Source: Ceraceosorus guamensis (Eukaryota > Basidiomycota > Exobasidiomycetes > Ceraceosorales > Ceraceosoraceae). From it: DNA of 64,000 nucleotides. Positions 1 to 64,000 of the stretch are shown here, piece after piece. The stretch is taken from NCBI RefSeq assembly GCF_003144195.1, contig NW_020290005.1:248001-312000 (forward strand), written 5' to 3'. The position numbers and the translations under genes are program-made. Under the pieces are notes generated by a model. The model was not told where the DNA came from. It made no database searches and saw only the letters and a program-made list of their open reading frames with translations. The first letter of the stretch is position 1. Each line of letters begins with the position of its first letter.

Positions 1-588
1 AGCAGCAATATAGATGGCCGCGCGGGCGTGTGGACGGATGTGCGCGGTAGATAATCACACTCGTCAGACTCGCGCGTGACTTTTGACCGCAACTGCGACT
101 GCGACTGCACACAATCACGAGGGAAAGCCACTCAGCGCTTACACTTCTGACTGTATGCACTCACCTCTCACTGCTCGCCTCTTGCACGCAAGGCATCATC
201 TGACTGCTCAAAGCCCAGGGCTAGCACGAAGACGTACATCTGCTTTGACATTCGGATATCTGCATCGGGCACCTTTGTCATCGGGCCACCCCTTCGATTG
301 TCGTCTCTTCACTTTGACCTGTTCGGCTTTCACACATTGACAAGAACGAAGGAAAGCGGGCGATCAGGAGTGCGAGGAAGAGCACAAGCATACGCGCCGC
401 CCTTACTTGGATCATCTGAGCTGATAGCGGAAGCAATCGCCTGCCTTGGAACCTTCGGTCAACGTGCCAGCTTGTGCAAGCGCGGTCAGACGAAGGTCAC
501 GAGGGACAGATATTCATCACTCGATCTCGCGTTCAGAGCGACTCACAGATTTGTATCGCAACGCCCACCAACCCTTTCGATAGTCAAG
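1..588. other. Upstream region of ypt7
   Basis: No gene is recognised here. The open frames at 83-340 and 298-636 begin with TTG codons or run into the first exon of ypt7 out of frame, and neither resembles a known protein. The stretch most likely holds the promoter and 5' leader of ypt7. No clear TATA box is visible. Confidence 0.5.
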
Positions 589-2024
589 ATGGCTACGCGC
601 AAGAAGGTGCTGCTCAAGGTCAGTAAAGAATTGTAAGCAGCGGGAAAGCGTGCGGTTGGGTGCTGTGCAACCTGAGACAGCATCTGGAAGCTCGTCGATT
701 AGTCATGTCCCCTAGTAGGAAAGGGAGACTGGTCCCAATGCCTTGGTCTCCATCTGCCACCTTTTTGCTCATCCTCTCTCCCTTCTTGCCACCTCTCCGT
801 CTGTCTTCGGAACAGGTCATCGTGAGTGGGCTCGAGTCTTGTTCGATGGGAGTGTGCCGCAGCTGAAGCTTCTGCTCCCTCTTTTTGCTCTTGCGGTTGC
901 TTAGATCCTCGGCGATTCTGGTGTGGGCAAAACGTCGCTGATGAATCAATGTGAGTAAGCAAGAGGGAGCTCAAATCGAATTTTGAGACAAGCGGCCAAT
1001 TGGTTGATGGAATGATGGTCATGTGGTCACGTACAGATGTCAACAAGCGCTTTTCGAGCTCTTACAAGGCCACCATTGGAGCCGACTTTCTCACTCGAGA
1101 GGTCTTGGTCGATGATCGATTGGTGACGATGCAGGTGAGCCAATGCGGCCATTGTCCTTGTCGTCAATAGCCAGCTCTGGGGTTGATGAAGACTTCGCTC
1201 ACTTGTTCGTCGCCTGCATCTGTCTGCAACAGCTGTGGGACACGGCCGGGCAAGAACGTTTCCAATCCCTCGGAGTGGCATTCTACAGAGGTGCAGACTG
1301 CTGCGTGCTGGTCTACGATGTCAACTCTGCCAAATCTTTCGAGACTCTGGATAGCTGGAGAGACGAATTCCTGATTCAGGCTGCTCCTCATGATCCTGAA
1401 AACTTCCCATTCGTCGTCCTCGGCAACAAGATCGATGTAGAGGAGAGCAAGAGGATGGTGAGTCCTGTGCGGTGCTGAGCAAGCGGGAGGATAGTGATGT
1501 GCACGAGAGCGGCAGTGGACGTGAAAAGGCTGCAAAGGGACCAAGTTGCAGTTGCCTGGCAAAAAGCAACGATGTCCGTGACGAGCACATCTTCGACGAC
1601 GGGAGTGTCGGGGCTGCACCGCTGCTCTGAGTGGGAGGGTCATCGCCCAGATCATGATTGCGTTGCTGTGATGCCCTGCCACCTCAACTTTCGTGCTGAC
1701 CAACTTGCCTTTCGTCATATCGCCCGCAGGTCTCTCAGAAGCGAGCAATGAACTGGTGCGCTTCCAAAGGAGGTATCCCATATTTCGAGACGAGCTCAAA
1801 GGATGGCATCAATGTAGAGAGCGCTTTCCAGACCATCGCAAAGGTCAGTGTTTCGGTAGACACATCATTCGACTTTCCGAGGAGAGGTGGCAAGGGAAGC
1901 TGACGCCCTTTATGAACCCTTTTAGAATGCTTTGCAACAAGAGGCGGAAGCTGAGCTCTACTCGGAGTATCCCGACCCGATCAGGCTCGATTCTGATGCT
2001 CCGCAATCAGGCTGCAACTGCTAG
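589..2024 (+). CDS. ypt7: Rab GTPase Ypt7 (Rab7), vacuole fusion
   Basis: Rab7-family small GTPase that acts on late endosomes and the vacuole and recruits HOPS for homotypic vacuole fusion. Seven exons: 589-618, 816-821, 905-950, 1037-1134, 1233-1457, 1730-1843 and 1926-2024. They sum to 618 bases, giving 205 residues against about 208 in yeast Ypt7. The start [10 protein letters not shown] matches the family. The P-loop GDSGVGKTS (residues 15-23), switch [20 protein letters not shown]4 GNKID and G5 ETSSK are all intact. The C terminus ends SGCNC, a C-x-C geranylgeranylation signal. Exon 2 is only six bases and supplies the Val-Ile of KVIILGDSG. It is flanked by AG and GTGAGT, and no other arrangement restores this invariant peptide. 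All introns are GT-AG. The gene converges on the Vsb1-like gene with 447 bases between stop codons. Confidence 0.95.
816..821 (+). other. ypt7: 6-base microexon of ypt7
   Basis: The bases GTCATC lie between an acceptor (AACAG) and a donor (GTGAGT). They encode Val-Ile in frame between exon 1, which ends in KVLLK, and exon 3, which starts [10 protein letters not shown]. Rab7 proteins have VI at this position. Without these bases the protein would lose two strand residues before the P-loop, although the frame would be kept. Confidence 0.9.
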
Positions 2025-2471
2025 ACAGCACACGCAGAGGTACGAGACAGTCGCCCAATTTGAGCTCATCTCGCAATCCTCCCCTCCTTCCACACTTGGT
2101 CTGCTTTGTCGTGCCATCCACCAACCTCCCCGCAAGAGAGCCAGCTCTTCTGCATTTGGCCTCGTCCACTTTGTCCGTTCGCGCTTCTCTCGAATGGTCC
2201 AGCTATACAATTCCAGCCCAGCCCCGCAGTGTTGCAGTTAAGATAACAATTTACCTAAAGGCTCCCAAGCTATCTCGCTGCGCTAGTCAAACCAACCTTT
2301 TTCATCTCACATCGTGCGCAGCCTACACACGCGAAACTGGCACCTCCAAAAAGCTTGTCGCGTACGCTTCGGTGGCTATTGATTGAGTGCAAGTTGTCAG
2401 GCACAAGGTAGACTTTTGCGGTCTCGATATCGAATGTGGGGCTTGCCTCTAAATTACCATCGTATACATTA
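2025..2471. other. Convergent 3' region between ypt7 and the SulP gene
   Basis: 447 bases between two stop codons, expected to hold both 3' UTRs and poly(A) sites. The open frames here (for example 2060-2386) resemble nothing and are taken as noise. Confidence 0.5.
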
Positions 2472-5400
2472 TCAGGATAACCTGCTGACCAGATAAGACA
2501 TCAATCCAGCGCTCTCCTCGTTCGAAGCTCGCAAAAGCATGCGTATAAAGATGCTAAACGTCTTTGCAGAACCGTTTTCCATCTCCGAAAGCGACCTCCT
2601 GTCCATGCGCCAAAGCGTACAGTCCGAGTCCGCAAAAGCAGTCGTGTTGCGAGGTTCTCGCGCAAGGAACGTCATCTGCACGTCCGCAATGGAAAAAAGT
2701 TTGCGGCAGAGTCAGCCACGCTGCGTGTCGGCGCGCGCGCGCGCGCGCACCGCTAATCACGTTCGAGAATCTCACCTCGCCAGCAATCGTGCCCGCAAGC
2801 ATCGCCTCATTGATTTCGTACCCCTCTTGGAAGTCGTACCTAGCTTTCAAGATGCCAGCCTGGATCAAATACACTGTGCAAGAGAGAGTATCAGGTCACG
2901 TGCTGGTCGCACAAGTAATTGTTCTGACTCACTCGCGTCAGACTCATCACCGCGCTCCCAAAGGGTCTCGCCAGCGGACAAGTGAAGAGGTTCAAAGCTC
3001 TTCGCGAGCTCCATGAAGATCTTCTCGCCCGCCTGAGGATCTCTGTAAGCCTGGAACGTTGCCATGAGGAGAGGAAGAGGCTGCACACGTGGAACTGGTG
3101 GAGCTTGGATGGCAACCTCTGCGGGAGTGCTGGGAGCGGCAGCCGACGTGGAGGGATTTGTTCCGCCTTCTTCGACACCAGCAGCAGCCCGCACAGCAGC
3201 CATTGCGTCCGAGGTTCCTTTTGCAGCTTCTATCGCGGCTTCTTGCAGATGATGTCTGCGTGGAGAATTTTCAAAGGCTTCATCCAACACGAATGCGGGC
3301 TTTCTCTTCTTGTCCGGCATATCGAGACCATCGCCAGCAGCCACCGACGCCTGCGTGAATTGTTTCCCCGCAGCAAGGCCCGAAGCATACATGCTGCGCA
3401 GAAATTGGTTTTCGGTCCACTCCAAAGCCTCGTTCAGATGCTGGAAGATCTCTAGCCTGACTCCCTCATGGATGTCGACTGCGCGAAGAGCATCGCCGAC
3501 GTCGCTGTCAGGCGCTAGTCCACAGAATACCAGGACCACATCTTTGGCGTCCAGCAGGCGTGACACGCGGGTAAAGGCCTCCGCTGCACTGAAGTCGATG
3601 CCTGATACCAAGCTAAAGTCGACGATGAGAAAACGAATGGGGTTGCGCTGCCAAGCTGCAATGTCAAGAGCTCGCCGCATCAGCTCCTCAACGGAGGAAA
3701 TGTTTGCAAAGTACAGGAAGCCCTGTGTAGAGCGAGGTGTGATCATCAGATGGGCAGACTAGCCATATGAACGCAGGGAACTGCGACGCACCTGCAATTT
3801 CACGATCTGCGTTTGACTGCCTACGGCATCAAGGAAATGCCTTTGAGTAGCGTGCCTGCGAACCGTGCTTCTGGCAATGCTACCGTCCAACACCGCCCGA
3901 ATGACCCTGCGCTTGGACGTCTGAATGACAAAGAAACAGCAGGCGAGAATAATGCCCACCAGGATGCCTACCACGAAGTCATCTGCGACCGAAAAAGAAG
4001 CCTGAGCCCGGTGCTGCGAAGGGGACACTGCGGCATCTCGACTCACAATACGTCATGACCGCAATGATTGCCACGATTGTGAAATACTCCCAACGATTCA
4101 CTCGTCCAATCGTGTCCCATAGCGCCTCTTTCACAAGATCGATGCCAAGCACGAAGATAAGAGCTCCCACCACGACGATAGGCAGGTAGCTGATAGCCCC
4201 AGGACCGGCAATGAGGATGCCTGCAGTACCAGCGGCGAGCATCACACCTGAAAGGCGACTACCGCCGCCCACGCGATAGAAGAGGACGGAGTTGACGTAG
4301 CAGAGATAGTTTGGCACAGATCCAAGCAGACCCGCCAAGATGTTCGACACACCATGAGCCACAAGTTCGCGGTCGGTGTCGAGGTTATCCTCACCGACGC
4401 TGACAGCGAGCGCGGGGACATTGAGTGGGACGTGCAGAATGCTGAAGAAAGTGAGCGCAAGTTGCGTCGGCATGGTCGACCAGAGAGCCGTGAGACTGGT
4501 TTTGCGGAAGTCAAAGTAGGTGTAGAATCTCCAGAATGGTGTGTTGCCGGCATCGCCGATGTCGAACACCCAGCCATGATCTCTAAGGAATGGCAAGGTT
4601 TGTCGACCGGCACCAACCACGAATGCATAGAAGAGCACTGGCAGCACCAAGAAATATGCTGGAAAGATCAGCGGGTGGTGGAATCTGGCGGTGATAAGTC
4701 TGAGCAGAATGGCAAGACCAAGTGCTGGGGCCCAATGAGCCACCATGTCCCAGCTCTGAGTGAAGTACTGGAAGGTCGGCAGATCCCAATTGAAACCTCC
4801 CTCAGACTTGAGCTGGCCGGCCACCTCCATGCCAGTCTCGATCAGGAACACACCGACGCCTCCGATGCAGCCGACAAGGATGTGCCGCGGGAAGAAGCCG
4901 ATGAGCACGCCGAGTCGGAAGTATCCCAACAGCAAGAAAACGACGCCAGCAAAGATGGAAGAGAGGGCAAATGACACGATTGTGGTCGAGATGACTGCTG
5001 CGGCATCCTCGTCCCCTAGCTCATTGATAATGCCTTGCACCAGAATGTGGAAAAAGGGCACGACCTCGATCATCATGGAGCCCTGCAGTGGAGAGAGGGA
5101 GGTAGGTGACAGCGTCAAAGAGCTGCACCGCGATGCGTGACCGCAGTCCAACGATCACTCACATTACCTCCGCGAAAGATGGAACCTCCAAGGGAGTACA
5201 CGAGTTGACTAATGACGCAGGTGACAAAGAACATAGATACGCCGTCGCCTCCGAAATCAGAGAAGATCGGATACGAGTTTGGAAAGATGATGAGTCCGTA
5301 AGAAACGCCGTCGAGCACGTTGAGCAAAAGTCCCAAGATGACAGCGGGCAATAGTCGCACCGGTTCGACGCTGGCATTTCCGACGTCCCGCCAGGTCAGC

Positions 5401-6953
5401 TTCTTGAGGGACTCGAAGGCATCGCGGAGATGATTCAAAGGGTTCGAAATGTCTTTCACCTTTCTCGTCCCTTTTCCCGGTCGCAGGCCCGTCGGCAAAA
5501 GCCTCCACCAGGGCGGCAAGGCTTGCTGCGACCACTGATTCGTCTCTGAGCTTCCAACAGCAAGTGCATGGCCTTGGGATGTGTAGGAGGCGTCAGGAGC
5601 GACGGGTGTCCGAGCTCGTCCATGCGCCTCTTCAGCTGCTGCCTCTGCCATAGCAGCAGCAAGAACTCCTGATCCGTAAACGGACTGACTCATGTCGTGG
5701 CCGGCGCTCTGAGCGCCGCGCCATGACCTGACGCTGAAGCCAGACTCGCCCGCATGCGCATCTTCAGCGCCGTGCTCCCCGTGGATGCCAGGGACGGAGA
5801 TGGCGGACGCGCCCATGGACTGGGCAGAGCGCGCGTCCGACCTTGACCATCCTCTGCTCTTCGCGGAGGAGGCAGCGCCGTACGCAGATTGACGAGCTCG
5901 AGCTTTTGAAGCAGATCCGTTCGCGCGAAGCAACGGAGTCGCTTCCCCAGCTTCGAGATCTGCGAGTGCGAGACCGGCTCGGGGCGTAGTGTCGTCTGTT
6001 GGTCCTTGTGAGTCTACAGTGACGTTTGGCGAGCGTGCACCAGCAACTGGAGTGCTCTCATTGCTCGCCGATGGAATGTCGACAGCTGCCGCTGAGCCGC
6101 CATTAAGATCCAAAGCCCTACTGAGATTGCTAGGGCCGCGCTGCTGGGATGTGTTGCTGGCAAACGACGAGGGTTTGAATGATTGAGGTCCGATCTGAAG
6201 AGAATCACAAGCCAGATTTGCGTCGGGTGGTGTTGCTGCACCACTTTCAGGCTCATCTCGCTCCTCGATACGAGACTGCGATGCGTTACTTCCCTCATCA
6301 TCAGACATCAAAGCCATTCCAGCCAGCTGTGCCGTGCTATCGCGGATCGTGTTCTGTGTGGCGGTGTAAGACCGCCCGTAAAGCCCGCCGTCCGCCATAC
6401 CAGGCTGAAAGCGACTGTGAGGATGATCGTGAGCGTGAGCATGACCTTGCAGAGGCGCGAGAGATTGACCCACTCACTAGCTGCGACCCTCTAGGTGAAA
6501 TCCTGATGAGCCAGCATTAAGGGCCCTGGTGGCCTCACCTTCACTAGCATAATCCAGCCCCGAGGTGTCGCCCGCGCCGGGGTGGTAGGTCACGCTCCGC
6601 GGCGCTCGACTCTGATGAGCTTGAGCGCTAGGCCTGCGAAGAATCGGACCGGCTGGTGCATGAGCAGCCAAAGCAGGTGCGTCGGTGGTCAGGCTTCTTG
6701 GAAAAAAGCGCTGGCCTGTAGGCGGACCTGAAAAGGGCGGCGCTAAGCTGGGGTTTGTCGAAGTAGCGCTTGTTTCGAGAAAGCCAGCAGAGACTGGCTC
6801 TGCGTTTGCAGCACTTCCTGTGCTTTGGACAGACCCTCGCCGGAATGGACTGGATAGAAAGCCTCCTCGTCGAGCGCTTGGGGTGATCTGGGCTGCTGCT
6901 GCGGCGTCTGCGCTCTGGGTGTTCGGCGCTATTACCCCCTCTGACAAAATCAT
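2472..6953 (-). CDS. SulP-family transporter with STAS and cNMP-binding-like domains (Vsb1/YGR125W type)
   Basis: Multipass SLC26/SulP transporter of the subgroup that includes yeast Vsb1 (YGR125W), a vacuolar protein linked to basic amino acid storage. Exons in transcript order: 6953-6478, 6414-5163, 5082-4047, 3982-3792, 3722-2933, 2873-2776 and 2675-2472. The total is 4047 bases, 1348 residues, against about 1036 in yeast. The first roughly 480 residues are low-complexity and rich in Ser, Ala and Gly. The membrane core starts near residue 505 ([16 protein letters not shown]) and includes the signature [15 protein letters not shown] domain follows ([20 protein letters not shown]). The C-terminal 110 residues look like a cyclic-nucleotide-binding fold ([22 protein letters not shown], then [16 protein letters not shown]). 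The sulfate-transporter family name does not establish the substrate. Ypt7, next door, also acts at the vacuole; this may be chance. The ATG at 6953 is the first in frame; a short upstream exon is not excluded. Confidence 0.88.
2731..2748. repeat. (GC)9 tract inside intron 6 of the SulP gene
   Basis: Nine uninterrupted GC dinucleotides lie within intron 2676-2775. Alternating GC of this length can adopt Z-DNA and is prone to slippage. It sits between the donor and acceptor of the exon pair encoding the cNMP-like domain. Confidence 0.9.
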
Positions 6954-8790
6954 CGGGACGATAGAGATGGAAGAGCAAGGTCAGCAGAAATACAGGAGCC
7001 ACGCAAGAGCGGACGACGCAAATCGAATGTGAAATACGGGCAGCACGGGCGGAATCGAGTTGCGTGTGAACGTAGGCGGCGTCTGAGTGATGACGCTCGT
7101 CGCAGAGCGTATGAAGCAATCGAGTTCATTGCACGGCTCGGCCCGGCCGCGAGGCTCCCCGACCCGCTGCTCGGGCGCGTGTGAAGGATACCGCAATAAG
7201 ACGACCACTCCTACTCACCGGAGAGGCCTTGGTCTTCGCTACCTCGACGAAAGAGACGTGACATATTTTGGCTTTGATGCGGGGTTCTGCGACTTCTGAC
7301 TTCGGGGCTAGGCAAGGGGACCTTCTCCAGCAGTAATGTAAAGAATGCTGGCTTGTGCCCGTGGTGGAATCTGGATTCAGATTCGGCATGCACCTTGGCT
7401 TTGACGCGATCGAATGTGGGCCAGCCTGGTCCTTGCGAGGGATGGCGCTACAGGACGTGCCCTGAGCTGAAGTCGAAATGAGCAAGAGTTTGGTGACGAA
7501 GCGCTGGGTGAGTTGGAGTTGATGTATGACGCAACCATTGGGATGAATGGCGTCAAGGCTGTTGGTGGAAAGGTATGAGCGTGGAAGGTTGCGGCGGTCG
7601 CGGAGGCATGATCATCTATCTATACTTGCATCATCGACACTCATCGCAACAAGTGTGATCTTGTCGCGCACATAGCGCGCGCAGGCGCTGCAGAGCTACC
7701 GGGTACGTGTATGTGTGCAGCAAGCAACCCAAGTCACGGGTGATGAAGTGCGAATCTTCGCTCGCGCATCGAATTTCGATGATCAGCCACCACAGCGAAC
7801 ATAGAGAGCAGAGCTAGCCGTGCCCTGCGATTACACTCATCATTGACTCTGCAATCGTGAATGCCGCACTTCGTCACTCGATCTCGGTCCTCTGCGCTAC
7901 TCATTCCGAGCGTCTACTACAACAACTACTTGCGCTGTGGCGACTGTGGTACCTGCGTGGCACCGCGGACCATGGCGCATCACAACTCGCGACTTGGAAC
8001 ATTCATCAAATTCGTAATTTCGTGCACGCTGCGCTTTGCGCTGCGCACTCAACGCGGGTGAAGTCACGAATGGGTGGTTTGGGAACAGCTAGGGGAGCAG
8101 CAGCGGAATATACTTACGCCGTCATGACTTGTATTCTTGGTTTGTACCGCTGAACTTGCATGCATGCAACGGTTGAAGATTAGATACGGCGGCAAGCCTC
8201 ATTCATCTGCACCTCGTTTCGATCGAGCGCGGCCATGAGGTATGGAAGGTATACCGCGGCACAACAAGCTGCGCAGGTTGCAGCCACAGATTCACCCGTC
8301 AACACGTGATTGCACAGTCACAGTGACTCCGACCATTCAAAAATTGGTCCCTTCTTTTCCATGTTGAATGTGGAGATTGTTCCAGAATGTCGACAAGAGG
8401 GCGACCGATGCAATGCATGCATGCCGCTCATGCTTAAACTCCGAGGCGCGAGCTTGCCATACTCTCCCGGCCGTCAGCAGGGCAAATGAGCGATTTTTGC
8501 TCATCAGAAGATGCCGCTAGCCCTGCCGGAGAGCGCTGCTTGATTCGCAACAGCCTTGAGCGAGGCATTCTCCCTCGTTCATCCGACGTTGCACGTACAT
8601 CGCGTGTACCTCTTCTCTGTATATATACAACGCTTACCGATCACGGACTCGCTGTATCTGTCCAATCCCTACTATTCCCATACTTCAAGCCGCGCACAGA
8701 GGCTGCGGAGGCTATCTGGGAAACTGCGTGTGATCATCCTACGCAGCTCGTTTCGCCACTTCGGGGCAGAGGTCCGCCCCGCTCATCGCC
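6954..8790. other. Divergent promoter region between the SulP gene and ccc2
   Basis: 1.8 kb with no recognisable gene. It holds a TATA-like element at about 8619-8630 on the ccc2 side, a 14-base TGCATGCA-type palindrome at 8157-8170 and a second TGCATGCATGC at about 8414-8424. The open frames at 7126-7485 (-) and 7857-8153 (+) match no family and start at non-ATG codons or lack context. Confidence 0.5.
8619..8630 (+). promoter_or_regulatory. TATA-box-like element upstream of ccc2
   Basis: The sequence GTATATATACAA lies about 160 bases before the ccc2 start codon and is symmetrical around TATATATA. Position and composition fit a core promoter; no transcription start can be read from sequence alone. 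Confidence 0.5.
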
Positions 8791-11700
8791 ATGAGCCGCG
8801 CTCCGCGCGTGATGTTGAGGACGACGCTGGCCATCCCAGCCATACACTGCCCCTCATGCGTGGAACACATTCGCAGCCTGCTCAGCTCCCTCTCGCACCG
8901 AATCGAAGCGAGCGTTTCCATCTCTGGCATCACAGCTTCCTCGGCTTCCTCTGCGAAGAAGCAAGGCCTGTGTGCAACGCCGATCGCAGATGTTTCAGTC
9001 TCGCTCATCGACAGCACTGTCTCCTTCACGCATCCTGCTTGCCCGCAGAAAGCTCCAACGAGCTCCATTCTGGACAAGGCATACGTGATCAGTCTGCTTA
9101 GTCAAGTACACGACGCGCTTGGCGCAGATGGGTACACTCCACAAGGAGCAGAGACGCGCGAGCTCGGCGCTCGTCCCAGCCACGGCAGGTCCCTCTCTCT
9201 ACCATGGCTCGACTCTGTGGAAGCTTTCGATGCGGATCTGCCTGCAAACGCAACGGTATCGCCGTCCTCAGCTTTGCCCACCTCTTCGTCTTTCTCCGCT
9301 TCGCTCTCCAACTTGAGATCACTGGTGAATCCCTTCCGTCATGACACGGAGGGCAAAGACAAAGGCAATGCGGTCCGCACGGAGGAGCGCTGGCGGCGAC
9401 ATTTGGAGGCTTGTGTCGCTTGTCGAGAAGAGGCGCAGCATACAGTCAATCGAAGGCCAGGTCACGCTGCGAGCTCCGACACGCAACCCCCCGACGGCCC
9501 GGATGAGTCCCGCGGGCAACCTAGCGAGGCTTTCAACGTGACGCTAGCTGTAGGTGGCATGAGTGCGTACACACGTCTGACTTCGTCCCTATCGTGCTGC
9601 TCACGTCGTGACACGTCTTTACCCCTTACAGCGTGCGCGAGCTGCACAAATGCTGTCACTGCTGCAGCAGAAAGCCTCAACGCCCCTCACCTACCCGCTC
9701 GCGTGCGTGACTTTTCTGTGGAGCTCCTTTCCAACTCTGCACGAGCTCTAGTTTCCAGCAAGGAAGATGCTGAAGCGCTAAGATCGACCATCGAAGACGC
9801 TGGTTATGACGCGACGCTGGTGAGCATCGCGTCTACAGGCTCATCAATGCACAAGCAGCAGTCGAGGCAGCACCCTACTCGCGATCACTCGAGCGGTCCA
9901 CCTGTATGGCTAGCAAATCTCGCGATTGGCGGAATGACCTGTGCATCTTGCGTAGGCAACGTCACTGGGGTAGTAAAAGCGAGCATGTCGGACAAGATTG
10001 TGATCGAATTCAATGTCTCGCTACTCGAGAATGGGGCGTCAGCGAAACTCCGTGCGGACGACAATCTCGAAGCGCAAAAATGGGCGAAAGAGATATGCCA
10101 AGCGATTCAAGACTCTGGCTATGACGCGGAGCTCGCCAGTCTCGAGCTCGACGTCGCCTCTGATGGGCATCTGCCTCATGATGGCGTCTTGGAGAGGAGC
10201 GCCAGAATACGTGTGGATGGGATGTTCTGCAATCACTGCGTATTTAAGGTCCAGCGTCATCTTTCTGCCATGATGGAGGACTTTGGACCGGCCTTTAGCG
10301 TCGAGCAAGACGACGTGACTGCTTTCAGTCTTTCGCGACCGGTGATCACCGTCTGCTATCTGCCCTCTCGAAAGTTGAATCTGCGCTCGATCATCAAAGC
10401 TCTGCAGGATTTGGATCCAGCCTTTTTCGTAGAACACCTGCCAGCGCCATCCTTGGCTTCTCGAAGCGCCAAATTGGCCCGAAAGGAGCTAATGAATTAT
10501 ATCGTCAGGCTCGCCATAGCTTGCATGTTTGTGCCGCCGACGCTCGTGCTGGGTGTGATCGCCCCGATGCTGTCTTCACATCATCCCTTGCGGCACACTT
10601 TCGATCGACCAGTGTGGGGCGGCGCTTCTCTGGGTGAGGTGTCCCTGTGGCTTTTGGCCACGCCGGTCCAATTTGGCGTAGGCTCGCTTTTCTACTCTCG
10701 ATCCATCAAGAGCTTCAAAAGTGTTTGGCGACCGGGTCGCAGCTGGTCAGAAAGGTTACTACGATGGGGCAACATGGAGGTCGGTCGCATTCTGGTTCTG
10801 TAACAGCTCAGTGTGCGCGATTTCACATTGACGCGTCGTGCTCCTCTCATCTCAGGTCCTCGTGGCACTCGGCACATCCATCTCTTACTTCGCTTCCCTC
10901 GGCTTCATGCTCGTCAATGTGGTTCGCGGTGCAAGTGCGCCCAGTGGAGAGTCTATGACGTTCTTCGACACCAGCGTCTTCCTCATTGCTTTCATCCTCT
11001 TGGGCAGGGTACTCGAGGCCTGGTCCAAGCGCAAGACTGGTGACTCTGTCGCTGCTTTGGGAGCCTTGCGCCCGTCAAAGGGACTCCTGGTGCTTTCAGA
11101 CTGTGAGCACGCCGAGAATACCGGCGGCACTGAGGAGGTAGGCGTAGAGTTGCTGGAGGTGGGCGATCTTGTGCTCGTGCCGACTGGCTCCTCGCCGCCT
11201 CTGGACAGCGTCTTAGTCATCACATCCGACTCACGCGGAGCATTGTTCGACGAGTCTAGCTTGACAGGGGAAAGCTTGCCTGCTGCCAAAGGCGACGGCG
11301 ATCAACTGTATGCCGGAACTGTCAATGTCAGCTCTCATCCGGTTACGGCTCGCGTCACTGCCGTCGTTGGTGACCAGCTGCTCGATGGGATCCTCGACGT
11401 TGTTCGCAGCGCTTCGAGCCGCAAAGCTTCTCTCGAGCGCATTGCTGATCGAGTAACGAGCATGTTCGTCCCGCTCATCGTCTATACTGCGGTGATTGTG
11501 CTCTGCACGTGGCTTTTGCTGCTCAACTACGTGTTGTCGCCCGCTTGGATCCAGAGAATGGTCCCGCATTCTGCAGAACCGGGAGCTTGGTTCATATTTG
11601 CCCTGCGCTTCGCCATCAGCTTTGTCGTCGTTGCATGTCCCTGTGGCATCGGACTTGCCGCACCCACGGCACAAATGGCCGGCATTGGCCTCGCAAGCAA

Positions 11701-13156
11701 ATACGGCATCCTAGCAAACGGCGGTGGAGAAGCTTTTCAATCGGCTTCTCAGTCAGGTGTGAGGGAGACGATTGTCGTCTTCGACAAGACTGGTACTCTG
11801 ACCGAGGGGGTAGGTCAGGTCGTTGACACAATCACGCTTCCATCGGATGGGTCTCTTTCCGAGAATAGAGTATGGGCTGCCTTGGACATTACCGAGCAAA
11901 ACAGCTCGCACCCTCTCGCCGATGCGTTGCGTGATCATTGCGCCAAACTTTCTACCGCCTCGGCAAATAGCAAGAGCAGCCTCAAGCTGCGCGACGTTCA
12001 AGAGCTGTCGGGCAAAGGCCTACACGCACGTTTCGGTGTAGCAAACGGCGACATCCAGTCTTCGTTCGAGCTGTACGTTGGAAACAGACGTTTGTTGGGC
12101 GAAGCGGGTTGTGATGAGCTCTGCGCAGAGGTGATGTCAACAGTTGAAAGCTGGCAGGCAAAAGCGTGGTCACCGGTCTTCGTGGCCATCCGCAGCGAGA
12201 AGACTGTAGCGATACGAGCAGTGCTGGCAGTCGCAGATCCCGTCCGGACCGAAGCAAAAGCCCTCGTGGCTTGGCTTCATCGCCAGGCTATCGAGCCTTG
12301 GATTGTCAGCGGCGATGCGGAGGCCGTCGCCAAAGCTGTGGGGGCCCAAATCGGCATTCGACCAGAGAACATCGTCGCAGGCGTATTACCAGCCGGTAAA
12401 GAGGAGACCATCCGGAGAATTCAAGATGCCGGCGGAGAAAGAGCAGGCATAAAGGCGCGCCACAGTCGAAGCTGCAGCCTTGGCCCATCGCGAGAAGTGC
12501 TTGCTCCACTCGTATTTTTTGTGGTGAGTCTCGGGAGGTTGAGGCTTGGGGGCTAGGGGGACTTTTCTTCTGATCCCCTTCTTACTCCTTTATAGGGCGA
12601 TGGCATCAACGACGCACCAGCATTGACTGCAGCTGATGTTGGCATAGCCATGGGCAGCGGCTCAGCCATAGCTTCGACCAGCGCGGATTTCATTCTCCTC
12701 TCTCCTAATGCTCCGCTCTCCTCCATCCCGTCTCTCATCTCTTTGAGTCGAGCAACGACCAACAAAGTGTTGCAGAACTTCGTTTGGGCCGCCGCCTTCA
12801 ATCTGACGTTGTTGCCCACTGCAGCGGGCATCTTGATGCCGTTGGGTGAGTAATGCCAATTCACCTTCGAGAGCGGGAGCAAGACCTGTTCGGACTGCAG
12901 GGCTTGCCCGGCTTTTCGACCTGATGGTATATGAGTCCAGCACGGGCCATGTTCACAAGGTCGTGTTCAAAGATCGCTCGCTAATCCAGCCGCCCTTCCA
13001 TTGCTTTCCGCAGGTTTCGAGCTTCCCCCTTCTCTCAGTGGACTTGCGATGGCGGTGTCATCGACCTCTGTCGTTCTCAACGCCCTCACGCTCCGTCTTT
13101 GGAGGCCGCCGGCCGCTTGGGAGTCCTCCGAAACCACGCCATTGCTACGAAGCTGA
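8791..13156 (+). CDS. ccc2: Copper-transporting P1B-type ATPase (Ccc2/ATP7 type)
   Basis: Pumps Cu(I) into the late Golgi for loading onto multicopper oxidases such as Fet3. Exons 8791-9562, 9632-10779, 10856-12523, 12596-12845 and 13014-13156 total 3981 bases, 1326 residues, longer than yeast Ccc2 (1004). Four cytosolic metal-binding domains are visible. The first is atypical (CPSC, near residue 17). Two are classical GMTCASC (near 260 and 357; the first is split by an intron within its Thr codon). The fourth is GMFCNHC (near 453). Then come the A domain LTGES, the transmembrane CPC copper site in [17 protein letters not shown] (near 900), the phosphorylation motif DKTGTLTEG (near 948), the N-domain HP (SSHPLA) and the hinge [10 protein letters not shown] (1197 on). 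The C terminus keeps [14 protein letters not shown]. An extra, Arg- and Ser-rich linker precedes the hinge. It converges on the HSF-type gene, 237 bases away. The stop at 13156 is well supported. Confidence 0.95.
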
Positions 13157-13393
13157 TACTCTGCTCTGAGCTTTACCCTCCTGCAACACATCATCATCAT
13201 CGTCTACATGCTTATACCAAGTCTTAGAGACACATCACGTCCTGCAACAGAATTCCGATTTGATTGATGCTACACGTAAAGAGTACTAGAAAGTAACAGA
13301 AGTAAGGTCGATGGGGCATAGTTTCGTGAGGGTGCGGGCGGGAACAACAGGAGTAGAATGGGTGGGAAAAGACTCCAATTTGACAAAGAATGC

Positions 13394-15655
13394 CTACGCC
13401 GTTACGGTAGAAGCAAGCTGCTCTTGCTCTTGCACAGCGTCAGCGACATCATCGATGTCATCGTGCGGCGCGTCTTCATTATCGTCGACCTCGACTGTTC
13501 GTGCTGCAGCATTGGCAGCCTCGTGCGCTCCATCGACCTGCATGTCGTCTGTCAGCGAAGGGTCGATAGCCTGCTCTTGACCATCCTCAACACTTTGCTC
13601 CACGATTTGCTCGGTGGTCTGATGAGCCTCGTGCTCCTGCTGCGATGGCTGCTCGCCGGCCTGTTCATTCGATCCTTCATCCATGGCCGCGTCCTGATCC
13701 TGAGCTGACTCTTCTTGCGTGCCATTGACTGCTGCCGGAGCAGGTTCGTCTGCCTGTATGCGCGCCAGGATCTGCTCTAGCGTCAGGGGTTCCTCACGAT
13801 CAGCATGCGACGATCGAGTGCGAGCTTGCGACGACGACTCGGCTTTGGCGCTATTTGACAGCGCGGCTGATTCGGCTGAAGTAGCAGCGGATGAGCTCTC
13901 AGTGGCTGCGATCACCGCCGTATCAGTGGGCACTGAGAACAGAAATTCCGTAGAAAGCCGGGCGGCGCTGTCGCGCAAAGACGTAATGTGCTGCTTGACA
14001 TCCGTAAACGAGCTGTTGCTGAGCGCTCCGGGATCTTCGAAAGCTTTGGCAAGAATGTCGAGGGCGTTGGAGGCCTGCGTTGCTGCATTGCCCACGTCTG
14101 CTCTGGCTTCGATGAGACCACGTCCCAGTTGGGCGAACGCATTGGTTTGCAGCTCCAATTTTGCGCTTTGCGCATCAATCCTTGCAGCTAGTTGTTCGAG
14201 ACGCTGGGCTTGAGAGTGCGCACCGCCTGCAAGGCGCGAGCCGGATGTCCAACGTACTCCGTCGATTGCTTTCCCCTCGCCATCCGCTCCAGAAGGCCCT
14301 GCTATTTGAGACTCGTCTTCCTGCAGCGCAGCACGAAACTTGACAGCTCGCTCCCCATCCTCTCCAGCAGGCAGCGTTCCAAAAGGTGCCTCTTCATCCC
14401 CCTTCTTGCGCTTGTTCTTCCGACGCGTGTTCTCCGTTTCCTCTTTGCCCCGTCTTGTGATGGCGCTCAGGAGGGTGGGATTGCCTTGTCTAAAGAACTT
14501 CTGCCTGAAAGCCCAGACTGCGGGATTGCCAGGGGTGGAACGGGTCTGATCGTTGATCTTTCTGAAGCCGTACAGATTCAATTGACGCTGGAATGACTGC
14601 CAATTGGCATGTTTGAAGTAGCGGGGCAAGACGTTCCTGCTGAACTCGCCCATGTCGAATACTGTGAATGCAGTTCCTGGCTTTTCATCTGGCACCTCTG
14701 CATACTCGTTGGGCTCGCACCATCGGATTAGATCTCGCACTTTCCACTCATCAGTGTTGAGCATGTCATACAGCTTTGTGACAAATGCGACGGCCTTGGG
14801 AGGATCAGGCTCGAGGCTGGTGAGCGCGCCGCCGGCCGCGTCCTGGCTTTGCGTGTCGCCGAGCGCGTTTGTATCTGTGGCCGACGCTTGCACTTCGCCG
14901 CTTTCTCCATTCGCATGGGTATTTTGGGGCTGGCCTTCACCTGCTTGCCCACCGGTCTGCGAATCAGCATCGAGCTCAGCAGCCTCTCGTGGTGCGTCTT
15001 GTCCCTCGACCTCTTCGTTTCGAACTTGCTCGCCCGAATTTTGTTCATGGTCTGGGCCTTCGGCGTATGAAGCTTCCTGACCCTCTGCATGCGTACCGCT
15101 CGCTGCTGAATAAGCAGAAGGGTCTTCATCACCATGTGCGGTGTGCTGCCCTTCGTGAGCATTATCCGCTTGAGCGTAGGTCTCGTCGGCACCGGATCCA
15201 TCTTGGAGTGACGCGGTGTATTCGCCAGGCGGATAGTCTTCCACCTGCACATCTCCTCGACCCCCAACAGCTGCCTCTGTGGGCTCGTGCGACGCTTCTG
15301 CCTCGCTGACCGCCATCCCATTTGCATGCGCAACATTTGAGGTCAAAGGTGCCGCTTGAGCCGGTGGATTGGGTGAATGCTGAGAAGAAGCTTCAGCGAA
15401 ACCTGCCGTTGGTGAGGCAGCTGACTGGGCGTATTGGCCTGCAGGAGTGTAAGGTTTGTGGGTCTCGGGATAGTACGGCGCATAAGCTCCGATAGACTGA
15501 TAGCGACCCTCATCGTCTTGATGCGGGTGCTGGTGTTGAACACTGTGTTGCGAATGCGACTGCTGTGCTACGCCAGCACCGGTGTATGCGCCATTTTGCT
15601 GGCCCGCGCCGTACTCGTGCTGCTCCTGGGTAGGATCAGGGTTGTGGTGCGACAT
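13394..15655 (-). CDS. HSF-type DNA-binding transcription factor
   Basis: Intronless gene of 753 residues. An HSF-type winged-helix domain spans about residues 285-400: AFVTKLYDML, then FDMGEFSRNVLPRYFKHANW, then QRQLNLYGFRKI, the recognition helix and wing region. It is followed by a basic stretch (TRRKNKRKKG, about 410-420) that may be a nuclear localisation signal. A helical region with heptad-like spacing follows (AQRLEQLAARIDAQSAKLELQ, about 475-500), in the place where HSFs trimerise. The first 280 residues are rich in Gln, His, Ala, Gly and Glu; the C-terminal part is acidic and Gln-rich, as in activation domains. The start chosen (15655, MSHHNPDP) is the only nearby ATG with a clean context; the frame is open upstream to 15745. 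It could be Hsf1 itself or an Sfl1/Mga1-like relative; the sequence alone does not decide. Confidence 0.85.
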   Translation of the reverse strand: MSHHNPDPTQEQHEYGAGQQNGAYTGAGVAQQSHSQHSVQHQHPHQDDEGRYQSIGAYAPYYPETHKPYTPAGQYAQSAASPTAGFAEASSQHSPNPPAQAAPLTSNVAHANGMAVSEAEASHEPTEAAVGGRGDVQVEDYPPGEYTASLQDGSGADETYAQADNAHEGQHTAHGDEDPSAYSAASGTHAEGQEASYAEGPDHEQNSGEQVRNEEVEGQDAPREAAELDADSQTGGQAGEGQPQNTHANGESGEVQASATDTNALGDTQSQDAAGGALTSLEPDPPKAVAFVTKLYDMLNTDEWKVRDLIRWCEPNEYAEVPDEKPGTAFTVFDMGEFSRNVLPRYFKHANWQSFQRQLNLYGFRKINDQTRSTPGNPAVWAFRQKFFRQGNPTLLSAITRRGKEETENTRRKNKRKKGDEEAPFGTLPAGEDGERAVKFRAALQEDESQIAGPSGADGEGKAIDGVRWTSGSRLAGGAHSQAQRLEQLAARIDAQSAKLELQTNAFAQLGRGLIEARADVGNAATQASNALDILAKAFEDPGALSNSSFTDVKQHITSLRDSAARLSTEFLFSVPTDTAVIAATESSSAATSAESAALSNSAKAESSSQARTRSSHADREEPLTLEQILARIQADEPAPAAVNGTQEESAQDQDAAMDEGSNEQAGEQPSQQEHEAHQTTEQIVEQSVEDGQEQAIDPSLTDDMQVDGAHEAANAAARTVEVDDNEDAPHDDIDDVADAVQEQEQLASTVTA

Positions 15656-16824
15656 GATGAGAAGGTGGCAGCTTCTTCTCTCGAATTTGCGGCCTTGAGC
15701 GTCGCAGGAAGCAATTGGTGGAGCGGCGCAAACAAATTCCACCACGATGATGCTTGGAACGCTGCGAGTGCTGAGTCGAGGATAGTGGACCCGCGTGTGG
15801 GAGCTACAGCAGCTGGACGGCAGCCAAGGACGAAAGGAAAGGCGATAGGAGTCAGGTCGTAGCAGAAGCGACTCGATGAGCGACTAGCGAATCGCGTCAA
15901 AGAGACTGACGACTTGCCCGATCTAAAGTCTCTCTCTTCTCGTGGTGGAACCAACACCTGCTGGGCCCTTGGATCGAGCACGCGTTGCTCGACGAAGACG
16001 CGCCAAGTGTGCGCTGCTCGTCGAGTGAGGCAGCTGCTCTGTGATCACAGCGCCGTATTGTGAAGTTCCGGGCGTGTAGCCTATCGTAGCGGCTCAAGGC
16101 GCCACGGTTGCGAGTGAGCCCAGCACGCTGCCCCGGATATCCGCTTCTTTACGGAGAAAGCGTCTCGATGTCTCATAAAAATGTCGTGTTGCTACACCGT
16201 GCCCGAGAATGTTCGGAGAAGGTTGAGCAGGATGTGAAGGACGGCGCGCGCGCTTGAAACGTACTCAGAACCGCGTATGCGGTAGAGCGAGCGTGCGTGT
16301 GGATGGAGAGAAGTCGAGAAGATACTTCACTCAACTCAACTCTTGGCGACGAGGGCTGTGATCCAGCGCATGCATGCCGCGGAAGTGGCTAACTGTCGGC
16401 CGAAAGACATCCATGCAGGTATATGGCAGATTCGGATGTCTAGATCACGTGGTCATTCTGCACGTTCACATTCTGATTCTTGATGCTTTTGATTCATTGA
16501 TTCAGGAGATTTGCATGGCACCCACAATTCCTACCACAAGCACGACTGACCACTGACCACTCGTGAATTTTGACGGCCTGAAATGCCTCCGGTCGGCCGC
16601 TCAGCTCATCGATCGGATACAAAAGTCTAAAACAAACTCGACCTCATGCTCCAGGGCTAGCGCAGCGACCGAAGACGGCTCCCCTTTCAGGCTGTTTGCC
16701 ATCACCCGGCTGAATGCTAATCAGAGCCCTCTGCGCGGCCGCACATCAACTTGGCAGGACGCCGCGAGGCGGCATCAACGCTGCGAACATTCGCACCTTG
16801 CACTTCTCCTGCATCGTTCTCAGA
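15656..16824. other. Divergent promoter region between the HSF-type gene and trm10
   Basis: 1.2 kb without a recognised gene. A GCATGCATGCC element lies at about 16369-16379, like those upstream of ccc2. Short open frames here (for example 16374-16556) have no recognisable features. Confidence 0.5.
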
Positions 16825-18449
16825 ATGGCTGAAGCAGGCCCTTCTAATTACGCAGCTCCTCAGCAAGTGTTGCCCGATGGTGCCGTCTCAGAGCCAGATG
16901 TGCAAGCCCCTACCGATGCCCAAGCTGTCTCCGAAAGTGAAGGCATGATTGGCGCAGGTCCGAATCTGCAGGAGCTGCAGCAGCCTCTATCCAAGAATGC
17001 GCGCAAGCGTCTGCTCAAGATGGAGAGGTTTGAAGCTCAGAAAGCAGCGCGGCGAGCAAGAGACAAGGAAAAGAAAAAGGAGAAACAAGCTCGAAGAAGG
17101 GAAGAATCGCGGTCAGAATTGAGAAGTGGAGCAGACTTGATTCGACAGAGACCGCCGCTCAAGATTCGCAAACCTTTTGATGCCGCTGTCTGCATCGACC
17201 TCGGCTTCGACGACCTCATGACCGACAAGGCGAGTCGAGACGCTGCACAATCTGCTGATCCACGATCAAAAGTAGAAATGCTTATGCGAATGTCTCTTCA
17301 TCGCGCAGGAGATCACTTCCATGAGCTCTCAGATCGGCTTCGTGTATGCCTCGAATAAGAGCTCAGCCAGCCCATTTCGCAGACTCGTGTTCAGCGGTCC
17401 AGGGCCTCAAACGGCAGGTCATTACGACAAGTCTTCCACCAACGAAAGCAGCGATGCTGCATTTTCCAAAGGGCAGGCGGATGAGGAGAGCGCCAGGAGT
17501 ATGGTGCCTTTCGCAGAAACTCCGACCGGCAAAAGGATGACGAGCGCTTGGAAGTGGGAGCTTTGGAAGAATATCGAACGTGTGCCCCGAGGTGGTCTGG
17601 AGAGCTTGATCGATCACGAGCGAGACATCACGAACGAGCTGAGTCCAGTTGCAGCAGGGCCCACAAAGGACGTCGCCGGCGAGAGGCGTCTCAACAAGGC
17701 GGATAGTGTTGACTTGGCTGATGCTGATGCTGATGCTGATGCTGATGCCGATGCCGATGCCGATGCCGATGCTTCTTTGGAAGCCAAGTCCGCAATCAAG
17801 GGTTTCCAATCGCAAGACATCATCTACCTGACAGCGGATGGTAGCGAAACATTGACCGACCTTGAAGCTGGCAAGATGTACGTGATCGGTGGCTTGGTCG
17901 ATCGAAATAGACATAAAGTGAGTGCTCTGGGTGCTGCGTTCCAGTCCTCAAGCGCTTTCGATCCTAATTCTTTGCGGAATGTCCGCCCCATTCGTGCTAG
18001 AACATTTGTCTTGACAAGGCGAGAGCGTTGGGTGTGCGGGCTGCAAGGCTACCGATCGACGAAGAGCACCTCGGTCATCGCGCCTTGAACTCGAGAAAAG
18101 TTCTCACGGTCAATCAGGTCTTTGATATTCTTCTCGGCTGGTGAGCAGTACGACGAAACACGATAGCACCTCACCCATCCCTTGCGCTGATCCAGCCAAC
18201 CTTTGTCCCAGGGTGGAGACGCGCGACTGGGCATCCGCACTAGATCGAGGCGTGCCGGGACGCAAGTTTGCTGAAGAGACAAAGAGTCAAAAACGAGCCA
18301 GGCTAGCTTCTGCTTCTTCCTCGACTGATCATGAGCGCGGCGCTATCATGCAACACCTTTCTGCCGAAATACCCGCAGTCCAAAAGGCTCGCGCTTCCGA
18401 GGGCATAGACGAGGATGAGCTCTACAATGCGTCGAACGTCGCCCGATGA
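16825..18449 (+). CDS. trm10: tRNA (guanine-9-N1) methyltransferase Trm10
   Basis: SPOUT-fold enzyme that methylates N1 of G9 in tRNA with S-adenosylmethionine. Exons 16825-17229, 17309-17917, 18001-18140 and 18212-18449 total 1392 bases, 463 residues. Visible motifs: [14 protein letters not shown] and a highly charged Lys/Arg/Glu helix (tRNA binding), [14 protein letters not shown], then [33 protein letters not shown] (SAM pocket), ARLPIDEEH, and [15 protein letters not shown], then [10 protein letters not shown]. The first intron (17230-17308) has a GC donor, AAG|GCGAGT; only this joint gives the conserved [16 protein letters not shown] run of about nine Ala-Asp pairs (codons GCY-GAT, 17717-17773) expands a loop of the SPOUT domain. 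A roughly 75-residue Ser/Ala-rich tail follows the catalytic domain. It converges on the Bni4-like gene. Confidence 0.93.
17717..17773 (+). repeat. trm10: In-frame GATGCY hexanucleotide repeat (Ala-Asp run)
   Basis: About nine tandem GATGCT/GATGCC units within exon 2 of trm10, encoding alternating Asp-Ala. The first units use GCT and the later ones GCC, which suggests block duplication. It expands a loop between the core strands and is likely polymorphic in length. Confidence 0.9.
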
Positions 18450-19297
18450 GCCTGGGCTGGAGGCCATAACGCAATGTATTGATCATCACACACACTCGTG
18501 GCTTCTTTGCACCGCTGCGTGTGTCTCTTCATAAAGCACGTCAAACAGCGATGGCTTTGAATCAGATCCGATTTGGGCCCGACTCGTGGGACAGGTCGGG
18601 CATTAGGAAGCATTTGAGTATGTAGGAGCACCTTACGCGTCAATGGAACAGGATGATGCGAGAGGGGACGGATCGAGACCTTGAGTTGGGGAAAGGGAGG
18701 GGGGGAAAAGAACAGTAATTGGAATAGCACAAGCTACGGCCGAACAAGCTGAGACGCGTGGGCGGTACGGGAATGATGGTGATGAAGGACTCGATGTATT
18801 GAAGGCTCAAAGGCAGCATTGCAGCCTGTGAGCCGGCTGAGAACTATGAACAAGAAGATGGCGAATGACGATCGACCAGCGCAACGCATGGCTCGTACTC
18901 TGCAGAATGGGCCGGCCATTTCAGAAGGGTTGATCAAGCCAGGGGATACTTCGCTTCGTTCACCGCGTCGTGTTGCCTCCGCTCGAAGCCTGCGGCCTTG
19001 ACGAAGCACCTAAACTTGCAATGCGCGCAAAAGGGGAAGAGATTGAAGTCATAAATGAATGTAGTTTTCAGCTTGCGGACGTGTTGGATGCCGTTGTTGA
19101 ATCAAGTGATGCGAATGCGTGTCGATGGAAAGGTTATCGTGCTGGGGAGCCTCACTGCAGAAAAGCTCTATGAATCAGGAATACAGGTCGAGGAGCTGAA
19201 GGCTAGGAATCGACGCGTGGCACGGCAAGGTGGCAGCCTGCGTTGCGCGTCCTCTGAAGATATGCGCGGCGCGTATGGATGCACGGTGCAGGGTGAA
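18450..19297. other. Convergent 3' region between trm10 and the Bni4-like gene
   Basis: 848 bases between two stop codons. Nothing coding is recognised; it should hold the two 3' UTRs. The open frames at 18422-18730 and 18734-19009 (-) do not resemble proteins. Confidence 0.5.
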
Positions 19298-22200
19298 TCA
19301 TACGAAGAAGTGAGTGTAGATGCGGCTTGAAGGAGCAACGGCCATCTCTTCCATCTTGTAGGTATTGAGCTCCTCCTTGATACGTTGGGCGAGTAGTGGC
19401 GTAAGCCGATTGCACGTGGCAAGCTCGCCTCTACGATCATAGACGTGTGCAGGCCATGTGGAGTGGAAAATTTGCTGATCGGCGAAGAGGATTCTTTTCT
19501 TCTGAGGTGCAGTGACCGAACGGCCAGTCGGCCCGCCGTTTGGGCTCATCATCAGAGAGAGGGTGGGCATCGACGAGTTGGCGTGATGTCCAAGAGGCTG
19601 CGGAGGCACGCGAGACGTTGGTGTCGTGTCTGAAGATGATCGGTCTCCTGCAGCAGGCGATTCTGGCCGTGGGGCAACACCATCGATCCGGTCGGTGCCG
19701 ACAGGTGTGCTAGACACATGTGACATCGACGGCACCCCTGCTGATGCGCCACCAGCTCCTAGACCTGACTGATTGGCGTCGTAGGAGTTGGCCCGTAATC
19801 GTCCTGCGAAAGGCTTCTCGAACCCGCCAGGGCTGCTTCCGCCGCCATTGTTTCCTGCAGCTGCTTGCAAGTTGTTGACCGAAAGGCTGTTTTTCAGGAT
19901 TGGACGAACTGATTTGACGTTGGCAGCACTGGCCCTTGCTTGTTCAATTCCTTCGCCCCAGTGACGTAGGCTATCAGTCTCTCCAAATTCGTCGCCGGAG
20001 TCTTCACCACTAGCCCGCATGCCAGGCAAACGAGGCGGCTCGAGCTCTTCATCGTCGTATGCAGCGTCGTACTTGGGATCCTCGTATCCGCTTGCACTTG
20101 ACCCGGCCATTGGTCCGGCCTGAGCAGCGGAGGATCCATAGCGCGGTCCCGCATCTTCTGGCTCGTTCTCCGTGTAAGGCATGGTTTCGAGCCCAGTTGG
20201 CGCAGGAGTGGGGGTCGGGTCACTACTGCCACCGATCAGCTTCTTGCGCCAGCCACGTTTGCTCTTGAGCCGCTCCTTTTCCCTCTCGACCATCTTTTGA
20301 CGATTTTCAGCTGCATCATCAGTCGTCTTCGACCGATTCTTCGCGCTGCGAGCTTCAGCCTCTGCAGCGGCCGCAAGAGCCGCGGCTGCGATTCGCTCTC
20401 TCTCCGCACGCGCCTCCGCTTCGGCACGCATTTGCAGTTGATGCTGTCGCACGTAGGAAGCGGCAGGGGTCATCATATCCGCGGACTCGAGCTCGACGGT
20501 AGCGTGGGACACAGAGGCCGCGGCTGGTGCGCCCTTCTTGCTCTTCTCTGCTTTCTTGTCTTTGGGTGCTGGTTGCTCATCGAGCGCGGTAGATGGCGTG
20601 CCAAAATCATCGTCGTGGATGCCTTCTCTGCCGGCGTCGCGATCCTTATTGAACATGTTTGTCAAGCCCGCGAGGCTTCTCCGTCTTGCCAGCTTACCGA
20701 GATTGCCCACCTTCCGAAGCATGACCGAGGCGCTTGACACTGTCGAGGAGATGGAGAGATTGTCCGATGAGGAATTGAATTTGCGATTGAAGAGGCTTCG
20801 CTTGCCGGTTGCTTCTCCTGATCCTGCGATCGGCGGTCTTCCACTACGCTTCGAGCTGATCGAGGCTCCTGACGACGAAGCAATGGGAGCGCCGTTGTCT
20901 GGAGTGCGGGGAGGCGATGTGGATCGTGTCGAGCCGGAAGATCCGTTGGTGTCACCAGAGGATTGTTGATGATTCGCGGGCTCCACACGGCGAGCAAGGG
21001 GTGAACGAGTTGAGGCAGGGCTGCTCTCCGCCTGTTGAACGTCATTCATGTTCGAGAATGAGAGAGCTTTGCGGAGCTTGCCGAATCCACCCTTCTTGGA
21101 GGGCGTTGCGACGGGCGTCGCGCGACCGTCCGCGGTCTCATCATCGCTACCACCGTAGACTGCCCCTCGATCGTCGTCATCTTCGCCCTGCCCATTCGAA
21201 GCTTTCATAGCTCGAGAAAGTGGCGAGGGCTTCTTGCCCCCCGCTCCGGGTGCCAAGGTGGTACTGTGAGCAGTGGGAGTAGCAGGAGCGCCACGGATAG
21301 AGCTGCTGACGGAAGAGAAAGAGTCTTTGCGAGTATCCGGGGTCGTGGTGGAGTCGGAGGAGCGCATGCTGGCAGATCTTGGGGCCCCATCAGGCCGCCG
21401 GGGCAAAGAGTCTGTGGAGGAGCTGGAGGGCACGCCAGCGTTGCGGCCGGTTGCGCCTCTTAAAGAGCCTGCTCCAAGCGTACTCTGCTGCTGCTGCTGC
21501 TGTGCGCGTCCAGCGGCCACGGCAGAGTAGGTCACTGGTGGATGAGCGCCTCCCACGCGCTGACTTGCGCTGGTTGCTGAGGTGGTGCTTGACGAGCGGA
21601 GACGAGGAGAGCCTGAGGCATCTGGAAGAGGTGGAACACCAGGTGCACCCGTGCCGAACTGGATCGGCTGGGATGCGCTCGCGTCAGACCTACTGGTTCC
21701 TCGACGATACGGATGAAAGCTCGACGGTGCGTTCGACGAGCCGCTGTTTGAGGTCGACGACACGACGGAGGAATGCGATGAGGAAGATGCCATTGTACCG
21801 CCGGGCAAATTGGTCCGCATGTGTGATGGCGCATTGGTCCCAAAAGAGACACCGGGATAGGCTTGTTGCGTGAGCGTGTCGTTGTAAGTGAGAGGTGGCG
21901 CTCTCTGTGGTCCAGAGGTGGTTCGTCGTCTCCTTCCATCCTCTGTGACACTTGAAGCGCTGCCTGCGTTGGATGAGCCCGAGTGGTCATGTGGGGCTGG
22001 GTGGCGGCCCTGGGCTTGCGCAGCTAGCATTTGTTGGTACTGCGCCCATGCGAATTGTGGATGACTCCCCATGCTCGGCGCTGTTCCCATAGGCGGAGCT
22101 TGACCAAAGGCTGGCATGCCAGGCATGCCGGGCATCAGCTGCAAGGGAAGGATGGCGAAATCGAGTGAGCGAGTCTGCGCGGCTAGTGCATTTGCGTGAC

Positions 22201-22631
22201 ACGAGAGGCGCCAACGAAGGAGGCGCAATGCAAGACGCAACGTTGTAACGAGGACTCACGGGACCACCGAAGCCAGCGTGAACATTAGCTACAGAAGGCA
22301 TTTGATAGCCAAGTTGTGACGCTGGAGGTCCTTGAACCTGTTGATGTACTGGAGTGGATGCAGAGCGAGCGGGGGCACGATCACCGGCTGCTGCAGCGTA
22401 GCTTCGAGGCTGTGGGGAAGTAGAAGCGCCCCGTCCCTGCGCACTGCTGGTGGGTGCGGTCAAGCTCGAGGTGGAGGAAGAATGAGAGACCTGCTTCAGA
22501 CTGTCGACATTCGAGCTGGAGGAGAGGGGACCGCTGGAGCCTGATCGAGGCTCATCCTGAGTAGCAGAGCCAGAGGATGGCTCGTCAAAGAGCGGCGATG
22601 AGGGCGGAGGGGTCCAGTTGAGCGCGAGCAT
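19298..22631 (-). CDS. Bni4-like protein, septum/bud-neck scaffold
   Basis: Two exons, 22631-22260 and 22138-19298, give 1070 residues. Almost all of it is low complexity: Ser, Pro, Ala and Gly runs, a short polyGln encoded by CTG-complement repeats near 21485, and a Lys/Arg/Ala-rich charged helix around MRAEAEARAERERIAAAAL. The informative part is the last 70 residues: KKRILFA (an RVxF-like docking motif for protein phosphatase 1), then YDRRGELATCNRLTPL, LAQRIKEELNTYKMEE and the terminus YTHFFV. This C-terminal block is characteristic of fungal Bni4-type proteins, which tether PP1 and chitin synthase activators to septins at the bud neck. The role here is inferred from that block only. ATG at 22631 is the first good start; the frame upstream opens only from TTG. 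Confidence 0.7.
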
Positions 22632-23884
22632 GTCGAACAAGCCTCTTATGACCAGTCCACGGCACCGTAGGAGCAAGAATGTCAGGCTTGGAACGAATCA
22701 CACAGGCAAACGGGCGCAAGCGTGGTCAACTTGGCATCAGAAGCAACAAATATGGCCTCGTGCTCGTCACCCCTTCGACAGGCGCGATAATGATCCTGAC
22801 TGCTTTGCGCTCCGCGACTTGACTCACTGACGACAATGAAGCTAGTAGAAAGTGGCTGAGAGCGCCACCACCGCTCTAGAATCAAAGCTGTTCTGTCTCC
22901 CTGACAACTAGACCCGTGCTTGCAGCCCCCCTCCGAGCGGCTGGCGAGGCTCTGCTAGTAGAAAGAGCCGACGACAGAAATGGGCGAACTTGTTTGCGAG
23001 CTGAACCAAGACCAAAAGGGGACAGTAGGAGTTGAGAAGGCAAGTGCTCCCAACACAGCGCTAGGCGTAGTCTAGCTACGGAAGCACGCTGCACGATGAA
23101 ATCGACCAGTTCCACGGGCGCGAGATACGAGGTGAATCGTGGACCGTAGGAGATGGATGGCACGGGAGATGGGTGATCTTGAGAAACTTGAACTATCAAC
23201 AGAATGTGAATAGTCCATTGAATGTCGGTCGGCAACAAGAAGATGTCGGATGCCAGTCGAGCGACGCGCGGTCGCGATCAGCAGGTGCTCAGGTCGGTTC
23301 GGTCGGAGTAGTAAGGGATGGGCCAGGCGATAGGGTGCTGGCCGTTTCTTTCTTACGTCCTCCCTCGCCTGCTGCTGGGTGGTGCAGCGGTGCGAGTGCA
23401 CCGGCGGGGATGCGCACCCAGTATAGCAAGCGAGCAGCAGCAGGCTCTGTGCTGCTGGTCTGACCTTCGCGTGATACGGCTCAACGAATTCATGCGCACT
23501 TGAGCAGTGCTGGTGTCTCGGGCCATGACACCAGTCGTGAGCTTCATCGGCTCTGGACGAGGGCGCGTCATCGCAGCAAAGCAGCTCGTCGCGATCTATG
23601 CTGGCAGCACCATGCAGCAGCCGCGCGCAAGTTTCGAGTCGTGATCAGTCGAGCGCGCGCTGGGTCCGCAATTTGGAACGCGGAAGTGCATGGGCATGCG
23701 CCAGCGGCCATGCCTGCAGCGCGCGCATGAGGGGCTCATGCACCGCCGCCATGAGCTTCGCTCTCGCGAGCCCGGCCGCGCGGCCCTTTCGAAGTCTCCT
23801 CTTCCGCCCCAGCGTTTTCTATAACAGCACAGGCGAAGCGAGATTGCTGATGATACCGCACAGCATATGCTGTACGTTATGCGC

Positions 23885-24160
23885 AACACTCGTGACTTGA
23901 GCGATGTGAGTCGCGAGTCACGTTGAGTGATGAGTCAATCGCGAATAGTCTTGAGAGTCAGCAAGTGATCGAGCGCGCACACAGAGTCACGAGTCGTGAG
24001 TATATGCATGGTGTCCTCGATCGTGACTGTGCAGTCACGAAGTCTGGCAAGTATACGCAGGGCGCGGCCGCCAAGCGCAAGCTATATCCACAAGTCGCAC
24101 GGCATGACGTTTCTCGTCTCTGTTGTACATACAGTCGTGAGTAATAATGAGTCGTGAGTG
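23885..24160. repeat. Cluster of CGTGAGT/ACTCACG-type motifs
   Basis: At least ten copies of short relatives of GTCGTGAGT or its complement lie within about 275 bases, in both orientations, for example AGTCACGAGTCGTGAG near 23986 and two AGTCGTGAGT copies at about 24132 and 24150. The same motif recurs in other intergenic parts of the window and is nearly absent from exons. Confidence 0.75.
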
Positions 24161-25413
24161 AGTACACCGCTCGGTGCTGCCAATCACCCAGCTCTATATA
24201 CCCGCCTTCACAGCGAGCGATAGGTCGCACGCAGCTCTCATGTCTGCTGTCTTGCATGCAGCAAGCGACCACGATGACCAGGATGCATGCACGCAGCGGT
24301 AGCGACAGGGTGCGCGGTGCACCGCAAGGCCACCACCATCAGACACGAGAGCAGCTATAGTCGTGGGTAGCGCGCTGAATAATATAATCGTGAATACACC
24401 ACAAGCGCACCTGTACGAACCTGGATGCACGACAACGCACCTGCTGCTGCTGAATCGAAGACGCTTTTGGCGCAGACACGCCCATGCAGCAGCGCAGGGC
24501 AGACATGCCAATTGATGATTGTGATAGCTGCTGATGTTCCAAATAGACGCACTCGATTTTGATTGTGACTTTCGCACACACCGGTCATAGTTCCTGATTG
24601 ACTCATTTTGGAGGGCTACGCAGTCACTGCGGCGATGTTGCGGGGGGAACCTGATGATGGTGATGAGTCAGAATCAGTGATTATCACCCTGACTTCCACC
24701 TCGGCCTCGAGCTCCTATAGTCGCGCTTCTTCAAGTCAGGAAGTTGCCAATATTGAGCTGATTTCTATCTGCTGGCTTCCCTTGCGGACCCCACTCTTTG
24801 AGTGACTCGCGTCCCAGGTAGGGGCAGACGAAAGTGTCGCATTCGATTGACCTGAAGCCTCATCGATCGCAGAACGCAGGTAAAATGACCACCCCCATTC
24901 GTGATTTTGTACTCACGACTGATGAGTCTAGTCACGAGCAAAAGGGGAGAGGCGCGCAGCTGCTGTGAGCTCAGGCTCACGTCGTGCACGCTACGACCAG
25001 GGGGGGAGGCGGCGACTCAAGACTGATGAAAGTCTGATGAGCGCTTGAGCCTCACCAAAGTGCATACTTTGATATTATCCGACACGCTCTTGTTATCATT
25101 ACGCGTGCACTGGCTAGACTGTGACTAAAGGCGTTTCCGGTCAAATGTGCGAAAGACGCATGGATGCCGTCCCCAGCTGCGAAAAGCAATCGTCGACACC
25201 CGTCGTCATCACGGTGATGGCCATTCGACAGCGCATGTGAAATCCCACAGCGCTTGCCTGCCTTGGACTTCGAGATTCATCCGGCTGCTTAACCAGCGTA
25301 TGATTGAACCATATGCATCTCCAGACAAGCACGCCCAAACGATTGAAAAGGAGAGCCGATTCTGCCCATGCGTACACATGGAGCTGAATCGTCTTGCACG
25401 CCATCTCGTCGGT

Positions 25414-25439
25414 CTTCGATTCGACGGTCCGAATCGAAG
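25414..25439. repeat. Perfect 10-bp inverted repeat, 6-base spacer
   Basis: Arms CTTCGATTCG and CGAATCGAAG flank ACGGTC. It could form a hairpin in RNA or bind a dimeric protein. It lies in gene-free DNA downstream of ssn6. Confidence 0.85.
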
Positions 25440-25607
25440 ATGGTCGATCGTTGCACGATCACCACGTGCGTGCGGATCGGAGAGCGCGCCAGCGACGAGA
25501 GACACATGATCCGAAGTTCAAGAGTATTGCGCAGGTGGCCATTGAACCCTGCAAGAGTCTTTTCCCGTGGTCATACCCGTTGCAATCACTGAACGTCCCA
25601 AATATTG

Positions 25608-25626
25608 GTGACTCGAATCGAGTCAC
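25608..25626. repeat. Perfect 9-bp inverted repeat, 1-base spacer
   Basis: Arms GTGACTCGA and TCGAGTCAC surround a single A. The arm resembles the dispersed CGTGA motif family, so this may be a symmetrical binding site. Confidence 0.85.
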
Positions 25627-26231
25627 AGGCGAGAATCGTGAGTCTTGAGTTACAGAATCAAAGTGGCGACTGTTGACTCAAGACTGGCGCGCCATTCGAA
25701 ATTGCATGGGGCCTCACGTGAAGGTGTGCCTTCGGTTCGTCAATCCGCTGCCGGCATTCAGCACCGCATTACCTCGCCAAAGCACGTCGGAGCATGTGCG
25801 ATTCAACATTCACTCCAGACTTCGGACAAATCGCACGAGCACACTTGCTGAAGTGCAAATCTTGTAGAGTCCGACCGCTCCGTTTCTGGTTCGCGGCGGG
25901 CCATCGAATGTCGAGCACTTTCTTCCACTCGAATCGGCGCAGGAGTCACTGAATGGCAGGACTGAGCAAGAAGTTGGGCGAAGAGTCGTCTCTCGCCTTT
26001 AGTCTGGTTCGTGGCTGAAAAGTGACGACGGTAAGAAGAAGCTTTGTCTGTGTCATTCAAGTCGCAACACGGCGCAGCATAGAACAACATTGCAATTTTG
26101 GAGGTAGAGAGTCAGAAGCATGGTGCAATCGAGAGAAGAAGTACACTTAAGGGTCCCTAGAGCAGGAAAGGCAAGTAAGGGTCGAAGGAGCCACCGAACA
26201 ACTTCTATCTTATCCAACGGAAGCACAGCGG

Positions 26232-29200
26232 TCAGGGCTTATCTCCATTGTCAGCTTCTTCAATTTTAGCCTCAACCTCAGCGCCGTCACCTGAGGGAGC
26301 GGCAGTGCTCTTCGCGGCAGGAGAGGCGCGTCGCTCAGTGGAGGAGTCGTCCAATTCCCCTTCCTCTGGCGATGGCGCAGAATTTGGCTGAGGAGGTGCG
26401 ACTGATGCCGTGGATGCCACCGCGGGCGGCTTCGCGTCGGGATCCGGATTGCTTGGAGTCGTTCCAGCGGGCCCCGCGTTGCTGCTTGCAGTTGCAGATT
26501 TAATGCCCTCTGCATCCTTTTGGACACGGTCAGCCACCTCCATCGCATCGTCTTCTGCGCCGCCTTCCACATTTCGGGCTCGCTTTTCAGTCACGCGGGG
26601 TGATACGTCTGCTGACCGTGGATCGGTGTCATCGTTTGGCCTTTTACCGAGGATGCTGGAAGCGCGCGCGTTGCTGCCATCGTCAGGAATCGGCGCTGCA
26701 TTCCGCTGGCTCCGAGACGCATCTTGAGCGTCATCTGCAGAATGCAAATGGGCGGCAGGTTGTGCTGACCTCGCTCGTTCGCTCTGCATCGAATCAGCGC
26801 TCAGACCTCCTTTGGCCGGAGGAGAGGCAGTGCGACGTGAGGAAGGATGGTCCAAAGTGGGCGGGCGAGCAGGAAGGCTACTGGAAGCGGATGCGGCGCC
26901 AGCGAGCCCCATCAACGCATCTGCTGCACCATTGTCGTAGTCCTCATCCACACTACGCGAAGCGATCGGAGCTTGCGACCGTTGTGCTGCATGCGAAGCG
27001 CTGAGACCAGCTGCCAGGGGTCTGCTGCCAGATGAGGCGTCAGAACCCGCAGGCGAGCCGCGGTCAGAAGTTGGCGACATCCTCGTCTTGACGCGATCTG
27101 GACTTCGAACACCTCCGCGGCTGCCGCCAAAGGTTGACGCAGGTCGAGAGCTACCCGGCGACTGCGATCGAGAGCTGCCGTTTGCTTTTCGGCGCGAAGG
27201 AGACGGGCCTGGTGCTTCGGTTTTGGGCTTCGCGCTGCGACGACCAGCTTTGCGCTTACTCGCTGAGCCGTGGCCATCACCGAACGGTGTCTCTCGCGTA
27301 GGCTCACCATTGTGCGAGCCAGTGTCCGAGTGACGAGTGGGCTCGGATCGATCGTTGAGGGGATCATAGCGACCGCTGCCGCTGATGATAGGCGGTGGAG
27401 GTGGACCAAACCCGCTTGGGCCTCGGCTATACCGATCACGATCTCTGTCTCTCTCACGCTCTCGCTCTCGGTCATAGGCCGGATCGTATCTCCCGTAAGG
27501 CTGTCTCTCAAACGGAAGAGGTGGCGCTCCTGCAGGTCCGCTCCGTCCGTTGGCATACCCACTATGGCCAGAGTGCTCGTCTGGGTGGCTCCCTCTTGGC
27601 GCTCCGCCGTAGCCACGGCGCGAATGCTCCTCTTGCTCACGATCGCGTGGACCATCGTGTTCGCGCTCTCTGTCATAGGCGTTGTTGCGCCCATTGCCGT
27701 CCCATTGCCGAAGTGGTCCAGGAGGACCTGGTTGATTGAATCCGCGAGGACCGGGCGAAGTACGTTCGTGCTGGAAGCGGTGATGCTGCGGTGGTGAACG
27801 GCCGCTCTCGTTGATAGGAGGCGCATCCATGGGAGCCAGTGTCGCATGACTAGAGGATTTGGTGCCGCGGTCGTCAATGTTGGGAATAGATGGAGGTCGT
27901 CCCCCGCGGAAACCTTGTGGCGGCGAAGGGCTACGCTTAGGTCCTGGCAACTCTCGCATTGGACCGCCATCAGGGCCTGGAAGGCCTTGCGGAGGGAAAG
28001 CGGCAGAAGGCGGTCCATTGCCATTGGCACCGATACGCGAAGGGGGCCCTGGAGGTTGCGCGCCACCCACACTCGCGTACGCGGTGGGATGCACGTCTTG
28101 AGGAATCGGTGCGGATGAGACCTGCTCTCCCTTAGCTTCAGCGTTGCGGAGTAAGTTGAGCCGTTGCTGAATGTGAGGGTTCTCGGGGTCCAACTCGGCC
28201 GCTCGAGCGTAGGCATCGATAGCGTCAGAGATTTGGTTGTTGCAGGACTCGTACAAGCTGCCTAGATCGAACCAAACCTCGGAAATGTAAGGGTTGAGGC
28301 GAATAGCACGCGAGTATGCATCAAGTGCATCGCGGAACTGATTGATCTGGTAGTAGAGCACGCCGATAGAGCACCAGAATGTCGGATTCTTTCCGTCTCG
28401 ATACACAGCCTGCTGGTACGCCTCGTAGGCTTTGTTGTAGTTCTGGCCAGCCATGTAAGCGCGACCGAGCAGGTACCAGCTTTGAGCATCGTTGGCGTCT
28501 GACTCAAGGCTCTTGGTCAAGAATTGAATGGCGCGCTCTTGATTCTGGAATCCCGCACTCGATTGGTGGTAAAGCCATCCAAGCTGCTGCAGGACTTTCG
28601 CGTGGTGGGGATTTTCCGCGAGCACGCGCTCGTACGCGTCCTTTGCAGCGCCAAACTGGACGGGTCGACCAAGAAAAGAAAAGCGTGAGTGGCCAAGTCA
28701 CTGTGCAAGCATTTGGGCAATGGATATGCTCACGTCCTTTTGCTGTTCGTAGACGTGACCGATCTGAAACCAGATGTCAATCTCGGTGAGGGGCCGAGGA
28801 GGGCTAGACAGGATGTAACGGAAGCATTCTAGACTGTGCTGGTACTTGTTCTGCTGCTTGTAGATGATGCCAAGGCGGAAATAAATTTCGTTCGCTTTCT
28901 CGTAATCTGCCATACACACAGTGCACGCGTTGTAAGTAAGGCTGTATGATAGCCACATCGAAACCCTTATCACTCACTGGGATCCATTCGCACGACACTT
29001 GCGAAAGCTTCTTCAGCGTGCTCAAGGCTTCCGTAGCGGTCGTACAGAATGCCAATACCATACCAAAGCTTGGGCTCCTTAGGATTCGGAAGGTGGTACA
29101 GCGCTTGCTGGTACGCAGTGTATGCTTTTTGCAGATCGTCCATCATGAGATAACAGTGACCTGCAGCAGCGGCCGGGATGCAAAGCGTTTTGCCTTCAGC

Positions 29201-30124
29201 ACCAGAGGCGAGGGCCCATTACCTAATGCGTGAAGCCACATTCTCGACTCACCCATGGCGCCCCAAGTCTCCCCATTCTCTGGCACAATATTAAGGACAC
29301 GCTGGAAGTATTCCACTGCTTTTTCAAAGTGGTCCATCGTTCGATGCACCCCAGCGATGGCACTGATGGCTGGAACAGAGTAGGGGTTGTGGCGGAGAGC
29401 GGCTTCGTATGCAGCAATGGCTCTGTCGAAGTCTTCCATCGCATCAGCAGCAGATCCTAATTTTGTGGCAAGCAGCAAGTAAGGGGAGACGCTCCGATCA
29501 GCTAAGCAATAGACCTCGAGCGTAATTTTGGCGTGATTACCTACCTATAGATATCCAAGCATTCTCATTGGCTTGCGCTAATTTTTGCATGATGCCAGCT
29601 GGCTGACCTACACTTCCATCCATGGGGTGCTGTCCGGCAGCAGAGGAAGCGCGAGTGGGGGGTCCATCGATGGGTGCGCTGGGCCCTCCTGCCGCGGAGC
29701 CTGGGCCTGCTCCTGGTCCGCCAGGTGGCATAGAAGCAGCGTGACTGCCTCCTGGAACTCCGTTAGGTGCCGCGCCAGGTGGAGGTAGAACACCGCCAGG
29801 TCCCGCGTTCTGCATAGAGCGCGAGGCGGGCACGCCAGGCGGGGGTCCCATCCCATTTGACGACAATCCTGGAGGAGGGGGAGGAGGCCCGTGGGACACA
29901 ACGTGGTGCGAGGGTGGTCCAAGTCCATGAGGTGCTGGTGGCATGCCATGCTGCGCAACCACAGAGCCGTGAGGTGCTGGGGGTGGTGGAGGGCCGCCTG
30001 CGCCGCCGCCGTGTTGTCCATAATGAGCAGGATGCAAGCCATAATGCGGATGGGGACCAGCGGGCGAGCCTGCACCAGGATGATGACCGTGATGCACGAT
30101 GCTGCCTGCCTGTGAGGGCGGCAT
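26232..30124 (-). CDS. ssn6: General transcriptional co-repressor Ssn6/Cyc8 (TPR protein)
   Basis: Partner of Tup1 in the global co-repressor. Exons 30124-29545, 29456-29253, 29160-28978, 28906-28734 and 28655-26232 total 3564 bases, 1187 residues. The first 180 residues are rich in Pro, Gly, His and Met. Residues about 188-545 are a run of roughly ten TPRs with family hallmarks: DRAIAAYEAALRHNPYSVPA, WGAMGHCYLMMDDLQKAY, LWYGIGILYDRYGSL, ANEIYFRLGIIYKQQNKY, DIWFQIGHVYEQQ, HHAKVLQQLGWLYHQ, WYLLGRAYMAGQNYNKAYEA, WCSIGVLYYQINQFRDALDA. The remaining 640 residues are disordered, with Arg/Asp/Glu-rich and Pro/Ser-rich parts. All four introns lie within the TPR region and every joint is supported by the Ssn6 alignment. 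It sits between the two largest gene-free stretches of the window. Confidence 0.95.
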
Positions 30125-31216
30125 CGTGTTCGCGAAGGATGAATGTGTAACGCTTGCGATCTTCTCGAGCGAAAGTCTCAGGCCACAAAAGTAGACACCA
30201 AAGCCAGCGGAAATCGTCGGTGTGGCTAGCCGCTATTCCTGTCGTGTTGTCAAAGGAAGGGTGTCGAATGTAGGTCAGATTTTGGGAACCACTGCTGCGC
30301 GAGTGTAATCAAAGACGGGAATGGACGGTCGCTGGCAAGAGGCGCGGGCGATGGCTCTGAAAACGCAAGAGGACGCAGCCGCTATATCTGACAGAGCGCA
30401 GGCGGCGGCGAGAGCCCGCCATCAGCTAAGGAGTGCACTTAATCGTGTAGCTCGGGCGGTGCGAAGTGACCTGGCGGCAGCATATGAAATCGCAGCTATA
30501 GTCTGACTGCATGCAGCAGCACAGCAAACCTAGACTCTGACACCAGCAATTATTCTGTGACCTGAGTAAGCACCTGGAACAGATTGTTGGTAGATTGCTC
30601 AGAGGCGCGGAGTGGATGTGCCAAGGCAGTTAGACGCTGTAGCGCCGTTGCAGGATGAGCGCACGGGCCGATTGGAGCCACACTTTGCCACCCTCCAATA
30701 TCACGATGTAACCGATCGACTTTTGATTGCAGGTCGGACACGCCAAAGCGCAATTTAGAGTGGGCCGCCATGCACGCAGCTGCTGTAGAAGCTAAGCCCC
30801 TCCAAAATGACCGCGCGTAATCGAGACCCGCGTATCAAATTTGGAGCGGGCAACGCGTCCGCCCTCGAGTTAGACGTACGTGTTGCACGAGCTATATATG
30901 TAGGATGGATCATTGGCGACCGGCGCGGCTCATCAAGTCTGAGGCAGATTCTCATTCTTGATTACAGCGCGTGGCGTCATTCCGACGGGCGCTGACTACG
31001 CGTGCGTCAAACGATGATGGAGCTGTGCCTTGCTTGCTGCGTCCGCCCAAAGTGATGCGAGCTGATGATGCATGCAGGGCGCAGTCTACCGCAGAGCCCC
31101 AGATATGTCTCACGTTGAACGCGTAGATCGCCGTGGGCTTTTCCGAGACGGTATTTTCTAAAACGGAAGCTAGGAGTCTCGCCACGATCGAGGCGCCGTC
31201 CGGGGACGCAGACCGC

Positions 31217-31234
31217 AATCACGAATCACGAATG
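31217..31234. repeat. Tandem TCACGAA motif
   Basis: AATCACGAATCACGAATG holds two head-to-tail TCACGAA units with 7-base spacing. It belongs to the same family as the copies near 63852 (ATTCGTGATTCGTGATT, opposite strand) and 41047. Confidence 0.8.
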
Positions 31235-34200
31235 TACGCGTGAATGATTGCATCGCGGGGTCACGAGCGTGGCTTGCCGTGCACTTTCGAAGCGCACCAG
31301 ACCGGTTTGCTGCGTTCATACGCGCACGTACCGGTATAAAGGGCGTTCCGCGGGGCGTCCAGCGCGATAGACCCCCTCACACCTCGCTTCGCCAATTTAC
31401 GTCTGAAACGAACGCAGCTTTTAACTTGAAACAGCTCGACAATGAGGCTGTAGAGGCCATGCAACAACACAGCCTCTGTTTAGCTTGTCTTCGCTGGTGT
31501 GACCGGGTGGCAGAGAGTCACAATTGTGGGCAGCTAGAGTCTCTGTGCCCTGCAGCGTATAACGTTGTGCCAGCACACCAATCTTCCCGTCGCGAGCGAT
31601 GCCGTCGCGGATGACTCAAGTATCATTCGTGGGCAAGAACAGGCCAAGGCCAAAGAGACGCGGGGCAGCTTGCGACCTTGCGAGCTTGCAGCTTCCGATG
31701 GTTGATCGGGACGGAGGTCTGACCATTTGTACGCGTAACGCGAGCTACTCACAAAGATCCCTGTCTGACTCTCCTCGGGCCTTCAATTCGCGGCTTTCGA
31801 GCGCAATTGGACTCTCCTCCACAGAATGAGGACCGCGAGACAGCAAGACTTTCCGGTCTCTGCCACCAGGCAACCACAGATGACGTATCTGGCTGCGAGA
31901 AGGCCTACTTTGACGCCAATAGTCCCGGCAATATCTCGGGTAGACGTACCCTGGGCGATGTGCCTTGGTGCGCAAGAGCACAGAATCCGAATCGTCTGCG
32001 TTGTAGATATACGCCGCCTTGAATGTTGACGGCGAGCACCTGCCGGTGTCGTGACGATGCTCGGGCCAAAGTGGTGGATAAAACAGGTCTCTGAATGTGC
32101 AGACAAACGCTTGTGGAACGCGTGAACGGCTTCCTTCTTCTTCGCGATGCGAGCGCACGGCAGGCGGCGGAAGCCTTGGCTGCGATTGTTGTCTCCGCGA
32201 GTCTTGTTCACCTGCTGAGACAAGCGCAAGATCGAGCCGGAGCAGCAGTAACGACCCGCGTGAGAGACGACTGCTTTGAGACACGGTCGACAAGTCTTGC
32301 CCGAGACCAGAGGTCCGCAAAGGTTCGTGAGATTGTTCACAAGGTCGATGAGGGACTGCAGAAATAGCTTATAGAAACGTCGTCATCAGCTCGTTGGGGA
32401 GGCAAAGGAGGCGAGTGTCAGGAATGCGCGTGATCGCGATGAGGGATGGATGGATGGTGGAGCAATTGCATGAGGATGTGGAAGCAGCGGTCGCGCGCGG
32501 GGTCTCATCGCGGGCATTTGAAAGCAATCACTTGCTAGCTCTTGCGCGCAAGCGTCCGTAAGCGGAAGACCACACCTTGTGATTGCTTGCTGCATGCTGT
32601 GCCCACCACAGCGCCCACAGCTTGACTGTAAAGATGCTCGCGTACCACGTACGCAAGAGCTGCCGGCGAAGATCGCGCTGCGCTGGCTTGATTCTCAGGT
32701 GGACCTAATGCAGGGCACGTCAACGTCTCTTTGCATGCAGCAGCATCGCAGCGGCGGGACCGTTCAGGGCCCGGGGTCGTCAGCAAGCAAGCAAGCAAGC
32801 AGATGCGAGGGAAGGAAGGCACCATGCGACTTCCATGCCCGCAATCTACGAGGAGCGGCGTCTGAAACGAACGGTCATACAGCTGCTGTCAGATTGCCCT
32901 TGACGTTTCCACACGCATCCGCAAAAAGAGCACAAGAGCGGTGTCTCAGACTGGTCGCGGACCATATATAGTTTTAGTAGGAGTAGTGTGTGCTCTAGCG
33001 CTAAGCTCCCGCAAAGCCAAATGAAGAATCTGAATGAAGGGGCTCTCGCATCACTCATGGGAGGAGGACAGCTAGGAGCAGCAGCAGCAGTAGCAAGAGC
33101 AGCGACGGTCCGGCAGTCGATGTACAGCAGGCACGCCTCGCCTTCTGCGTTCAAGGTCACAGACGATCTTGGGTCCACACCGCTGTTCCAAGTTGGAGTG
33201 CCGACCTTCAGCTGCTGGTTGTTGCCACACTCCTTGTACTGCTCAGATGCTCGCATGCATGAGGACGGAGGGCCAAACGGAGCGCAGCAAAATATCGGCC
33301 CGCATTGCAGTGCATTGCATTGCATCAGACACATGCAGTGGAGAGTCCAGTAGCGCACTTGTGTGCCATCTAGCTGGCACGGCCCATCCACAACGTGTTT
33401 AAGCCACGACCGTAGGCAGCAGAGTGGACGCAACTGCGCATCTCGCATCCAGCAGCCGAGCCAAATCTGGGGCAGCAAGTGCGTAGCAGGCAGCAGTCGT
33501 GTGGCTGTCGCAGAGCCCCGTCGCAGTCATTGCTTGACTGCCATGCAGCTTGCGCAGGCCATTCAACCCGATGGCCAGCGGCCGTCAGCTTCACAGCTTT
33601 GCTGAGAACAAACCACAACAGTCTCCTGAAGGACACGTAACATGAGGACCGCGACAGCTTGCCTTTCACGGTTGGATCAGAAGCATCGACCGAGCTTGAG
33701 TTACTCATCAAGTGAAGAGCTCGAATCTCGGTCACCGGACTGTGAGGAACACTGGCTGGCAGCAGTAGTGTAGCGCTGCGGGGGGGGTTTGATCTGCGCA
33801 AGCTACCCCTGGGCCACCTTCCCGCAGGACTCGTGACTGCTGAGTGTACACCTCGGACGTCACGTCAGCTAGGTGCTCGGAATCCTTGAGCGCGGGAAGG
33901 AAATGCGTGGCTGGCTCGACGTATGGCGGAGATTCACGATTGCATTTGCCAGCAGCAGCACTCACGACTCACGAAGAGAGTGCACGCTCATGATGGAGCT
34001 TACGCGCTGATGCGGTCTTCCAAGCCCCTGCTGCAAGCCGTTACCCGTACTGTGTATATCGAGCGTCATCGAGTGCGCGAGCTGAGCTTGGAATTCCACG
34101 CGATCTCCGACGCGCTCGGCTGGTCGACGCTTGGACCGCGTCCTGCTGGAAACCTTGGCTTCGAAGCATGCAGGGCTTCAATCTCCGCTGGGAGTCTGCC

Positions 34201-35357
34201 CGCGCATCCGGCTGCAGCTTTGGGATCGGGGAGTAGCGAGCGACAGGCGGCTGCGCCGCGACTTGAAGATTCATTCCGAAGGGGTCCGTCCACCTACAGT
34301 CTGAGTACATGCTGACCCAAACCTGGCTTCGTCCTCATACCGGCAGCCGCCTGAATAAGCACGGTCGCGAGGCTGGCAATCGAGAAGCGAGGATCGGCCC
34401 AAGGCAAGCAGCCACTCTTGCTACGTCGCGGCGGCAGAAGTAGTCACGAGTAGTATATACGGCTGGCTTCATGAGGTCGCTGCTGTGCTTCTGCTAGTCC
34501 GGTACAGTAGAAGAGCGCACCTGAGGTCGTTCAGGGTGACAAGGATTCCAAAGTGAGAGTTACAACAGTGCGCGCTGCGTAACACTGTCTTGAACCATAA
34601 CGTAACCCACGCACGACTCTGACTGTTGGATTGCACCGCTTATGAGGGTCGCGCAAACAGCAGCTTTGCCAAGATGAGAGCCGAACAGAGTTTACAGTAC
34701 CAGTCACCAGTGGGCCGTCGACGCATTCTGCTCGAACCGGTGCCGGTACTGTGACCACAGTGTGGCTGGCGCAGCCAAAGAGATGAGACGCTGACAAAAT
34801 TGCGAAGGGCACCGCGCGCTAGCTAGCGCACGTCGTCAGATGAGGTTCGGCGTGCGGTAGCGTGTGTTTAGCGAAATCACGAATCTCGACGGGTAAGCGC
34901 CGAAATAGAGGACTTGTGCTGCAGAACAGAATACGCGTTCGATTAAGCATCCGAGCTGGCTGTTGACTGGGCTTCCTCCCACTGCCGACCAGCATCCCAT
35001 ACTCAAGTCACCCTCGCCGCTATTCACAATTCCTCGTCATCCGAGGCGGCCATGATGCCGCAGCCGCAATCCCGCTATCCCACCAGAAGCAGATAAGGGT
35101 TACAGTGGAAGACCCTCAGCGAGACCGCATGCCCCGACAAACCCAAGGCTCCTCAAAGCGACCACACGGCTCATCAGCGAGCAATAAAGGTGCGGGACGC
35201 AAGGATCATTCCTTGCTCCGATCTGCCCACAGCAAGCGCAAGGCTTGATGCCCGGCATTTGGTTTCTGCATCCGACGCGAGCGTGAGCGATATAGCCACG
35301 AGTATGCGTTCTTGCGGCAGCAGCACTTACCAATCATCTTGACGAGTCACAGCTGAT

Positions 35358-35368
35358 GTATATATAGG
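35358..35368 (+). promoter_or_regulatory. TATA-box-like element in gene-free DNA
   Basis: GTATATATAGG followed within ten bases by AGTCACGCAGTCGCGACG. No recognisable coding sequence follows for several hundred bases on the + strand, so this may drive a non-coding or unrecognised transcript. Confidence 0.35.
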
Positions 35369-36008
35369 CAGTCACGCAGTCGCGACGATGTGCTGCACCC
35401 GCCGCGCATCGGTCGCGCTTGCTTGCACGCCGGCCGGGACCGCTCTAAGAGGCCGGATCCATCAGCGCATTAGCGCGCACATGCATGCCGGCTAGCTTGC
35501 GCGCGTGCGTGTGCCTGAACGCTCGCCCTCGCACCTATCATGCGCCTTTCCATATATCTGCTCGCCGCTCATCTTGCGTGGCACCCGTTACGCGTCGTGA
35601 GCTGTGCGCGCCCGCGCTGGTGAGCCGTAGCATTGCTGCTGTGACGTGGAGTCTTGCTCAGCAAGCACCCGCGTTGCACCTTGCGGGGCCAATGACCAAC
35701 CAACCCGACCAATGGCCGACGCGAGCAAGGGGCTTGACCAGCCATCATTTGACCGTTCCGCGCGCAAACATGCGCGCGCCGACAGTTGCAATTCAAGGTT
35801 TCGAAACGGAGCAAATTGTATTCGGAAATTGGGTTAGACGAAGATCTGATGCGCTTCTTGGCCAAAGTATTTGCATGCAATCGTTGCTAGGTTCTAGTAT
35901 GCCTGTAGCTCGTGCGTCGTAAAAAGAAGGTGTGGGAATGCTCTTCTGCCTGGCAAGCGCGAGAGAGCGGCATCACGGGAATGGGGAGTTGAAGTGCGTG
36001 GCTCGAGG

Positions 36009-39000
36009 TTATTGTGGTGCTCGACCGATGCCCATTCCCACTCGGACGAGGGTCTCCAGAGACTGCTTGGAATTATCTAGCAGGTCTTTGTCGAATTCGA
36101 CAGCACCCTTGGGGAACACCAGTAGGATGGTCGATCCTCCAAAAGCGAAGTATCCGATCTAGACCCGGAATGGAGCGATCATCGTCAGCAATGCGCAGGG
36201 CGTCAAAGAAGGACCGCAAAGGCTTGCTTACCTCGTCGCCGCGCTTGATTTTGTCACCAGTCTTGACAGTCTGAATGCTGGAGCCGACCAGCATGGCGCC
36301 GATGCACACGTACAGCACACGACCAAACTCCTCCGTGTGAAGCTCGACGATGGTCCGCACATTAGCGCAGTATACCTCTACCGTGGACCGAATAGCTTGA
36401 GGATTGACCTGGAAGCGACAGACTCGTCAGAGGCGCTTAGCTCCACATGAGGAGCTTGCTCTGCCGACTCACCGTATAGTACTCTCCAGGAATCGGCGTG
36501 ATTTCGCCGACTGTAGCATCTACAGGAGAGTGATACCTGTGATAGTCTTGAGGCGCAAGCCGAAAGATGGCAAGCGGTCCATTGTCGTACGCGCTGGCGT
36601 CTTTGTACTGGTCGCCTAGCAAGTTCGGAATCGTAAATTGTTTGCCTTTGATCCAGAACTTCTTCGAGTCTTCCACAGATTGAAAGGCCTGCATGCGGCA
36701 ATCTGCACCAGAAACTAGCCTCTTATGATTCTCGAGCTCATCGACCGGCCTGGCATCCGGCTTGAGCTTGCGGTAGAAGAACTGATTGAAAGTCTTGAAA
36801 CTGGCACATACAAGGTGAGGGCATTCGCAACGAGTGGTGTGAGCTCGATCCTGCTCGAAGAACGCTGACAAGACCTTGCGCAATCGCTCACTTCTCTAAT
36901 GGCTCAAGAACTTCGTCCATCTTCAAGTTGTGAAACGCGATGAAGCTAGGGATCTCACGGGCAGACGCTGGATCGTCGAATTTTGCGCCCTGCTTGACGC
37001 TCATGTTGTGCAGCATGCGACGCACTCGAGCACCTTCCATGCGAGACTTTCCACCTCGATACAGCAGTCTAATACCGAGCCGAACGTACACTGCCATCTT
37101 TTCTTCCAATAATTCACCTGTGACGCGATCCTATATGAAAAACCGATCAAAAGGCTCAGTACAGTTTCCCGTAGCGACCTTGCCAGATAAACTCACCTGC
37201 ACGATAATGTTAGCAGAGTCTGCGCCCAGCTTGTAGTCACCTTGACTGATGCGAGTCAGGACTTTAGTGTACCACTTGCGCTGTGCTTGTGATGCAGTGA
37301 CGAAATTTGACACCATCAGAGAATCGACACGTCTCCAGTCCTGCGAAGCGCAGACAGCTAGATGTGTGATGATGTCGACCTCTGCTTTCCTGCCTAAGCG
37401 TGGCATGTGACAAAGTGGACATGACTTGCAATAGATGACGCGCTCCTTGACTTGGCTGTTCACTCTCGGAGCACCTCCTGCATGCTGCGAAAACGATGAT
37501 CCTGACGAGGCACCTCGATGCGCGCTGGCCAGCGGGCTGCTTGAGGTCGAATTCGCTGAGCTTGAGGTGGCGGACGAGGACAAGGATAGCTGACTCATAT
37601 CGCGCGCAATGACTCCCGGCACTGAGGCACCTGGTGGAGTTAGCCGCTTTGAGCTGGGCTCATTTTCAGAAGCGGATGGCTCGACCGCTGCAAGGCTTGA
37701 TAGACCAGCGTTCTTGGCAAGTTGTGTCTCCGAAGCAATCGGGGCATTCGGGCCAGAGTAGTCCAGCGCGTTAGCCGTCACCTCGACTGCTGGGGTGACC
37801 GTCCCGCTCGCCGGGCCACTGACGTCTCCATCCGACCTCGCCGTTCTCTTCTCGTCCCACGTCTTGTTCACTTCGGCTTCCAAGGACAGAATGGCCTGGG
37901 CGGTTGATCAAGGTGTTGTCAGCATGTGTCAATGATGCGCTTGCATAACTACATACACACCTCGTCGAACGTCAAGTCGTCTTCATCGGGACGTTTGTTG
38001 TGTTGTTGCTGTACGATATGGTCCAAATCATTCATCAGCTCGAGCGCTTATCAGTACCTGATGTGTGCGAATGCTTACCCAAAACTCCTGAATCGTGAGC
38101 GACCCGAGGGTTGAGCCAAGGCTGTCCAGCATGCTAGTCAGTTCAAGGGTACTGATCGTCTTCGAGTCGTTGCTGTCATAATTGAGGAGCATCTGCCTCC
38201 AGAAGCGTTGCCTCAGGGCGTCGTAGGGTGTAAATTTAGCTTCCACCACTAGGAGGGATTGCGACTTTGTGTCTGCTTTGTCCTTTGCAGACTTCGACAA
38301 AGGCAGCTCGAACCGTCTCATGGGCCGTTCAAGTGCATTGACGTCGGCATTGTACAGCTTGGTCTGCACATCTGGCTTTGGGGCCTCTTCAATAAGATCC
38401 GCTACGCTGATCTCGGTCGATCCCACGTGATCGTGTGCCGATAGTCTGAGGAAAGTCGAGTACAGAGACACGTCAGTGACGGAGGTTTGAGCTTCTCACT
38501 CGCTTCACTTACTTGTCCCAGTCGAAGATGGACAGCTTCGTCTTCCACTGCGCCTCGTGTCGACGAACATGGAAGAGCAGCTTCTCGTCCCACACGGGAC
38601 TGAGCGTGTGCCGCTGCACGCGCGTTCGGAAAATCTTGTCGGAGAAGGACACAATGCACATTGGGTCCATATCGAAGCCGGTGTGCAAGCCTGCCGAGGC
38701 CCGGTGCGCACGTAAGCATATGCTCGTCTGACCAAAAGCAGGAGACCTGGAAGCTCGCTCACTATTCTTCCATCTGGGCAAGTCGCAGGCGCTCTTGATT
38801 TCCATCTGCACGATACCGATGATGTCGCTCGAAGCCTTGAAAGCATACTCATCGTCCAAGCTTCCCTTTTTCGCCTGTTTCTTCCTCTTCCCTTCCTTGG
38901 TCTTTTGTGTAGGATCCGTAGCCTTCCTTTGTTTACGGCGTCGTCGCCTCTTCGATCCGTCTATAATTCCATCACCGTCAGTGACCAGCGCAGCCTCCGT

Positions 39001-40458
39001 GGAGGACGTCGTGGAGGAGGAGGTTTTAATGACGCTCCTTGACGAGAAACCTCTTCCCAGCTTTCGTCGAAGCTTGCCGCCTTTCTGTTCGGGTGCAGAG
39101 ATCGATGGCACCTTCCCAGCTGTTGGAGCACCAGCGCTGACTCCGGCTACGTCTACCGGACTGACCGAAGCAGCTTCAGCAGCCGAGGCCTGCGGTACAG
39201 CGGCAGTACCCAAAGGAGCAGTAGCACCTGCACCACCAACCACAGATTTGAAGTGTTCGTCAAATATGCTGGAGTCCGATTCTGCTTCCGTGGCCGTTCC
39301 GGCTGCATCTGTGTCAGAAGCATCTTCATCGTCATTGTCATCTTCGTCATCATCAGTCACCAGCTCCTCGAGCTCATCGCTATCATCGCCCGAGCTCAGT
39401 CCATTGTCCAAGAAGGCCTCATCCGGGCCTGTTGTACCGACACTTTGGTCTGCTGGCACAGCCCTGGTCGGGTGACTGTCCTGGGTGTGAGCGGCCAGTA
39501 CAAGCCGCTCGAAGATCTGCGGCAGGTGTGCAGCCGTGGATGACCTCGTGACGAGACCGACGCGAACCTGAATGGACCCTGGCTGACCCGTGAGTCTGCG
39601 GCGAGACGAGACCAGAGGAAGCCAGATGGGTTCTTGCGTGTCGAACGAGCAAGCATCTCGGCACCAATCGTGCGTTGGGAGAGACACTTCACCAATATAG
39701 TCGTTTGCTGTCCACCTGTCCTTGTCCCACACCACAAACTCGAGAGCGGCGGGACAAAAAATGCTCTGGCCTCCGGGTGCATCGCCGTGCGCGGACGCAG
39801 CGTTTCTGTGCCGTATAGGCCGAGGTGTGCGACGTCGCACAGCTCGGGCACCAGCCACCGCTCCACGAGCTCCAATGCGCACAGGCGCTGATAAGATCTT
39901 TGTTGCAGCTCCTGAGATGCGCCTCCTGTTCTCCGGCCTGACTTGAAGACCGTGACCGGCAGGCTGGGATCCAACAACGGCAGCATCCTCGTCCACTTCA
40001 CCTGGAGCGGCTACTGCGCTGAAAGGAGCAGTTGCGACACCAGCAGCAGACTGTAGACCCGAGGCGACAGAGGGCGCTTCATCCTCATTACCGGTCCCAA
40101 GGCCGTCCGAATTGAGCCACTCGTTGGGAATCTCAAAGTCGAATGTAGCATCTGCGTCTTTCCACTCCGGATCCAGCGACTTGGGGACAACGGGCGTCTG
40201 GCGCCTGTATGCCTTGCCAGCTCCGGGCAGGGAGACGATGACGAAAGGATCCGACGCTCCGCTTCGATCTTTGGCTGCCAACTCCTTGGCTCGAAGGATC
40301 TGAACCCGCAAGATTGCGGCATACGGACCTGCATTGGCGGCGGATCCACTACCTGTAGCAGGTGTGGTGGTACCGCTGACGTGACCAGAAGCATTGGCAG
40401 AAGCAGCAGCGGAGTAATCGTCACCTGAGCCTCCCCGACGAGCTTTGAAGAGTGGCAT
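36009..40458 (-). CDS. psd2: Phosphatidylserine decarboxylase, Psd2 type with two C2 domains
   Basis: Makes phosphatidylethanolamine from phosphatidylserine in the endosome/Golgi system. Nine exons: 40458-38763, 38690-38513, 38445-38079, 38038-37961, 37895-37197, 37130-36892, 36800-36473, 36408-36232 and 36158-36009. They total 3912 bases, 1303 residues. Order: N-terminal C2 domain from about residue 35 ([24 protein letters not shown]), interrupted by a long Ala/Gly/Arg loop; an acidic, disordered stretch; a second C2 (about 545-660; [26 protein letters not shown]); an EF-hand-like part ([15 protein letters not shown]); a conserved Cys/His cluster ([17 protein letters not shown]); then the catalytic domain ([50 protein letters not shown]). 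The self-cleavage site is GGST with Ser1263 as pyruvoyl precursor; GGST rather than LGST marks the Psd2 class. Intron 38039-38078 is only 40 bases; intron 38691-38762 (72 bases) has no in-frame stop. The upstream frame opens only from TTG at 40479. Confidence 0.95.
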
Positions 40459-41847
40459 AGTCTTTTCAATACGAGCCAATGTGGTGGAGAGGTTGATGTC
40501 GCGCGAGGATGTGCGGATGTGGGGCTAAGCAGGAGCAGCAAGGTACACGCTTGCTCGCAGTGGGTGACTGCTGCGTCCAGATGTCGCGGCTTCGAGGGAA
40601 GAATCTAGCTCGAGTGAGTGGTGGGTGAGAAGAAGGTCAACAGGATCAAATGAGCTGGTGAGTGCGGATGAGTTTCGTCGGAAGCGTACTGCTTGCCTTT
40701 TGCGGGGCTGCGAAATTGCATAGACGAGCGGGGTTCATGGCAGCATTCACACTCAAGATTGTGCTTCACAACTGCAGTCAGAAAGAATGATTGGCATGCG
40801 GCGGCGTGCACCTTTCCGCGTGAGAGAGAGAGAGAGAGACAGCATCAGCTCTCGCCCATCGCAGCGCACAGCCATGCGTGCATGTGCGTGCAGCACGGTA
40901 GGTACAGTGGTGCATGCTGTGCATGCTGTGCATACACGCGTGCAAGGCAACCTTGAGCCCTGGCGCACGGCCTTGATGCGCTCGGCGCTCGCTTGGAGTT
41001 AGAGGTCGTGATCGGGAGGATACCGTGCTCATGACCCTACAAAGACAGTCGTGAGTCGTGAGTGGTGCAGAGGTATAATGCTCGAGCATGACGTGGTCAC
41101 CACGTGCGTGCTCGACAGCCGTCTGTGTCACGGATAGTGTGGCAGCGGATCGGATGGATTGCGGAGCGAGCTGGATGGGGCATAGGGTGCAGCTACATAT
41201 TCACGAGTCAGTGTAGCTCTGCACGCAACGAACGGCCACGCACGCACGCAACGCACGGCAGGCAAAACCCGCTGCACGCGTTCCTCGCGGTCCCGCTGAC
41301 AGCTTTAAATTGTGTCCACTCACATACTCTTCACACTCTTCTGACTGACACTCGATCATGATCGCGATTTCTGATGCTGCTGCTTCGGGTTGGCCTTCGC
41401 CGCACGCTGAAAGCTCAACAGCCTGCATGTGATGGCAAGGCGAGACAGGACGCGATATCTGTATCGGCACCGGTGCAGCCAGCACCTGCGGTACAGAGTA
41501 GTATCATCCAGCGGGACCACGGCTTGCAGCAGGGCGTGCAGCAGCAGCATGCGGAGCGCTCACGCACGGCTTCCACGCCTACCGAGGTCTTCTTCCCGTG
41601 CGAGAAAATTTCATGGCTTCTCTCAATCTTGACTTTTCGGAGTCGGGCCACCAAGCTGCGATCATCACAATAAGCACAGCGCCATGCCGCTGTGACCGGT
41701 TTTCAAAACCGGTCACCCTTAAGAAAGCGCATGCTCCTTCTGTCTCTGTGTGCCAGTGCTACGACAGAGGCAAGCTAGCCTTTCCCATCAGCCACAAAGA
41801 CGCGCAAGACGAGACCCGAAAGCTCATCGCCGCTCGCAACTTCAGCC
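40459..41847. other. Divergent promoter region between psd2 and the PRMT3 gene
   Basis: 1.4 kb without a recognised gene. It holds an AG microsatellite near 40824-40840, three spaced GCATGCTGT units near 40912-40935, a tandem AGTCGTGAGTCGTGAGTG at about 41047-41064, GTGGTCACCACG at about 41094-41105 (palindromic), and a perfect 12-bp inverted repeat at 41692-41716. Confidence 0.6.
41692..41716. promoter_or_regulatory. Perfect 12-bp inverted repeat 132 bases before the PRMT3 start
   Basis: Arms GTGACCGGTTTT and AAAACCGGTCAC flank a single C. The CCGGTTTTCAAAACCGG core resembles a site for a dimeric regulator, or a strong hairpin if transcribed in the 5' leader. The function is unknown. Confidence 0.8.
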
Positions 41848-44072
41848 ATGGTCGGGCCTTCCTCACAGCAGCAGCCTTCCAAGCCGCGAGGACCAGGAGC
41901 TCCTCGATATGAAGCTCAAGAGAGGTCATCAGAAGATGGCAGCGCTTCCTACCACTCCGACTCCTCTTTTGATCCGGAAGATGATCACGACTTGGGAGAT
42001 TGGGTATCGGATGAAGAGGAGCAGCAAGCAAGCGGGGCAGTCCTAAAGATGCAAGGCAACGAGTCGCTGGGGTACGCATCTACTTCGCAAAGCTACTCTA
42101 GCCGCAAGGTCAGGTACCTCGCTCTGTTCCCGAATGCACACGGGCAACTCGACTGCTTCAAGACGGCTCAAGAAGCGCTGGACGACGCCAGCGGTAGGGG
42201 GTGTGATGTGGTGGAGGTCGTGGCCAGGCTTCAGCTGGACCCGCTGCAAACCATCAGGCTGCTCAATCGTCTGAGACGGACAGTATTGGAGCCAAAAGTC
42301 GGCCAGGTCGAGGCGTTATCTCCTCGGTCAGTCGCTGAACTGACTGGTAAGGAAGCCTGGCTTGACGACGACGCCGAGCTCATGCCAGTCAAAGGAGCGG
42401 AGTCCGATGGCTTGCTGCGTGAGTCGCATTCTGGTCACTTTGCGATTCTTCGTGCAGTTTTGTGCTGACTTTGATAGCTCACATGGCCCTTTGTTTGTCG
42501 ACAGAAACTGATTTCGATGAATTGATAGCGCAGAGAGATGGGCCGCAAGACGCTGCCCATCCCACCCGTGCTCTGCGCGCTCGCATACAAGAGCTGGAAA
42601 CTCTTTTGCAGTCATCACAGCTCTCCTTCGAGGATTTGCGACAACGTTACATGTCTGCACTTTCGCTCGACACCCCTGCTGGTCATCTTTCAGACAAAGG
42701 CAAGAATAGATCTGATCAAGCGACCCGCACCTCCGATGCGTCAAGAGAGGTTCCGAAGCGCGACGACGATTCTCACTATTTCACCAGCTACGCTGGACAT
42801 GACATCCACCAAACGATGATTTCGGACGTAGTCAGGACTCTGAGCTACGCCAAATTCTTGCTGCATCCTCGCAACGCTTCGTTGATACGGGGCAAAACTG
42901 TCATGGATGTTGGCTGCGGCAGTGGAATTCTCAGCCTCTTGGCTGCACGAGCAGGGGCGAAAGAGGTCATCGCTATTGATGCAAGCGACGTCGCGGAGAG
43001 GGCAGAGGCCAACGTGAGGCAAAATGGCTTCGCTACCACCATTCGGGTCGTCAAGGGCAAAGTGGAGGAATTGAAAGATGAGCTGAAAGCATACGAAGGC
43101 TCAGTCGATCTTCTCGTGAGCGAGTGGATGGGCTATTTTCTGCTCTACGAATCAATGCTGCCCTCGGTACTCTATGCGCGAGACACGTACCTTCGATCTG
43201 GCGGCGTTCTAGCACCATCGCACTCGAGAATGACACTTGCCGCGCTTTCCGACAAGAAGCTTGTTACATCTCGCCTGGACTTTTGGAACGATGTGCACGG
43301 GTTTGAGATGCATAGCATGAGGCATGGCTTGGAGGATGAGGCGTGGACGGAGCATGTCTCCAGCGAAAGCATCGTCAGCAGTGTGGCTACTATACAGGTG
43401 AGTATTGATTGACACTTTGAGGTGGGGCGCTTGCGTTAACGCATCTCTCGAATCTGTTACACCAGGACTTGCCTTTGGAACACATACCCTCCAAACAACC
43501 CAACTTTGTCGCGCCTTTCTCACTGATCATGAGCTCATCGACAGCCGTGCATGGTTTCATCTCATGGTTCGACACTTGGTTTTCGCCGAATCACCTGCCT
43601 CTTCCACCCAAGGGCCGTCAAGAAATGCCCGGTGGCGAGGAATTGGCAGGATTAACCCCCTGCGAGACGAGGACGCCCGAGCTTGCAGATGTCAGAGGTA
43701 TGAACCTGCGAGGTGGTGCGATCGTTGATGCTGCCTCTGATGAAGATGGCGGCGAAGTGGTCAGCTTCACAACTGGTCCCGCGGGCAAGGAGACGCACTG
43801 GAAGCAGACTCTCTTCATTCTCAAGGAGCCTATCCAGGCTTCAAAAGGTGCGTCAATCTTCATGCTCGCACTATGCCAGCAGGCGTAAGAGTGTCCGCTG
43901 ACCCCTTATGTCTTGCGCAACGATAGGAGACGTCATCGAGGGAACCATCCACGTGTCAACATCCGCGGGAAACTCTAGAGAGCTCGATGTGGAGCTTCAC
44001 TACATCACATCGCCTCCTACGGGTGCCAAAGCCGTGCGCACCGAGACGGTGCAGCTGTTTGCTGTGCGATGA
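41848..44072 (+). CDS. Protein arginine N-methyltransferase 3 (PRMT3)
   Basis: Type I arginine methyltransferase that modifies ribosomal protein uS5 and other RGG proteins. Exons 41848-42418, 42505-43397, 43466-43847 and 43927-44072 total 1992 bases, 663 residues. An acidic N terminus (SFDPEDDHDLGDWVSDEEE) precedes the position of the PRMT3 zinc finger, then GCDVVEVVARLQLDPLQTIRLLNRLRR, the helix pair that follows the finger in the family. The catalytic domain has HYFTSYAGHDIHQTMISD, motif I VMDVGCGSGILSLLAARAG (near residue 323), IAIDASD, the double-E loop SEWMGYFLLYESM (near 395) and the THW loop (near 597). The finger itself lacks the expected C-x2-C pair. It is followed by an ING gene in opposite orientation; only 112 bases separate the stop codons. 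Confidence 0.93.
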
Positions 44073-44184
44073 CATTGCGAGAGATATGAATGCATCATCT
44101 TTCTAATGGAGCTTGCTGCCAATATGACGACATGCGTGTCTGGCACTTTGTAGCGCCCTCAGAAGAGACGTTGGAGGCGCTGTT

Positions 44185-46400
44185 CTACCGACTTGCATGG
44201 CCCGGAGGAGGACACGGAGCGTTTGGGGGCACCTTGGAGTTTTTGCGTCCAGGCCAGTTGGCTGGAGCGCAGAACAAGCAGTACCATTTTGATCTGGGTG
44301 CAGAATCGAGACCCACGCAGCTGTAGTGGAACTGAATGGAAGAGAAGTGCTCAGCGCAGGTTCCGCGTTCCGCAATCTGCTCGATGCGGTAATCTCACCC
44401 ATTCGCGAGGACAGTCGTCATTGTCGCAAGCGACCATCTGTGCACATCAGAGAAGCTTGAGATTGCTGCCGCGGTTTGGCTCGAGAGACTTGCGCTACTC
44501 ACATCGCCGTAGCTGACCTGATCGCAGTAGCAATATCTGGGCTCGTTGGGGTCAATCGCCATGTCGGGAATGAGATTGCTGCCTGCTCGTGCTGTCAATG
44601 CGCTCGACAGGCCTTTCAAGTCAGACGAGCTCGGGCTGCCTAGCGACTGTAGGGTCTCGGTAGGACTTTGCTGACCCGATCTCTGGCTTGCAAATGTCGA
44701 CCAAGTGCCTCGCATGCCGCCCCTCCAACCTCTACCTGCACCTCTGCCACCTCTGCCTACCCCTCGTGTCTTGGCAGGAGCCAGAGAAGAATTCAGTGAC
44801 ATCGCAGCTGCCGGCGATAGTGAGTCTGTCCTTCCCCTCCTGCCTCCACGGGCGAATGAACCCCTGCCGCTGCTTACGCCACCGCGAGCAGGCCGACCAC
44901 GAGCGCTGCTAAAGTCGAAGACTTGAGCGACTGGCGTGTCAGCAGCCGTGCTGTTGTCGTCCTCTGCGAGAGCGTCACGTCGCTTGGCTTCTTGCTCTTC
45001 AAATTCGTCCATTCCGAGCGCTTCGCGCAGACCTCGACTTGCTTCCGTACCTGCTCTGAGGCCCAGCAACAGGCTATTTTCGCTCTTTTGGAGATCGGCG
45101 TCGAGGCGACGGATGTGCCTGTCGACCCAATCGTACGCAGTGACCGCGAGGCCCACCTTTTCTTCTGCAGCGCGTATGCCTTCTGATACGGAATGAGAGA
45201 TGGCTCGCAGCAAGGCCATTCGAGCAGCCTTGGAAGGCACACGGCTGACGGGAATGTTGAAAATCGGCGACGTGATCGTTTTCCTCTCCGCAGTTGCAGA
45301 CATGGCCCCGGTGACGGTCACATCGCCGTCGTCGTCAGACTCAACATCGCCGCGAGCCTTAGCCGGGCTTGTAGATGGCGCAGCGACGAGCACACTACCA
45401 TCGCTGCTTGTGGCTAGCGGAGGCTCATCTGACGTCAGTCGATCCGGGCCGGCCGTGTCTGGGTCCAAGGCTTTACTTTTGCCATTGTCGAGACCACCAG
45501 AGTCTTTAAGCCGCTGGCGCTGGGTCCGCAACGCGAGGCGTGCGTCTCGGTAAGACTGCGCGTTCGTCGCGGTGCTCTTGATACGACCTAGCACAGAGAA
45601 GAAGTAGGGCTTCAGCGCTTTGGCATCTCTTGCTGAGCCTCGCAGCCACGCTCTTACTCTGCAGCTTGCTTTCCAGCTCCCGCATCAACGCAAAGGATCG
45701 ATGGAGCTCCAATGGCAGCTGTTCGACGACTGGCCAGCAAGACGTCGGGAAGCGAGTCTGATCCTGTGAGCGGCTGCCCTCAAAGCGAGGTGGATATGGC
45801 CTGCGCGAAAGCTCGGTGCTTCTTTCGAGACTCACTTTCGAAGTACTCCTCGCTCCATCGCTGCCACATCTCTTCTGCGTCTTTTTGCTCTTGTGCTTGT
45901 CGAGCCTCATCCTCCGCACTCAACATCGGGTCGGACCCACTAGAAACATCTTGATTTGAACCATTCAAGAGAGAAGTGCCTCCAGCGGACGCAACTCTCT
46001 GTCGCTCCTTGACTCTTGCGCTCTTTTCTCGCGTGCTGGCAGCGAAGACCTGCGTTCCGGCCGGAGATCCCGCGCGCAGCTTCAATGGAGACGAAGCAGC
46101 CAGTCCCAACGTGGATGGACCTGTTTCAGCAACCAGGTCTGGCCTGTTCGGCAGTGCGTTGGTACCGAGATGTGCTCCCAGATGTTGAGCACCTCGTCGA
46201 CTACGGGTGCCGTACGTGTTTCCACGAGACGAGGCGGGCGAGAGCGCAGGGGATGCAGATGTCGAAGCCGAGGTTCTGCGCGAGCTCTGATTCGTACTTG
46301 AAGGTTCTGCTAATGATGACTCGATGTCTGGAGAGCCGAGACCAGAACCAGCTGCTCCACGTCGTCGCTTGCTGGCGCGTGGTGCTTCCAGGGCTGCCAT
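44185..46400 (-). CDS. ING-family PHD-finger protein (Yng2/Pho23-like)
   Basis: Chromatin reader subunit of histone acetyltransferase or deacetylase complexes. Exons 46400-45836, 45729-45658, 45617-44503, 44437-44399 and 44331-44185 total 1938 bases, 645 residues. Conserved parts: the N-terminal ING helix EEYFEIVEQLPLELHRSFALMRELESKLQ in pieces across exons 1-2; a second helix around SVSEGIRAAEEKVGLAVTAYDWVDRHIRRLDADL; RG-rich linker (RGRPARGGVSSGRG, RGGRGAGRGWRGG); and a complete C-terminal PHD finger: YCYCDQVSYGDMVACDNDDC, then EWFHYSCVGL, then WYCLFC, with C4HC3 ligands all present. Intron 2 (45618-45657) is read as 40 bases; a nearer acceptor would leave a 25-base intron and was rejected. 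The frame is open upstream of 46400 to an ATG at 46607 (MQCPNCDFTATG), so the true start is uncertain. Which complex it serves cannot be told from sequence. Confidence 0.87.
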
Positions 46401-46895
46401 AGCGCAGCTTTCTAGGCCGCAGGCGGCCAAGCGCGGGTCAAGAGGTCTAAGGTACTCCTTGCAGACTTGCACTGCGTGGGGTACCACATACACATTTGCT
46501 CGCTGCGGGGAACATGCGATCGGAAGTCTTTGTTGGTGACCAGAATGTGCGTTGTGAATGTTATGGTGATCACCTGTAGCTGTAAAGTCACAATTTGGAC
46601 ACTGCATGGATAGGATTCGCGTCGCGTGACGCGCGGCGAGTTACAGCCAATTTGATCTGCTGCGCTCGCTCGCTCGATCGCGCCGAAACAGAGCCTCGCG
46701 AGTTCCTGACGTGCATCTTGAGAGAGTGACCACCATCAGATCCCTCTCAGACGGGATACCATACATCAGTGTATGCGCGAGTCATGCACCGAGGTATACT
46801 AACATTGAATCGCATGATCATTCTGTTCGTCTCACTTCTCATCCTTCCTGACCCAACAGCTCTCCCACCTCAGCAGCCGCACTTTGACTTTGGTT
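46401..46895. other. Divergent promoter region between the ING gene and the axis-like gene
   Basis: About 500 bases. On the minus strand the ING frame is open to 46607, so part of this may be coding. No TATA box or strong repeat is seen. Confidence 0.5.
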
Positions 46896-49800
46896 ATGCC
46901 TCGAACGTCTCCGCCTGTGGGCGGAGCGGCCCATCTAAAGACTCTCGCCTCTCAGCTCCGGCAGACCTGCCGTGAGGTCGAGGAATGGCTGAGTCGCTCG
47001 CAGGACCTCGATTCAAGCACTGCGAAAAGTGCTCGCAGCATCTGCAACGCCCTCGCTGATGTGGTGAGTCAGGTGGCCTCGCAGCTGGTCCCTCAACATG
47101 ATCCAATTGACCGTGTTGCCCAACATGCCCAGCTGTCGACGAATGACAGGTCCATCTTCGAAAGAATACATCGCCTTTTTGCACTGCAGCATCAAGGAAG
47201 TAAGATAGAAGATGTTGTAGCAGCACTCAGTTACGCAAATCTATCCGCAATTACTTCTCTGGTAATCGCTTTTCAACGGCTGGCTTGGGAGGTCGTCCTT
47301 CCCACCTTGCTCCTAGAAAGCGCTCAGCTAGCGCTTGGCAATGATGGCAAGCAATGCAGAGAGCTGGTTGAGGGTTGGGAGGAGACAGCAACCTGGTTTG
47401 CGTACGGCATAAATCTCGCTTACATCAACTTGGTCGAGAGCGCACGAGAGAGCGATGAAGAAGCGACGCTGGATATGGCAGCTAAAGGTACGTGGCGGTG
47501 TTGACCATGGCAGAGCACGATAGAGGCAATGCCCATGATCGACCTTTTATGGATGTATGCGCTTCTGCTTCAGAGCGAGACAGGCTCTTTGATCTTCTGC
47601 CGGTCTACTCTGCAACTTTGGCAAACTACGGCGGCCGGCTGGGCCACGAAGCGGTTTACATGGTAGGTTGCTGGGAGACAAAGCGACTTGCGTACAGCCG
47701 CTTGAGCGCTCACATTATCCCGACAGTGCATACTCTCGATTGATTGGGCCGTTGAAGATAACAAACGTCTAGCTGAAGACAGGCTGTCACTGCGAGTATG
47801 ACACTGCGCCCCAAATTCCGTGGCTTCAAACAGACTTTTGCCAACCCATCGCGCTACTTGGCGTTCCCGCAGATCTGAGCTTGGACTGGCACTGTGCCGA
47901 CTAGATGGTACGATGATCCATTTAGCTATGCGCGAACACATCGCTGACGGCCAATTTCGCCACCAGCTTTCGATGCGCTGCCGCTTTTCAACACGGTGTT
48001 TAAGCTGCGCCCACGCTCCTCGAAGACCAGCAAGGTTTCGGACGAACAGAAACGAGACTTTGCAAGCAAGCTCTTCCGACCCCTGAAGGAGGCTATGAAG
48101 CACGACAAGCTATACGAAGACTTTTTAGACCTGGCTGTACAGCTCAAGTCTGTCAAATGGCGTGAGACCGCCTCCTTAATGCTGGCTCGTCTCGGCGAGT
48201 ACGATTCTCGACGGTGCGAACATCCTCCACTTCATGTAGCCCAGGCAAAGTCGAGCGCACGAAGCTGAGGTACGGTCACTCTTCCCACCTTAGATCGCAG
48301 CGCGTGATTTTCAAAAAGCTGCAAATTGGCGCGCAAGGAAACCTGGTCCAGACTCGCTTGGTCCGTTCGGAAAAGGACGCAGCGCCTTACGACATGTGGC
48401 TGGAGAGCGAGAATATCCACATAGCTTTCGTGGATTCTGATGCCGACGAGGGATCAACGGACATTCAAGACTCTTCCATCAACCTTCCATATTGCCATGT
48501 GGCGAAAGTCTCGTCCTCCGAGGAAGGTATGTTTTGTCCAAAATCTTCCTTCGCTCCAAGAATTGAGCTGACTACTCAAACAGATGGAAGCGTACTCCTG
48601 ATCGAGGCTGATGTAGATGTGCTTTTCGGCTCATCGCCCTCGTCTTTGGACCGTCATCTACAAATCTACTCTCTACCGGACGAGGTGGAACGCGCCGTTG
48701 CCATTATCAATGAACGCCGGCAGTCAGCGATATCGAGTGCCTACCAGGACTGCGAGAACGGAAACCGCAATCATAGCGCAGCAAGGTCTCACACGGACCA
48801 GCAGACGTCTGACTGTGCGCGCAGACCCCGCGGATTGTTGAAAGACATGCCCCCGACGCAACAAGAGTCTCTTGCTAGTGATCAGGGCCTTCTACCTGCT
48901 GCATTGCCACACAGAAAGACGTCCGTCTCTCCAACGATTGCAGCTTCGAATGCGTACGCGCACCAGACCTCGGCTCTTGTTCTCTCGATGCCGGACTCCA
49001 GAAAGCCGCAGCCCTTAGCACAAAGCAGCTTGCAGAAGGAATCCGAGCTCACAGCTAACGTGTCTACACCCGAAGATTCTTCGCAGCCGCCGCATGCCGT
49101 GACGCAGGAACTATCCTTGGATCAGAGAAGCCAATACCACACCTTGAAGGGCTCAGTGTCCTGGTCTGCGACCTCTAAAGCAGAGTCAAAAGAGCAGGAC
49201 CGGCCGCGGCGTCAGCCTGGCGTTGTCGAGCGTCTAAGAAAAGCGGAAGCATTAGCGCCCAAGCGAGTGCCCCGAGCTTCGGAACACGTCTCTGCTCAAA
49301 AGCGTTCGGCAAGGACGTCCAAGGTCGACAGCGAGTCTCGTTACTCTCTTCGCAGAGCTGATGAGCAGTCAAAGAGTGAGTATCCTCGTACGCGCCGCGG
49401 ATGCTTTGTGCTGCGTATTCTGACTCTTTATGTGGTGATCCCTCAGACGGGGCGCGTTCTCAACGAGAAGTCTTTCATAGCGTTGCTGATGCCGATCAAC
49501 GAGTGAGCGCAGAAGATCACAGCGCAACTTCGGAGTTGACCGATGCGAGTGAAATCGCGCATAGGTTCCAAGAGTCAAAGCCTGGAAAGGCATCCCAGAA
49601 AGCAGCTTCCGTGCGCGAAGAAAGGCCGTCGTCTTTAGTCAAGGAGAAGCACGCCTCAAGGAAAGAGCTTCCGGGCAGCCTAACGTCCTCTACACCAAGA
49701 GGCAGACCCAAGCCTCGCGCAAAAGTCAATGACTTTGCAGCGCCGACTCGCCATGCTGACTCTGCCGATGGTATCACACCCTTGCGCAAATGCGGACTTG

Positions 49801-52570
49801 AAGAGGCTGAGCAATTTCAAGCTGGATCTCGAACCCATGCTGGACGGCATCAAGAGACTTCTACCTTACGCGTAGGCCGACCACTTTCTCCAGTCCAACC
49901 TGCGGGACCGACAAAAGGTCAGGAGCCTGATTCAAAGCGCGGGGCCGGGTCCAAAGCAGCGTCCGAGCGCAGGATCCCGCTCAACGCGAACCCCGCTTCC
50001 AGCAACTCTACCGAGACGCGAACCGAAAATGTCGTCGCTGACCGTGCGGGGCAGGCTCGCAAGCCTGCGACTCACGGTCCAGCTCTGTCTTCGTCAGCCA
50101 GGCGCAAGCAAACGCATCCGCAACGTGATGATGGATTCCCGCTGCTCGAAGAGACCTCGAGATCCATGCACAGCGAGCGGAAGAAACGAGCACGTGGATC
50201 CAAGGTTGCACCAAGCGGCGCGAACGACGAGAATATCGAGGCGGACTGCGTAGAGAGCTTCTCTGGCGTGCCGGTAAAGCGAAGCCGAGTCGAGCGCATG
50301 GACGTCGGAGGCGCCAAGAAGACGGCAAAGACAGCCCGTTTTGATGATCACAAAACTTCGGAGAACGTCATCATACAGGAAGACATCTACGATGAACTTC
50401 CAGGAAGCAGTAGTCCTCGCAAAAAACCTCGCAAGGGCGCCGCTACATCTACTCAAAAATCAGCAAAGTCGACGATCGCAAAGAAAAGGGTGCGGACTGA
50501 GACAACACGACTCAGCCCTGAGAAGCCCAATCGGCCAGGGCACTCACAAGAGGTCTCGAAGCAGCGAAGCCGTCTCAATACTACCGCACCCCAGGCGATT
50601 CGCGAGGTCTCCGAGCCTCCAGTCCTGGACGATGCAGATCCAGCCGCTGCCACATCTGCCGAGACTTCCAAAGTCGTGAGAGGGGCTCAGTCTCCTGTTA
50701 CGCTGCTCTCACCTCATAAGAGGGCCAGAGCCGCTCCATGGATGGTCTCTCAAACCCAGCGTTTTATTACGCATAGGGAGCATGATCGTGGCTATCCTCT
50801 GGAGACCCCGGAAGAACCAGCGGAATTGCCAACACGTGTCTTGACAAGTGGCGATCCGGTTGCAGGGGGCGAGGCTCCGGCAATCAAGGGACCTTTGGCG
50901 CTTCTGCCTGATGACGACGTGAACTTTCACGATGGTATTGTAGACATGCAAGCCTCTAGTGAATCGGCCTCTGCCCTCGACAGAGCCGAGCGCCAGATTG
51001 CCTCACCAAGTCAAGACGCAATGCGGCGACGAACCAGCCAGCGCTCACAAGAGCTTCAGCAGACCGACAGGATGCAGGCGAAGGTACCCGTCCTGATGGA
51101 AGATGCACGGGTTCTGCACACTCTGCACGTCCAAGCTATACCAGAAGAGAAGACCCCACTTCCAGCACGAGCCGGCGCGGACCACAGTCACGTCCCGCAC
51201 GATGCAAAGGCCTGCAGCGCAGAAGTTCAAGTTCCCACCGCCCTAGCCAAAGAGGTGCAAGCTTCTCACCATGCATCAACGTGCGAACCCGATCAGCAGC
51301 CTACTGTCGACACGCCGGCGCCGCTTCCGATTGGCCAAAGAATGGTGCGGCCAGAGCTGGACGAACGTAGTGCTTCACGCAGTGAGCCAAACATTGGCAA
51401 GCAGAAAGGTCGCGATAGTGGGGTAGGTGGGATGTCAGGCACGTCGGAGCTAGTACCAATCAGTGATCTGTGTGAAAATGTTAGGACTTCAGCTGCCCAC
51501 CGTGAGCTTGGCAATCTGTAGGTGTCATCAGTCATCTCGCGTGCTCTTGCTCACAGATGCCCTATTCTACTCTGCTGTAGCATTGCCATCGACCGACAAC
51601 GAGCTGCCTTCCACCGAGTCGGGGCGCCGTAGACCGCTGGTCACCTCGAAGTCTCTCCTGCGCTTGCAGGAGGATGGTCCCTTGCGCCCGTCACACGAAG
51701 CGCGCAGCCAGGCAAGATCGCCAGTAGTCACACACAACATGGAAATCGTCCAACACAGCAGAGCTTTCACGAGCGCGAATCCGCTGCGCTCACGCGAGGA
51801 AGTCACCATAGTCAGGGACGTGCCAATGTCGCAGGATAATGACCTGTCACAGCGGAATTTGCGTAGCTCTACGGTCGAGCGCGGAGCGTGTCATGAGCGT
51901 GTATTCCACCAAAAGGGCTTGCCTACCTTCGTCCTCAAGGATCCGATAGACCTCGGCGTTGCAAGCACGAAAGACACGATTGCTTCACTTGCTAGCGACG
52001 TGTTGCTCAAGCCAAAGATCAACCAGCTGCAACCGGAAGAAACTCACTCAAAGGAGACCGATGCGGCTCAACAGACCCAGAACCACCAGGCGGACATCGT
52101 CGAGCGTATTCGTGCTGCGGCAGATGCCATCGTCCAAGTGTGTCCTGCTCGCTGGTGTTGAACCCGCGATGGCGTTGCTGACTCTGCTACTCCTCTCTGC
52201 AGGCGCTACTTGAGCAAGCAGATTCTGCCATACAGCACCGCATGACAGCACAAGAAGCTGAGCTTCTGCATCTGCGCCGCGAATTTGCGAATGGCATAGC
52301 TGTCCTCAACGGGCAAACGTGAGTCTTCATGAGCGAATAAGGAGCTCACGCCGAGCACGCGTGAGCTGAAGTTGCGCGTACTGCAGTTCCATCGTTCAGC
52401 AAGTGCTAAGAAGAATGCATGGCACCACCCGAAAAGCAGCAGACCAAGTTTCTCACTTTGCCAAGAATGACGTGGAAGCCCTGCGCAAGTTCAAGGCCGG
52501 TACCGAGAACCTCAAGAAAGACCACGAGGACAGCTGCGGATCCTTGCCCGAAAGCCTGTTCGAAGAGTAA
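46896..52570 (+). CDS. Large protein with Red1/SYCP2-like architecture (candidate meiotic axis protein)
   Basis: I do not recognise a close family, but all parts join in one frame. Exons: 46896-47487, 47574-47662, 47727-47795, 47880-47907, 47967-48161, 48245-48526, 48584-49375, 49447-51501, 51581-52137, 52203-52318 and 52387-52570. They total 4959 bases, 1652 residues. Residues 1-325 are helical and non-repetitive (LKTLASQLRQTCREVEEWL, SANLSAITSLVIAFQ-like helices), compatible with an armadillo-like fold. Residues about 325-465 form a beta-rich block (RVIFKKLQIGAQGNLVQTRL, YDMWLESENIHIAFVD, DGSVLLIEADVDVLFG), then a helix (PDEVERAVAIINERR), as in a PH-type domain. Residues 465-1500 are disordered, Ser/Lys-rich, with a basic SPRKKPRKG-type stretch near 1005. 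The last 110 residues are a predicted coiled coil ending LPESLFEE. This order is that of Red1/Rec10/SYCP2 axis core proteins. Boundaries of exons 3-5 and the acceptor at 51581 (alternative 51557) are tentative. Confidence 0.6.
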
Positions 52571-52881
52571 AACTTTTGCACCACTACAGCGACACCTCCA
52601 AATGTGTGCCGCGAACGAGCTACGTGAATCCAGAATCCATTGACGCAGGCGAAAGCGCTTTCTCCACTCGCAAACGACGCGAAAGACTGCATGACAGCTT
52701 GTAGAGCGACAGCGTCACACGCGATGAATCCATGACTCGCTTTGGCGCTGTAAAGCGAAGCTCAAATCCCCAGAGCAAGCTTGATTGAGACGCGCCTGCA
52801 GATTCGGATGTGCATGTTGTCCTCCCTGAACGTGTATCCGAGACACGGTCGAATGTGCCGATTGTCGAGCAGGAGCGAGTG
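52571..52881. other. Convergent 3' region
   Basis: 311 bases between the stop codons of the axis-like gene (+) and the NOSIP-like gene (-). Nothing coding is recognised. Confidence 0.5.
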
Positions 52882-54216
52882 CTAGCCCAAAAAAGCGAGA
52901 CCTTTCTTAGTGACTTCCACGCCTCCAGCACCAATGTGTCCTGTGCCTTCCTTGTGTAGCTTAAGTATGTCCTTTGTAGGATCCTTGATTCGGGTGTCGC
53001 ATTCAGGGCACTGAGCAGGGGCGTTGCTCTCCGTCTTTGACGCTTTATCTTTCTTTGCATCAGACAGTGAAGCTGAAGAAGGAACGAGCGTAGATATGCA
53101 CAGTGCGCAGTAAACGTGGCCGCATCTTCGCAGCACTACCGACACGATGGGGACAATTGGTGAAGCAGCTTCGTCAGATGTGCGTATCTTTTGTCTCAAA
53201 GAGCTGCATTCGCGATGCGCGGGTCTTGCTTACCGTGCAAGTGGCTTGCGTTGCTCAGACCTTTGCGACAGGAAGGACAGATGTTGCGCTCGCCGTCAGG
53301 ACTGCGTGCGAATTTGACACCAACGAGCTGCTTGGTGCTGATTTTGCGAGTCAGCAGGGGTGCGCGTACATCAGCCAACTTGTGATCTATGAAAGCAGGG
53401 ATCAAATCGTTGGTCGTTCGACTTACGAGGTTGCATGTCCAGGTTCGCCACCAATGAGACATCTAGGTTTGGCTAGCTTTGCCCTCTCCTTCCTCTTGAT
53501 CTCCAGGTCTTCAGCAGAGAGTTGATGATTGCTGGAGTCGGGAGTGAGACTGGGCACCCAGTAGCTTGGGAACGTGGCTCGAGCTGCCTGAGCTTGCTCC
53601 TCTGCTAATGCGGCCATCGCCGCATCCTCTGCGGCTCGAGTCGCTTCTGCGATACGCGCTGGAAGCGAGGAGAGCGTGGGCGATGACGAGCGAGCTTTCT
53701 GTGCTATTGTGACCAGAGCGGAGTTGGCGACACCATTCGAACCTGTGATAGGCGAGCATCAGTCAGTAGGAGCGCCTGACCGCCTCGCATGGGTCAGTGG
53801 TCAGGTGCCGACTCACTGCCGACGCTCTTGGCAGCACTTGAAGACGCCAGGGAGGAAGAGGAGGCGCCGCTATTCCTCTCAAAGTCCAGCAACACCTTTG
53901 TACGCGCTTCTCTCCTCGCAGCCTCCCTCTCCTCTTCGAATCTCCGCTCCAACTCTTCCAATTCCCTCATCCTCTTTTCATTCTCTTGAACCTGATGCAT
54001 GTAATCCGTCAATGCGCACTCGTGGCACGTCAAATGTCCTCGGCTGCACACAACTGGGCCGTATGCTTCATCGAGACACAGGGAGCATTGGTCGTACTTG
54101 CGGATACTATCGGATCCTAATCGACCGGACTTTGAGCCCCACCGGTCAGCGAGCATCTTGCGCTCGCCGGAGGTGAAATGAGACGCATTGGTGTTGTTCT
54201 TCGAGTGACGTGGCAT
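52882..54216 (-). CDS. NOSIP-like U-box/RING protein
   Basis: Homologue of nitric oxide synthase-interacting protein, an E3-ligase-like protein found with spliceosomes in animals and fungi. Exons 54216-53817, 53742-53427, 53337-53234 and 53135-52882 total 1074 bases, 357 residues. The N terminus has the family pattern: MPRHSKNNTNASHFT, then WGSKSGRLGSDSIRKYDQCSLCLDEAYGPVVCSRGHL, then CHECALTDYMHQVQENEKRM, read in segments, followed by a charged helix. The C-terminal half-site holds TKQLVGVKFA, ICPSCRKGLSNASH, VLRRCGHVYCALCI and QCPECDTRIKDPTKDIL, ending GGVEVTKKGLAFLG. The N-terminal U-box keeps several Cys and His (CSLC, GHLTCHEC), more RING-like than the metazoan form. Each splice joint is fixed by these motifs. 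It is divergently placed from prp46, another splicing factor, sharing a 497-base promoter. Confidence 0.9.
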
Positions 54217-54713
54217 GATGGCAAAGCGGTCGCCGGCTTCAAGCCAAAAGCGTGTCGAGCTGGATGATGAGCGTCGCCCACGTAGATCGCTCTAGGTCGG
54301 AGGCTGCCTGCCTGGTGTGGTGTGCGAGATCATCGACGTGCAGAGCGAGCATTCGCAGGGCAAGACGCGGAGTGGAGTCGATCAAGCATCAAGAATATCA
54401 CCAAATCACGAATGCGCGGCTCCACTCACGACTGTGGCCAATGTGAATGGCGGGGATGAACAGCGCGCGCTTCTCCCATCACGTGGTTCCACTGCAGAGG
54501 CTTGCGATCGCGCATCAGAAAGTCGCCATCAGTTTGAGTCGAAGCACGGCGGAAGCTTCACACCGGACCACCTCCACCAGCTCCACAGCCGCCGAAATAT
54601 CCTTCGAATGCATTTGCATCCATTCTTCGAAAGCTTTGAACAGGTGCGACAGGCCCCTCCTCACAACTCCGCATAGGCCTCGCCCCGAGGCACATCCGAC
54701 GCAGGCTCGAATC
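54217..54713. promoter_or_regulatory. Shared divergent promoter of the NOSIP-like gene and prp46
   Basis: 497 bases between two start codons. It contains AATCACGAATG near 54404 and CACTCACGACTG near 54423, two members of the dispersed motif family. Both flanking products are linked to the spliceosome, so co-regulation is plausible. The plus-strand frame of prp46 is open upstream to 54447, starting at TTG. Confidence 0.45.
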
Positions 54714-56575
54714 ATGGCGCCTGTAGCGACAGACGCCAAGAGCGGTCCTCCCCCAAACGGAGACTCTTTCGCAAGCGGGACCGAGGCTTTACCAGACCTA
54801 GCCCAGCTGATCAGTCGCGCATCTAAAAGAAGCAGATTGCTGTTCGCAGGCGGCGATGCATCCTCCTCGTCTCCCTTGCCGGACTTTGCGACTGGAAGTG
54901 GATCAGGCCTGGAAGCAGCCGAAAGGGCCAGGTCGAGCGTGATGGAGGACGCTTTCAAAGATGCCAAGCATCTTCCGGCCGCATTGCTAGAACAACAAGG
55001 TGCAGTGGGACCCTCAAGACCGGGAGGCGGAAACAAGCGTGGCAGAGAAGAAGCGCCATCTACAAGCAGCGGTCCAGCAGCTTCCGCAGGAGTCGTTGCG
55101 CTTAGAAGATCAGAGGGATTCGCATCTGCTTCGGGAGGAGGGAGCTCGCTGAACACCGCATTGATACGCAAAAAAGAAGCGGAAGAGAGGAAGTTGAAAC
55201 CGCAATTGCACGCTCAGTGGAAATTGTCAAGGGTCATCTCGGGGCATTTGGGTTGGGTCAGGTGCGCTGCGGTGGAACCGGGAAACAAGTGGTTTGTCAC
55301 TGGTGCTGGAGACCGCATGATCAAGGTGAGCTTCGAATGCGACGCGTTCGTGGAGGCACGGCTTAACACGCAGCGCGTCTATGTCATCTTCTCTGCTTGC
55401 CGCAGGTGTGGGATTTGGCCTCCGGAGAGCTCAAAGTCTCCCTGACGGGTCACATTTCTACTGTACGAGGACTCGCGATCTCTTCGCGGCATCCATACAT
55501 GTTCTCAGCGGGAGAGGACAAGGTGGTGAAGTGCTGGGATCTAGAGACAAACAAGGTCATCAGGCAATACACCGGACACCTTTCGGGCATCTACTCTCTC
55601 TCGTAAGTGCAGCTTGCCCACGTCGTTGGTCTCCGTTTCGGCTTTAACTGATCTCATCACGTATTCGTCGATAGTCTTCACCCAACCATCGACGTGCTTG
55701 TCTCAGCTGGTAGGGATGCAGTGGCTCGAGTCTGGGACATGCGGACCAAGGCGCAGATCCACGTCCTGGGTGGCCACAGAGGAACGATTGCCAATGTCCA
55801 ATGTCAAGACTCGGATCCGCAGGTTGTGACAGGCAGCATGGACGCCACTATCAAATTGTGGGACTTGGCGGCCGGAAAGTCGATGACTACCTTGACTCAT
55901 CACAAGAAGAGCGTCAGAGCTCTGGCTCTGCATCCAACAGAGTGTAAGTGGGCCAACCTACCGTACTGCATGGAAGTGCAGAGTCTCAAAGCTAACGAGA
56001 CCCTTTTGGCATGCGTCGCCCAGTTTCCTTCGCCTCTGGCTCTGCAGGTGGCCGGAATGTGAAGACGTGGAAATTCCCAGAAGGAACGCTGATCAACAAC
56101 GCTACGACGGATAATATTGTCAACACTCTATCGGTCAATGCGGATGGTGTTCTGTTTGCCGGCTCAGACAATGGAGCCCTGCGCGTGAGTTGCTGACATT
56201 GCGCTTCATATTCTCTTGAGAAGGCTCCGCGCTGCAGCTGCACCATTTCGCTGACCTCGCATTCTATGCATCGACAGTTCTTTGACTATGCCACGGGAAC
56301 ACCATTTCAGACAACAGAGGACGTCCCTCAGCCCGGCTCATTGGACGCAGAAGCTGGCGTGTTTTGCTCCACCTTTGATCAGACCGGCACGAGGCTTATC
56401 ACTGGCGGTGCAGACAAGAGTGAGTGCGCGGCGCGTTGTCGCAAAGGTTGAAGGTCGAACTTCCGAGAGGTCGATGTCATGCTCATCACGCTAAGTAGGG
56501 GAAGGAACTGACCATGCCCGCTGCAACCTCACCTTTGCTCCTCGCATAGCTATCAAGGTGTACAAAGAGGCGTAA
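54714..56575 (+). CDS. prp46: Pre-mRNA splicing factor Prp46/PLRG1 (WD40)
   Basis: WD40 subunit of the Prp19 complex (NTC) required for spliceosome activation. Exons 54714-55325, 55406-55602, 55675-55943, 56024-56184, 56278-56419 and 56550-56575 total 1407 bases, 468 residues. The N-terminal roughly 160 residues are disordered (Ser, Ala, Gly). From [18 protein letters not shown] on, a seven-bladed propeller is visible: [138 protein letters not shown], and [16 protein letters not shown] at the very end. This matches PLRG1 blade by blade. The last exon is only 26 bases, after a 130-base intron. The ATG at 54714 is the first to fit the family length. Confidence 0.96.
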
Positions 56576-57625
56576 TCACATTTGTGTTCATGCTCAATCG
56601 AAAATTCACGAGCTTTGGTGTGGTCTGTATTCAAGGGATCGACTCAAAGCGCATCCGAGTTGCTCGATTGAAAAAGCTTAGTGTGCCTCCTGTCTCAGAT
56701 ATGCCGGAGCTATAGGTGGGCAATGGAGCACAGCTAGTTGACAGAGCTGACACTACCATCGGAGGGATCGTGCACCAACATCAAGGTTGACTCGGCCATG
56801 AAGCTGCCCAGCATTTTGTCGGCATAGCACTCGTGACTGCTTGACGATCACCGCTGAACTTGATATACGTGATGCCTGTCGTGATTCAAAGTGACCCGAC
56901 AGCACCGCGCATTCGCTCTCAAGACTCTTTTTTGACTGTCTGTTGATCACCCGCCTCTGCTCAGCGATGCTTGCGTGGGCGCGTGAACTGATGAAGGGCA
57001 TGCACACACGCGCGCACACACATATGCTTGAGGGGGGTGGCCGCCCCGCGTTGTGTGCGTGAGGCACACAGCATCCACAGCAAGCACGAATGATTCCTCC
57101 ACCTGCGCGGCTGCGCGTGTCCTAGCTGTTGCGTTTCTCACGTTCCTACCTCCAACACTCACCTAGCTGTGACCGCATCACTGGGCAAGCCAATCGATCG
57201 AGATCTGATCGCAGAAGGAACAGATACTCGTGACTCACGACTGTTCATTTGTGTCTCGTCTGAGAGTGCACAAGTGTAGTCGCTATACACGCGCATCACT
57301 CGATTCCTGCCATCAGGCGTCTCCACGCGCTCTTTCACTCGCGACCCACAACCTGCGCACGCCTGACTGAGCAGCGTCGACGCATACCCACACGTAGATA
57401 ATCGCCGCGCCATCTGACTTTGGCGACGCTCATATCCCTACTTATTCGCATCATCCGCGGGGCACTTGGACAGCAATTTGGGCCACTAGTCAAGCTCTCT
57501 TCGTCACATCACCACCGAACGCCGTCGACCGCAAATCTAAAGCGGCGCTTCTCGCGAGGCTTCCCTTCGTCTCTGCTCACCAAGACTCGACGCTCGCACA
57601 TCACCTGCTGCACAATCGCTTCGAG
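56576..57625. other. Intergenic region between prp46 and the UBE2W-type gene
   Basis: 1.05 kb holding the prp46 3' UTR and the promoter of the next gene. A symmetrical ACTCGTGACTCACGACTG lies at about 57226-57243. A CA-rich tract lies near 57000-57020. No gene is recognised. Confidence 0.5.
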
Positions 57626-58765
57626 ATGCGCATCGCATCCAAAAGGCTCCAAAAGGAGCTGGCCGAGCTCCGCTTGAATGGCCCACCTGTCGGCACGGAG
57701 ATCATCAAGGCGGATGACCTTCAAACTTGGGTCTTTTCTGTAGAGGTACTTGGGGAGAGCGTTTATAAAGGAGAGAAATTTGCGCTGGTGAGTGACCATG
57801 GCGGGCTTGCATTGCCATTGACAAGAAGAGAAAGAAATCGAGAGGCCAAACATACGAGCATTGGAGGGTGACAGAACGACAAATCCTGGCGTTGGAGCTA
57901 AGCCGGCTGCCATCGCGACTTACGGCCTGGCTGATTTTGCCTGCCTGTGCTTTCCCGTTCGCACATCGCGCATCTGTAGAGATTTCGGTTCCCAGACGCT
58001 TACCCCATGGAAAGCCCAGAAGTAGTCTTCTTGACCACAGATGGCTGGTCAGCTCCTGCCGTGAGTGGGCAAGCAGGGGGCACATTTGCAGCGTCATTGG
58101 GATTCGCTGACCTTCGCCGTGCCTGGTGTACTCTAGCATGGTCACATCTACACTAACGGCCGTGAGCATTTGGTTTGCTTCGGTCCTCCACGCGGCTCGC
58201 CTGCTGACCGACACGCTACCGATGCAATCGTTCCCCGCCGTGTTTCGGAACAGACATCTGCGGTGAGTGGCTCAGTGGTTGTGCCTGACCGTGACCCCTG
58301 CGCCGTCTCTTGGAGCAGCGTCACTGACGCTTTTCAAACCTCTCGCAACAGCCTCGATTCTGGCCAACGAGTGGTCTCCAGTGCTGCACGCCACCAGTGT
58401 GCTCTTGACCATTCAGTCCATGCTCGCGTCGTCGAAGAAGTGCGTGCGCAGCGTTGAGGCGACAGCCACACTTTCTCTTTATCGCTGAACAACCTTGCCC
58501 TGCACTCCTTTCGTCTTGCTTGCAGAAAGGAGCACCCACCCGATAATGATCGATACGTCAAGAAAGCCCCAATCTCGCGTGAGTAGATTGCCAGTACATG
58601 TGTGTGACACCTCTCATTGACCACTGCGCTCCCACCCGTTGCTATCACGATGCACAGCCAAGGACACCCACTGGTGAGTGTGTCGTCCCTTTTTGATGGT
58701 CGAGGGTCGATTTCTGACGCATTCGTCCGCTTTCGAGCAGGGCTTTTCACGACGATGATGTCTGA
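57626..58765 (+). CDS. Ubiquitin-conjugating enzyme E2, UBE2W type
   Basis: E2 of the class that attaches ubiquitin to the alpha-amino group of substrates with disordered N termini. Eight exons: 57626-57787, 57980-58060, 58137-58161, 58254-58262, 58352-58439, 58526-58578, 58658-58673 and 58741-58765. They total 459 bases, 152 residues; human UBE2W has 151. Motifs: RLQKELAELRLNGPP, LQTWVFSVEVLGESVYKGEKF, LRFRFPDAYPMESPEVVFL, HGHIYTNGHIC with catalytic Cys92, ASILANEWSPVLHATSVLLTIQSML, KKKEHPPDNDRYVKK, and the tail SPKDTHWAFHDDDV typical of UBE2W. Four exons are under 30 bases (25, 9, 16 and 25). The 9-base exon 58254-58262 supplies His-Ile-Cys, the active-site strip. Every joint is GT-AG and in frame. 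The first intron is 192 bases, the others 67-92. It converges on the mitochondrial ribosomal gene. Confidence 0.94.
58254..58262 (+). other. 9-base microexon carrying the E2 catalytic Cys
   Basis: ACATCTGCG lies between acceptor CGGAACAG and donor GTGAGTGG. With one base from each neighbour it encodes His-Ile-Cys-Ala of NGHICAS, the active-site segment of the UBE2W-type E2. No other stretch in the surrounding 190 bases can supply this conserved peptide in frame. Confidence 0.9.
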
Positions 58766-59244
58766 CGCAGACTTAGAGACAGGCTCGTCCTCTGACACAC
58801 AGTCTCCCTCTGGACGATTGCTGGGCTAGCCTCGAGTCCTCCCGGATGACCGCACATCGCACGTGGGTGTGAAGCACGCTTTTGTTGACGCACGCTGCTT
58901 TCCGGGGCTGGGAATTTGTCACGGAAGGCCTGGCGCACGACTCAAAAGTTGAATCAGACGTCGCCAAGCCCCAAGTCCTTTCGCACCCTTCATCACTGTA
59001 CCATTAGACTTCCTACACGTTACTCCCATTTCTCCGAGACGACCCGATGACCGATCTTTTGACACGCGCCTTTCTCACAAAACGTCGAACCCTTGCAGCG
59101 CAAATCGACTGTTGGGGTTTACAGGCCGATTGACTTGCACGCATCGTTGTCACATGTACGAGCGCTGAGGGCCGGGGCCTTCTTGACGTGGTGCTTCGCA
59201 CCAAAGCACGATAGCACTTCTCTTTCCCAATGCCCTCCGATCTT
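58766..59244. other. Convergent 3' region
   Basis: 479 bases between the stop codons of the E2 gene (+) and the mitochondrial ribosomal gene (-). No coding features are seen. Confidence 0.5.
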
Positions 59245-60147
59245 TTACCTATCCGCACCTTGACCCCTCGACAACTCTCCCTGAAGCTGCCCTAATCTTC
59301 TACCCTCTTCCTCCACAGCGTCTCTAGCAATTCTGACTCTCTCTTTATTTTCCCTTTCTTGCCTTTCTTCCTCTTCCCTCGCGCGCATCTTTTCGTACTC
59401 TGAGGAGGGCCTGCTCGAGGACCCGAACAAGGATGCGGAGTCAACGGCTCGAGGTGGCCGCTCCGGCACGCCCAGAATGCTGCAAACGCTGTGCCAGACT
59501 TCCTGGCCTGTGTCGTCAAGGTGGAGGTCGTTTGCGTCAGAGGAGAGTCAGGGTGCTACGGGTGCTTTGTTTGCGGATTCACCTCTCATGTGGCTTAGCA
59601 GCTGCACTTCCCTCGTGTCTTTGTTCACTGCACGATACGGTGCGAGAGGAGTATCCGAGATCGTCAGAAAAGGCTGTGCACCCATCGCAGTGTGGCGTAG
59701 TTTTGGAGTCCGAACAGGTGGGGCAGACGCTGTGCTGCATATGTCCACCAGTCATGGCATATATGCGCTCGCCTTGGCCGCCACTCTTCGAAGTCACTCA
59801 CATAGTTGGATTCTGAGCAAATAAGGTCGCATTTCAAGCTGCTCCGATTCATTCGCTGCGCTTTCCTCATTGCTTTGAGTCAGCTCCTCCTTTGCCCTCC
59901 TGATCACCTCGAATTTTGCATTGGGATTAGCAAAGACGATTCCTGGCAAGCGTTTCTTGACAAAATCTTGAACTCCCTGATGATTGACCGCTCCTTTACC
60001 TGGCACTTCGACAGAGATGGAGACGAGACTTGGAACGTTGTAATGAGGAGAGAGGTTGTTGTACAGCTTGAACAGCTCTGATGCCGCAACAGGACCTCTC
60101 TTTGCCCGTCGGGTCGACCCGGCTAGCCGCGCCAAGGTGGGAATCAT
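59245..60147 (-). CDS. Mitochondrial ribosomal protein, L51/S25/CI-B8 domain
   Basis: Exons 60147-59802, 59729-59583 and 59507-59245 total 756 bases, 251 residues. The first exon holds a thioredoxin-like L51/S25/CI-B8 domain: ELFKLYNNLSPHYNVPSLVSI, then GVQDFVKKRLPGIVFANPNAKFEVIRR, the pattern of Mrp49 (mL61) and mS25 proteins. The first 20 residues (MIPTLARLAGSTRRAKRGP) are basic and free of acidic residues, fitting a mitochondrial import signal. Exons 2-3 continue RIQLSSAPPVRTPK, REVQLLSHMRGQEVWHSV and a long Glu/Arg-rich C-terminal helix (REEEERQERENKERVRIARD), longer than in yeast. The acceptor of exon 2 is the only one nearby keeping the frame. Whether it is the large- or small-subunit member is not decided. 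Confidence 0.75.
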
Positions 60148-60915
60148 GCTGGCACGGGTGCGTAAAAGCTAGCCAGCGCAAAGTTCGGACCGAATCTCAG
60201 ATGGAGGCGCCTGGAATGTCGCCCTCGATGGGGGCGAAGATTCGAAAACGGAGGGAATTGCGGTTGTGGGCGTATACGGTAGGGAAAGACGAGATGCCAA
60301 GGGTCTTGGTCGAAGAGTAATGATCAGATCAGATGAAATCACGAATTCTTATTAGAGAAGTATACCTAAAGCGCAGGCACGTGATTGAGTCACTGTTATG
60401 CTATGCGAGATCAGCTTTCTCGTGCGGCACCACTCGTGACTCAAATTGATGTGATTCGCGCATCGAAAGGGGCGGTGCTCGCGCGCGTGGGCTGTGTGTC
60501 CACAGCAGCCTGATAGCTGCGCGACACGAACGCACAGCATGCACTGCACAGCACGACAGCCCTTTGTACATGTACATATGCTTATTGATTTCACTGCTTG
60601 ATTTTGTGGCTTGCCCTTGAGTATCCTTGCTGTAGGTGTGTTGCCTTGTGCTCAGCAGCTGCCATGCGATAACACCCAAACTCATGACTGTGAATGCAAG
60701 GAAGGGCCTTTGAGTGCATCCCGCTCACCGTTGCGTCCAATGTTCTGAAGGATCGACGGTCAGCCTAGCAGGCGCCCTTCATTTCCACAGCTAGCCCCGA
60801 GCTTCAACACAACGACATCCGCTCTGGCCGACCGACTTCAACGCGCAGCTCATCAACCGACCTGCATTCAGCAACAAAAGGATCTTCCTGATAGCCAGGT
60901 CCGCACTAAGCCACC
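60148..60915. other. Divergent promoter region
   Basis: 768 bases between the mitochondrial ribosomal gene (-) and the Rab7-like gene (+). AAATCACGAATTC at about 60337 and CACTCGTGACTC at about 60431 belong to the dispersed motif family. No gene is recognised. Confidence 0.5.
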
Positions 60916-63473
60916 ATGCCGTCGCGCTCCGATGAGGCGTCGTCAAGTCGCCAGCAGTACGCGTCCACTTCCACCATCTCTTCCCAATCGCCTGGACGAC
61001 GAGCGCTCAAGGTGGTGCTCATCGGCTCAGCAGGCGTAGGTAAGACGGCTTTGAGGGACCACGTGAGTGTCGCTCCTTGTTGTGCGCAATGCTGAAGCCG
61101 GACACATTGACCCAAGGAACGCTCTGCTCCACCCACAAGTGGCATACCAACCGCTTCAACGCTTCTTACAGGGCGACCATTGGCGCTGACTTTGTCACAA
61201 AGCAGATCGACAGACCAGATCCTCCGCCCAGAACGAGGCGGCCAAAGGGAGGCACCATCAGCGTCGCTGTCTGGGATGTGAGTGGTGCAGCAGCACAGCT
61301 TTGGCACACCATTACATCGCACTGATGGACGCGTGTTCCCCCACCGCAGACTGCAGGCCAGGAGCGGTTTCGCTCATTGGGTAGAGCCTTTTACCGAGGT
61401 GCAGATGCCGTCATACTCGCTTACGACGTTACCCGTCCAGAGACGCTATGCGAGACAAAGATCTGGTGGGCGGAGTTCAAAAGCGCCAATGGCTTCCACA
61501 GTAGAGCACCCGCCAAAGGCGCCAAAGGAGCTGGCATGCACCATCAGCGCGCCGAAGATGAGGAGGCCCTGCAAACTTGGTTGAAGACGGTCACGCTGGT
61601 CGCTGTTGGATGCAAAGCAGACCTGTTGAGCTTAGAAAGGGAAGCCGATTCGACTGGTGGGGGACGCAATAGGGCACCAAGCGAAGCGCAGAACTGGTTT
61701 GACGGATTGCTGCGGCAGGATTTGGAAGAGCCAAAAGAAGCAGGCTCAAACAGGAACCACGAGGAGCGCGATACGTCAGAAGCTCAGCACGCAGCCGAGC
61801 CATACGATATGTCTGAGAACAATGTGACGCAAGCAGACAACAGCGAAGATTATGTTGCTGCATCTTCATCCTCTTCCGACAGCGGGCCGACCGCTCGACC
61901 GCCCCTGAGCACGCGCGGAAGTGATCCAAGCGGAAGCCGTCCGAATTCGACGACAACCATACATGCCGAGCCTACCAGCTTAGTTGGCGTCGAGCCTCAG
62001 CAGCCCAGCTCAAAGCAGCAGCTTAATGATGACAAGCCTGCAGACGCGCAGCTTCATGCCAGACGGTCAATCGCATCGATCAATCTCGTTCACGCGGAGA
62101 CGGAGCCCGATCCCGAAAGACCTGCTCCGAATGCCGGCAATTCGCGCATCGTGCACTCACCAGAGGCGGAAGTAGGAGAGCCAGATGAGACGGCAGGCGA
62201 AGGCGATGCGGCTGGCAACGCGGAAACTGTCGAAGCGAGCAGCACCACCGAGGCCGCCCGAAATATTCCGACCAATCAGAAGCGCAAGAACGACACCTTG
62301 TCGATCTCGACCTCCTACGGAATCACACCGCCCGCCACTCGAACAGACGGTCAACGAGCGAAAGTTGCTCGCACGCCCACACGAGTCAGAGGCAGGTACG
62401 ATAGCGCGGCTAGCGTGGCCAGTACCATCGCTGGCGGAGCTAGTCTGTACCACACGCCTAGAGGCAGCACGATGTATTCGTTCAATTCGAGCTCCAGCGA
62501 GGAAAGTCGGCAGCGTGCTGAAGCAGTCGCGCGCACACCTCGTCCTGAACCCGAAGACCAAACCAATGACAGCGGAGATGGGGAGAAGACTCCTCGCGGT
62601 GAAGCTGAAGCAGCGCAAGGCAGCGATCCAAGTGCGTTCGACGTGACCGCTTTGGAGAGAGCATTGCATCAGGCGCACAATGAGCCAGGGCAAGGAGATG
62701 AGGCGCAGCCCTCCGTGAGCGAAGATGAAAACGGCTCTGCCTACTCACAGCAGATCAGACCGGGCCAGCTGGAAGGCGAGCCGATTCCCTTCCCAAGCAC
62801 ACCATCTGCGGACCGAATAGCTGACGTTAGGCGTGCTGCCAGGTCTCGCAAGGGATCCAGCAACGCGGCACGGACCTCTGCGGCCCGAAGCAAGAGCAGA
62901 ATGGGCGGCGACAAATCAAATTTGCAGCCTCCAGCCTTGGAGTTGCCTGCTCGACCCACAACGCTGTACGAGGCACCGCCCGTTTCGGTAGGCTCTGGCT
63001 TTTTGCATCGTGCCGCGGCCGAATCGAGTGGCGCGTCAAACGCACAGGATGCCGGCGCGCATGGAGGTCTTTCTCTGGATGAAGAAAGCGTGAGGAGCGA
63101 ATCTGACTATGATGCTGCTTGCGAGGATGACGAGGAACCCATGGCGCCCACGCAAGGCTTTGTCCTGCACCTCACATCAGCAAAGACGGGGCAAGGCGTG
63201 TCTGGCGTGTTTGAAGAGCTCATCGAGCGAGTGTCTCAGAGGTGGGAGGTGGAGGAGTGGGAAGAGAGACAGGCACAACACTTGAACGGAGGGTTCGGAG
63301 TGGATGTGGATGGCAAGACGAAGGAGAGGAACGTCAAGGGAAAGGGATGGTGGAGGTTCGGCAGAGGACAGCAAAACGTAGAGTTGACGTGGGAGCAGAG
63401 GGAGGAGATTCAGGTTCGCAGAGGCATTCGGATAGCTGCTGGCAAGGAACCGCGAAATTGCTGCGGTACTTGA
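60916..63473 (+). CDS. Rab7-like GTPase with a very long insertion before G5
   Basis: Exons 60916-61062, 61140-61277 and 61350-63473 total 2409 bases, 802 residues, against about 205 for ordinary Rabs. A 30-residue Ser-rich leader precedes [20 protein letters not shown] (P-loop GSAGVGKT), [18 protein letters not shown] (switch I, strongly Rab7-like), [33 protein letters not shown] (switch II), then [10 protein letters not shown] (G4 near residue 180). About 510 residues of disordered, Ser/Glu/Ala-rich sequence follow. The fold resumes with [25 protein letters not shown] (G5 TSAK near 702), more charged sequence and the terminus PRNCCGT, a plausible Rab geranylgeranylation signal of the CCxx kind. 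G4 has Cys where nearly all Ras-family proteins have Asn (NKxD). It is paralogous to ypt7 at the other end of the window. Its cellular role is unknown; a vacuolar or endosomal one is a guess from the switch sequences. Confidence 0.85.
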
Positions 63474-64000
63474 GTCGAAGGTTGTCAGAATGCTGCGTAT
63501 CTGAAGGTGACACGAGTGGCGGTCTCGCCGTCGCCGCACGATGCGATCTTGCTTGCCAATTGTGCATCGTCTAAACGAAGCTGTTCGCCGAAGCTATGCA
63601 AGAACGTTACATTGTTGCTTGTGATACCACAACATCTTGAGTCAATGCGACCAACGCTCTCAAAGACTGCCGTGTCACGAGCCAGCGAAGTGCGAGCGCG
63701 ATCGTTGAGTAGCCTGATTACATGCGCAGCACCGGCTGGAAGGTGCCTTTCGTGGATATATTTTTGGCCTTGGGCCTCGATCGCAGGCGCACAGTCACTC
63801 GAGCTTGTTGGCCTTGGCGCGTCCAGGCCGATCGATGATTGCTGCCCCCGCATTCGTGATTCGTGATTTAGATTCTGATTTGGTGCACCGTGCACGCAAT
63901 CGCGTGAATCGCGTGAATCTTCTGCGCAGTGCGCCAATTAAGCGCTCATGCGGCCTCGTGCGCCTCCACTTTCACTCACATTATAGAGACGTTGGTCAGC
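63474..64000. other. Downstream intergenic region to window end
   Basis: 527 bases with no recognised gene. ATTCGTGATTCGTGATT at about 63852-63868 and tandem CGCGTGAAT units at about 63901-63919 are members of the dispersed motif family. Confidence 0.5.

What the first reader, a model, noticed from the sequence alone, without database searches (positions are those of the whole stretch)
60916..63473. Giant Rab7-like GTPase with about 510 extra residues between G4 and G5 and an altered G4 motif
Switch I, switch II and P-loop are close to Rab7, but a huge disordered segment separates the two guanine-specificity motifs. G4 reads CKAD instead of NKxD. Loss of the G4 Asn normally weakens guanine nucleotide binding, so the protein may exchange nucleotide fast, use another nucleotide or act as a pseudo-GTPase. 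The prenylation-like CCGT end is kept. The window thus has a canonical Rab7 and a strongly derived paralogue about 60 kb apart.
Basis: partly seen in the sequence, partly recalled or inferred. Interest (0 to 1): 0.8.

Follow-up and report, generated by a model that had tools for sequence, protein, structure and literature searches.

The report
Fungal Rab7-like GTPase with giant loop
This is a real gene for a fungal membrane-traffic switch related to Rab7 that carries a roughly 470-residue floppy loop inside its GTP-binding domain; the loop turns out to be an old trait of a fungal protein family and often holds one short conserved motif, which suggests a docking arm rather than a broken enzyme.

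Summary
The gene (exons 60916-61062, 61140-61277, 61350-63473) encodes an intact 802-aa Rab7-group GTPase of a Ceraceosorus species, with GCKAD as G4, 514 residues between G4 and the G5 strand, and a CCGT end. It is no one-off: of 321 pooled proteins 178 had a long G4-G5 gap (basidiomycetes, chytrids), 100 an ordinary gap, 43 were not classified. In a careful tree the family, with Mucoromycota orthologues that lack the insert, separates from canonical Rab7 at 100/97. The insert sits in the alpha4-beta6 loop; AlphaFold2 of a relative builds the G domain from both halves and leaves the insert disordered. A single-copy motif (S-[ILV]-[YF]-H-T-P-[SR]-x-S) scores above control in 129 of 148 basidiomycete-type and 0 of 27 early-fungal inserts. 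The G4 Cys is a clade feature; most relatives keep NKxD. Other catalytic residues are intact, and Rnd3, with the same GCKxD, binds GTP, so a pseudo-GTPase is unlikely; altered exchange stays open. Best reading: a prenylated, Mon1-Ccz1-activated Rab with a built-in docking arm. [quoted passage not shown] 2012; my searches showed no account of insert or motif.

The parts
60916..61062 (+). exon 1 (aa 1-49): N-terminal extension and G1 P-loop GSAGVGKT (61024-61047)
   Evidence: matched by P0001 aa 1-50 at 98% identity
61063..61139 (+). intron 1, 77 nt, GT..AG
61140..61277 (+). exon 2 (aa 50-95): switch [10 protein letters not shown] (61167-61193) and WD of G3 (61272-61277)
61278..61349 (+). intron 2, 72 nt, GT..AG
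61350..63473 (+). exon 3 (aa 96-802 and stop): rest of G3, G4, alpha4, insert, beta6, G5, alpha5, tail
61608..61622 (+). G4 GCKAD (aa 182-186); Cys183 codon at 61611-61613
61674..61718 (+). alpha4 segment after G4 (aa 204-218)
   Evidence: columns filled in 115-116 of 116 aligned family members; helix 142-152 in the AlphaFold2 model of relative P0261
61719..63134 (+). insert in the alpha4-beta6 loop (aa ~219-690), inferred disordered
   Evidence: the same place in relative P0261 has pLDDT about 50
62388..62489 (+). conserved motif region in the insert, aa 442-475, with YHTP at 62448-62459
   Evidence: aa 452-475 matched in up to 98 of 146 other basidiomycete-type inserts, best control column 6; aa 442-453 in up to 16
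63156..63269 (+). beta6, G5 (TSAK 63174-63185) and start of alpha5 (aa 698-735)
63459..63470 (+). C-terminal CCGT, prenylation-type double Cys
   Evidence: CC or CXC end in 110 of 114 family members
589..2024 (+). canonical Rab7 gene of the same window (comparison)

Best explanation
It is a catalytically intact Rab7-group GTPase of an old fungal paralogue family. Shown by sequence and models: two halves of a normal Rab G domain flank a long, probably disordered arm in the alpha4-beta6 loop; nucleotide, Mg and hydrolysis residues are kept; the tail ends in prenylation-type cysteines; the arm carries one conserved short motif (YHTP) in most basidiomycete members sampled. Inferred: the protein is geranylgeranylated, is loaded by the fungal tri-longin GEF Mon1-Ccz1 (it keeps the switch I Tyr-Lys/Arg pair that such GEFs need), sits on endosome or vacuole membranes, and uses the arm to bring a partner to that membrane through the YHTP motif, possibly under proline-directed phosphorylation of its Thr. 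The G4 Cys is a tolerated, clade-specific change that may tune exchange but does not abolish GTP binding.
Against: No expression, localisation, binding or nucleotide data for any member. The partner of the motif is unknown; the model gives it low confidence and does not show it folded. 19 of 148 basidiomycete-type and all 27 early-fungal inserts lack the motif above control, so it is not essential to the family. The Lys used by Mon1-Ccz1 is Arg here and in 98 of 104 basidiomycete members; Ypt7 K38A lost an order of magnitude in catalytic efficiency. The stem of the Ceraceosorus pair is long (0.91; the window's Rab7 has an end branch of 0.072), and the beta5-G4-alpha4 block is its least kept part against C. 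bombacis (37 of 46): both could mean relaxed constraint. N125I in Ypt7 is nucleotide-free.
Confidence: 0.55

Rival explanations
1. Fast-cycling or pseudo-GTPase: losing the G4 Asn weakens guanine binding so the protein exchanges spontaneously or no longer switches.
For: N125I in Ypt7 is the nucleotide-free variant. Members with non-Asn G4 also have a non-standard G5 more often, 7 of 24 against 3 of 92 (Fisher p 0.0006, not corrected for kinship). Two Rhodotorula members also have Tyr at the guanine-stacking Phe; Tyr there goes with fast exchange in RhoU and RhoV (passage). A Microbotryum gene model (P0234) lacks G4 altogether, perhaps a prediction error.
Against: In the window protein G4 Lys and Asp, the stacking Phe (aa 55) and SAK are intact, and so is the catalytic Gln, as in 116 of 116 aligned members; Rnd3 has VGCKSD with GTP.
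Confidence: 0.25
2. The insert is a neutral, low-complexity expansion in a permissive surface loop, with no function beyond being tolerated.
For: Length varies widely (gap 115-813 in 114 members); composition is Ala/Ser/Glu/Pro-rich; Mucoromycota orthologues have none; outside the motif only short stretches of the window's insert recur in relatives; early-fungal inserts lack the motif.
Against: Single-copy YHTP motif found in members of all three large basidiomycete subphyla; the site is the same throughout the aligned members.
Confidence: 0.25
3. It is the fungal member of the Rab9 subfamily, as Klopper et al. 2012 preferred for a conserved set of fungal Rab7-like proteins.
Against: Rab9 marker residues Phe41, His42 and Arg77 (named, mapped by me): 0 of 116 each. 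No Rab9 chain among the best 60 sequence hits shown, where Ypt7/Rab7 lead. No Rab9 sequence was in my trees.
Confidence: 0.15
4. Gene-model artefact: most of 61650-63120 is intron and the real protein is short.
For: No transcript was available to me.
Against: 472 codons stop-free in frame; gap-free alignment to C. bombacis; in-frame YHTP motif shared with over 100 relatives, some of them from metagenome sources.
Confidence: 0.02

Closest known systems
Canonical Rab7/Ypt7
   Same: Best sequence hits (Ypt7 4phf E 1e-24); switch I, switch II and double-Cys end; Tyr-Lys/Arg pair in switch I.
   Different: Separate side of a 100/97 branch; Arg after GKT-x-L in 176 of 178 long-gap members, Met in 91 of 100 ordinary-gap proteins; alpha4-beta6 arm; G4 Cys here.
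Conserved set of fungal Rab7/Rab9-like proteins of Klopper et al. 2012 (PMC3425129)
   Same: A second, duplicated Rab7-like protein in many fungi including basal ones; probably the same family (inference).
   Different: The passages I saw mention no insert in it, no motif and no G4 change; they prefer Rab9, whose marker residues are absent here.
Rnd3/RhoE (PDB 1M7B)
   Same: VGCKSDL against VGCKADL here; shows that Cys is compatible with bound GTP.
   Different: Rho family; constitutively GTP-loaded, whereas the window protein keeps the catalytic Gln; no long insert in the 106-residue stretch aligned.
Big Ras GTPases (TBRG-1; PMC8146680)
   Same: Fungal, three to four times the usual size, poorly conserved G4.
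   Different: No G4 found in the 10 sequences of that paper and Trp for Ala in G5; this protein has CKxD and TSAK and is Rab7-like.

Membership tests
Rab GTPase family | G1-G5 motifs and the Rab/Ras fold | tested here: met
Rab GTPase family | C-terminal prenylation cysteines | tested here: met
   CCGT; CC or CXC end in 110 of 114 members. Prenylation itself not tested
Rab7 subfamily proper | Groups with canonical Rab7 in a tree | tested here: not met
   21 canonical and other Rab7-type rows and 62 family rows are opposite sides of a branch at 100/97; best sequence hits are still Ypt7/Rab7
Rab7 subfamily proper | Switch I Lys38 used by Mon1-Ccz1 | tested here: not met
   Arg here; YR in 98 of 104 basidiomycete members, YK in 10 of 12 early-fungal members and in 17 of 17 canonical rows. 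Arg does this job in Rab32/38
Rab9 subfamily | Marker residues Phe41, His42, Arg77 (PMC2693434) | tested here: not met
   0 of 116 for each
Rab9 subfamily | Groups with metazoan Rab9 in a tree | not tested
   No Rab9 sequence was fetched
Big Ras GTPase (BRG) | No G4 motif and Trp for Ala in G5 | tested here: not met
   GCKAD and TSAK present (definition)
Pseudo-GTPase | Loss of catalytic or phosphate-binding residues | tested here: not met
   GKT, switch I Thr, DTAGQ all present in the window protein
Fast-cycling atypical GTPase | High intrinsic nucleotide exchange | not testable with these tools
   Needs purified protein

The most novel reading that the evidence does not exclude
Basidiomycetes use a Rab with a built-in effector arm: a disordered chain of some 150-800 residues grown into the alpha4-beta6 loop carries a deeply conserved, phospho-switchable YHTP docking motif, so that one molecule is membrane switch and tether or adaptor at once; in Exobasidiomycetes and Microbotryomycetes the guanine-binding loops then drifted towards faster, GEF-light exchange.
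Probability: 0.3. Interest if true: 0.75.

Novelty: new variant of a known kind. Interest (0 to 1): 0.5.

Why it matters
Small GTPases are regarded as compact switches whose effectors bind from outside. A fungal Rab family that has kept a long arm inside the G domain, with one motif conserved across much of the basidiomycetes, gives a direct way to ask how far the Rab fold tolerates insertions, what the arm recruits, and which step of endosome or vacuole traffic the second fungal Rab7 serves. The natural series Asn, Cys, Ser, Thr, Ala at the first G4 position in one family is also a ready test of how much that residue matters for guanine binding.

Tried and rejected
Considered and set aside: intronic insert; Big Ras GTPase; Rab9 by marker residues, though no tree with Rab9 was made; another nucleotide or pseudo-GTPase. 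The motif is not modelled as folded (block pLDDT 52). A second motif (TITPSLF) scores above control in 75 of 175 inserts but not in the window protein. Besides aa 452-475, four stretches of the window's insert exceeded the control: aa 265-277 and 268-281 (Ser-rich, up to 20 and 26 of 146), 442-453 (16) and 568-584 (14). Literature searches in the held library (listings, with passages of a few papers) showed me no description of this insert or of YHTP; the library lacks most subscription papers, among them Pereira-Leal 2008, which I know only as cited. The VIA-align list held no non-GTPase row among the 50 shown; absence there proves nothing.

Limits: three homology searches list only the best 120 hits each (of 511, 1712 and 529) and favour Agaricomycetes; I saw no Tremellomycetes, rusts, Wallemia or Malassezia among the names listed, and absence there is not claimed. 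One ascomycete fusion protein (P0086, Protomyces) has the family's Arg with an ordinary gap of 41, not followed up. Taxon classes other than that of Ceraceosorus are recalled, not looked up; unnamed metagenome proteins were put with 'basidiomycete-type' (148) or 'early-fungal' (27) by me. In one search, 43 of 321 pooled proteins were left unclassified: 26 with several G3 motifs, 8 without a standard G3, 5 without a G5 match, 3 without a P-loop match, 1 without G4; 10 of these last 17 have the family's Arg. For insert work 3 of 178 with gaps of 70-83 (P0174, P0217, P0290) were dropped; one search used 114 of 116. The tree used 83 of the 100 rows (long or redundant rows removed); the G4 column was not left out of the trees. 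Whether the insert arose once and was lost in Mucoromycota, or arose twice, is open (2 changes either way). Losses of the G4 Asn: 4 changes included an outgroup; 3 without outgroups.

Full report
What is there. The window lies in a 23.8-Mb genome of a Ceraceosorus species (inferred): the best hit to the spliced protein is an 802-aa 'Ras-related GTPase [Ceraceosorus bombacis]', 96% identical over the G-domain query. Ceraceosorus is placed in Exobasidiomycetes, Ustilaginomycotina. The gene has three exons and two short GT..AG introns. Exon by exon, P0001 matches at 98, 89 and 92%, and no second copy of the full protein showed in the genome; the next matches are other Rab-type places. The two 802-aa proteins align without a gap: N-terminal extension 29 of 29 residues identical, G1-alpha3 109 of 111, beta5-G4-alpha4 37 of 46, insert 431 of 472, beta6-alpha5 38 of 40, tail 70 of 72. 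The insert is stop-free over 472 codons, which 0 of 2000 simulated sequences were in each of two models.

A family, not an oddity. Three homology searches, each listing its best 120, gave 320 proteins, 321 with the window's. By motif rules 178 have a gap over 60, 100 an ordinary gap (24-47) and 43 were not classified. Named long-gap members come from Agaricomycetes, Ustilaginomycetes (several named 'related to YPT7'), Exobasidiomycetes, Pucciniomycotina and chytrids (classes recalled). A marker that is not part of the rules agrees: the residue after GKT-x-L is Arg in 176 of 178 long-gap members and in 3 of 100 ordinary-gap ones. Those three are the two Apophysomyces proteins (Mucoromycota) and a Protomyces fusion protein (gap 41). 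Apophysomyces and Jimgerdemannia have clear orthologues with a normal gap. A careful tree of 83 rows puts all 62 family rows, the three without insert included, on one side of a branch with 100/97 support, and the 44 basidiomycete-type rows together at 100/99. The quick tree of 100 rows follows the species groups. One gain and one loss of the insert, or two gains, explain the pattern equally.

The motif in the arm. YHTP occurs in 111 of 175 inserts, never twice in one, against 0.19 expected from composition, and in 0 of 100 ordinary-gap proteins. A profile built on those 111 scores above every shuffled or reversed insert in 129 of 175; by my grouping that is 129 of 148 basidiomycete-type inserts and 0 of 27 early-fungal ones. 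Some of the 19 basidiomycete-type inserts without it, and one weak hit, show what may be a decayed form such as RYDS...SVYYSI or IYHDA. In the window protein the motif is [19 protein letters not shown]; comparing 12-residue windows of its insert with 146 other inserts, aa 452-475 stands out with up to 98 matches, the best control column having 6; four lesser stretches reach 14-26. All 34 residues around it are identical in C. bombacis. On DNA, the pattern occurs once in the window, at 62448, 0.03 expected. What binds it is unknown; a proline-directed Thr beside a serine run suggests phosphorylation (inference).

G4. The first G4 residue in the 178 is N 151, C 20, S 3, A 2, T 2; in the 100 ordinary-gap proteins always N. 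On the tree loss of Asn needs 3 changes without outgroups. Of the tree rows, 6 of 6 named Exobasidiomycetes and 8 of 8 unnamed ones that group with them have Cys, 9 of 9 Ustilaginomycetes have Asn, and Microbotryomycetes show Asn, Cys, Ser, Ala and Thr. G5 is non-standard in 7 of 24 non-Asn members and in 3 of 92 Asn members (kinship not corrected). Against a dead enzyme: GKT, DTAGQ, G4 Lys and Asp and G5 Ser are present in 116 of 116 aligned members. Caveat: the rules that picked most members ask for GK, DT-GQ and K-x-D, so this is partly by construction. A rule-free look at 17 unclassified proteins shows the same residues in most, with exceptions: P0287 DTCGQ, P0289 DTADQ, P0295 a broken P-loop, P0234 no G4; the Gln is found in each of the 10 with the family's Arg (in P0149 and P0229 in a later piece of a split gene model). 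Rnd3 has VGCKSDL, is listed with GTP in PDB 1M7B (PMC11594714, table passage), and Rnds are described as GTP-loaded (PMC13236570, passages). PMC11594714 also reports that 43.3% of guanine-binding complexes lack NKXD (passages). For an effect: Ypt7 N125I, a change of this Asn, is the nucleotide-free form used for GEF structures (PMC12383261, PMC5216073, passages).

How it likely works. Tri-longin GEFs need a Tyr-Lys (or Tyr-Arg) pair in switch I (PMC12383261 and PMC5216073, passages). The family has Tyr in 116 of 116 and Lys or Arg in 114 of 116; early-fungal members mostly keep Lys (10 of 12), basidiomycete ones mostly have Arg (98 of 104), canonical rows have Lys in 17 of 17. BLOC-3 is described as unique to metazoans, so Mon1-Ccz1 is the likely GEF (inference; the change to Arg tells against it to a degree). 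With the double-Cys end (110 of 114) this points to a membrane-bound Rab7-pathway switch that holds a disordered arm with a docking motif away from the switches (inference from the fold).

Known or new. Klopper et al. 2012 (PMC3425129, passages) mention a conserved fungal set that is either a Rab7 duplicate or Rab9 and prefer Rab9. PMC2693434 (passages and one section) notes two Rab7s in five fungi, citing Pereira-Leal, and a very divergent Batrachochytrium copy. The Rab9 marker residues are absent in 116 of 116. Big Ras GTPases differ in G4 and G5 (PMC8146680, section 3.7). In the searches made I saw no account of the insert or the motif. I therefore rate it a new variant of a known kind.

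Noticed in passing
L001 (own genome C1, around 27957-28334 and downstream): A Rab5-like GTPase (type recalled from its motifs) whose G4 reads GSKLD instead of NKxD, with about 100 extra residues in the same alpha4-beta6 place and a CC end: a second Rab lineage in this genome with the same architecture.
   Followed up: partly
window 951-1036 and 61063-61139: The canonical Rab7 and the giant paralogue have an intron at nearly the same place after the P-loop (LMNQ^Y phase 1, LRDH^W phase 0), one nucleotide apart by my reading.
   Followed up: no
window 1790-1801 (canonical Rab7 G5): The window's canonical Rab7 has TSSK instead of TSAK in G5, a change also seen in some giant paralogues.
   Followed up: no
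P0238, P0242 (Rhodotorula): Giant-family members with Ala in G4 also have Tyr at the guanine-stacking Phe, a combination that may mean fast exchange.
   Followed up: no
P0029: A record named for the fern Adiantum nelumboides encodes a protein like the unnamed Cys-G4 giant Rabs, perhaps fungal contamination of the plant assembly.
   Followed up: no
P0086 (Protomyces): An ascomycete fusion protein holds a Rab domain with the family's Arg and no insert (gap 41), possibly an ascomycete orthologue.
   Followed up: no
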